Below, piece after piece: positions 1 to 42,013 of a DNA stretch of 42,013 nucleotides; the first letter of the stretch is position 1; each line of letters begins with the position of its first letter. Source of the stretch: Halomonadaceae bacterium T82-2. Its GTDB lineage: Bacteria; Pseudomonadota; Gammaproteobacteria; Pseudomonadales; Halomonadaceae. The translations under genes and the position numbers were made by a program. The stretch covers positions 1-42,013 of the forward strand of contig LSBP01000029.1 in the NCBI GenBank assembly GCA_001577635.1. Direction: 5' to 3'. Below the pieces are notes generated by a model. It was not told the origin of the DNA. It saw nothing but the letters and a program-made list of their open reading frames with translations, and did no database searches.

Positions 1-1513
1 GCCTTGGGGCCGGTCCACAGCGAGGGCAGCAGCACCAGCGACACCGGGATCGCGGTGATCACGATGAACTGCTGCAGCACGCTGATCTGCCCCGAGCCCA
101 TGTACAGCAGGATGGCCGCCATCAGCGCCATGGCGATGCCCCAGAAGGCGCGGATCAGCGGGTTGGGCTCGTCATGCCCGGAACCCACCACGGCGATCGC
201 GTAGCTCATCGAGTCGCCGGTGGTGGCGACGAAGATGGTGGTCAGCAGCAGGATCGCCATGGCCATCAGCGTGCCGCCGGGCAGCGCCTGGGCCACGGTC
301 AGCGTGGCGACGTCGAACTGGAAGTTGTTGAGCGCCTCGGTGAGGTCGATCGCCCCGGTCAGCTGGTAGTGGATGCCCGAGCCGCCCAGCAGGGTGAACC
401 ACACGGTGGTGGCGATCGGCGCCAGCACCGCCACGGCGAGGATCATCTCGCGCACGCTGCGCCCGCGGGAGATGCGTGCCACGAAGATCGCCATCAGCGG
501 GCCGTAGCCGATGAACCAGGCGAAGAAGAACACCGTCCACCACTGCATCCACCAGGCCGGGGCCGTCTCGGCAGTCATCGTCGCCATGCGGAAGAACGAC
601 GACAGGTACTCGCCGAAGCCCTGGGTGAAGGCGTTGGTCAAAAACAGCGTGGGGCCGAAGACGAAGATACCGCGGCGATGGCCAGTGCCAGGATCACGTT
701 GAAGCGGCTGAGCAGCTGGATGCCGCGCTCGATGCCGCTCACCGCCGAGGTCACGTAGATCGCCCCCAGGGCGGCGAGGATCACCAGCTGGGTGCCGTAG
801 CCCTGCGACCAGCCCAGCAGCTCGTGCAGGCCGAAGCTGACCTGGGTGGCCAAAAAGCCGATCGGCCCCACGGTGCCGGCGACCACCGCGATCACGCACA
901 GCGCATCCACCACGCCGCCGAAGGCGCCGCGCATGATCCGCTCGCCGAACACCGGGTAGAGCAGTGTGCGCGGCTGCAGCGGCTGGCCCTTGACGTAGTG
1001 GGCGTGGGCCAGCACCACCGCGGTCAGGGTGCCGAGCACCGCCCAGGCGAGAAAGCCCCAGTGCATGAAGGCCTGGGCCAGCGCGCCGGGTACCGCTGCC
1101 GGGGTGCCGGGCTCGGTGTCGAAGGCCGGCGGGGTAACCACGAAGTGGTAGACCGGTTCGCCGGCGGCAAAGAACACCCCGCCGCCGGCGAGCAGCGTGC
1201 AGAGGATGATCGACAGCCACTTGAAGGTGCTCATCTCGGGGACGGCGAGATCGCCGATGCGCGCCTTGGCGGCGGGGGTGGCCGCCAGGCCGATGGCGAT
1301 GAAGAAGGTCAGCAGCAGCAACAGCTGGAAGTAGGCCCCGAGGGTGCGGGCCGTCCAGGCGAAGCCGGCGCCGATGGCGCTGGCGACACCGTCGATGTCG
1401 TACAGCGACAGGGCCACGAAGACCACAATGAACCCGATGGTGAGTGTCAGTACCAGGGGGTCGCCCCAGCGTTTCTCGGAGCGGGGGCGAGGGGAAGCGG
1501 ACGTATCCGGCAT
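1..1513 (-). pseudogene. BCCT-family transporter, frameshifted and cut by the window edge
   Basis: This is a sodium- or proton-coupled carrier of the betaine/choline/carnitine family in the inner membrane. The start at 1513 has an AAGG-type ribosome site about 10 bases upstream; an in-frame ATG at 1555 is possible but has no clear ribosome site. The first frame gives repeated hydrophobic helices and a family-like GEPVYHF segment, then drifts into a short tail stopping at 638. From base 668 down to base 1 another minus frame continues the same protein without a break (IFVFGPTLF, then ARISRGRSVREMI). One base therefore seems to be missing near 669-673. The usual tryptophan-rich box reads WTVFFFAWFIGYGP, with most tryptophans replaced, so the substrate may differ from glycine betaine. 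The C-terminus lies outside the window. It is either a real pseudogene or a sequencing error. Confidence 0.85.
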
Positions 1514-1995
1514 GAGAGAGGGACCTTGGTCGAGAGCTTGTGGCGCGACCGGCATCGTCGACCGTCGTCGGTTCGGGGGCGGTGCGCGCAAAAGCGGCCC
1601 ACCCTACCATGTGGCCCGGAGGTCGGCCAGCCGCTTCGGGCGTACGGGCCAGCGGGAGTTGCTGCGGCCAGGCTTTTCTCCGGAAGGAATTCTTGTATGA
1701 TAAGCGCCGCTTAACCGACTGTTTTGTCTCGGGCTAATCAGAAAGATAAACGCCCTGTAAACGCTTGAATCGGCTACCCTGTGTCTCGATGGTCGACAGG
1801 CCCGCAGTGCGGGGTGAGCGCTGTTTTAGCGTTTCCTTTTGCAGCCGCTTGCTGCCGTGCGTATCTTGCGGGTAAGCCGTACCGGCTCGGCGATGGCCGA
1901 GCGAAGAAGGGTCCGGCCGCCTGCCGGATGCTTCGGCTTTGCCGGGCATCGGGGCAGGAAGCGATCGACAACAAACCAAGAAAGAGGTGTCTTGC
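1514..1995. other. Divergent intergenic region between the BCCT gene and the TAXI-TRAP operon
   Basis: No convincing coding sequence is seen in these 480 bases. The region must hold the promoters of both divergent genes. A TATGAT hexamer at 1696-1701 could be a -10 box for the plus strand, but no good -35 box stands in front of it. A 7-bp perfect hairpin lies at 1885-1902. An AAAGAGGTG ribosome site at about 1981-1989 serves the binding-protein gene. Confidence 0.4.
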
Positions 1996-2964
1996 ATGAA
2001 ACGCCACGTACTTTCCGCCATGTTCTCCGGGGCGCTGATGGGCGCCGCCGCGCTGTCCACGCCGGCACAGGCGCAGCAGAACTTCATCACCATCGGCACC
2101 GGCGGCCAGACCGGGGTCTACTATGTGGTCGGCCAGTCGATCTGCCGCATGGTCAATCGCGTCGACGACGCCAACATCAAGTGCAACGCGCCGTCCACCG
2201 GCGGCTCCGTAGCCAATATCAACGGCATCATCTCCGGCGAGCTCGACATGGGTGTCGCCCAGTCCGACGTCGCCTATCGTGCCTACAACGGCGAAGGCAC
2301 CTTCGACAAGCCGTTCAAGGATCTGCGCTCCGTGTTCTCCATGCACGGCGAGCCGCTGACCCTGCTGGCCCGTGCCGATTCCGGCATCAAGACGCTCGAC
2401 GACCTCAAGGGCAAGCGCGTCAACATCGGCAACCCGGGTTCCGGCCAGCGCGCCACCATGGAAGTGCTGATGGATGCCAAGGGCTGGGACTCCGGCGTCT
2501 ACTCCCTGGCGTCCGAGCTGACCGCCGCCGAGCAGGCGTCCGCCCTGGCCGACAACAACATCGACGCCATGGTCTACGTGGTCGGCCACCCCAACGGTTC
2601 CATCCAGGAAGCCACCACCACCGTCGACGCCAAGCTGATCCCGCTGACCGGCGACGCCGTCGACTCCCTGGTCAAGAAGTACCCGTACTACTCCAAGGTC
2701 ACCATCCCCGGCGGCCTGTACAAGGGCAACCCGGATGACGTCCAGACCTTCGGCGTGAAGGCCACCGTGGTCACCGATGCCGATACCGACCCGGACGTGG
2801 TCTACCAGACCGTCAAGGCGGTGTTCGAGAACTTCGATCGCTTCAAGAAGCTGCATCCGGCCTTCGCCAACCTCAAGCCCGAGGAAATGATCAAGGACGG
2901 CCTGACCGCACCGCTGCATGAAGGCGCGGCTCGCTACTACAAGGAGCGCGGCTGGATCGACTGA
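1996..2964 (+). CDS. TAXI-family TRAP transporter solute-binding protein
   Basis: This is the periplasmic binding protein of a TRAP transporter of the TAXI subfamily, which uses ion gradients rather than ATP. It has 322 residues. A Sec signal peptide covers about residues 1-26, ending in PAQA before QQNF. The mature protein opens with ITIGTGGQTGVYY, the glycine-rich TAXI signature, and GVAQSDVAY and GNPGSGQRA follow as expected. The start at 1996 is chosen because AAAGAGGTG precedes it and the signal peptide begins there; an upstream in-frame ATG at 1939 would spoil the signal. The fused permease gene follows after a hairpin-rich gap, and then a universal stress protein. Family members bind glutamate or other carboxylates, but the ligand cannot be read from the sequence. 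Confidence 0.93.
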   Translation: MKRHVLSAMFSGALMGAAALSTPAQAQQNFITIGTGGQTGVYYVVGQSICRMVNRVDDANIKCNAPSTGGSVANINGIISGELDMGVAQSDVAYRAYNGEGTFDKPFKDLRSVFSMHGEPLTLLARADSGIKTLDDLKGKRVNIGNPGSGQRATMEVLMDAKGWDSGVYSLASELTAAEQASALADNNIDAMVYVVGHPNGSIQEATTTVDAKLIPLTGDAVDSLVKKYPYYSKVTIPGGLYKGNPDDVQTFGVKATVVTDADTDPDVVYQTVKAVFENFDRFKKLHPAFANLKPEEMIKDGLTAPLHEGAARYYKERGWID

Positions 2965-2987
2965 GTCGACAGCTCCTCCGCTTGACG

Positions 2988-3056
2988 CGATGCGCGGCTG
3001 CCTTCGGGCGGTCGCGCATCGTTGGTTCTCGGCGTCGTCGAAATGCGCTCGACGCC
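2988..3056 (+). other. Two tandem hairpins between binding protein and permease
   Basis: The first hairpin pairs CGATGCGCG (2988-2996) with CGCGCATCG (3013-3021) and is closed by a GCC/GGC stem and a TTCG tetraloop at 3003-3006. The second pairs GGCGTCG (3031-3037) with CGACGCC (3050-3056). No T-run follows either. Such structures between a binding-protein gene and its permease gene usually stabilise the upstream mRNA or partly stop transcription, so that more binding protein than permease is made. That role is inferred here. Confidence 0.55.
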
Positions 3057-3141
3057 GCCTACACTGAATGTATGCGTCACAAGCCGATGATCGTTGGCGA
3101 CAATCTGCCGGTCGCCCCGGTCGCAGACACAGGGCATTGCT

Positions 3142-5739
3142 ATGGCTGAAGACAACAAGTCGTCACCTGCCAGTTCCCAGGAGCTCGAGGATCTGGTCGC
3201 GTCCAGCGACACCGGTTCCCGCAAGCTCACGGGAACGCCTCACAAGATTCTGCTGGGGGTGGCGGCCCTCTGGTCGCTGTTCCAGCTGTGGATTGCCTCG
3301 CCGCTTCCCTTCATGCTCAAGTTCGGCGTGTTCAGCGCCACCGAGGCGCGCTCGATTCACCTGGCGTTCGCCATGTTTCTCGCTTTCCTGGCCTATCCGG
3401 CGCTCAAGCGCTCGCCGCGCGACCGGGTGCCGCTGACCGACTGGGTCATGGCACTGCTGGGCGCCGGCGCGGCGGCCTATCTGTATCTCTTCTATGACCA
3501 GCTGGCCCAGCGGCCCGGCGACCCGATCCTTCAGGATGTGGTAGTCGCCGTGGTGGGCATGCTGCTGCTGCTGGAAGCCACGCGTCGGGCGCTCGGCCCG
3601 CCGCTGATGATCGTGGCGATCGTGTTCCTGGTCTATTCGCTGGCCGGCCCGTACATGCCGGGCATGCTGGCTCACCGCGGGGTGAGCTTCGAGGGCCTGG
3701 CCAACCACCAGTGGCTGACCACCCAGGGGGTGTTCGGCATCGCGCTGGGGGTTTCCACCAGCTTCGTCTTCCTGTTCGTGCTGTTCGGCGCCCTGCTCGA
3801 GAAGGCCGGGGCCGGCAACTACTTCATCAAGGTCGCGTTCTCGCTGCTGGGCCACTATCGCGGCGGTCCGGCCAAGGCCGCCGTGGTCGCCTCGGGCATG
3901 ACCGGCCTGATCTCCGGCTCGTCGATCGCCAACGTGGTGACTACCGGCACCTTCACCGTGCCGATGATGAAGCGGGTCGGCTTCTCCGCCGAAAAGGCCG
4001 GTGCGGTCGAGGTGGCGTCTTCGGTCAATGGCCAGATCATGCCGCCGGTGATGGGCGCCGCGGCCTTCCTGATGGTCGAGTATGTCGGCATCTCCTATGT
4101 GGAAGTGATCAAGCACGCCTTCCTGCCGGCGCTGATTTCCTACATCGCGCTGATCTACATCGTTCACCTTGAAGCGATGAAGGCCGGCATGAAGGGGCTG
4201 GAGAGCAGCAATCCGGTCAAGCCGCTGCTCAACAAGGTGATCGGCTTCCTGGGCGGGTTGATCGCGCTGATGGCGCTGTCGTTCGCCGTCTACTATGGCC
4301 TGGGCTGGCTCAAGCCGGTGCTCGGCGAGTCGACCCCCTGGGTGGTCGCGGTGGCGCTGGTGGCGATCTACGTGGCGCTGCTCAAGGTCAGCTCGTACTA
4401 CCCCGAGCTGGAGGAGGACGACCCCAATGAAGCGGTCGTCACGCTGCCGCAGACCCGGCCCACGGTCATGGTCGGCCTGCATTACATCCTGCCGGTGATC
4501 GTGCTGGTGTGGTGTCTGATGGTGGAGCGGTTGTCGCCGGGGCTGTCGGCCTTCTGGGCGACCATGTTCATGATCTTCATCATCGTCACCCAGCGGCCGC
4601 TGATCGCGATCTTCCGCGGGCGCAGTCGCATGGCCGCGGATATCCGCGAAGGCTTCCTCGACCTGTGGGGCGGTCTGGTCGACGGGGCGCGCAACATGAT
4701 CGGCATCGGCATCGCCACGGCGACCGCGGGGATCATCGTCGGCGCCGTGGCCCAGACCGGGGTCGGCCTGGTGCTGGCCGATCTGGTCGAGACGCTGTCG
4801 ATGGGCAACCTGATGCTGATGCTGCTGCTCACCGCGGTGCTCAGCCTGATCCTGGGCATGGGGCTGCCGACCACCGCCAACTACATCGTGGTCTCGGCGC
4901 TGCTGGCCCCGGTGATCGTCTCGCTGGGCCAGCAGAACGGCCTGCTGGTGCCGCTGATCGCCGTTCACCTGTTCGTGTTCTACTTCGGCATCATGGCCGA
5001 CGTCACGCCCCCGGTGGGGCTGGCCTCGTTCGCCGCGGCAGCGGTGTCGGGTGGCGATCCGATACGCACCGGCTTCCAGGCGTTCTACTATAGCCTGCGC
5101 ACGGCGGCACTGCCGTTCCTGTTCATCTTCAACACCGACCTGCTGCTGATCGATGTCGACCTCTGGCATGGCCTGCTGATCTTCGTGGTGGCGACAGTGG
5201 CGATGCTGATCTTCGCCGCAGCGACCCAGGGCTTCCTGCTGGTCAGGAGCCGCTGGTACGAGAGCCTGCTGCTGCTGCTGGTGGCCTTCACGCTGTTCCG
5301 CCCCGGGTTCTGGATGGACATGATCCACGATCCTTACCGGGATGTGCCGCCGGCGCAGTTCGAGCAGGCCCTGGGCAGCCTGGGCAAGGGGGACAACCTG
5401 CGCGTCAAGGTCGCCGGGGAAGATGCCTACGGCAACCCCACCGAGTTCTTCGTGCAGATTCCGCGCCCGGACGGGGCCACCGGCGCCGAGCGGATGGACA
5501 ACCTCGGCCTGCAGCTGATGCAGGATGACGGCAAGACGGTCGTCGACATGACCACCTTCGGCAGCGAAGCCGAGGAGCTGGGCTTCGAGTTCGATCAGCA
5601 GATCCTGTCCGTCAAGGCGCCCGAGGAGCGCTGGGCCAAGGAGTGGATGTGGATTCCGGGGCTGGCGGTCTTCGCCCTGGTGGTATTGTTGCAGCGTCGT
5701 CGCCGGCAGGCATCGTCCGACCCGGCGCCCGCGGTGTAG
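3142..5739 (+). CDS. TRAP transporter permease, fused small and large subunits (DctQM type)
   Basis: This is an inner-membrane permease of 865 residues in which the small (Q) and large (M) TRAP subunits are one chain, as is normal for TAXI systems. The first ~45 residues are polar and cytoplasmic. About four helices of the Q-like part follow, then the long M-like part with the conserved SGSSIANV, NGQIMPPVMGAAAF and GLPTTANYIV stretches. Around residues 730-830 a soluble segment lies between late membrane helices, and the protein ends in an arginine-rich tail. The ATG at 3142 is preceded by a weak AGGG; a TTG at 3094 is in frame but less likely. The stop is 10 bases before the UspA gene, so the genes are probably one operon. 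Confidence 0.93.
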   Translation: MAEDNKSSPASSQELEDLVASSDTGSRKLTGTPHKILLGVAALWSLFQLWIASPLPFMLKFGVFSATEARSIHLAFAMFLAFLAYPALKRSPRDRVPLTDWVMALLGAGAAAYLYLFYDQLAQRPGDPILQDVVVAVVGMLLLLEATRRALGPPLMIVAIVFLVYSLAGPYMPGMLAHRGVSFEGLANHQWLTTQGVFGIALGVSTSFVFLFVLFGALLEKAGAGNYFIKVAFSLLGHYRGGPAKAAVVASGMTGLISGSSIANVVTTGTFTVPMMKRVGFSAEKAGAVEVASSVNGQIMPPVMGAAAFLMVEYVGISYVEVIKHAFLPALISYIALIYIVHLEAMKAGMKGLESSNPVKPLLNKVIGFLGGLIALMALSFAVYYGLGWLKPVLGESTPWVVAVALVAIYVALLKVSSYYPELEEDDPNEAVVTLPQTRPTVMVGLHYILPVIVLVWCLMVERLSPGLSAFWATMFMIFIIVTQRPLIAIFRGRSRMAADIREGFLDLWGGLVDGARNMIGIGIATATAGIIVGAVAQTGVGLVLADLVETLSMGNLMLMLLLTAVLSLILGMGLPTTANYIVVSALLAPVIVSLGQQNGLLVPLIAVHLFVFYFGIMADVTPPVGLASFAAAAVSGGDPIRTGFQAFYYSLRTAALPFLFIFNTDLLLIDVDLWHGLLIFVVATVAMLIFAAATQGFLLVRSRWYESLLLLLVAFTLFRPGFWMDMIHDPYRDVPPAQFEQALGSLGKGDNLRVKVAGEDAYGNPTEFFVQIPRPDGATGAERMDNLGLQLMQDDGKTVVDMTTFGSEAEELGFEFDQQILSVKAPEERWAKEWMWIPGLAVFALVVLLQRRRRQASSDPAPAV

Positions 5740-5749
5740 GAGAATCGCC

Positions 5750-6178
5750 ATGTATCGCAAGATCGTGTTGCCCGTCGACCTCAACGAGCCGGCCTCCTGG
5801 GAACGGGCACTGCCCACGGCGCTGGCGCTGTGCCGGACCTTCGGGGCCAGCCTGCATGTCGTCACCGTGCTGCCCGACTACCACATGCCGCTGGTGGGCA
5901 GCTTCTTCCCGGAGGACTTCGGCGAGAAGGCCCGCAAGGCGCTGTCCGAAGCCCAGCATCGCTTCGTCGCCGAGCATGTGCCCGACGAGGTCGAGACCCA
6001 GTGCATCGTCGCCGAGGGCTCGCCCTACGAAGGGATTGTCGAGAGTGCCAGCGCCATCGGTGCGGACCTGATCGTCATGGCGTCGCACACTCGGCGCAGC
6101 CTGGCGGATCGTCTGCTCGGCCCCAATGCCGAACATGTCGTCCACCGCGCCGGCATGTCGGTGATGGTGGTGCGCTGA
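5750..6178 (+). CDS. Universal stress protein (UspA family), TRAP-associated
   Basis: This is a small cytoplasmic UspA-fold protein of 142 residues, starting MYRKIVLPVDLNE after an AGGAGAA-like ribosome site. It lies 10 bases behind the TRAP permease. In Halomonas elongata a similar protein, TeaD, sits behind the ectoine TRAP genes and acts on transport; by analogy this one may tune the TAXI transporter. ATP-binding family members carry G-x2-G-x9-G-S/T near the C-terminus. Here the matching stretch is ASHTRRSLADRLLGP, so the first two glycines are A and T and the serine is P. ATP binding may therefore be altered or lost. Confidence 0.88.
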   Translation: MYRKIVLPVDLNEPASWERALPTALALCRTFGASLHVVTVLPDYHMPLVGSFFPEDFGEKARKALSEAQHRFVAEHVPDEVETQCIVAEGSPYEGIVESASAIGADLIVMASHTRRSLADRLLGPNAEHVVHRAGMSVMVVR

Positions 6179-6185
6179 CCCGACC

Positions 6186-6208
6186 GGCGGGGCGGGTTGC
6201 GCCCCGCC
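6186..6208 (+). other. GC-rich hairpin behind the UspA gene
   Basis: GGCGGGGCG (6186-6194) pairs perfectly with CGCCCCGCC (6200-6208) around a 5-base loop, 8 bases after the UspA stop. It has no T-run and probably protects the 3' end of the message or helps the terminator that follows. Confidence 0.5.
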
Positions 6209-6242
6209 CGAGTCGCCGTCGCGCACTCGCCGTGACGCGCCT

Positions 6243-6275
6243 GATACTGTCGGCCCGGCCGGCAGTATCTTTCTT
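6243..6275 (+). terminator. Intrinsic terminator of the TAXI-TRAP operon
   Basis: GATACTGTCGG (6243-6253) pairs with CCGGCAGTATC (6259-6269) with one T-G wobble and a 5-base loop. TTTCTT follows at 6270-6275. It ends the TRAP operon just before the MOSC gene. Confidence 0.75.
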
Positions 6276-6298
6276 CGTGTTGTCGTTCTGGAGTCGCC

Positions 6299-7126
6299 AT
6301 GCATGAAGCCACGGCTTCGCCACGCCTTTCCGGCCTGTACCGTTACCCGATAAAATCCACCGCCGGCCGTTCGCTGGAGCGTGCCACGGTCAGTGAGGAG
6401 GGGTTGCTGGGGGATCGCCGCTACATGCTGGTGCGTCCCGACGGCACCTTTCTCACGGCGCGGACCCATCCGCACCTGCAGTGCATCGTTGCCGAGCCGT
6501 CGCCCGCCGGGCTGTCCATCTGGCACCCCGAGGCCGGGCGCATCGAGGCCGTGATACAACGCTTTGCCGCCCGGCCGTTCGAGACGGCGGTGTGGGGAGA
6601 TCGCTTCGCGGCCTGGACCACGGAGCCCGCTCTGGATCGCTGGTTCTCCGAGCTGCTGGGCGAGCCGGCACACCTGTTGTGGCTGGGCGAGGTCTCGTCG
6701 CGCTACCGGCCGGGCCTGGGCAAGCGGGTCAGCTTTGCCGACGGCTATCCGCTGATGATGATTAGCGAGGCCTCGCTGACGGCGCTCAACGCGCGTCTCG
6801 ATCGGCCGCAGCGCATGGCCCAGTTTCGTCCCAACCTGGTGGTGGCGGGCACCGAACCCCATGCCGAGGATGCCTGGCAGCGTGTGCGCATCGGCGAGGT
6901 CGAGTTTCTCGTCGACACGCCCTGTGCGCGCTGTGTCATGACCACCGTCGACCCGGCGACGGGGCGCTTCCAGCCGGATCGCGAGCCGCTGCGCACCCTG
7001 GCGGGGTATCGCCGCGGTCCGGACGGCAAGGTGCTGTTCGGCCAAAATCTGATCGCGCTCAACGCGGGCGAGCTGCACCTCGGTGCCCCGGTCGAGATTC
7101 TGGAAACCCGAGCGGCCGGCGTCTGA
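6299..7126 (+). CDS. MOSC domain protein with MOSC N-terminal beta barrel (YcbX-like)
   Basis: This is a cytoplasmic protein of 275 residues. Residues ~8-125 form the MOSC N-terminal barrel, with LYRYPIKSTAG at the start and GDRRYMLV after it. Residues ~125-270 form the MOSC domain, with the conserved cysteine pair in TPCARCVMTTVDP, QNL near the end and a final GAPVEIL. MOSC domains bind or pass on sulfur bound to the molybdenum cofactor. E. coli YcbX is longer because it carries a C-terminal 2Fe-2S ferredoxin domain, which is absent here, so an electron partner must be separate. The next gene encodes a molybdopterin-enzyme-like fold, which hints at, but does not prove, a shared cofactor theme. 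Confidence 0.88.
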   Translation: MHEATASPRLSGLYRYPIKSTAGRSLERATVSEEGLLGDRRYMLVRPDGTFLTARTHPHLQCIVAEPSPAGLSIWHPEAGRIEAVIQRFAARPFETAVWGDRFAAWTTEPALDRWFSELLGEPAHLLWLGEVSSRYRPGLGKRVSFADGYPLMMISEASLTALNARLDRPQRMAQFRPNLVVAGTEPHAEDAWQRVRIGEVEFLVDTPCARCVMTTVDPATGRFQPDREPLRTLAGYRRGPDGKVLFGQNLIALNAGELHLGAPVEILETRAAGV

Positions 7127-7223
7127 CGCCGGTACCCTCATTCACTCCGGGCCCTGCGACAGGACGTGGCCGCCCGGGTGATCGCGGAGCCGAGGCTCCC
7201 ATCCTGCGAGAACGAGGCCGATC

Positions 7224-7724
7224 ATGCGTCCTGTCCTGTTGCTGCTGATCCTTTTCCTGCCGTGCACCGCCGCGCTGGCGGCCGCCGAACTGCCCGCGCC
7301 GCAGGGGCGGGTGATTCTGACCGTATCCGGTGACATCACCCGCACCAACACCGGTGACGAGGCGCGCTTCGATGCCGCCATGCTGCGCGGGCTGGGCATG
7401 CATGCGGTCGCGACTCACACCCCCTGGACCGACGGGGTGTCGCGTTTCGAGGGGCCGCTGTTACGGGATGTGCTGAAGGCGGTCGGCGCGCGTGGTCAGC
7501 GGCTGCAGGTCAAGGCACTCAACGATTTCGTCGCCGCGATTCCGGTCAGCGACGTCGAGGACTACGACGTGCTGCTGGCCATGCGCCGCGACGGCGAGCC
7601 GCTGACGATACGCAGCTTCGGGCCGCTGTTCGTGCTCTATCCGTTCGACGCCCACCCTGAGCTGCAGACCGAACGCATCCATGTGCGCAGCGTCTGGCAG
7701 GTGGCCGCCATCACGGTGGAGTGA
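7224..7724 (+). CDS. Small secreted protein with molybdopterin-oxidoreductase-like fold
   Basis: This protein of 166 residues has a Sec signal peptide over residues ~1-20 (a leucine-rich core ending ALA-AAE). The mature part resembles the molybdopterin-binding domain of the sulfite oxidase family: LTVSGDI near the start, WTDGVSRFEGPLLRDVL, a FVAAIPVSDVEDYDVLLA core, and RSFGPLFVLYPFD. It is much shorter than an enzyme of that family. The only cysteine is in the signal peptide, so the cysteine that normally holds molybdenum is missing and catalysis is unlikely. The hybrid kinase gene starts 53 bases later, so a periplasmic sensing or ligand-binding role beside that kinase is plausible. This role is inferred. 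Confidence 0.75.
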   Translation: MRPVLLLLILFLPCTAALAAAELPAPQGRVILTVSGDITRTNTGDEARFDAAMLRGLGMHAVATHTPWTDGVSRFEGPLLRDVLKAVGARGQRLQVKALNDFVAAIPVSDVEDYDVLLAMRRDGEPLTIRSFGPLFVLYPFDAHPELQTERIHVRSVWQVAAITVE

Positions 7725-7777
7725 GTGCCGCGAGCCGGTGAACGAGCACCGGATGATTCCTGACTGCGGAGGTCCGC

Positions 7778-9949
7778 GTGCATTATCCCCTGCGTCTCAA
7801 GCTGGGCGGCGTGGCAGCGCTGTTGTGTTTCGTCACCGCGCTGGGTGTGGTCAGTCTGATCTTCTGGCGTCAGGGCAGCCTGGTGCCGACGGTCGGCAGC
7901 GATGCCGCCTGGGTCGCCTCCAAGCTTGACCGTGACACGGTGGAGCTGCGCAGTCAGGTGCTGCGCAGCCGGCCGAGCAGCAGGGCGGACCTGACGGCGC
8001 TGCGGCGGGCCTTCGACCTGCTCTACAGCCGTTCGCGATTGCTCATCGACGGGCAGAGCGCCGAGCTGATGCACACGATACCGGCGGTCAACCGGCGTAT
8101 CGGCCCGATTCTTGCGAAGGTGGCCGCCCTCGATGACGCCCTGCGCGGGCTGGATCGACTGACACCCGCGGCCATCGAGCAGCTGCAGGGGCGTTTTCAG
8201 TCCCTGAGTACGGATACCCAGCGTCTGGTCATGGCGATCAATGCCTATCTCGCGCAGACCCGGTCGCAGGCGCGGGAAACCATGTTCCAGCTTTATGCCC
8301 TGCTGCTCGCGCTGATCGTGCTGATGAGCCTGGCCACGCTGGTGGTGGTGCGTTTTCTGTTTCAGGAGGCGCGGGACAACGCCGCCTCCCGGCGCCGCCT
8401 GGAGAAGCTGAGTCGGGAGCTCGAGGCGACGGCGGTGCGTGCCGAGTCGGCGAGCCGGGCCAAGTCGGACTTCCTGGCCGTGGTCAGCCACGAGATCCGA
8501 ACCCCGCTCAACGGGGTGCTCGGCATGAGCGCGTTGTTGCTGGATCGCCTGCAGGAACCGCGCGCGCGCCATTATGCCCGAACCCTGCACGAAAGCGCCG
8601 AGATCCTGCTCAGCCTGATCAACGACATTCTCGACTTTTCGAAGATCGAGGCCGGTCATCTGGAGCTGGAGGTCGAGCCGTTTCACCTGCGCGGCTGCAT
8701 CGACAGCGTGATGAGGCTGTTCGCCCCTCGGACGCAGGGCACGGCCGTCACCCTGACACGGCGTCTCGATCCCGCGCTGCCCGAATACCTGAGCGGCGAC
8801 GCCGGCCGTCTGCGCCAGATTCTGCTAAACCTGCTTTCCAATGCCCTGAAGTTCACCGAGGCGGGACGTGTGACGCTGACGGTCGCGACCACGGCGGCTG
8901 GCCACATACGCTTCGAGGTCAGCGACACCGGGTGCGGGATTCCCGTCGATCGCCAGGCCTCGCTGTTCGAGCCCTTCCGCCAGGCCGACGCCTCGACGGC
9001 GCGGCGCTTCGGCGGCTCGGGGCTGGGGCTGGCGATCTGCAAGCGGCTGACGAGCGCCATGAATGGACGGATCGGCTGCACCAGCCGCGAAGGCGAGGGC
9101 AGCAGCTTCTGGGTCGAGCTGCCGTTGCCGACCGCCGACGCCGCTTCCCTGCCGTTGCCGTCCCGTGTGGCGTTTCCCGACGCCGCCCGGGCCGGATTCG
9201 CGGGGCGCGTGCTGGTGGCGGAAGACAACGCCGTCAACCGCCGGGTGGCGGTCGCCATGCTCGAGCGCTTCGGTCTGGAGGTGTCGATGGTCGAGGACGG
9301 CCGGGCCGCCGTGGCGCGGGCACGAGAGGAGGCCTTCGACCTGATCTTCATGGACATGCAGATGCCCGGCATTGACGGTATCGCCGCGACCCGGGCGATC
9401 CGCGAACGGGGCGGTGCACAGGCCGAGGTGCCGATCATCGCCATGACCGCGGGGGCGCTGGAGGGCGAGAAGTCGCGCGCCCTGGCGGCGGGCATGAACG
9501 GCTATCTGAGCAAGCCGGTGCTGCCGGAGCCCCTCGAGCGCCTGCTGCATCACTATCTGGGCGAGCGGGGCGAGACGTTGCGCGCGTTTCAGGCCGAGCT
9601 GGATGCCTCGCTGGACTCGCCGCTGGTCGACCGCGACGTGCTCCGGGAACTGCGCGACTCGCTGGGGCGGGAGGGCCTCGAGGAATTGATCGCGCTGTTC
9701 CGCGATCAGATCCCCGAGCGTCTGTCCCGGCTGGCGGCGGCCCAGGCGAATTCGGACGGCGCGGCGCTCGCCCATCAGGCGCATCTGCTCAAGGGCGAGG
9801 CGGCCGGGATCGGCCTCTATCGCGTCGCGACGCTATCCGGCGAGCTGGAGATCCAGGCCGGGCGGCTCACATCGTCGGCCCGCGAGGCGCGGCTGGAGAC
9901 GCTTCGCCACACCCTGGAAGAGACGCTGGCGGCGCTGGGCAGCGATTGA
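7778..9949 (+). CDS. Hybrid sensor histidine kinase with receiver and Hpt domains
   Basis: This inner-membrane phosphorelay kinase has 723 residues. Helix 1 covers ~11-32, a periplasmic domain ~33-167, and helix 2 ~169-190. A coiled linker leads to the HisKA domain with phospho-acceptor His238 in FLAVVSHEIRTPLNG. The ATPase domain has N, G1 (DTGCGIP) and G2 (GGSGLGLAI) boxes. A receiver domain has Asp526 in FMDMQMPGIDG, and a C-terminal Hpt domain has His669 in AHQAHLLKGEAAG. The GTG start at 7778 has CGGAGG five bases upstream. No DNA-binding response regulator is nearby, so the final target is elsewhere. The periplasmic domain is not one I recognise; the secreted molybdopterin-fold protein just upstream is the best candidate partner. 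Confidence 0.93.
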   Translation: MHYPLRLKLGGVAALLCFVTALGVVSLIFWRQGSLVPTVGSDAAWVASKLDRDTVELRSQVLRSRPSSRADLTALRRAFDLLYSRSRLLIDGQSAELMHTIPAVNRRIGPILAKVAALDDALRGLDRLTPAAIEQLQGRFQSLSTDTQRLVMAINAYLAQTRSQARETMFQLYALLLALIVLMSLATLVVVRFLFQEARDNAASRRRLEKLSRELEATAVRAESASRAKSDFLAVVSHEIRTPLNGVLGMSALLLDRLQEPRARHYARTLHESAEILLSLINDILDFSKIEAGHLELEVEPFHLRGCIDSVMRLFAPRTQGTAVTLTRRLDPALPEYLSGDAGRLRQILLNLLSNALKFTEAGRVTLTVATTAAGHIRFEVSDTGCGIPVDRQASLFEPFRQADASTARRFGGSGLGLAICKRLTSAMNGRIGCTSREGEGSSFWVELPLPTADAASLPLPSRVAFPDAARAGFAGRVLVAEDNAVNRRVAVAMLERFGLEVSMVEDGRAAVARAREEAFDLIFMDMQMPGIDGIAATRAIRERGGAQAEVPIIAMTAGALEGEKSRALAAGMNGYLSKPVLPEPLERLLHHYLGERGETLRAFQAELDASLDSPLVDRDVLRELRDSLGREGLEELIALFRDQIPERLSRLAAAQANSDGAALAHQAHLLKGEAAGIGLYRVATLSGELEIQAGRLTSSAREARLETLRHTLEETLAALGSD

Positions 9950-9958
9950 GCGGCGTCG

Positions 9959-11866
9959 TCAAAGAAAGCGCGTGTCGCGCCCGTCACTGCCGAGCTGGGC
10001 GATTTCGCGCGGGCGCCCGTCTGCGTCGAGGCGCACATGGCCGATACCCGCACCGTTCCACAGTCGCTCGCCGGTTCGGGCGCGTTCCGGCACCAGCGGG
10101 CGAACATGCATGCGTCGGCGCTTGGTGAAGAGGTTGAGCGGCGACCAGGGGGCGTAGAGCCAGCGGTTGAGGCGGTCGAAGGCGTCAAGCAGGGTATCGG
10201 GAAAGGTATTCTTCAGCCCGCTGCTGGTGACCTGCCAGATGCGCGGGCCGCGCTGGCGGTGGCGCAGTCGGACCTCGTAGGCGAAGGAGTAGTGCACGTC
10301 GCCGGAGAGGATCACGTAATGCCCCGGGGTACGCGAGTGACGGAAGATGTTGAGCATCACGCTGGCGGCGCCGCGATGCGCCATCCAGTTCTCGGCGTCC
10401 ACCAGCAACGGCTTGCCCAGCCAGGTGAAGACCCGCTGGACGCCCTCGATCAGCTTGACGCCGAAGATCGGTGCCGGCGACACCACGATCACGTTGGGCT
10501 CGTCGAGCAGCGTCTGCTGGAAGTCGCTGAGCGCTTCCCAGTCCATCAGTCCCGACGGGCGGTGTCGGGCGCGCTCGCTGCGCCAGCGTCGCGTGCGGGT
10601 ATCCAGCACCACCACTCGCGGCGTGGTGGGCAGGGTATAGTCCCAGCCCTCGAAGCGCAGCAGCTCGCGGATCAGGCCGTCCTGCCGGTCGGCCGGCAGC
10701 TCGCCGTCGACGACGGCGTCGAGCAGGTCGGCAAGCGAGCCGAGCGGCGCGTCGAGACGCTGCGGGGCGTTGCCCCAGCCCTGGCAGAGCAGGTAGCCGA
10801 GCAGAGCGTTGCCGATGATCCGCCGCGAGAAGGGATGGCCGTAGGCGGTCTCCTCCCAGGCGGCGGTCAGGTTCCAGTCATCGGTGACGTCATGGTCGTC
10901 GAAGATCATCAGTGTGGGCAGCTGGGCCATGACCCGGGCCACCTGCGGCAGCGTGGCGACGAAGTCGTCGATGGCTGCCGCTTCCCTGTCCCAGGTGGTC
11001 GCGTCTTCGGTACTCAGGGCCGGTTTCGACGTGGTGATCAACCGCCATGGCACCGGTGACCAGACCAGCAGGTACATGGCGAGTACCTCGGCGAAGGTGA
11101 TCAGATGATTCGAGGCGTTGGCGGTGGTGAAGATGGGTTTGCGTACGCCGCCGAAGAAGCGCTCGCGCAGGGCCTCGCTGGACTCGAACGCGGGCAGCAG
11201 ACGCTCGCGATGGTAGTAGGTGGCCGGATGGGCGAGCAGCTCGGCGCTGTCGTTGACCACAGCCCCCTCGAGGCGCTCGCCGTAGAGTCCGAGGCGCCGG
11301 GTCAGTTCGTGGATGGCGGCCAGCAGCGGGCCGCCGACGTCATCGGCGTAGATCTGGTCGCCGGTCAGCATGAGCAGGGCCGGACGGGCCTCGGCCGTGT
11401 CGCGATGCTCGGCGAACCAGCGGTCGGCACGGGCCAGGCCGTCGGCCGCCGGGTGGTGGGGGCGTCGGCAGGAACCGTGCAGGAGGTCGTCGCAGCGCGA
11501 GCGCAGCACGAAGTCGGGGTGTGTCTGGCCGGGGTAGAGCAGGTGCGGCGCCCATTCGGCAATGCCGCGTGACTCGCCGTCCTCGGCCAAGATGTGCAGG
11601 TCGTAGCCGATCGGCACATCCTCGGGCAGGGCATCGTCCAGCGTGACGTGGATGAGATGCACCCAGGCGTGATGGCCGACGCGCAGCCGACGACAGGCGG
11701 CGTCGAGGGGCAGGCGGCGGCTCTCGCCACCGTCCGGCGTCAGGAGCAGCTGCAGGTCGAGCGGCCGGGAAGCCACCAGCCACAGGGTCAGGTTGGTCGG
11801 CTCGGCCCGCCGCAGCAGCGGGCCGGCCAGCACTTCGGGCAGCGAGGGAGGCGGCGTGTCGGTCAT
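9959..11866 (-). CDS. PhoD-like metallophosphatase / alkaline phosphatase D family protein
   Basis: This protein of 635 residues belongs to the PhoD-like metallophosphatases. The visible metal-binding motifs are GSCRRP, LTGDQIYADDVGG, IFDDHDVTDDWN and LSGDVHYSFAYE, in the family order. VVVLDTRTRRWRSE lies between the last two. There is no signal peptide or Tat motif, unlike secreted PhoD enzymes, so it probably works in the cytoplasm. The substrate, a phosphodi- or monoester, is unknown. The stop is only 9 bases from that of the hybrid kinase, which converges on it, and no terminator fits between them, so the two messages may run into each other. Confidence 0.85.
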   Translation of the reverse strand: MTDTPPPSLPEVLAGPLLRRAEPTNLTLWLVASRPLDLQLLLTPDGGESRRLPLDAACRRLRVGHHAWVHLIHVTLDDALPEDVPIGYDLHILAEDGESRGIAEWAPHLLYPGQTHPDFVLRSRCDDLLHGSCRRPHHPAADGLARADRWFAEHRDTAEARPALLMLTGDQIYADDVGGPLLAAIHELTRRLGLYGERLEGAVVNDSAELLAHPATYYHRERLLPAFESSEALRERFFGGVRKPIFTTANASNHLITFAEVLAMYLLVWSPVPWRLITTSKPALSTEDATTWDREAAAIDDFVATLPQVARVMAQLPTLMIFDDHDVTDDWNLTAAWEETAYGHPFSRRIIGNALLGYLLCQGWGNAPQRLDAPLGSLADLLDAVVDGELPADRQDGLIRELLRFEGWDYTLPTTPRVVVLDTRTRRWRSERARHRPSGLMDWEALSDFQQTLLDEPNVIVVSPAPIFGVKLIEGVQRVFTWLGKPLLVDAENWMAHRGAASVMLNIFRHSRTPGHYVILSGDVHYSFAYEVRLRHRQRGPRIWQVTSSGLKNTFPDTLLDAFDRLNRWLYAPWSPLNLFTKRRRMHVRPLVPERARTGERLWNGAGIGHVRLDADGRPREIAQLGSDGRDTRFL

Positions 11867-11944
11867 CGGGTGCGTCGGGTCCTGCCGGGGGCGAAAACGC
11901 TCAGCTTAGCGAGCCCGGCCGCCACTGGCCATGGGCCCGGCGAC

Positions 11945-12607
11945 TTACTGTTTCGAGGTGCCCGGCGCGGCGGCGTCGGCCAGACACTGGCGCACTTCGG
12001 TGTCGCTGGTCTGGTCGAAGTGCCGATACCACTGGCCGACCGAGGAAAACATCTCGGGCGCGGCCAGGCACACCACCTCGTCGGCCGTGTCGCGCAGCAG
12101 TGCCAGGCTGTCGGGGGCGGCCACCGGCACGGCGACGACACAGCGCTTGGCGCCGAGCCGGTGTACCGCCTGAACGGCGGCGCGCATGGTCGCGCCGGTG
12201 GCGATGCCGTCATCGACCAGCACCACTGTGGTGGCGGCGAGGTCGGGATAGGCGCGGTCGCCGCGATAGGCCTGTTCACGTCGGGCCAGCTCGGCGCGCT
12301 CGCGCTCGATGACGGTATCCAGCGCCCGCGAGCCGATCCGCAGCCGGGTGACCAGCTCGTCATCGACGACCGTGACCCCGCCGCTGGCGATGGCGCCCAT
12401 GGCGAATTCCTCGTGGCCGGGCACGCCCAGCTTGCGCACGACCAGCACGTCCAGCGGCAGGTCGAGCGTGCGGGCGATCTCGGCGGCGACCGGCACGCCG
12501 CCGCGCGGCAGTCCGAGCACCACCGCCGGCGCTGTCACCCGGCCCGCCAGGTGGCTGGCAAGGCGTTCACCGGCGTCGCGACGATCCTCAAAGGGCAACT
12601 CGGTCAT
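11945..12607 (-). CDS. Phosphoribosyltransferase family protein
   Basis: This cytoplasmic protein of 220 residues has the type I phosphoribosyltransferase fold. The PRPP-binding loop is VVLVDDGIATGATMRAA, and VLGLPRGGVPVAAEIA near the N-terminus is typical of this stand-alone group. The group is often annotated only as phosphoribosyltransferase, and its substrate is not established. The ATG at 12607 is chosen over an in-frame ATG at 12676 because GAGGAA precedes it at the right distance. It is read in the same direction as cra, 78 bases behind it, so it could share transcripts with cra. Confidence 0.85.
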   Translation of the reverse strand: MTELPFEDRRDAGERLASHLAGRVTAPAVVLGLPRGGVPVAAEIARTLDLPLDVLVVRKLGVPGHEEFAMGAIASGGVTVVDDELVTRLRIGSRALDTVIERERAELARREQAYRGDRAYPDLAATTVVLVDDGIATGATMRAAVQAVHRLGAKRCVVAVPVAAPDSLALLRDTADEVVCLAAPEMFSSVGQWYRHFDQTSDTEVRQCLADAAAPGTSKQ

Positions 12608-12685
12608 GGCGGGGTTCCTCGGCAACGGGATTGGCTGGCTGTGTTCAGCGTGGCCAGTCTTGTGGGCCGGGGTCAATGTCCGGCG

Positions 12686-13699
12686 TCAACCGATCGTCGA
12701 GGGGGCGGGGCGTGGCGCCCGGCAACGCAGCGAGCGCTCCACGACCGTCACACCTGGCCGATAGTCGCCGCGCGCCGCGGCGATCGCGCGGGCCAGAGTC
12801 AGTTCGGCGATGCGGGCGTGATCCTGGGGCAGCGAGTTGACCGGTTGCGGCAGGAAGTCCAGCAGCCGATCATCGCCGAAGGTCGCCAGCCGCAGGGTAT
12901 CGGGCAGGCCGCCGCGTGCCAGCAGTACATCCAGGGCGCCGTCAAGCAGGGTGTAGGAGGCCGTGACCAGGGCATCCGGCATGCCGCGCTCCGCCAGCAG
13001 CCGTTCCATCAGCAGGGCGCCGTCGTGGCGGTCGTAGCGTGCCGCGGAGAGGATCCACGGCTCGGCCCCCGCGGCCGCCACGGCCTGCTCGAATCCCTGC
13101 CGGCGCTCCCGGGTCATCGACAGCTCGTCCACCGCGTCGAGCCAGGCGATGTGGTGCACATCGGCATCCAGCACCGAGCGGGTCAGCGTCTCGGCGGCGG
13201 CGACGTTGTTGCTCAGCACGCAGACGAAGCGCGCCGGATCGAGTGCCCGGTCGACGGCGATCACCGGCAGGCCGCCGGCCATCAGGTCGACGTAGAAGGG
13301 GTCTTCCGCCGCCAGACTGGTGGCAACGATCAGTGCCTGGCAGCGCTGGGCGCGCAGGGCGCGGGCCAGTTCGCGTTCGGTGGCGGGGTCGTCGTCGGAG
13401 CCGGCGATCAGCAGCTGGAAGCCCTGCTCGCGGGCGCCGCGCTCGAGCCGCTTGGCCAGCCGGGCGTAGCTGGCGTTTTCCAGATCGGGAATGATCAGGC
13501 CCAGGGTGTGGCTCTGGCCGCGGCGCAGGGCGGCGGCCTGGGCGTCGACCCGATACTGGTAGCGCTCGACGATGGCCATCACCCGCTCGACGGTGTCGCG
13601 GCTGATACGGCGCTCCTCGGCCTTGCCGTTGATCACATAGCTTGCGGTGGTGCGTGAGACGCCGGCCAGGCGGGCGATTTCGGCAAGGGTCATGGCCAT
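12686..13699 (-). CDS. cra: Catabolite repressor/activator Cra (FruR), LacI family
   Basis: This is a DNA-binding repressor whose effector in relatives is fructose 1-phosphate. The N-terminal helix-turn-helix (TLAEIARLAGVSRTTASYVINGKAEERRIS) closely matches E. coli Cra, and SHTLGLIIPDLENASYARLA opens the sugar-binding domain. The chain has about 337 residues. Three ATGs are possible at 13726, 13699 and 13693. The 13693 start aligns with the E. coli start; 13699 lies closest behind a GGAG, so it is chosen with limited certainty. The gene diverges from fruBKA, and two Cra-like operators lie between them, which fits repression of the fru operon and perhaps of cra itself. Confidence 0.93.
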   Translation of the reverse strand: MAMTLAEIARLAGVSRTTASYVINGKAEERRISRDTVERVMAIVERYQYRVDAQAAALRRGQSHTLGLIIPDLENASYARLAKRLERGAREQGFQLLIAGSDDDPATERELARALRAQRCQALIVATSLAAEDPFYVDLMAGGLPVIAVDRALDPARFVCVLSNNVAAAETLTRSVLDADVHHIAWLDAVDELSMTRERRQGFEQAVAAAGAEPWILSAARYDRHDGALLMERLLAERGMPDALVTASYTLLDGALDVLLARGGLPDTLRLATFGDDRLLDFLPQPVNSLPQDHARIAELTLARAIAAARGDYRPGVTVVERSLRCRAPRPAPSTIG

Positions 13700-13804
13700 C
13701 TCGTTGTTGTGGCTCCGGGTATGCATAGTGCGCCCATTCTACGAAGCGCGGGCCCTCCTGGGGCCCCTGCTAAGGTCGTAGGAATGGGTGCTTGATTAAT
13801 CGGG

Positions 13805-13818
13805 TGGATCGTTTCAGC
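13805..13818 (+). promoter_or_regulatory. Cra operator 1 (predicted)
   Basis: TGGATCGTTTCAGC matches the Cra consensus TGAAWCGWTTCAGC at 13 of 14 bases. It lies between cra and fruB, about 125 bases before the fruB start. Its centre is 33 bases from that of operator 2, roughly three turns of the helix. Confidence 0.75.
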
Positions 13819-13837
13819 ATTGCTTTCATGATTAAGG

Positions 13838-13851
13838 TGACACGATTCAGC
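13838..13851 (+). promoter_or_regulatory. Cra operator 2 (predicted)
   Basis: TGACACGATTCAGC matches the Cra consensus TGAAWCGWTTCAGC at 13 of 14 bases. It lies 92 bases before the fruB start and in phase with operator 1, so two Cra molecules could bind on one face of the DNA. Confidence 0.75.
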
Positions 13852-13943
13852 GAGGCAGGACAAGTCGAATTCACGGCGGCCCTGTCCCGTGTTCGAGGGC
13901 GGTACCGGGCCCATGGCCGTCGGCACCGCGAGGAGGCTTATCC

Positions 13944-16826
13944 ATGTTGACGCTTCAAACCGACGATGTCGTGCTCGGCTGCCGGGCCGCCGACTGGCGC
14001 GACGCCCTCGACCAGGCGGCACGCTCGCTGGTCGAGGCCGGCCGCGCGACCCCCGAGTACCGCGACGGTCTGCACGAGCGCGAGACCCAGTCGTCGACCT
14101 ATCTGGGCAACGCCATCGCCATACCCCATGGCACGCCGGCGAGCCGCGATCAGGTGCTGACCACCGGCGTGCGCGTGCTGCAATTCCCCGACGGGGTCGA
14201 GTGGCACGACGGCAACCGGGTCCACGTGCTGGTGACCATCGCCGCGCAGAGCGACGAGCACCTGGACATCCTGCGTGCGCTCACCCATGTGCTCGACCGT
14301 GACGGCGTGGCCGAGCGGCTGGCATCGGCCGCCAGTCGCGAGGCGGTGCTCGGCGAGTTGTCCAGGGCGCCGGTCAACGCCCGCGTGGACGCCGACACGC
14401 TGTGCCTGAACTTCCCCGCCCGGGACCGCTTCGAGCTGGCCCTGGCCGGGGCGGCGCGGTTGCGTCAGGTCGGCTGTGTCGACGGGGACTTCGTCGCGGC
14501 GGTCGTCGAGCAGGAGCCGGTAGCACTGGGCCAGGGCTTGTGGCTGGCCAGCAGCGACCGTGGCGTGCGCACGCCGGCGCTGTCGCTGGCCACGCCTGAG
14601 CAGGCCTTCACCGGTCCGCTGGGGCCGGTCAACGGCGTATTCTGCCTGGCCGGGCAGGGGGATGCGCATCGCGGTTTGCTGGAGCGCCTGGCCGGACTGC
14701 TCGATGCCGGTGACGGCGAGGCGCTGGCCGATGCCGATGTGGCGACCGTGCTGGCGCGGCTGGCTGGTGAGACCGCCAGCGCCGAGACCGCGCGGGTTCG
14801 GGTGCTCAACGCCCACGGCCTGCACGCGCGCCCGGCCAAGCAGCTGGTCCAGGTGGCTCGCGCCCAGAACCTGCCGATCAAGGTGCGCCTGCTCGAAGGC
14901 GCGGCCGAGTCGGTCTCGGCGGCGAGCCTGACCAAGGTGATCGGCCTCGGCGCCCGTCGCGGCCAGACGCTGGTGTTCTCCGCCGAGGGCGCGGGTGCCG
15001 CCGAGGCCCTGGCCGAGGTCGCCGCGGCGGTCCGCGACGGGCTGGGCGAGAAGGTCGAGCCGTTCGAGGAGCGTCGCGGTGTCGATGATGTCGAGCAGCC
15101 GAGCCGCACGGTCGAGCTCGAGCCGCTGCCGGCCGACACGCCGCATCCGGCGGTGGCCGCGTCACCGGGCCTGGCCATCGCGCCGGCCTTCGTGATGCGC
15201 CTGCCGCGTTTCGACTATCCGGAACGGGCGCGCGACCTGCAGGGCGAGCGGGCCGGCGATGCCACGACCCAGCGCGGGCGTCTCGAGCGGGCGATGCACG
15301 AGGCGATCGAGCAGCTCGAGGCGCTGATTCGTCAAGCCAAGGGCGGCGAGGTGGCCGAGATCCTGTCGATGCACGAGGAGATGCTCGACGACCCGGAGCT
15401 GCGCGAGGCCGCCCACGAGGGCATCGCCGACGGGCTCTCCGCCGAGGCGGCCTGGTGGCAGGCGGTGGATACCGCCGCACGTGCCCAGGAAGTGCTCGCC
15501 GATCGTCTGCTCGCCGAGCGCGCGGCCGACCTGCGCGACGTCGGTCGCCGCGTGCTGGGCATTCTCTGCGGTGCCGAGATGCCGACGCCGCCGGACTCGC
15601 CCTACATCCTGGTCACCGAGGATGTCGGCCCCTCCGACGTGGCGCGACTCGACACCAGCAAGGTGCGTGGGCTGCTGACCGTGCGCGGCGGCGCCACCTC
15701 GCACAGCGCGATCCTGGCGCGGGCGCTGGGCATCGCCGCCGTGGTCGGCGCCGGCGAGCGGGTGATGACGCTGGCCAACGGTACCGAGCTGATCCTCGAC
15801 GGTGAGCGCGGCCGGGTGATCCCCGCGCCGTCCACCGAGCGTCGCGACCGCGCCGAGCTGCGCCTCAAGGAGCGCGAGATCCGCGAGCGCGAGGCGCATG
15901 CCCAGCGTTTCGAGTCGGCACACACCCGGGACGGCCATCGCGTCGAGGTGGCCGCCAACCTGGGCAATACCGCCCACGCCGGCGACGCCGTCGAGCACGG
16001 TGCCGAGGGCGTCGGCCTGCTGCGTACCGAATTCGTGTTCATGGCCCACGCCGAGGCACCCGATCTCGAGACCCAGATCGGCGAGTACCGCCAGGCCATC
16101 GATGCTCTCGACGGCCGTCCGCTGGTGGCCCGGACCCTGGATGTGGGCGGCGACAAGCCGCTGCCCTACTGGCCGGTGCCGCAGGAGGACAACCCCTTCC
16201 TCGGCTTGCGCGGGCTGCGCCTGGCACTGACCCGGCCCGAGATTCTCGAGACCCAGCTGCGCGCGCTGTTGACCGCTGCCGGCGACAAGCCGCTGCGGAT
16301 CATGTTCCCCATGGTCAAGGACATCGCCGAGTTCCGTGCCGCCCGCGCCATCTTCGAGCGCGTCCAGGCCGAGGTGGGGGCGAGCGACGTGCAGCTCGGG
16401 GTGATGATCGAGATTCCGTCCTGCGCGCTGCTGGCGCCGAGCCTGGCCGAGGAGGTCGACTTCTTCTCGATCGGCACCAACGACCTGACCCAGTACACCC
16501 TGGCGATCGACCGTGGCCACGCCGAGCTTTCGGCGCAGTCCGACGGCCTGCATCCGGCGGTGCTGCGGCTGATCCAGATGACCGTCGACGCCGCGCATGC
16601 CCGGGGCAAGTGGGTCGGCGTGTGCGGCGAGCTGGGCAGCGACGCCCAGGCGATTCCGGTGCTGCTGGGGCTGAGCGTCGACGAGCTGTCGGTATCGATC
16701 CGTCAGGTGCCGATGGTCAAGGCCCGGCTGCGCGAACTGAGCCTCGACGAGGCCCGTCACCATGCCGAGACTGCGCTGGCCCAGCCCACCGCCGAGGCGG
16801 TGCGTGAAGCGCTGGAGGCACTCTGA
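13944..16826 (+). CDS. fruB: Fructose PTS multiphosphoryl transfer protein (EIIA-HPr-EI fusion)
   Basis: This cytoplasmic protein of 960 residues passes phosphate from phosphoenolpyruvate to FruA. The EIIA-Fru domain (residues ~1-145) carries His62 in AIAIPHGTPAS. A linker domain follows. HPr (~283-370) carries His294 in GLHARPAKQL. Enzyme I (~395-960) carries His587 in GGATSHSAILARALG and Cys894 in GVCGELGSD. All three phosphate-carrying histidines are present, so the chain can serve fructose without general EI and HPr, as in Pseudomonas. GAGGAGG lies 7 bases before the ATG. The stop overlaps the fruK start by one base (TGATG), which points to translational coupling. Cra operators lie upstream. 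Confidence 0.96.
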   Translation: MLTLQTDDVVLGCRAADWRDALDQAARSLVEAGRATPEYRDGLHERETQSSTYLGNAIAIPHGTPASRDQVLTTGVRVLQFPDGVEWHDGNRVHVLVTIAAQSDEHLDILRALTHVLDRDGVAERLASAASREAVLGELSRAPVNARVDADTLCLNFPARDRFELALAGAARLRQVGCVDGDFVAAVVEQEPVALGQGLWLASSDRGVRTPALSLATPEQAFTGPLGPVNGVFCLAGQGDAHRGLLERLAGLLDAGDGEALADADVATVLARLAGETASAETARVRVLNAHGLHARPAKQLVQVARAQNLPIKVRLLEGAAESVSAASLTKVIGLGARRGQTLVFSAEGAGAAEALAEVAAAVRDGLGEKVEPFEERRGVDDVEQPSRTVELEPLPADTPHPAVAASPGLAIAPAFVMRLPRFDYPERARDLQGERAGDATTQRGRLERAMHEAIEQLEALIRQAKGGEVAEILSMHEEMLDDPELREAAHEGIADGLSAEAAWWQAVDTAARAQEVLADRLLAERAADLRDVGRRVLGILCGAEMPTPPDSPYILVTEDVGPSDVARLDTSKVRGLLTVRGGATSHSAILARALGIAAVVGAGERVMTLANGTELILDGERGRVIPAPSTERRDRAELRLKEREIREREAHAQRFESAHTRDGHRVEVAANLGNTAHAGDAVEHGAEGVGLLRTEFVFMAHAEAPDLETQIGEYRQAIDALDGRPLVARTLDVGGDKPLPYWPVPQEDNPFLGLRGLRLALTRPEILETQLRALLTAAGDKPLRIMFPMVKDIAEFRAARAIFERVQAEVGASDVQLGVMIEIPSCALLAPSLAEEVDFFSIGTNDLTQYTLAIDRGHAELSAQSDGLHPAVLRLIQMTVDAAHARGKWVGVCGELGSDAQAIPVLLGLSVDELSVSIRQVPMVKARLRELSLDEARHHAETALAQPTAEAVREALEAL

Positions 16827-17806
16827 TGGCCCGGATTCTCGCGATCAGCCTCAATCCCGCGCTGGATCTGGCGATCCGTCTGCCGCAACTGGCGCTGGGC
16901 CGGGTCAATCGTACCGAGTCCACGCACCTGGAGGCCGCCGGCAAGGGCGTCAACGTGGCTCGGGTGCTGGTGGCCCTGGGTCATGACGTCACGGTCTCGG
17001 GCTTTCTGGGAGCGGCCAACGACGGCGTCTTCGTGCGTGCCTTCGCCGACCTGGGCGTGGAAGACGCCTGCCGGCGCGTGGCCGGCGAGACCCGCATCAA
17101 CGCCAAGGTCGCCGAGCACGATGGGCGCGTCACCGACATCAATGGCCCCGGCCTGGCGGTGGACGCCGGTGCGCTCGAGGCGCTGCGCGCCGATCTCGAC
17201 GCCCGGGCCGACGACCCGGCACGCCGTCCGGATGCCGTGGTGATCGCCGGCAGCCTGCCGCCGGGGGTCGATGCCGCCGACCTGGTGGCGCTGATCGCCC
17301 GGCTCGGCGAGCGGGACATCCCGGTGTGGGTGGATACCAGCGGGCCCGCACTTACTGCGGCGATCACCGCCGGGCCGACGGCGGTCAAGCCCAACGAGCA
17401 GGAGCTGGCCGATTGGGCGGGCGGCTCGCTGGATGGCGAGGCCCCGCGCCTCGAGGCCGTGCGCCGGTTGCATGCCGCGGGCATCGCCGAGGCGCTGATC
17501 TCCGCCGGTCAGGACGGGGTGCTGTGGGCCAGCCGCCGCGGCGAATGGCTGGCACTGCCGCCGTCGGTCGCGGTGACCAGCACGGTGGGCGCGGGGGACA
17601 CCCTGGTCGCCGCCATGCTGCACGGGGTGCTGAGCGGTCATCCGCCCGAGCAGGTACTGCGTTTCGCCACAGCGCTGTCCGCGGAAGCCGTGCGCCATGT
17701 TGGTGTGGGCGACCCGCACGCCGACGACTTCAACGATCTCCAACGACAAACACGCGTGCAGCGCCTCGACGACGGCGCCCGGCACGCAGGGGGAGTCCAC
17801 GCATGA
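16826..17806 (+). CDS. fruK: 1-phosphofructokinase
   Basis: This cytoplasmic kinase of 326 residues turns fructose 1-phosphate into fructose 1,6-bisphosphate with ATP. It has the PfkB/ribokinase fold: LNPALDLAIRL at the start, AAGKGVNVARVL for sugar binding, VVIAGSLPPGV in the middle, and the anion hole with the catalytic base in TVGAGDTLVAAMLHG. Its substrate is made by FruA, and lowering fructose 1-phosphate restores Cra binding. It overlaps fruB by one base and fruA by four (ATGA), so the three genes are one operon. Confidence 0.95.
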   Translation: MARILAISLNPALDLAIRLPQLALGRVNRTESTHLEAAGKGVNVARVLVALGHDVTVSGFLGAANDGVFVRAFADLGVEDACRRVAGETRINAKVAEHDGRVTDINGPGLAVDAGALEALRADLDARADDPARRPDAVVIAGSLPPGVDAADLVALIARLGERDIPVWVDTSGPALTAAITAGPTAVKPNEQELADWAGGSLDGEAPRLEAVRRLHAAGIAEALISAGQDGVLWASRRGEWLALPPSVAVTSTVGAGDTLVAAMLHGVLSGHPPEQVLRFATALSAEAVRHVGVGDPHADDFNDLQRQTRVQRLDDGARHAGGVHA

Positions 17807-19554
17807 ACGTGATTCTGATTACCGCCTGCCCCAGCGGCATGGCGACGACCTTCCTGGCGGCGCGGCGGCTTGAGCAGGCGGCCGTCCGCCGGGGCTGGCA
17901 CGCGACGGTAGAGATGCATGGCGAACTGGCCCCGGTCACGCCCGTCTCCCGGGAGGCCATCGACGCCGCCGATCTGGTGGTGGTCGCCGCCGACCGGGTG
18001 CCCGATCCGGAGCGCTTCCGCGACAAGCCGCTGTTCCAGGCGCCGATCGCTCAGGCGCTGCCCGACCCGGGTGACTTCCTCGATCGCGCCGCCCGCGAGG
18101 CGACCCCCTTCACGCCGGCCGCCGCGCCTGAAGCGACCACGGCGGTTGAAAGTCCGGAAGGGCGGCACATCGTCGCCGTCACCGCCTGCCCGACCGGGGT
18201 GGCGCATACCTTCATGGCCGCCGAGGCGCTGGCCGAGGCGGGGCGTGGCATGGGCCACGCCATTCGCGTCGAGACCCAGGGCTCGGTCGGCGCCCAGGAT
18301 GCGCTGACCGACGCGGAAATCCGTGACGCCGACGTGGTGATCCTGGCCTGCGACATCGAGGTCGACCCCAGCCGCTTTGCCGGCAAGCGCGTCTGGCGCA
18401 CCTCCACCGGCAATGCCCTGAAGAAGCCGAAGGAGACCATCACGGCGGCGCTGGACAATGCCGCCGTGGAAAGCGATACCCAGGCTGCGGCCGGGGGTGG
18501 TGGCGAGAGCAAGACCAGCTTCAAGGAAAAGGGCGTCTACAAGCACCTGCTCACCGGGGTGTCGTTCATGCTGCCCATGGTGGTGGCGGGGGGCCTGTGC
18601 ATCGCGCTGTCGTTCGTCTTCGGCATCAAGGCCTTCGAGCAGGAGGGTACCCTGGCCGCAGCGCTGATGCAGATCGGTGGCGGCAGCGCCTTCAAGCTGA
18701 TGGTGCCGGTGCTGGCCGGCTACATCGCTTATTCGATCGCCGACCGACCCGGCATCGCCCCGGGGATGATCGGTGGCTGGCTGGCCTCCACGCTCGGCGC
18801 CGGCTTCATCGGCGGCATCCTCGCCGGCTTCCTGGCGGGCTATTCGGCGAAGGCCGTGACCCGCTACGTCAAGCTGCCGGCGAGCATCGAGTCGCTCAAG
18901 CCGATCCTGATCATTCCGCTGCTGGCGAGCCTGTTCACCGGGCTGGTGATGATCTACGTGGTGGGCACGCCGGTGGCGGCCATTCTCGACGGCCTGACCG
19001 GCTTCCTCAACAACATGGGCTCGGCCAACGCCGTGCTGCTCGGTACCCTGCTGGGCGCCATGATGTGCTTCGACATGGGCGGGCCGGTCAACAAGGCGGC
19101 CTACACCTTCGGGGTGGGGCTGCTGGCTTCCGAGACCTATGCGCCGATGGCGGCGATCATGGCCGCCGGCATGGTGCCGGCGATCGGCATGGGCATCGCC
19201 AGCTTCGTTGCCCGGCAGAAGTTTTCCGAGCCGGAACGCGAGGCGGGCAAGGCCTCCTTCGTGCTGGGGCTGTGCTTCATCACCGAGGGGGCGATCCCCT
19301 TTGCCGCCAAGGACCCGCTGCGAGTGATCCCCGCCTGCATGGTCGGTGGCGCGCTGACGGGTGCGCTGTCGATGCTCTTCGGTGCCAAGCTGATGGCGCC
19401 CCACGGCGGCATCTTCGTGCTGCTCATCCCCAACGCCATCAGCCCGGTACTCCTCTACCTGCTGGCGATCGTTGCCGGCTCGCTGGTCACCGGCCTGGGC
19501 TATGCGGCGATCAAGCGTCACAGCGAGGCCGTGGCGGTCGCCGAGGCGGCCTGA
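17803..19554 (+). CDS. fruA: Fructose PTS EIIB'BC permease
   Basis: This inner-membrane permease of 583 residues takes up fructose and phosphorylates it at C1. Two IIB-type domains come first: IIB' (~1-100) with Cys9 in TACPSGMATTFL, and IIB (~120-225) with Cys129 in TACPTGVAHTFMAAEAL. IIC (~245-583) follows, with about nine helices and the FDMGGPVNKAAYTF and FITEGAIPFAA motifs. The second cysteine is the one expected to carry phosphate from FruB; the duplicated N-terminal domain is normal for this family. The ATG at 17803 overlaps the fruK stop. A much longer in-frame opening from 17326 runs inside fruK and is not used. Confidence 0.95.
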   Translation: MNVILITACPSGMATTFLAARRLEQAAVRRGWHATVEMHGELAPVTPVSREAIDAADLVVVAADRVPDPERFRDKPLFQAPIAQALPDPGDFLDRAAREATPFTPAAAPEATTAVESPEGRHIVAVTACPTGVAHTFMAAEALAEAGRGMGHAIRVETQGSVGAQDALTDAEIRDADVVILACDIEVDPSRFAGKRVWRTSTGNALKKPKETITAALDNAAVESDTQAAAGGGGESKTSFKEKGVYKHLLTGVSFMLPMVVAGGLCIALSFVFGIKAFEQEGTLAAALMQIGGGSAFKLMVPVLAGYIAYSIADRPGIAPGMIGGWLASTLGAGFIGGILAGFLAGYSAKAVTRYVKLPASIESLKPILIIPLLASLFTGLVMIYVVGTPVAAILDGLTGFLNNMGSANAVLLGTLLGAMMCFDMGGPVNKAAYTFGVGLLASETYAPMAAIMAAGMVPAIGMGIASFVARQKFSEPEREAGKASFVLGLCFITEGAIPFAAKDPLRVIPACMVGGALTGALSMLFGAKLMAPHGGIFVLLIPNAISPVLLYLLAIVAGSLVTGLGYAAIKRHSEAVAVAEAA

Positions 19555-19572
19555 CAGCCTCGTCTGTCTGAT

Positions 19573-19620
19573 CCGGCGGCAGGGCGGCGCAGCATGCCGG
19601 CCTGCCGCCGGTTGTCTTTT
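19573..19620 (+). terminator. Intrinsic terminator of fruBKA
   Basis: CCGGCGGCAGG (19573-19583) pairs perfectly with CCTGCCGCCGG (19601-19611) around a 17-base loop. A T-rich tail follows at 19612-19620. It lies 18 bases after the fruA stop. Confidence 0.8.
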
Positions 19621-19732
19621 GTCAGTTCTTCCCTCACACCCTGTCGTTATCGACGTCGCCATGGCGACATTGCCAGGCAATCGTTAGCCGCGTAAATTTT
19701 CCCGAACACACGCATTCGTTTCGGGAGTTCGC

Positions 19733-20833
19733 ATGGCGTCACCTCGACTGTTCACGCCCCTTACACTCGGCGGGCTGTCGCTGCCCAACCGCATCGTCAT
19801 CGCCCCCATGTGCCAGTATTCCGCCGATGGCGAAGGCAGCATGACCGACTGGCATACCATCCACCTCGGCCAGCTGGCGCTGTCCGGCGCCGGCCTGCTG
19901 ATCATCGAGGCCTCGTCGGTTTCGCCGGAAGGGCGTATCAGCCCCTGGGACCATGGCCTCTACAGCGACGCCAACGAACGGGCGCTGGCGCGGACCCTGG
20001 CGGCCGTGCGGGCGCATTCGCCGATGCCGATCGGCATCCAGCTCGGCCATGCCGGGCGCAAGGCATCGTCCCGGGTGCCCTGGGAGGGCGGTGGCCAGCT
20101 GCCGCTGGAGGAGGGCGGCTGGGAGACGCTGGCGCCTTCTGCCGTACCCTATTCACCGGGCCAGCGCGAGCCGCGGGCGATGACCCGCGAACAGATCGAG
20201 CAGCTCAAGGCGGACTTCGTGGCCTCGGCCGAGCGCGCCGCCCGGCTGGGGCTTGACCTGATCGAGCTGCACGCCGCGCACGGCTATCTGCTCCACGAGT
20301 TCCTCTCGCCGCTCAGCAATCGGCGCGACGATGCCTACGGCGGCAGCCTTGAGAACCGCATGCGCCTGCTGCTGGAGGTGTTCGACGCGGTGCGCGAGGT
20401 GTTCCCCGCCGACAAGCCGGTGGGCGTGCGCATCTCCGGCAGCGACTGGGTCGAGGGTGGCTGGGATCTCGAGCAGAGCGTGGTGCTGGCTCGCGCCCTG
20501 GAAGCGCGTGGCTGCAGCTTTCTGCATTGTTCGGGTGGCGGCCTGTCGCCGGATCAGGCCCTCGACGTCGGCCCCAACTACCAGGTGCCGTTCGCCCGGC
20601 GCATCAAGGCCGAGACGGCGATGCCGGTGATCGCGGTGGGGCTGATCACCGAGCCCGAGCAGGCCGAGGGCATTCTGGTCGGCGAGGAGGCGGACGCCGT
20701 GGCCCTGGCCCGGGGCATGCTCTACGACCCGCGCTGGCCGTGGCACGCGGCGGCCCGACTGGGGGCGAGCGTGAGCGCGCCGAATCAGTACCTGCGGTGT
20801 CAGCCGCGTACCCTGAAGGGGCTGTTCGACTAG
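19733..20833 (+). CDS. NADH:flavin oxidoreductase, old yellow enzyme family (YqjM/XenA class)
   Basis: This FMN-dependent ene-reductase of 366 residues should be cytoplasmic and reduce activated C=C bonds such as enones with NAD(P)H. The TIM barrel starts with LFTPLTLGGLSLPNRIVIAPMCQYSA; Cys27 and Tyr29 are the pair that mark the YqjM-like class. The substrate-binding histidines are His180 and His183 in IELHAAHGY. LSNRRDDAYGGSLENR and, near the C-terminus, ALARGMLYDP bind the FMN phosphate. It is monocistronic, between the fru terminator and a gene with its own leader. The natural substrate is not known; such enzymes often serve in defence against electrophiles. Confidence 0.92.
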   Translation: MASPRLFTPLTLGGLSLPNRIVIAPMCQYSADGEGSMTDWHTIHLGQLALSGAGLLIIEASSVSPEGRISPWDHGLYSDANERALARTLAAVRAHSPMPIGIQLGHAGRKASSRVPWEGGGQLPLEEGGWETLAPSAVPYSPGQREPRAMTREQIEQLKADFVASAERAARLGLDLIELHAAHGYLLHEFLSPLSNRRDDAYGGSLENRMRLLLEVFDAVREVFPADKPVGVRISGSDWVEGGWDLEQSVVLARALEARGCSFLHCSGGGLSPDQALDVGPNYQVPFARRIKAETAMPVIAVGLITEPEQAEGILVGEEADAVALARGMLYDPRWPWHAAARLGASVSAPNQYLRCQPRTLKGLFD

Positions 20834-20870
20834 CCACGTCGCAGTAGCCGTCTCGGCATCGATGGTGTAG

Positions 20871-20951
20871 CTTTTGCATCCCTTGAAACGGCGGGCCGTT
20901 ACCCCGGCCCCCGTCACACCGGCTCCCTACCCGGGATGCCGGATGCAAAAG
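20871..20951 (+). promoter_or_regulatory. Leader with inverted repeat covering the ribosome site of the ABM gene
   Basis: CTTTTGCATCC (20871-20881) is the exact reverse complement of GGATGCAAAAG (20941-20951), 59 bases apart. The right arm runs directly into the AGGAGA ribosome site (20950-20955) of the next gene. Inside the loop GGGCCG (20893-20898) pairs with CGGCCC (20905-20910). If transcribed, the leader could fold so that the ribosome site is partly hidden. It does not match any riboswitch I know. Confidence 0.5.
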
Positions 20952-20961
20952 GAGATACACG

Positions 20962-21543
20962 ATGTCGACTTCACCCGTCACCCTGATGGTGGCACGTCGC
21001 GTGGCTCGCGGGCGCTACCGGGACTTCAACGCCTGGCTCAACGAGGGCCGTGACCTGGCTGCGGACTTTGCCGGCTATCTGGGCTCCGGCGTGTTGGCAC
21101 CACCGCCCGACGACAACGAATATCAGATCGTCTTTCGCTTCGCCGACGAGGCGACGTTATCGGCCTGGGAGCACTCCGCCTCGCGGCGTGCCTGGCTGGT
21201 CCGCGGTCGCGACCTGTTCGAGGCGCCCCAGGAGCATCGCGCCACCGGGCTCGACAGCTGGTTTCGTGGCAGCTGTGGCCGGACTCCGCCGCGCTGGAAG
21301 CAGGCCATCGCCATCTGGCTGGCGTTCTTCCCGGTCTCGCTGACTTTTCAATGGCTGCTCGGCGATACGCTGGGCTCCCTGCCGCTGGTGCCGCGGGTGC
21401 TGGCCAGCACCCTGATGCTCACCCCGGTGATGGTATTCCTGTTCATCCCGCTCTCCACGCGCCTGCTGGCGCCGTGGCTCAACGCCCCGCCCGCCGGAAC
21501 CCGGCGTCTGCCGGCATGGCGTCGGGCCCGGCGGAGTGCCTGA
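20962..21543 (+). CDS. Antibiotic biosynthesis monooxygenase (ABM) domain membrane protein
   Basis: The 193 residues split into an ABM-like ferredoxin-type domain (~5-100, with VARRVARGRYRDFNAWLNE and EYQIVFRFADEATLSAWEHS) and two membrane helices (~113-135 and ~140-165), followed by a basic tail. This ABM-plus-two-helix layout is found in many proteobacterial proteins of unknown role; the monooxygenase name comes from the fold, not from a tested activity. AGGAGA lies 6 bases before the ATG, inside the inverted repeat described for the leader. Confidence 0.8.
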   Translation: MSTSPVTLMVARRVARGRYRDFNAWLNEGRDLAADFAGYLGSGVLAPPPDDNEYQIVFRFADEATLSAWEHSASRRAWLVRGRDLFEAPQEHRATGLDSWFRGSCGRTPPRWKQAIAIWLAFFPVSLTFQWLLGDTLGSLPLVPRVLASTLMLTPVMVFLFIPLSTRLLAPWLNAPPAGTRRLPAWRRARRSA

Positions 21544-21557
21544 CGGCTCATTGGTAC

Positions 21558-21586
21558 GAAAAAAGCCGAGGCATTGCGCCTCGGCT
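21558..21586 (-). terminator. Intrinsic terminator of the 74-residue protein gene
   Basis: AGCCGAGGC (21564-21572) and GCCTCGGCT (21578-21586) form a perfect 9-bp stem with a 5-base loop. On the minus strand the stem is followed by a run of six T (21564-21559). It lies 55 bases behind the minus-strand gene and can also slow transcription from the plus side. Confidence 0.85.
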
Positions 21587-21640
21587 CGAGTCGGCATGGC
21601 GTAGCCCGGGAGTCGATCGGGCCGCTCATGACCGAAGGGG

Positions 21641-21865
21641 TCAGTCGTCGTCGGCGAGGATGACGTGGTTCTCCCCGGCGAGCACTTCGTCCCAGGCCTG
21701 ATCGAGCGTGTAGCCCTGGCAGGCATCGATGGTGTCGAGTACCTCGACGGCATGCTGCAGGGATTGGCCGTTGGCTTTCAGCGCGACCACGACCTTGGCA
21801 AGGTCCTGCTTGCTGAAGGTGCTGGCGATAAGGTCGGCCTGCTCGGTCAACTGGATGTTGTTCAT
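21641..21865 (-). CDS. Hypothetical 74-residue cytoplasmic protein
   Basis: I do not recognise this family. The protein is soluble, mostly helical by composition, has no signal or membrane segment, and ends in an acidic LADDD tail. One cysteine occurs in DTIDACQGYTLDQAWDE. It is very likely real: GAGGAT lies 6 bases before the ATG, codon use is normal for the window, and a strong terminator follows in the right direction. It stands alone. Confidence 0.75.
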   Translation of the reverse strand: MNNIQLTEQADLIASTFSKQDLAKVVVALKANGQSLQHAVEVLDTIDACQGYTLDQAWDEVLAGENHVILADDD

Positions 21866-22288
21866 GATTCAATCCTCATGCAAGGTCATCATTACCCGGA
21901 GGGAGATTCCCGTCCCGGGCTGCCATCACCGATGGCGCTCTGGTGCCTTGGCTACGCATGCCGGGCCGGATAAGCGCCCATGGCTGCACTGCGTCAGGGT
22001 CATAAGTTCTCCAAGACCTTCGCTCCTGGCGCCCGGGTCAACGGCGGCTTGGCGCTCAGGTGGTAGCCGGGCGACGGTCAGTGAATCACGGTGGCGATAC
22101 CCTGTCCGGCGCCGTGATTTCACTATGGTGCAGGGCGGCATATCCCACAAAGCGCCATTGGGCGCACAAGTGGTTGTAGCTTAACTACACGATGGACGCC
22201 CGGCGTCGGGATCGGTAGCGGCACTACGAGATCGGTGTGAATGAGTGCGATGGCGGTTCCGGCATCGCACCTTGTCGGAGGTGGGCTC
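21866..22288. other. Divergent intergenic region before the cupin gene
   Basis: No protein gene is seen in these 420 bases. An imperfect inverted repeat joins GTGAATCACGG (22081-22091) and CCGTGATTTCAC (22112-22123) with one unpaired base. A shorter palindrome, TGTAG-CTTAA-CTACA, lies at 22175-22189, about 100 bases before the cupin start. Either could be an operator. No clear promoter boxes are seen. Confidence 0.4.
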
Positions 22289-22600
22289 ATGGACAATCTG
22301 TTTGCCGGGATTCCCGAGCGGCTCGATGACGAGCTGTTCGAGTCGATCATCGAGAACGAGGCCGTGACGGTGGAGCGGATCGTCTCGCGCGGGCAGCGTT
22401 CGCCGGCATGGGGCTGGTACGACCAGGCGCGCGACGAGTGGGTGGTGGTGCTCAAGGGGCGTGCCGTGCTGGCGTTCGAGCGAGGGGAGGAGATGACCCT
22501 GGCACCCGGCGATCATGTGGTCATTCCGGCGCACATGCGCCATCGGGTCGCCTGGACCGATCCCGACGGCCCGACCGTCTGGCTGGCGATCCATTACTGA
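22289..22600 (+). CDS. Cupin-domain protein
   Basis: This is a small single-domain cupin of 103 residues. The barrel is visible from VVLKGRAVLAFERGEEMTLAPGDHVVIPAHMRHRVAWTD. The first cupin motif lacks the usual two histidines, while the second keeps the late histidines (HMRHRV), so metal binding may be weak. The ATG at 22289 is preceded by CGGAGGTG at a good distance; an earlier in-frame ATG at 22241 lacks this. The function is unknown. It lies alone, facing the terminator of the candidate RNA. Confidence 0.8.
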   Translation: MDNLFAGIPERLDDELFESIIENEAVTVERIVSRGQRSPAWGWYDQARDEWVVVLKGRAVLAFERGEEMTLAPGDHVVIPAHMRHRVAWTDPDGPTVWLAIHY

Positions 22601-22673
22601 TGCGGCTTGTCGGGGTGGTAGAGGAAGGGGGAATGATGCACCGGAAGCGGGCGAGAGCAGCGTTCGGGGGCCC

Positions 22674-22710
22674 AAAAGAGAGCACCCAGCCCCTGATGGC
22701 AAGGGCTGGG
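22674..22710 (-). terminator. Intrinsic terminator of the candidate RNA
   Basis: Read on the minus strand, CCCAGCCC (22710-22703) pairs with GGGCTGGG (22692-22685) and TGCTCTCTTTT follows. On the plus strand TCTCTTTTTCTT follows (22720-22731), so the structure can also stop transcripts from the cupin gene. Confidence 0.75.
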
Positions 22711-22878
22711 CGATGACTGTCTCTTTTTCTTGAATATTGTTGTTGTTGGATTTCTTGGAAGCTGGCGTTGTTCTTGCTGATCTTCTCCAGCGGCGCCGCT
22801 TGTCGTGGCGCTTGAATTCGTCGCATGGCGGGTCGTGGACCGGCGGCGACGTAACAGTGAGCTGGCGTGCTCCGCCTC

Positions 22879-22903
22879 GTCCCCCTCGCCGGGGGACTTT
22901 TTT
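22879..22903 (+). terminator. Plus-strand terminator-like hairpin inside the gene-free region
   Basis: GTCCCCC (22879-22885) pairs with GGGGGAC (22891-22897) around TCGCC, and six T follow at once. In sequence it is a very good plus-strand terminator, yet no gene ends just before it; it may stop read-through from the cupin side. On the minus strand it is a hairpin of the candidate RNA preceded by a run of A. Confidence 0.65.
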
Positions 22904-23257
22904 GCATCTTTTGTTGTTCTTGTGTGATGCGTCTTGCCGCCGTGTCTTGTGCTTGCTCTTCGACGGCCTTCGGTTGTTCTTGGTCTTGTTGCCGTTTTAC
23001 CCCGTCACCGTCGATCTGCCTTGTATTTCTTGCCGACGTCCTGCGTCGTTGCGATGGACTCATGATCGATTTTGGCCCCCTCCGAGACAACTCCACTTTG
23101 GTGGCATAGCCGTTCGTCGATCCCGGCAGGGGGCCGGGCAGTACTGCTGCGGCACCGGTTCATTCAGCGACTCATACCTTCGGACTATGTCGCGGCGGGG
23201 CGTCGTGACCAAGACTCAATCGGTGCCACTCATCACAACCCAGTCAGGAGCACAGCC

Positions 23258-24778
23258 ATGATCTACGCCAATCCGGGGAGCGACGGTGCCATCGTCGCGT
23301 TCGAAAAGCGCTACGGCAACTATATCGACGGCGAGTTCGTCGCCCCGCGCAAGGGCCAGTATTTCGACAACATCAGTCCGGTTAACGGTGAGGTATTCTG
23401 CGAGATACCGCGCTCCACCGAGGAAGATATCGAGCTGGCGCTGGATGCCGCGCACCGGGCGGCACCCGCCTGGGGGCGGACCTCGGCCGCCGAGCGCAGC
23501 AACATCCTGCTGAAGATCGCCGATCGTATCGAGCAGAATCTGGAGATGCTGGCCGTCGCCGAGACCTGGGACAACGGCAAGGCGGTGCGCGAGACCCTGA
23601 ACGCCGATCTGCCGCTGGCGGTGGATCACTTCCGCTACTTCGCCGGCTGCATCCGCGCCCAGGAGGGCACGGCCGCCGATATCGATGCCAACACCGTCGC
23701 CTACCACTTCCACGAGCCGCTGGGCGTGGTGGGGCAGATCATCCCCTGGAACTTCCCGATCCTGATGGCCACCTGGAAGCTCGCGCCGGCGCTGGCGGCG
23801 GGCAACTGCGTGGTGCTCAAGCCCGCCGAGCAGACCCCGGCGTCGATCCTCAAGGTCATGGAGCTGATCGGCGACCTGCTGCCGCCGGGGGTGGTCAACA
23901 TCGTCAACGGCTACGGCGAGGAAGTTGGTCAGGCGCTGGCGACCAGCAAGCGCATCGCCAAGATCGCCTTCACCGGCTCGACCCCGGTGGGCTCGCACAT
24001 TCTCAAGTGTGCCGCCGACAACATCATCCCCTCCACCGTGGAGCTGGGCGGCAAGTCGCCGAACATCTACTTCGCCGACATCATGAACGCGGAGCCCGAG
24101 TTCATCGACAAGGCCGTCGAAGGGCTGGTGCTGGCCTTCCTCAATCAGGGCGAGGTCTGCACCTGCCCGTCGCGGGCGCTGATCCAGGAATCGATGTACG
24201 ACACCTTCATGGCCAAGGTGATCGAGCGTACCCAGGCGATCAAGCGTGGCAACCCGCTGGACACCGACGTTCAGGTCGGCGCCCAGGCCAGTCAGGAGCA
24301 GTACGACAAGATCATGTCGTACATGGAGGTGGCCCGCGAAGAGGGCGCCGAGTTCCTCACCGGCGGCGGCAAGGAGAGCTTCGATCCGGCCTACGACAAG
24401 GGCTTCTACATCCAGCCGACCCTGCTCAAGGGACGCAACAGCATGCGTGTGTTCCAGGAAGAGATCTTCGGTCCGGTGGTGGGCGTCACCACCTTCAAGG
24501 ACGAGGCCGAGGCACTGGATATCGCCAACGATACCGAGTTCGGGCTCGGCGCCGGCGTCTGGACGCGGGATATGAACGTGGCCTTCCGCATGGGTCGCGG
24601 CATCCAGGCCGGGCGCGTATGGACCAACTGCTATCACCAGTACCCGGCGCATGCCGCCTTCGGGGGCTACAAGAAGTCGGGCATCGGCCGCGAAACCCAC
24701 AAGATGGCCCTGGAGCACTACCAGCAAACCAAGAACCTGCTGGTCAGCTACGATACCAATCCGCTGGGCTTCTTCTGA
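23258..24778 (+). CDS. exaC: Aldehyde dehydrogenase (ExaC/AldB-like)
   Basis: This NAD(P)-dependent enzyme of 506 residues oxidises aldehydes, probably acetaldehyde, to acids in the cytoplasm. Visible motifs are [21 protein letters not shown]-type cofactor binding (FTGSTPVG), the general base Glu262 in VELGGKSPN, and the catalytic Cys301 in [16 protein letters not shown]. The second cysteine two places on is typical of the ExaC/AldB group, which serves ethanol oxidation in Pseudomonas. CAGGAG lies 7 bases before the ATG; a longer reading from 23072 lacks a ribosome site. A candidate regulatory RNA is read away from it upstream. No alcohol dehydrogenase lies nearby, so the source of its aldehyde is not shown. 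Confidence 0.93.
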
Positions 24779-24802
24779 GCCTTCACGCTTCGTTGTCGAT
24801 GG

Positions 24803-24829
24803 ATCGGGCGCGCCAGTGGCGCGCCCGAT
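24803..24829. terminator. Hairpin between convergent aldehyde dehydrogenase and betaine-binding genes
   Basis: ATCGGGCGCGCC (24803-24814) and GGCGCGCCCGAT (24818-24829) form a perfect 12-bp stem with a 3-base loop, 25 bases after the aldehyde dehydrogenase stop. There is no long T-run, but its place between two converging genes suggests a two-way terminator. Confidence 0.65.
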
Positions 24830-24889
24830 GTCGTTGCCGGCCATGGCTTCGGCAATGCCCCCTTTCGGGTAGCGCCCGGTGCAGGCGAG

Positions 24890-25840
24890 TTACTCCGCCT
24901 GATCGAAGCGTGCCCGGACCGCGTCGATGGCCGGCCGGCCGTTTCTGGCCTCGACCCCGTCGAGCCAGGTGGCGACTTCATCCAGGTGCGATCCGATCCA
25001 CCGGCGTGCCACGTTCTCGGCCTTCTTTTCCTCGTGACTGTGGGCGTAGACCCACTGGTTCTGGTCGTCGATGTCCACCACCATCTGCGAGAAGAAGCGG
25101 TACACGTCCGCATCACGGGCTTCGAGATCGGCGGGCAGCACGGTCCAGACGGTGCTGCGGATGTCGGCCACCCCTGCGTCGTCGCTGTCCTCGAGGTAGC
25201 GCAGGTTGTAGCTGATGTTCATCCAGTGCGGCTCCCAGCCGATGAAGGTGACCCACTGGTGGTTGTCGATCTTCTGGCCGGCCTGGGCCAGCATGGCGGC
25301 AGTGGAACTTTCGCGCAGGCTCCAGTCGCCCAGTCCGGCGCGATCCGCCTCGATGGCCGCGTTGACGGCGTTGTTGATGCCGGTGCCGGCCTCGATGCCG
25401 AGGATCTCGCCGTCGAAGCGATCACGGTAGGCATCCAGATCGGCCACGCTGTGCACCCCGGCTTCGTACACATAGTCGGGAACCACCAGGCCGGAGTTGG
25501 CGCCGCGGATATTGGCCGTGGCCTTGACCACCTTGTCCTGGTCGACCAGCGGCTCGATCATGTCCTCCTCGACCGGATACCAGCCGCCCAGGTAGGCCTC
25601 CAGGTCACCTCGCGCCAGGCCGTCGAGAATCACGCTGACCGCCAGGTTGTTCTGCCGGGTGCGATAGCCCATCGCCTCGAGCAGCTGGGCGGCCACCTCG
25701 CTCTTGACCGTCACTCCGGGCCAGGGCGGAACGCCCAGACGGACGGTGTCGATGTCGGCGCTGGCTGTGCTGCCGGCCCCCCACAGGGGCAGGGCGGAGA
25801 GCAGGGCGAGCGTGGTGGAAGGCAGCAGGGACCGGGTCAT
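24890..25840 (-). CDS. Glycine betaine/choline-type ABC substrate-binding protein, orphan
   Basis: This periplasmic protein of 316 residues belongs to the OpuAC/ProX substrate-binding group for quaternary amines. A signal peptide covers ~1-28 (ending TASA before DIDTV); no lipobox cysteine is present. The aromatic ligand cage shows in LGVPPWPGVTVKSE, AYLGGWYPVEED and TFIGWEPHWMN. No permease or ATPase gene is next to it, so it either feeds a transporter coded elsewhere or is transcribed alone. A GGAG lies about 7 bases before the ATG. It would supply osmoprotectant or carbon, in keeping with a halophile. The exact ligand (glycine betaine, choline or proline betaine) is not settled. Confidence 0.9.
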   Translation of the reverse strand: MTRSLLPSTTLALLSALPLWGAGSTASADIDTVRLGVPPWPGVTVKSEVAAQLLEAMGYRTRQNNLAVSVILDGLARGDLEAYLGGWYPVEEDMIEPLVDQDKVVKATANIRGANSGLVVPDYVYEAGVHSVADLDAYRDRFDGEILGIEAGTGINNAVNAAIEADRAGLGDWSLRESSTAAMLAQAGQKIDNHQWVTFIGWEPHWMNISYNLRYLEDSDDAGVADIRSTVWTVLPADLEARDADVYRFFSQMVVDIDDQNQWVYAHSHEEKKAENVARRWIGSHLDEVATWLDGVEARNGRPAIDAVRARFDQAE

Positions 25841-26004
25841 GGCAAGGCTCCATATAATGAGTGGCCAACTCAGCCTATCCCGGAGAGCGGCAGTCCTTTG
25901 CCGCCAGGCGACACTCGGGCGACGCCGGACGTCATCATGGCGATTTCCGCGCCGCGCGCCATCCCGTTACAATGACATCACCTACTCTTGGTGGATCTCG
26001 AGCG

Positions 26005-26487
26005 ATGCATTGTCCCTTCTGCGGTAAGAACGATACCAAGGTCACCGATTCGCGATTGGTCGCCGAAGGGGATCAGGTGCGCCGGCGGCGCCAGTGCGGC
26101 GCCTGCGGTGAGCGCTTTACCACCTACGAGACCGCCGAACTGGTCATGCCGCGGGTGATCAAGGCCGACGGCTCGCGCGAATCCTTCGATGCCCGCAAGC
26201 TGCGCGACGGCATGCTGCGGGCGCTGGAGAAGCGCCCGGTGAGCGCCGAGTCGATCGAGGCCGCGGTGGAGCGCATCCGCCAGCGGCTGCGCGCGCGCGG
26301 CGAGCGCGAGATCGAGGCCCGTGAAATCGGCGAGGAGGTCATGCACGCACTCAAGCGGCTCGACCAGGTGGCCTACATCCGCTTCGCGTCGGTCTACCGG
26401 CGCTTTCAGGACATCGACGAGTTCCGCGCCGAGATCGACCGGCTCGCCCAGGAGCCGAGCTTTTCGCCTGGTGACGAGTCACGCTGA
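26005..26487 (+). CDS. nrdR: Ribonucleotide reductase transcriptional repressor NrdR
   Basis: This zinc and nucleotide-binding repressor of ribonucleotide reductase genes has 160 residues. The zinc ribbon uses Cys3, Cys6, Cys31 and Cys34 ([10 protein letters not shown] and [12 protein letters not shown]). An ATP-cone domain follows (~49-139). The start at 26005 is fixed by the family-wide MHCPFC opening; the reading frame stays open upstream but is not used. It heads the riboflavin cluster, 42 bases before ribD, a widespread arrangement in proteobacteria. A possible TACAAT -10 box lies at 25968-25973, with no good -35 box. Confidence 0.97.
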
Positions 26488-26529
26488 GCCGGTCCACCGG
26501 ACGACCATCCTGCAACCGCCGAGGAACGC

Positions 26530-27663
26530 ATGGCCAAGGCGACACCCGAATCCTTCATGGCCCGCGCGCTGGAACTGGCGCGACGCGGGCTCTATACCAC
26601 CGATCCCAATCCGCGCGTGGGCTGCGTGCTGGTCAAGCAGCGTCGCGTGGTCGGCGAGGGCTGGCACGTGCGTGCCGGCGAGCCGCATGCCGAGATCCAT
26701 GCTCTGCAGGCCGCCGGTGAGGCGGCGCGAGGCGCTACCGCCTACGTGACCCTCGAACCCTGCGCCCACCACGGCCGTACCGGGCCCTGCGCGCAGGCGT
26801 TGATCGAGGCCGGCGTGAAGCGGGTGGTGGTGGCGATGGAAGACCCCAATCCCGAGGTGGCCGGGCGTGGCCTGGCGATGCTGCGCGAGGCGGGGGTCGC
26901 CGTCGAGACGGGGCTGCTGGAAGCCGACGCCCGGCGGCTCAATCCGGGGTTCGTGTCGCGCATGACGCACCGGCGGCCGTTCGTGCGGCTGAAGATGGCC
27001 ATGAGCCTCGATGGTCGCACGGCCATGGCCAGCGGCGAATCGCAGTGGATTACCGGGCCGGCGGCGCGAACCCAGGTGCAGCGGCTGCGGGCGCGCTCCA
27101 GCGCGGTGATGACCGGGGTCGAATCAGTGATCCACGATGACTCGCGGCTGACGGTGCGTGCCGATCAGCTGGGGCTCGAGGCCGGGGCGGCGGCCCGGGT
27201 GGCCGCGCGCCAACCATTGCGGGTGATCGTCGATTCGCGACTGCGTCTGCCGCTGGCGGCGGCGTGTCTGCGCGAGCCCGGGCGCACCCTGGTGGCGACC
27301 TGCGCCCGCGAGCCGGACCGCCGCGCCGCCCTGGAAGCGGCCGGTGCCGAGGTGCTCGAACTGCCGTCGCTGGCCGAGCGGGTCGACCTGGCCGCACTGC
27401 TGCGTCATCTGGCGGCCGAGGAGGCCTGCAACGAGGTGCTGCTGGAAACCGGGGCGACGCTCGCCGGGGCGATGCTCGATGCCGAGCTGATCGACGAAAT
27501 GCAGCTGTTCGTGGCGCCGACGCTGCTGGGCGGCGAGGCGCGTCCGCTGTTCGCCCTGCCGGGGCTGTCGCGCATGGCCCAGCAGCGCCCGTTGCAGATC
27601 GACGACATTCGCGCGGTGGGGCGCGACTGGCGAATCATCGCCCGCCCCGAACGCGTGAGCTGA
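26530..27663 (+). CDS. ribD: Bifunctional pyrimidine deaminase/reductase RibD
   Basis: This cytoplasmic enzyme of 377 residues performs steps 2 and 3 of riboflavin synthesis: deamination and NADPH-dependent reduction of the ribosylaminopyrimidine 5'-phosphate. The zinc deaminase domain (~1-145) has His53 and Glu55 in HAEIHAL and Cys78 and Cys87 in LEPCAHHGRTGPCAQ. The reductase domain (~147-377) begins RPFVRLKMAMSLDGRTAM and contains ESQWITGPAAR. Its length is normal. In relatives riboflavin synthase follows directly; here the next gene is ribB(X). Confidence 0.95.
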   Translation: MAKATPESFMARALELARRGLYTTDPNPRVGCVLVKQRRVVGEGWHVRAGEPHAEIHALQAAGEAARGATAYVTLEPCAHHGRTGPCAQALIEAGVKRVVVAMEDPNPEVAGRGLAMLREAGVAVETGLLEADARRLNPGFVSRMTHRRPFVRLKMAMSLDGRTAMASGESQWITGPAARTQVQRLRARSSAVMTGVESVIHDDSRLTVRADQLGLEAGAAARVAARQPLRVIVDSRLRLPLAAACLREPGRTLVATCAREPDRRAALEAAGAEVLELPSLAERVDLAALLRHLAAEEACNEVLLETGATLAGAMLDAELIDEMQLFVAPTLLGGEARPLFALPGLSRMAQQRPLQIDDIRAVGRDWRIIARPERVS

Positions 27664-27829
27664 TGGTGTCGCGGGGCTGGCGCGCCGGGCCCCGGGCAGG
27701 TACCCTGACCGCCGACCTGACACGGCGTACAAGGCCGCGCAGCGTTCACCGGCGTCGGCCGGTGACGACATTACCGGCCGGGCCGGGTTCTAGACATGCT
27801 GGGTCTGAAACATGAAGACCGGAGATTCC

Positions 27830-29014
27830 ATGGCGCTTTCCAACTCCCACGCCGCCGATTCCGACTTGCCGACCCCCGGAGGGCTGGCGCGCGTCGAGGC
27901 GCTGATCGAAGACATTCGCCAGGGCAAGATGGTGATCCTCATGGATGACGAGGATCGCGAGAACGAAGGCGACATCATCATGGCCGCCGAGAAGGTGGAG
28001 CCCGAGCACATCAACTTCATGGCCCGGCACGCGCGCGGACTGATCTGTCTGCCGATGACCCGCGAGCGCTGCGAGCGTCTCAAGCTGCCGCTGATGGTGC
28101 GCGACAACGGCTCCGGCTTCGGCACCAAGTTCACCGTGTCGATCGAGGCCGCCGAGGGCGTCACCACCGGTATCTCCGCCGCCGATCGCGCCCGCACCGT
28201 GCGCGCGGCGGTGGCGCGCGATGCCGAGTCGGCCGACATCGTGCAGCCCGGGCACATCTTCCCGCTGATGGCCGAGCCGGGCGGCGTGCTGCGCCGCGCC
28301 GGGCATACCGAGGCGGCCTGCGACCTGGCGGCGATGGCCGGGCTCGAGCCCAGCGGGGTCATCTGCGAGGTGATGAACGAGGACGGCAGCATGGCGCGGC
28401 GTCCCGAGCTCGAGCGCTTCGCGGTCGAGCACGGCCTGAAGATGGGCACCATCGCCGACCTGATCCACTACCGCATCCACAACGAGCAGACCGTCGAACG
28501 GGTCGACAGCGAGACGGTACAGACCGCCTTCGGCGAGATGACCCTGCACGTCTTCCGGGACCGCATCCAGGGCGCTCACCACCTGGCGCTGGTCAAGGGC
28601 GAGCCCCACGCCGGGGAGCCGACCACGGTACGCGTGCACCTGGCCGACAGCCTGCGCGATCTGCTGGCCCTGCAGAAGGGCGACCAGGCCAGCTGGACCG
28701 CTCACAACGCCCTGGCGCATGTCGCCGCCGCCCCGGCAGGGGTGTTCGTGCTGCTCGACGACGGGCGGGCGCCCCTGGACTTCAAGGCCCAGTTCGACAT
28801 CTTCCTCGGTCGCCAGCGGGCTCCGCGCACCAGCGATTCCGACGGGGCCGGCAACTACCTGATGATCGGCACCGGCTCGCAGATCCTGCGTCAGCTGGGG
28901 GTGGGGCAGATGCGTCTGCTCAGCTCGCCCTGGAAATTCTCGGCCCTGTCGGGCTTCGACCTGGAAGTGGTCGAGCGGATCGATGCCGAGTCGGCGCCGG
29001 GCGCCGCCGACTGA
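27830..29014 (+). CDS. ribBA: 3,4-dihydroxy-2-butanone 4-phosphate synthase with degenerate GTP cyclohydrolase II domain (RibBX type)
   Basis: This protein of 394 residues makes the four-carbon precursor of lumazine from ribulose 5-phosphate. The RibB domain (~20-225) is complete: [11 protein letters not shown] for metal and substrate, [10 protein letters not shown], and PGHIFPL with the GHTEAACDL base. The C-terminal part (~230-394) looks like GTP cyclohydrolase II but lacks the three zinc cysteines (the C-x10-C-x-C pattern), so it should not open GTP. Such RibBX proteins are known in other gammaproteobacteria, where a separate RibA does that step. The ATG at 27830 has CCGGAG 5 bases upstream; one at 27812 does not. 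No FMN riboswitch core is seen in front. Confidence 0.93.
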
Positions 29015-29051
29015 CGCGTGCCGCCGGCGCTGCGGGCCCCGCGAGTCGACG

Positions 29052-29080
29052 CAGACATTCGCGCGGCGGTTGCCTAGAAT
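29052..29080 (+). promoter_or_regulatory. Sigma-70-like promoter before ribH
   Basis: CAGACA (29052-29057) and TAGAAT (29075-29080) stand 17 bases apart, between ribBX and ribH. They match the -35 and -10 boxes at 4 and 5 of 6 positions. It would give ribH, nusB and later genes a start of their own. Confidence 0.4.
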
Positions 29081-29107
29081 AGGCCCCTTTTTGTCCAGGA
29101 CATGGTT

Positions 29108-29590
29108 ATGCAGCCGATATCTCAAGTCGAAGGTTCCTTCACCGACGTCGACGGTCGTTACGTGATCGTCGTCGGCCGGTTCAATCATCACGTCGTCGAC
29201 AGCCTGGTCGAGGGCGCGGTCGACAGCCTGGTGCGCCACGGCGTCGACGAGGACAACATCGATCTCGTGCACGTCCCCGGCGCCTGGGAGCTGCCGCTGG
29301 CGGTCAAGCGCGCCCTGCAGGTGGTCAAGCCGGATGCGGTGCTCGCGCTGGGCGCGGTCATCCGTGGCGGCACGCCGCACTTCGAGCACGTCGCCGGCGG
29401 CTGCAACGCCGCGCTGGGCAACCTGCAGCTCGAGTTCGATACGCCCATCGCCAACGGGGTGCTGACGGTCAACTCCATCGAGCAGGCCATCGAGCGCGCC
29501 GGCACCAAGGCGGGCAACAAGGGCACCGAGGCCGCGATGGCGGCGATGGAGATGGTGTCATTGATGCGTCGCCTGGGAGGCCAGGCATGA
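29108..29590 (+). CDS. ribH: 6,7-dimethyl-8-ribityllumazine synthase
   Basis: This enzyme of 160 residues joins the RibD/phosphatase product with dihydroxybutanone phosphate to give lumazine, usually in a large hollow shell. Motifs are [24 protein letters not shown] and [15 protein letters not shown] with the catalytic histidine. The ATG at 29108 is favoured over 29102 because AGGAC lies at the better distance. The stop overlaps the nusB start by four bases (ATGA). Confidence 0.96.
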
Positions 29591-30087
29591 CCGATCGCAA
29601 GCGCTCGAATCAGTCGGGCCGCCAGGCGCGGCACGCGGCCCGCGAACTGGCCGTGCAGGCACTGTATCAGTGGCAGATGACCGGCAAGCCGGTGGCCACC
29701 GTGGAAGCGGAGTTCCGCAGTCAGGTGGCCGACGAGGATCTCGAGGACCACGAGAACTGGCACAAGGTCATGGAGCTGGCCGATCTGGCGCTGTTCCACG
29801 AGCTGTTCCAGAACGTGGCTCGCTATCGCAGTGATCTGGACGCCGCCATCGCGCCGTTGCTCGATCGTCGGCTCGAGGATCTCGACAGCATCGAGCTGGC
29901 GATCCTGCGTCTGGGCGCCTACGAACTTTCTCATCGCCTCGAGGTGCCGTATCGCGTGGCGATCAGCGAAGGCGTCGAGCTGGCCAAGTCCTTCGGTGCC
30001 ACCGACGGTCACAAGTACGTCAACGGCATCCTCGACAAGCTGGCCGCCCGCCTGCGGTCGACCGAGGTCAACGCGCGTCTTCGCTGA
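29587..30087 (+). CDS. nusB: Transcription antitermination factor NusB
   Basis: This RNA-binding factor of 166 residues works with NusE in rRNA antitermination. [16 protein letters not shown] at the start and [45 protein letters not shown] at the end are characteristic (given as one continuous region from about residue 116). It is somewhat longer than the E. coli protein, with an extra basic N-terminus and acidic stretches near residue 50. It overlaps ribH by four bases and comes 13 bases before thiL. Confidence 0.95.
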
Positions 30088-30100
30088 CGTGCCGGCTGCC

Positions 30101-31054
30101 ATGCCCAGCGAGTTCGAACTCATCGCCCGTTTCTTCGCACGCCCCTGCGACGCCGAGCCGGGTGTCGTGGCGGGGCCGGGCGACGATTGCGCGCTGCTGG
30201 CGCCGAGTGCCGGCAGCGAGCTGGCCGTGAGCGTGGATACCTCGGTCGTGGATGTGCACTTCCCGCAGGCGGCGCCGGCGGTGGCGATCGGCCATCGTGC
30301 GCTGGCGGTGGCGCTCAGCGACCTGGCCGCCATGGGAGCCCGGGCGCGCTGGTGCGCGCTGGCGGCGACCCTGCCCGAGGCCGACGAGGCGTGGCTGGAA
30401 AGCTTCGCCGCGGGCTTTCACGCCCTGTGCCGGCGCAGCCGGGTGGCGCTGGTCGGCGGCGATGTAACCCGCGGGCCGTTGAGCCTGTCGGTGACGGTGC
30501 ATGGCGAGGTGCCGGCCGGCCGGGCGCTGCGCCGCTCGGGGGCCGAGGCTGGGGACATTCTGGCCGTGACCGGCGCGCTGGGCGGTGGTCGTGGCGGCCT
30601 CGCGGCCTGGCGTGACGGAGTGCGCGACCTCGATGATCCGCTGCTGCGTGCCTACCTGCTGCCGGAGCCCCGGCTGACCGCGGGCGAGGTGCTGCGCGAG
30701 CTGGCACATGCGGCGATCGATGTGTCCGACGGTCTGCTCGCCGACCTGCAGCATCTGTGCACCGCCAGTGGCGTCGGGGCAGCGCTGCAACCCGAGGTAC
30801 TGCCGCTGGCCGAGGGGCTGACGGCGCGGCTCGGCGAGGCGGCCGCCCGGGAGGCGGCACTCGCCGGTGGCGATGACTACGAACTGCTGGTCGCGCTGCC
30901 GCCCGAGGCCCTGAACGAGGCCGTCAATCGCCTTCAGACGCTCGGCCTGCCGCTGACGCCGATCGGCCGGGTGGTCGGCGAACCGGGCATTCATGGCATC
31001 GATGACAGCACCCGCCCCACGGGCTGGCAGCATTTCCCGGGAGGGACGCCATGA
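30101..31054 (+). CDS. thiL: Thiamine-monophosphate kinase
   Basis: This enzyme of 317 residues phosphorylates thiamine monophosphate to thiamine diphosphate in the cytoplasm. The AIR-synthase-like fold shows GPGDDCALL and SVDTSVVDVHF for metal binding, HRALAVALSDLAAMGA, VGGDVTRGPLSLSVTVHG, and DVSDGLLADLQHL. The ATG at 30101 follows nusB by 13 bases; a GTG at 30089 is an alternative. The ribosome site is weak, so translation may depend on coupling with nusB. The stop overlaps pgpA by four bases. Together with thiBPQ downstream it supplies the active cofactor. Confidence 0.95.
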   Translation: MPSEFELIARFFARPCDAEPGVVAGPGDDCALLAPSAGSELAVSVDTSVVDVHFPQAAPAVAIGHRALAVALSDLAAMGARARWCALAATLPEADEAWLESFAAGFHALCRRSRVALVGGDVTRGPLSLSVTVHGEVPAGRALRRSGAEAGDILAVTGALGGGRGGLAAWRDGVRDLDDPLLRAYLLPEPRLTAGEVLRELAHAAIDVSDGLLADLQHLCTASGVGAALQPEVLPLAEGLTARLGEAAAREAALAGGDDYELLVALPPEALNEAVNRLQTLGLPLTPIGRVVGEPGIHGIDDSTRPTGWQHFPGGTP

Positions 31055-31524
31055 ACCGGGCTCCCTCCAGCGTCTGGCGCCGTCCTACCCACTTCTTCGC
31101 CTTCGGGCTGGGCAGCGGTGCGGTGCCGTTCGCCCCCGGCACCTTCGGCACCCTGGCGGCGATTCCCTTCTACTGGCTGATGTCCGGGCTCACCCTGTCC
31201 TGGTATCTGGGGCTGGTGCTGGTCGCCGGACTGATCGGCATCTGGCTGTGCGAGAAGACATCCCGGGATCTGGGCGTCCACGATCACTCCGGCATCGTCT
31301 GGGACGAGTTTGTCGGCTACTGGCTGACCATGGCGGCGGTGCCGTTTTCGTGGCAGGCGGCGCTGTGGGGATTCGTGGTGTTCCGGGTGTTCGACATCAT
31401 CAAGCCCTGGCCGATTCGCCTGGTCGACCGGCGCGTCGCCGGGGGCTTCGGCATCATGTTCGACGACATTCTCGCCGGTGTTTACGCCTGGAGCACCATG
31501 CACCTGTGGTTCTGGCTGCACTGA
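31051..31524 (+). CDS. pgpA: Phosphatidylglycerophosphatase A
   Basis: This inner-membrane enzyme of 157 residues removes phosphate from phosphatidylglycerol phosphate to give phosphatidylglycerol. FGLGSGAVPFAPGTFGTLAA at the start, DHSGIVWDEFVGYW in the middle (acidic metal ligands) and FRVFDIIKPWPIR are family hallmarks. About three to four membrane helices are seen. It overlaps thiL by four bases and closes the nrdR-to-pgpA gene block. Confidence 0.95.
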   Translation: MNRAPSSVWRRPTHFFAFGLGSGAVPFAPGTFGTLAAIPFYWLMSGLTLSWYLGLVLVAGLIGIWLCEKTSRDLGVHDHSGIVWDEFVGYWLTMAAVPFSWQAALWGFVVFRVFDIIKPWPIRLVDRRVAGGFGIMFDDILAGVYAWSTMHLWFWLH

Positions 31525-31541
31525 GTCCCGCGCCCGTCGCG

Positions 31542-31568
31542 CTTGAAGTTTTTCCGCGCTGCCCGCAT
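31542..31568 (+). promoter_or_regulatory. Heat-shock (sigma-32) promoter-like sequence before lon
   Basis: CTTGAA (31542-31547) matches the sigma-32 -35 box, and CCGCAT (31563-31568), set in CCCGCATAG, resembles the CCCCAT -10 box. The spacer is 15 bases, within the usual range. It lies about 45 bases before the lon start. Heat-shock control of lon is common in proteobacteria, which supports the reading. Confidence 0.55.
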
Positions 31569-31614
31569 AGCAGGTTCCAGATGGGTAATTCGACCCAGCG
31601 GACAAGGGTGAACG

Positions 31615-34032
<2,418 letters not shown>

Positions 34033-34076
34033 GACGGGGCGCGCCGGTCGTGAGGACGGGGTGAGAGGCGAGGGAC

Positions 34077-34082
34077 TATAAT
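34077..34082 (+). promoter_or_regulatory. -10 box of the thiBPQ promoter (predicted)
   Basis: A perfect TATAAT stands in the 92-base gap between lon and thiB, 42 bases before the thiB ATG. The -35 region is poor. No TPP riboswitch core was found in the gap, although thiamine transport operons often carry one. Confidence 0.4.
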
Positions 34083-34124
34083 GCGCCGCGACGCTCATCG
34101 CCCACGACACGACAAGGACACGCC

Positions 34125-35129
34125 ATGTCTCGCAGGACTCTCGTCGGCGGCCTGACTCTGGCCGCCCTGTGCAGCGTTTCCCCGGCTCAGGCCGAGGAAA
34201 CGCTGACGGTCTATACCTACGATGCCTTCGTCTCCGAGTGGGGGCCGGGGCCGTCAGTCAAGAAGGCCTTCGAGTCGCAATGCGACTGCCGGCTCCGCTT
34301 CGTCGCCCTCGACGGCGGTGTGGGCATCCTCCAGCGGCTCAAGCTCGAGGGCGAGGACAGCGCCGCCGACGTAGTGCTGGGGCTGGACATGAACCTCATG
34401 GCCGAGGCCCGCGACACCGGGCTGCTGGCCCCGCATGGCGTCGACCTGTCGCCGCTGGCGCTGCCGGTCGACTGGGACGACGACACCTTCGTGCCGTTCG
34501 ACTGGGCGCCGTTCGCCTTCGTCTATGACTCTCAGGCGCTGCCCGAGCCGCCGCACAGCTTCCAGGAGCTGATCGACGCGCCGGACGATCTCAAGGTGAT
34601 CATCGAGGACCCCCGCACCAGCACGCCGGGGCTGGGGCTGCTGCTGTGGATCAAGCATGCCTACGGCGATCGCGCCGACGCGATCTGGCGTGGCCTGCAG
34701 CCGCACATCCTGACCGTGACCCGCGACTGGAGCGAGGCCTACTTTTCGCTGTTTTTGAACGGCGAAGCGTCCATGGTAATGTCCTACGCCACCTCGCCGG
34801 CCTACCACATGGCGGTGGACCATACGGATCGCTACCAGGCGGCCGCGTTCGACGAGGGCCACTACCTGCAGGTCGAGGTGGCGGCGAGGACGCGCCACAG
34901 CGAGCATCCCCAGCTGGCCCGCGAGTTTCTGGCCTTCATGCTCAGTCGCGACTTTCAGCGCGAGCTGCCGCTGACCAACGTCATGTACCCGGCGATCGAT
35001 CTCGGCGACGGCCTGCCCGAAGCGTATTCGAAGCTGATCGACCCCAAGGTCTACACCTTCTCGCCGCCGGTCGTCCGCGAGCACCGCAAGGCCTGGGTCG
35101 ATGACTGGTTGCGCGTCAGCACCCAATGA
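34125..35129 (+). CDS. thiB: Thiamine ABC transporter substrate-binding protein
   Basis: This periplasmic protein of 334 residues binds thiamine and its phosphates. A signal peptide covers ~1-23 (ending AQA before EETLTVYTYDAF). The TVYTYDAFVSEWGPGP opening, EDPRTSTPGLGLLLWIKHAYG and the GEASMVMSYATSPAYH stretch are typical of ThiB. AAGGA lies 6 bases before the ATG. It overlaps thiP by four bases (ATGA), so binding protein, permease and ATPase form one operon. Confidence 0.95.
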   Translation: MSRRTLVGGLTLAALCSVSPAQAEETLTVYTYDAFVSEWGPGPSVKKAFESQCDCRLRFVALDGGVGILQRLKLEGEDSAADVVLGLDMNLMAEARDTGLLAPHGVDLSPLALPVDWDDDTFVPFDWAPFAFVYDSQALPEPPHSFQELIDAPDDLKVIIEDPRTSTPGLGLLLWIKHAYGDRADAIWRGLQPHILTVTRDWSEAYFSLFLNGEASMVMSYATSPAYHMAVDHTDRYQAAAFDEGHYLQVEVAARTRHSEHPQLAREFLAFMLSRDFQRELPLTNVMYPAIDLGDGLPEAYSKLIDPKVYTFSPPVVREHRKAWVDDWLRVSTQ

Positions 35130-36820
35130 GCGAGGCGGGGACCGGCCCCGGGCGGGACTGGCGCCCGGCCCGTGGCGTGCTGGGCGTCGGCGTGCTCGCC
35201 TGGACGCTGGTGGTCGGCCTGGGGCTGGGCAGTCTCGCCGCGCTGCTGGTCAATGCGCCGGAGGTGGCGTTCGACACGCTGTGGCGCGACCCCTACCTGA
35301 GCGGGGTGCTGCGTTTCTCGCTGCTCCAGGCCGGGCTGTCGACGCTGCTCAGCGTGGTGCCGGCGATTCCGGTCGCCGTGGCGCTGGCACGGCGGCCGCG
35401 CTTTCCCGGGAGACGCCTGCTGCTGCGGGCCATGGAACTGTCGCTGGTGATCCCCACGCTGATTGCGCTGTTCGGGCTGGTCGCGGTGCACGGCCGGCAG
35501 GGATGGCTGTCGACGCTGTGGCGTGAGCTCAGTGGTGAACCGCTCGGCTATCTCTACGGGCTGTCGGGCATCGTGCTGGCGCATGTCTTCTACAACCTGC
35601 CGCTGGCGGCGCGCCTGCTGCTGCAGGGGCTCGAACGCCAGCCCGAGGCCCAGTGGCGGCTGGTTGCCCAGTTCGGCCTGACGCGGCGCGCCATCTGGCG
35701 CTGTCTGGAATGGCCCGTGATACGGCGCCTGCTGCCGCGCCTGATGGCGCTGGTCTTCACGCTGTGCTTTTCGAGTTTCGCCATCGTCATGACGCTGGGC
35801 GGCGGCCCCGGCGCGACCACCCTCGAGGTCGCCCTCTACCAGGCGCTGACCTACGAAGGGGATCTGGCGCGCGCGGCGCTGCTGGCGCTGACCCAGCTGG
35901 CGGTCTGCCTGGCCCTGTGGGCCCTGGCGCTGCGCCAGGGTGGCGGGATGCCGCTGCTGGCCACCGGCGACGCGGCGCGGCCGGCCGGTCGCTGGCGGCG
36001 TCGTGATGCCCGGGGTCTGTCGCGGCTCGTGGATGGCGTCTGGCTGACGATGCTGGCGGCCCTGCTGTTGCCGCCGCTGTCGGCGGTGGTGATCGCCGGT
36101 GCCCGCGGGCTGCCGGCACTGCCCGGGCAGTCGGCATTGTGGCCAGCCACCCTGTTGAGTCTGGCAATGGCGCTGGCGGCGGCACTCGGAGCGCTGATGC
36201 TGGCGCTGGCGCTGGTGGCTGCCGCCCGGCGCTGGCGGGATCGAAGGCGTGCGCTGCCGGCCGGCCTGCTCGAGGGCGGTGGACAGCTGATTCTGATACT
36301 GCCGGCGATGGTGCTGGGCACCGGGTTGTTTCTGCTGCTGCGTCCGGGGCTGGGCGGCGACTGGCAGAGCTATGCGCTGGTGGCACTGGTCAATGCCTTC
36401 ATGGCCCTGCCGTTCGTCATGCAGGTGCTGCAGGGCGGGGTGGCGCTGCCGGTCGGTAACGCCCGGCGGCTGGCCGATCAGCTGGGCGTGCGCGGCTGGG
36501 CCTACTGGCGCTGGCTGGTCTGGCCGCGGCTGAAGCAGCCGATGGGGCTGGCGCTGGCCTATGCGATGACCCTGTCGCTGGGGGATTTCAGCGTCATCGC
36601 GCTGTTCGGCAGCCCCAGCCGTCCGACACTGCCGATGCTGCTCTACCAGCAGCTCGGCGGTTACCGCTGGCAGGGGGCAGCGGCCACGGCGCTGGTGCTG
36701 TTGCTGGTCGTGGTGGTGGTCTTCGCGCTGCTGGACCGCCTCTCGCGGCGTCGGCCCCGCTACCCGCAATCCCGCTATTCATCCCGTGCCGCCGAGGCTG
36801 CCGATGCTGGAATGTCGTGA
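35126..36820 (+). CDS. thiP: Thiamine ABC transporter permease
   Basis: This inner-membrane permease of 564 residues has two fused permease halves with about twelve helices. Each half has an ATPase-contact loop: near residues 170-200 (LEWPVIRRLLPRL) and near 445-475 (LVWPRLKQPMGLAL). The first half includes VFYNLPLAARLLLQGLERQP, a family hallmark. The length is a little above E. coli ThiP, with a longer arginine-rich linker and tail. It overlaps thiB by four bases and thiQ by 17. Confidence 0.94.
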   Translation: MSEAGTGPGRDWRPARGVLGVGVLAWTLVVGLGLGSLAALLVNAPEVAFDTLWRDPYLSGVLRFSLLQAGLSTLLSVVPAIPVAVALARRPRFPGRRLLLRAMELSLVIPTLIALFGLVAVHGRQGWLSTLWRELSGEPLGYLYGLSGIVLAHVFYNLPLAARLLLQGLERQPEAQWRLVAQFGLTRRAIWRCLEWPVIRRLLPRLMALVFTLCFSSFAIVMTLGGGPGATTLEVALYQALTYEGDLARAALLALTQLAVCLALWALALRQGGGMPLLATGDAARPAGRWRRRDARGLSRLVDGVWLTMLAALLLPPLSAVVIAGARGLPALPGQSALWPATLLSLAMALAAALGALMLALALVAAARRWRDRRRALPAGLLEGGGQLILILPAMVLGTGLFLLLRPGLGGDWQSYALVALVNAFMALPFVMQVLQGGVALPVGNARRLADQLGVRGWAYWRWLVWPRLKQPMGLALAYAMTLSLGDFSVIALFGSPSRPTLPMLLYQQLGGYRWQGAAATALVLLLVVVVVFALLDRLSRRRPRYPQSRYSSRAAEAADAGMS

Positions 36821-37463
36821 CCTGCAGTTTCACTACGAGCGTGCCGACCCCGGCGAAACGCCGGATTTCGACTTCACGCTGGCACTCTCGCCCGGCGAGT
36901 GTTTGGCCGTTCAGGGGCCCTCCGGGTGCGGCAAGAGCACTCTGTTGAGCCTGATCGCGGGCTTTCTCGAGCCGGCATCGGGCTGGCTGGGCTGGTCGGG
37001 GCACGCGTGGCGCGACCTGCCGCCATGGGAGCGCCCCCTGACCACGGTCTTCCAGGAGGACAACCTGTTTGCCCATCTGCCGGTATGGATCAACGTCGGC
37101 CTGGGCCTGGCGCCGGATCTGCGCCTGGATGCCGCCGCCCACCGGCGCATTCGCGACGGGCTGGCGCGGGTCGGGCTCGAGGGATTGCAGGACCGTCTGC
37201 CGGAGGCGTTGTCCGGCGGGCAGCGCCAGCGCGTGGCGTTGCTGCGGGCCCTGCTGCGCGAACGCCCCTTGCTGCTGCTCGACGAGCCGTTCAGCGGACT
37301 GGATGCCGACAACCGGCACCAACTCTGGGAGCTGGTGCGCGAGCAGCGCCGGCGAGGGGTCGCCGTGCTGCTGGTCAGCCACGACAGCGAGGACATCCGC
37401 GCCCTGGCGGATCGCTGCTGTCGGCTGCAGGGCGGGCGACTGGTCGATTCCGCGGCGATCTGA
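36804..37463 (+). CDS. thiQ: Thiamine ABC transporter ATP-binding protein
   Basis: This cytoplasmic ATPase of 219 residues powers thiamine import. Walker A is GPSGCGKST, the Q-loop is in TVFQEDNLFAHLPV, the signature is LSGGQRQRVAL, Walker B is LLLLDEPFSGLD, and the H-loop histidine is in LLVSHDSEDI. The ATG at 36804 is chosen because GAGG precedes it; a GTG at 36786 is also in frame. The gene begins inside the end of thiP. Confidence 0.94.
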   Translation: MLECRDLQFHYERADPGETPDFDFTLALSPGECLAVQGPSGCGKSTLLSLIAGFLEPASGWLGWSGHAWRDLPPWERPLTTVFQEDNLFAHLPVWINVGLGLAPDLRLDAAAHRRIRDGLARVGLEGLQDRLPEALSGGQRQRVALLRALLRERPLLLLDEPFSGLDADNRHQLWELVREQRRRGVAVLLVSHDSEDIRALADRCCRLQGGRLVDSAAI

Positions 37464-37556
37464 CAGAATCGGGAGCTCGCTGGACAGACACCACAGACCG
37501 TCAGCGCCGATGCGATGGCGTCGGCCAAGACGGCTCGCCCTTTTCGAGGAAACCCC

Positions 37557-39401
37557 ATGCCCGAGTATCGCTCACGCACCACCACCGCCGGTCGCAACAT
37601 GGCCGGTGCCCGCGCCCTGTGGCGCGCCACCGGGATGAAGGACGACGACTTCCACAAGCCGATCATCGCGGTGGCCAACTCGTTCACCCAGTTCGTGCCC
37701 GGTCATGTGCATCTCAAGGACATGGGGCAGCTGGTGGCCCGCGAGATCGAGAAGGCCGGCGGAGTGGCCAAGGAATTCAACACCATCGCGGTGGACGACG
37801 GCATCGCCATGGGCCACGACGGCATGCTCTACTCGCTGCCGAGCCGCGACATCATCGCCGACAGCGTCGAGTACATGGTCAATGCCCACTGCGCCGACGC
37901 GCTGGTGTGCATCTCCAACTGCGACAAGATCACCCCGGGAATGCTGATGGCTGCCATGCGCCTCAACATTCCGGTGATCTTCGTCTCCGGCGGCCCCATG
38001 GAAGCCGGCAAGACCAAGCTGCTCGACCACGGTCTCGATCTGGTCGATGCCATGGTCATGGCCGCCGACGACAAGGTCGACGACGAGACCCTCAACGAAG
38101 TGGAACGCAGCGCCTGCCCGACCTGCGGCAGCTGCTCGGGCATGTTCACCGCCAACTCCATGAATTGCCTGACCGAGGCGCTGGGTCTGGCGCTGCCGGG
38201 CAACGGCACCACCCTGGCCACCCACGCCGACCGTCGGCGGTTGTTCGAGACCGCCGGCCATCGCATCGTCGAGCTGGCCAGGCGCTACTACGAAGGCGAC
38301 GAGGCGCACCTGCTGCCGCGGGCCATCGGCTCCAAGGCGGCGTTCAAGAACGCCATGACCCTGGATATCGCCATGGGCGGCTCCACCAATACCATCCTGC
38401 ATCTGCTGGCGGCGGCCCAGGAGGCGGAGATCGATTTCGACATGGACGATATCGACCGCCTGTCGCGGGAAGTGCCGCAGCTGTGCAAGCTGGCGCCCAA
38501 CACCCAGAAGTACCATATCGAGGACTGCCATCGTGCCGGCGGCATCATGGGGATTCTCGGCGAGCTGGACCGCGCCGGGGTGCTGAATACGTCGGTACCC
38601 ACCGTGTACGGCGATTCGCTGGCGGCGGCCCTCGACGAGTGGGACATCATGCGCAATCCGAGCCCGGAAGTGGTCGAGTTCTACAGAGCCGGGCCGGGCG
38701 GCGTGCCTACCCAGGAGGCCTTCTCGCAGTCGGCGCGCTGGCCGAGCCTGGACGGCGACCGTGTGAGCGGCTGTATCCGCGACCTGGAGCACGCCTTCTC
38801 GACCGAGGGCGGTCTGGCCGTGCTCAAGGGCAACATCGCCCAGGATGGCTGCGTGGTGAAGACCGCCGGCGTCGATGACTCGATTCTGGTCTTCGAGGGG
38901 CCGGCGCACGTGGTCGAGTCCCAGGATCAGGCGGTGGAGCACATCCTCGGCGGCCAGGTGAAGGAAGGCGAGGTGGTGGTGATCCGCTACGAGGGCCCGA
39001 AGGGCGGCCCCGGCATGCAGGAGATGCTCTATCCGACCTCGTATCTCAAGTCGAAAGGGCTGGGCAAGGCCTGTGCGCTGCTTACCGACGGCCGTTTCTC
39101 CGGCGGCACCTCGGGACTGTCGATCGGTCATGTATCACCGGAAGCGGCTGCCGGCGGCGCCATCGGCCTGGTGGAGAGCGGCGACATCATCCGTATCGAC
39201 ATTCCCAACCGTTCGATCGACGTCAAGCTCTCCGACGAGGAACTCGAGCAGCGTCGCCTGGCTCAGCAGGCGCGTGGCAGCGAGGCCTGGAAACCGAGCA
39301 TCCAGCGCCTGCGCAAGGTCTCCGCGGCGCTCAAGGCCTATGCACTGCTGGCCACTTCCGCCGACAAGGGCGCGGTACGGGACCTGAGCAAGCTCGATTG
39401 A
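37557..39401 (+). CDS. ilvD: Dihydroxy-acid dehydratase
   Basis: This cytoplasmic iron-sulfur enzyme of 614 residues performs the third common step of valine and isoleucine synthesis. The cluster cysteines are Cys122 in [10 protein letters not shown] and Cys193 in [11 protein letters not shown]. As in E. coli IlvD there is no cysteine near residue 50, which fits the oxygen-sensitive [4Fe-4S] class rather than the [2Fe-2S] plant type. [16 protein letters not shown] and [11 protein letters not shown]-like [15 protein letters not shown] are conserved. GAGGAAA lies just before the ATG; an earlier in-frame ATG at 37515 is less likely. It is transcribed alone. Confidence 0.97.
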
Positions 39402-39434
39402 GCGTGTCGCGCGGCTGACGCGCCAACTCAGGAC

Positions 39435-39459
39435 GAGGCCCGCGGGTGGCGCGGGCCTC
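39435..39459. terminator. Hairpin between convergent ilvD and the 38-codon gene
   Basis: GAGGCCCGCG (39435-39444) pairs perfectly with CGCGGGCCTC (39450-39459) around a 5-base loop. There is no T-run on either side. It lies 33 bases after ilvD and 37 bases after the small minus-strand gene, so it probably ends both. Confidence 0.55.
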
Positions 39460-39496
39460 GATGATCGCGGGCAGGCGACGGGCCTGCCGCGGTGCG

Positions 39497-39613
39497 TCAG
39501 GCAGCTTCCGGCACCTCTGCCTCGGCCTCGGCCGCTTCACGCAGAAGCTCCAGTTCGCACTCGATGACATACCAAACTTCCAGCCATTCCAGGCTGTCCT
39601 CGGAATAACACAT
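39497..39613 (-). CDS. Hypothetical 38-residue acidic protein
   Basis: I do not recognise this protein. It starts MCYSEDSLEWLEVWYVIECE and ends in an alanine- and glutamate-rich helix (REAAEAEAEVPEAA). It has no signal peptide. The frame is open to 39766, but the ATG at 39613 is chosen because an outstanding ribosome site, AAGGAGGA, lies 7 bases upstream. That site and the hairpin behind the stop argue that it is a real gene. It stands alone between ilvD and an oxidoreductase gene. Confidence 0.6.
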   Translation of the reverse strand: MCYSEDSLEWLEVWYVIECELELLREAAEAEAEVPEAA

Positions 39614-39775
39614 CGTCGTTTCCTCCTTCCTCGCGGAATGCTGAACTTCACGCCACAGTATGGTTGATACGACGAAGGTCGAGGTAAGGGTGTCGACCAT
39701 GTTCTTGACAATTATCACGGCAAGATCTTCGCCCGTCCATGTGGGCATGGGGATTGCTGTCAGCAAGGAGACGCC

Positions 39776-40837
39776 ATGAAGGAATCATTCAACGTCGGGG
39801 TCGTCGGTTACGGTTTTGCCAGCCAGACCTTCCACGTGCCGCTCATCCAGGCCACCCCGGGGCTCGAGCTGGTGGCGGTCTCATCGAGCGATGCCGCCAA
39901 GGTTCATCGCGACCTGTCCGCGGTGGAGGTGGCTGCCTCGCCGCAGGCGCTTTTCGCGCGGCACGAGGTCGATCTGGTGGTCATTCCGACGCCCAACGAG
40001 AGCCACTTTCCGCTGGCCAAGGCGGCGCTCGCCGCCGGCAAGCACGTAGTGGTCGACAAGCCGTTCACGGTGACCCTGAGCGAGGCCCGGCAGCTGCGCA
40101 CGCTGGCCGAGCAGGCCGGGCGCCTGCTGTCGGTGTTTCACAATCGCCGCTGGGACAGTGACTTCCTGACCGTGCGCGAGCTGCTTGCCGAGGAGACGCT
40201 GGGCCGGGTCGTGCACTTCGAATCACGCTTTGACCGTTTCCGCCCCGAAGTCCGCCAGCGCTGGCGGGAGCAGGCCAGACCCGGGGGCGGGATCTGGTTC
40301 GACCTGGGGCCGCACCTGCTGGATCAGGTGCATCAGCTGTTCGGCATGCCGCGCGCGATTCTCGTGGATCTGGCACGGCGCCGTGACGGCGCCCAGATCG
40401 ATGACGACTTCCTGGCTCTGCTCGACTACGAGGGCAAGCGTGTGAGCCTGCATGCCTCGGCGCTGGTCGCCGCCGAATCGCCGCGTTTCGTCATCCACGG
40501 TACGCAGGGTAGTTACGTCAAGTACGGGCTGGATCCGCAGGAGGGCCGGCTCAAGCAGGGCGAGACACCGGCACCCCGGTGGGGCGAGGACACGCGGAAC
40601 GGACGACTGACGCTGGCCGCGGAGGATGGCCGGCTGGGGGAGCGCGAGCATCCGACGCTGCCCGGCGATTACCTGGCCTACTATCAGGGCGTGCGCGATG
40701 CCCTGCTGGGCGAGGGCGACAACCCGGTGCCGGTGGACGAGGCACTGGCGGTAATGCAGTTGCTCGAGACGGGGCTCGACAGCGCGCGTCAGCAGCGTTG
40801 GGTGCGCCTCAAGGAAAAGAACGCCCCGAGGCACTGA
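39776..40837 (+). CDS. Gfo/Idh/MocA-family oxidoreductase (YdgJ-like)
   Basis: This NAD(P)-dependent cytoplasmic dehydrogenase has 353 residues. The Rossmann domain (~6-125) shows VGVVGYGFASQTFHVPLI and the EKP-type motif as VVDKPFTVT. The C-terminal sheet domain (~130-345) has GGGIWFDLGPHLLDQVHQLFG with the conserved catalytic-region aspartate and histidine. The closest group appears to be YdgJ-like enzymes acting on sugars or inositols. No sugar genes are next to it, so the substrate is open. AAGGAG lies 5 bases before the ATG, and a good terminator follows. Confidence 0.9.
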   Translation: MKESFNVGVVGYGFASQTFHVPLIQATPGLELVAVSSSDAAKVHRDLSAVEVAASPQALFARHEVDLVVIPTPNESHFPLAKAALAAGKHVVVDKPFTVTLSEARQLRTLAEQAGRLLSVFHNRRWDSDFLTVRELLAEETLGRVVHFESRFDRFRPEVRQRWREQARPGGGIWFDLGPHLLDQVHQLFGMPRAILVDLARRRDGAQIDDDFLALLDYEGKRVSLHASALVAAESPRFVIHGTQGSYVKYGLDPQEGRLKQGETPAPRWGEDTRNGRLTLAAEDGRLGEREHPTLPGDYLAYYQGVRDALLGEGDNPVPVDEALAVMQLLETGLDSARQQRWVRLKEKNAPRH

Positions 40838-40865
40838 TGCCCGTCATGCGCATGCTTCCCCTTCG

Positions 40866-40889
40866 ACCCCGGCTCCGGCCGGGGTTTTT
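40866..40889 (+). terminator. Intrinsic terminator of the oxidoreductase gene
   Basis: ACCCCGGC (40866-40873) pairs with GCCGGGGT (40878-40885) around TCCG, and a run of five T ends at 40889. It lies 28 bases after the stop. Confidence 0.9.
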
Positions 40890-40923
40890 CATGCTGGGAG
40901 GGAGCGGTTTTGATTGCCGGGTT

Positions 40924-40974
40924 AACATTAGCCTGCAATAGATATTGCGAGATAATTGTTAGCGTGTTAATGTT
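40924..40974 (+). promoter_or_regulatory. AT-rich nested palindromes before the small secreted protein gene
   Basis: This stretch is far richer in A and T than the rest of the window. GCAATA-GA-TATTGC (40935-40948) is a perfect palindrome. It lies within an outer inverted repeat, AACATTA (40924-40930) and TAATGTT (40968-40974). TTGCGA (40945-40950) and TAATGT (40968-40973), 17 bases apart, could be weak -35 and -10 boxes. It is probably the promoter and operator of the gene at 41104. Confidence 0.5.
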
Positions 40975-41103
40975 GTTCCCGTCGACGCGGCGCCACAAGC
41001 GCCAAGTCCCGTGACACATGGAAACCCGCTGCTCGGCCCATGCCGCTTGAATGTCGGGTCACTCCGTGGTCAATAGCCACGTCTTCCATGAGGAGGTTCG
41101 AAC

Positions 41104-41433
41104 ATGAAACGCATCAATCCGATTTCCCTCGCGTCTGTCCTGCTGGTTTCCACTCTGGCGGCTTCCGGTGCCGTGATGGCCGGCGAAACAAGCACGATCG
41201 CCCCGGACAGCGGCCTGGATGTCGGCCATCAGGTGCCGCCGCAGCACCCCGTGCAGGCGACCCACAATTCCGGCATCAACCTTGGTGATGGCAGCGAGGT
41301 CGTTACCGACGTCAGCGATCTCGCCCCCGGCGCCGGCATCGAGGCCGTTCAGGCGCGCATTGGACAAGGCCATCATGCCGTGATGCGCACTGCCTACCAG
41401 GTCAAGCCGCTGGTGAGCGACGGTGGTGTATAA
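41104..41433 (+). CDS. Small secreted protein with APDxGhD repeats (paralogue 1)
   Basis: This protein of 109 residues has a clear Sec signal peptide (~1-26, ending VMA before GETST). I recognise no known domain. The mature part carries three related nine-residue units: IAPDSGLDV (32-40), THNSGINLG (53-61) and LAPGAGIEA (73-81). It shares the APDxGhDxG and VPPQxP segments with the minus-strand gene that faces it at 41567, so the two are paralogues. GAGGAGG lies 6 bases before the ATG. The periplasm or outside of the cell is the likely site. No function is claimed. Confidence 0.75.
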   Translation: MKRINPISLASVLLVSTLAASGAVMAGETSTIAPDSGLDVGHQVPPQHPVQATHNSGINLGDGSEVVTDVSDLAPGAGIEAVQARIGQGHHAVMRTAYQVKPLVSDGGV

Positions 41434-41486
41434 CCGCCCACTTCCGGGTCCTTTCTCCCAGGCCCGGTTCGGTAGTGCCGAGCTAC

Positions 41487-41518
41487 AAAAAAACCCCGCT
41501 GATGAGCGGGGTTTTTTT
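41487..41518. terminator. Two-way intrinsic terminator between the secreted-protein paralogues
   Basis: CCCCGCT (41494-41500) pairs with AGCGGGG (41505-41511) around GATG. Seven A precede the stem and seven T follow it, so it acts as a terminator in both directions. Confidence 0.92.
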
Positions 41519-41566
41519 ATGGGTGTCGTTCAACCAGAACACGAAACGATTTTCACGTAGCAGTGA

Positions 41567-41914
41567 TCAGGGGGAATCATCGCCGATGCGATCATCCTTG
41601 GCATCGACCCCCTTGTCCTTGACCACACTGTTGTCGCTGTAGCTGGTCTGCTTGTCGACGTCCGAGGCGCCGGTATCCGACGGGCGATCCTCGTAGGTAT
41701 CGACACCCTCATCCTTGGCGAGCTCGTTGGTGCCGGCGGCGCCGTCCTGGTCGGGGGTACCATTGAGTTTTGCCGCTTCCGTCTGCTCCTCGGGCTTCTG
41801 CGGAGGTACATTGTGGCCCTCGACACCAGCATCGACGCCCTTGTCGGGTGCCACGGTGGTATCCGCCACGGCAGTGCCGGACAGTACCAGCATTGAAGCC
41901 AGCAGGGCCGAGGT
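41567..41914 (-). pseudogene. Small secreted protein with DKGVD repeats (paralogue 2), 5' end cut off by an IS
   Basis: The frame reads TSALLASMLVLSGTAVA before DTTVAP, which is the hydrophobic core and cleavage site of a Sec signal peptide, but the expected start codon and basic N-terminus are missing because an IS3-type element begins at 41916. An internal ATG at 41893 would give 108 residues with half a signal peptide. The mature part is acidic and holds three copies of a unit: VAPDKGVDA, LAKDEGVDT and VVKDKGVDA (residues 14, 58 and 90 onward, counted from the internal Met). VAPDKGVDAG and NVPPQKP match paralogue 1. The product is probably no longer exported, so the gene is likely dead. 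Confidence 0.7.
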
Positions 41915-41915
41915 C

Positions 41916-42013
41916 TGAAGTGGACCCCGAAATTCGGACCAGGCGCTAAGCTCTGATCATTCCGACAGGAGAACCTGATCATGAGCAGGAAACGCAGGCA
42001 ATACAGCGCCGAC
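41916..42013 (+). mobile_element. IS3-family insertion sequence, left end only
   Basis: TGAAGTGGACCCCGAAATTC at 41916 is a typical IS3-family terminal inverted repeat starting with TG. It is followed 65 bases later by the start of a transposase first frame. The element runs off the window, so its length, right repeat and target duplication cannot be seen. It interrupts the signal peptide of the secreted-protein paralogue. Confidence 0.8.
41981..42013 (+). CDS. IS3-family transposase OrfA, first 11 codons
   Basis: Only MSRKRRQYSAD is inside the window. This basic opening is typical of the OrfA helix-turn-helix protein of IS3-family elements. AGGAGA lies 8 bases before the ATG. Confidence 0.75.
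   Translation, partial: MSRKRRQYSAD

Follow-up and report, generated by a model that had tools for sequence, protein, structure and literature searches.

The 657 bp ORF-free gap that separates the end of a cupin-like ORF (nt 22600) from the ATG of an aldehyde dehydrogenase gene (nt 23258) in the window (the whole 42,013-nt stretch of DNA that was analysed) is read here as the site of a sense/antisense regulatory pair, composed of a putative NtrC/sigma54-dependent nitrogen sRNA on the plus strand and a putative antisense or sponge RNA on the minus strand, a reading to which we assign a probability of a little under 0.6. The locus bears conserved promoters, covarying structure and terminators, and the plus-strand element exists in two types of copy, one free-standing, as in the window, the other located behind the ammonium transporter gene amtB.

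Plus-strand element: conservation, structure and promoter

The following plus-strand features were recognised in and beside the gap:

22637-22653, plus: possible NtrC-type site TGCACC-N5-CGGGCG, with one good half-site; weak (9/12, reached by 21% of shuffles)
22763-22778, plus: putative sigma54 -24/-12 promoter TGGCGTTGTTCTTGCT (GG-N10-GC), 9/12 to the assumed consensus
22788-22903, plus: proposed sRNA of about 115 nt, 5' end placed from the promoter; marked by promoter, covarying hairpin, invariant segment and terminator
22819-22851, plus: 5' hairpin (CGTCGC ... GCGACG) preceding the invariant segment, from the centroid fold; the equivalent helix covaries in relatives
22857-22873, plus: invariant 17-nt segment GTGAGCTGGCGTGCTCC, presumed pairing region, the same in 42/42 free-standing sequences, these having been gathered by a 15-nt core that lies within it
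22879-22903, plus: intrinsic terminator of the sRNA, stem 22879-22897 followed by T6, from terminator scan and alignment
23258-24778, plus: acetaldehyde dehydrogenase ExaC, the adjoining gene (NCBIfam 966.7 bits, cut-off 900)

A DNA search with nt 22674-23100 matched 42 of 117 genomes, 23 of the 42 with two matches, and nearly all of the matches listed spanned only nt 22856-22903, which on the plus strand correspond to GTGAGCTGGCGTGCTCC with a GC hairpin and T6 after it. In its exact form, the 15-nt core was found in 155 of 201 genomes of the family (two copies in 62, one in 93), against 2 of 201 for the reversed control pattern, and in 9 of 293 genomes of the order, all nine being among the 12 own-family genomes sampled. 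When named genomes were scanned, at least 118 stretches with the core were retrieved, the carriers being Halomonas, Vreelandella, Chromohalobacter, Billgrantia, Salinicola, Modicisalibacter and their kin, and a T5 run was present within 50 nt of the core in 73 of the 80 stretches listed. The seven lacking it came from Pseudonocardiales, Rhodoferax, Arthrobacter, Saccharopolyspora, a Pseudomonas, a Marinobacter and one Vreelandella; the Vreelandella locus is interrupted by a contig edge, while the other six look like chance matches, as is likely also for a match in Candidatus Binatia that does have a T5 run.

Seventy-one distinct loci were collected, 28 of them behind amtB and 43 free-standing with varied neighbours, leaving out L001 and L051 (the window itself) and any locus repeating an already included 120-nt stretch; the free-standing set was reduced to 42 by removal of L002, identical to the window. 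Wherever both flanks were visible, the amtB-type copy was located between amtB and a glnK gene. The genome under study also has a copy of this type, on contig C27, where the transporter scores above cut-off as an ammonium transporter of the marine subtype, and a sigma54-type sequence, TGGCACATCCTTCGCC, was read by eye upstream of its glnK-amtB cluster.

Taking the 5' hairpin and the terminator stem together, 7 of 12 pairs were changed on both sides among the 42 free-standing copies (33 cells; in the alignment, the row of the window does not line up with its hairpin arms), a value reached by none of 500 shuffles, with slid partners giving 3-5 pairs and 5-13 cells; in the 5' hairpin helix 4 of 6 pairs were so changed. 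The strand was read from the cells holding G-U versus A-C, the latter being would-be G-U pairs of the opposite strand, and the count was 63 versus 11 (helix 1, 45 versus 11, or 17 versus 11 with the outer pair excluded; helix 2, that of the terminator, 18 versus 0). The T-run also lies at the plus side of the element. Folding energy did not support the plus strand. For the terminator stem, the minus version was the stabler one in 36 of 42 free-standing loci and in 22 of 28 loci at amtB; for the 5' hairpin, the plus version was stabler in 28 of 42 of the former and the minus version in 23 of 28 of the latter. The fold of the window's plus RNA was not unusual for its composition (z -1.2). The invariant segment is predicted to be mostly open in the centroid fold and largely paired in the minimum-energy fold of this RNA. 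The best-conserved part of the region belongs to the plus strand, and the putative RNA encoded there had been overlooked in the initial annotation. Three terminator-like plus-strand sites also appeared in the terminator scan. Two Rfam matches were rejected, namely isrD (22.4 bits, cut-off 37), sitting on the plus terminator, and RAGATH-25 (15.4 bits, cut-off 49).

Promoter and activator sites were scored on a 12-point scale against what we take to be the sigma54 and NtrC (TGCACC-N5-GGTGCA) consensus sequences, retaining the highest-scoring site within a fixed stretch, wherever it lay, and comparing it with mononucleotide shuffles. The mean sigma54 score was 9.55 in the 42 free-standing loci versus 6.06 in shuffles, and no excess was found in the 28 amtB loci (6.57 versus 7.17). 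In a named set, overlapping the first in some genomes, a score of at least 9 was attained by 44 of 50 free-standing versus 4 of 23 amtB loci. The window's own match is weak when taken alone, being reached by 11% of shuffles, and it is through the relatives that a sigma54 promoter for the sRNA is indicated. For the NtrC-type site the means were 9.29 versus 7.85 in free-standing and 8.54 versus 8.05 in amtB loci, with better sites about 235 to 260 nt 5' of the seed in a number of relatives, which makes NtrC-type sites suggestive in relatives, although weak in the window.

It could be argued that the element does no more than terminate transcription, its leader being conserved and the whole being widespread, and that no separate RNA exists; at amtB it occupies the place expected for a terminator. 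On the other hand, a terminator has no need of 17 invariant nucleotides, and most free-standing copies have a sigma54-type promoter of their own; we regard this explanation as highly improbable. Under the sense/antisense reading, a sRNA of about 115 nt would be made from the sigma54 promoter, with NtrC as the most likely activator when nitrogen is scarce, and the working part of this sRNA would be present twice, free-standing here and at the 3' end behind amtB. The invariant segment between hairpin and terminator would be the part that base-pairs with target mRNAs, and Hfq would probably assist. Traits of Hfq-dependent trans-acting sRNAs are present: an intrinsic terminator with U-tail comes after the conserved segment, and the genome has hfq.

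Search of the own genome for seed-complementary sites (up to 3 mismatches) retrieved 144 and 135 sites versus 83 and 77 for reversed controls, an excess, but with sites too numerous to interpret, and singled out no target. As for exaC as a possible target, its ribosome binding site in the window, GGAGCACaGCC, is complementary to the seed, with the exact GGAGCAC found in only 5 of 30 orthologues; an intact seed close to ExaC was found, among the 30 ExaC loci L051-L080, only in the window's own and in L052.

As a separate observation, several leaders of these ExaC orthologues are AAC-rich just 5' of the ribosome binding site (e.g., ACAACAAGAACAGGAG in L060) and resemble Hfq-Crc target sites.

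Minus-strand promoter, ends and A-rich motifs

On the minus strand the features are as follows, the A-rich motifs coming from a motif scan:

22674-23056, minus: proposed antisense RNA of about 380 nt (383), 5' end placed from the promoter
22683-22712, minus: terminator hairpin of the minus RNA (13 pairs, 9 of them G-C)
22737-22747, minus: A-rich motif AACAACAACAA, 3' arm; its equivalent in L003 is AACAAAAACAA
22768-22775, minus: A-rich motif AAGAACAA, exact complement of the sigma54 promoter spacer TTGTTCTT
22911-22921, minus: A-rich motif AAGAACAACAA, 5' arm
22974-22981, minus: A-rich motif AAGAACAA, 5' arm
23062-23067, minus: putative -10 GATCAT, 17 nt from the -35 (23085-23090)
23086-23104, minus: E1 element CCACCAAAGTGGAGTTGTC, also written CCACCAAAGTGGAGTTGTCT in the window, holding most of the -35

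In this gap the initial annotation had described a gene-free stretch of about 650 bases with A-rich motifs on the minus strand, ending in an intrinsic terminator and read away from an aldehyde dehydrogenase, and all of these points were confirmed. With both strands of the 42 kb window scanned, the minus strand of the gap holds seven of the eight AAnAAnAA matches, inside 258 bp (22724-22731, 22737-22744, 22740-22747, 22768-22775, 22911-22918, 22914-22921 and 22974-22981), whereas 100 dinucleotide shuffles of the whole window gave a mean of 0.92 and a maximum of 4. The terminator stem (22712-22683) is followed by CTCTCTTTTG, and the neighbour left behind is ExaC.

E1 is located behind the sRNA terminator, on the strand opposite to the sRNA. 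Among the 42 free-standing loci it was complete (16/16) in 12 and scored 13-15 in 11 more, with the 28 amtB loci at 11 or below, these scores not being independent, because the consensus was drawn from some of the scored loci. After four of those 11 were dropped as misplaced (L024, L036, L038 and L088 (13/16)), the 19 E1 loci span six genera. An A2/T6 hexamer was found 17 nt after TTGYnn in 11 of 13 representatives, chosen by the author, and in 16 of all 19, with the other spacings from 10 to 25 reaching at most 3 (at most 5 in the full set). In the named set, E1 scored at least 14/16 in 12 of 50 free-standing loci; as it is absent from many loci, the antisense partner would not be universal. 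E1 and its equivalents also hold an imperfect dyad (CCAC-CAAA-GTGG, CAAC-GAAA-GTTG, CGAC-CAAG-GTCG) which, beside the -35, looks like the site of a regulator.

Identity to L003, the nearest diverged relative, alternates along the region. The higher values belong to E1 and -35 (95%), the block from -10 to +50 (88%), the core (86%), the sRNA hairpin (79%), the sigma54 site (83%) and the minus terminator hairpin (87%), the lower ones to the flanks (47% upstream of E1, 55% beyond the terminator hairpin), the promoter spacer (41%), the 5' A-rich arm (51%), the stretch between sRNA hairpin and sigma54 site (50%) and the 3' A-rich arm (66%). Such a profile is that of a promoter and an RNA with defined ends, and not of conserved A-motifs. 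The minus strand is probably transcribed: about 380 nt of it are bracketed by a promoter that recurs in several genera, together with a conserved 5' end, and by a terminator. The comparative evidence (E1, -10 spacing, segment identities) speaks for an RNA of about the size and ends initially proposed. The predicted fold of the 383-nt RNA has a z of -6.5, part of which must derive from the sRNA hairpins read in reverse.

The minus-strand motifs might instead be mirror images of T-rich signals on the plus strand, namely the sigma54 promoter, the T-rich region before it and the tails of terminators; only the plus sRNA would then be real, and E1 would be a DNA site with another role. This is possible, if doubtful. 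One motif does coincide with the sigma54 spacer, the matches at 22724-22747 are the complement of a T-rich plus stretch immediately 5' of the sigma54 promoter, and in the 42 free-standing loci 46 antisense motifs lie outside the T-tract versus 6.9 expected and 13 sense, many of them in the T-rich stretch near the -24. Such mirroring, however, does not account for the association of E1 with a -10 at a fixed 17-nt spacing across a variable spacer, nor for the conserved 5' end, and it leaves unexplained the three window matches (22911-22921, 22974-22981) that lie beyond the sRNA terminator.

The motifs could also mean that the minus RNA is a second decoy of the CrcZ/CrcY type, titrating Hfq-Crc. 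In favour of such a role, seven motif matches fall within about 380 nt, and 39 of 46 motif positions are unpaired in the predicted fold versus 51% of all positions, several AAnAAnAA thus lying in predicted loops; Hfq and Crc are in the genome, and second copies (CrcY, CrcX) exist in Pseudomonas according to passages of a 2022 review (PMC8871633). Nevertheless, the Rfam CrcZ search (RF01675) proposed in the initial annotation gave only 9.9 bits (E 2.9) against a cut-off of 95 for the minus RNA, with a model that also misses the pcnB-linked RNA of this genome described below and that has no own-family genome above cut-off. No exact CbrB subsite (TGTTAC/GTAACA, taken from a passage of PMC6296734) was found at 23067-23330 on the minus strand, and the best sigma54 match at 23040-23260 on that strand was 7/12, reached by 69% of shuffles; the signal upstream of the minus RNA is of the -35/-10 type, the sigma54 promoter being on the opposite strand. 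The motif arms are poorly conserved against L003, and the exact AAnAAnAA matches vary among relatives, numbering seven in the window, three in L003 and five to six in L011, L012 and L033. Only short matches (best 19 nt, E 0.002) link the minus RNA to the genome's own CrcZ-like RNA, a far better candidate for the role. By the Rfam score, the missing CbrB and sigma54 signals and the divergence of the A-rich arms, CrcZ was ruled out as first choice at 22674-23035, and a second decoy there seems to us rather unlikely.

We return to the sense/antisense pair. In this reading the minus RNA, of about 380 nt and with a -35/-10 promoter of its own, would cover the whole sRNA in complementary form, also the segment that the amtB copy has in common with it. 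It has A-rich arms, predicted to be single-stranded, and would most likely serve as an antisense or sponge that keeps the sRNA silent as long as nitrogen is in sufficient supply; the A-rich stretches may hold Hfq. A bolder version, which we consider quite unlikely, would have the minus RNA two-handed, sponging the NtrC-driven sRNA and its amtB twin by perfect complementarity while binding Hfq-Crc through the A-rich arms, hence coupling the NtrC and CbrAB-CrcZ-Crc circuits in Halomonadaceae.

CrcZ-like RNA at the pcnB locus

The claim that a CrcZ-like RNA exists outside Pseudomonas held for this genome, but at pcnB and not at the locus for which it had been made. On contig C35 (L173) the order is gluQ, cbrA (50% identity), cbrB (63%), a gap and pcnB, the names cbrA and cbrB being given by identity to two ORFs that precede an Rfam-level CrcZ in the Pseudomonas-like L127. 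L127 has gluQ, the two ORFs taken for cbrA and cbrB, and then CrcZ; in G092, CrcZ adjoins pcnB. GluQRS and PcnB score above NCBIfam cut-offs, the CbrA and CbrB ORFs have only kinase and NtrC-class matches below cut-off, and no CbrA or CbrB model is among the NCBIfam matches. The gap contains an RNA gene with a sigma54 promoter, TGGCATGCACGGTGCA, followed by 13 AAnAAnAA matches and a terminator, about 490 nt by these marks (G000 contig C35, L173:392-8220 and L132:731-1249, a locus outside Pseudomonadaceae). CrcZ of Pseudomonas has about five A-motifs, fewer than the C35 RNA. The genome also encodes Hfq and Crc (its closest match among solved structures being 4JG3, a catabolite repression control protein, at E 1.3e-77), so that crc, hfq and cbrAB, whose presence the initial annotation had wished to see checked, were all found.

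Relatives have the same arrangement. In all 30 pcnB loci examined, the best of 73 genomes searched, a sigma54 promoter (9-11 of 12) was followed by 9-18 A-motif matches, overlapping ones counted. Exact CbrB subsites numbered 24 and 23 in all versus 2.9 expected, and in 23 of the 30 loci, own genome included, TGTTAC, near -125, was accompanied by GTAACA, near -80 from the -24. The pair was present wherever cbrA/cbrB were adjacent (23/23; cbrB was found directly in 12 of these, only cbrA being established at the place in the other 11) and was absent where both were missing (7/7), these seven being the loci in which gluQ adjoins the RNA and no cbrA/cbrB occurs in the 6 kb upstream. A CbrA-like protein was detected in 23 of 29 genomes (14 of 19 within the family, 9 of 10 outside).

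Of 244 genomes of the order, 11 had a match at or above the Rfam CrcZ cut-off; they belong to two families and none to the family under study, where one weak match was found (22.3 bits). The model had no match in the own genome at E 0.001. Because the cut-off of 95 is not reached, the pcnB-linked RNA is CrcZ-like by position, promoter and motifs only. On this sequence evidence, the CrcZ-type carbon-control RNA of the genome appears to be the one at the pcnB locus of contig C35.

Some variants of the locus were observed. The genomes of L130, L131, L133, L136, L138, L140 and L149, with L333-L339, are without cbrA and cbrB at the locus and lack the CbrB pair, the CrcZ-like RNA and its sigma54 promoter being kept. 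In L329, L330, L331, L332, L341, L342, L343 and L346 cbrB is beside gluQ with no cbrA found there; CbrB would therefore need another kinase. Only a C-terminal piece of cbrA is present in L347. In G048, the only own-family genome with any Rfam CrcZ match, L129:4100-4800 carries a CrcZ-like RNA with about 15 AAnAAnAA matches, and nothing matching cbrAB occurs within the 9 kb stretch.

Significance and comparison with known systems

If the proposed reading is true, a nitrogen sRNA is widespread in Halomonadaceae and comes in two forms, as a gene of its own and as the end of the ammonium-transporter mRNA, and in several genera it is faced by an antisense partner. Excerpts of two papers (PMC12164125, PMC13101641) present Halomonas relatives as hosts for industrial use whose bioplastic production is affected by the supply of nitrogen. 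Among titles and abstract openings of the literature on CrcZ, CbrA, Crc, Hfq, small RNAs and amtB in Halomonas, Halomonadaceae and Marinobacter, no recognisable description of these RNAs was found. As for carbon control, passages of the 2022 review (PMC8871633) describe the cbrA-cbrB-crcZ organisation only in Pseudomonas and Azotobacter and call the system unique to Pseudomonadaceae, against which stands the gluQ-cbrA-cbrB-CrcZ-pcnB locus, with crc and hfq, of this genome. Lineages that have naturally lost both cbrAB and the CbrB pair but kept the CrcZ-like RNA offer a ready test of the role of CrcZ without CbrAB.

With CrcZ, CrcY and CrcX of Pseudomonas and Azotobacter (RF01675), the minus RNA shares a similar length (398 positions in the Rfam model), predicted looped AAnAAnAA repeats, a structured core, a terminator and a genome encoding Hfq and Crc. 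It differs from them in not being beside cbrB, in having no CbrB or sigma54 site on its strand, in scoring far below the Rfam cut-off and in its weakly conserved arms.

For the plus sRNA, the closest parallels concern nitrogen control. GlnZ of Enterobacteriaceae, in excerpts of PMC9731577, is a sRNA released from the glnA 3'UTR, with a conserved seed and a Rho-independent terminator, and is induced by NtrC. Compared by description only, both would be sRNAs from the 3' end of a nitrogen-control gene with conserved seed and terminator, but here the host mRNA is that of amtB and there is in addition a free-standing copy with its own sigma54-type promoter and a putative antisense partner. NrsZ is a free-standing sRNA of Pseudomonas with a sigma54 promoter and under NtrC control, which the sRNA described here resembles, again by description, in being free-standing, in its sigma54 promoter and in its presumed NtrC control; we know of no amtB copy or antisense partner for NrsZ.

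Cis-antisense RNAs and sRNA sponges form a general class in which full complementarity to a small RNA is obtained by transcription from the opposite strand. The minus RNA would fit this class, with the difference that the shared 17 nt might let it reach the amtB-derived copy in trans as well.
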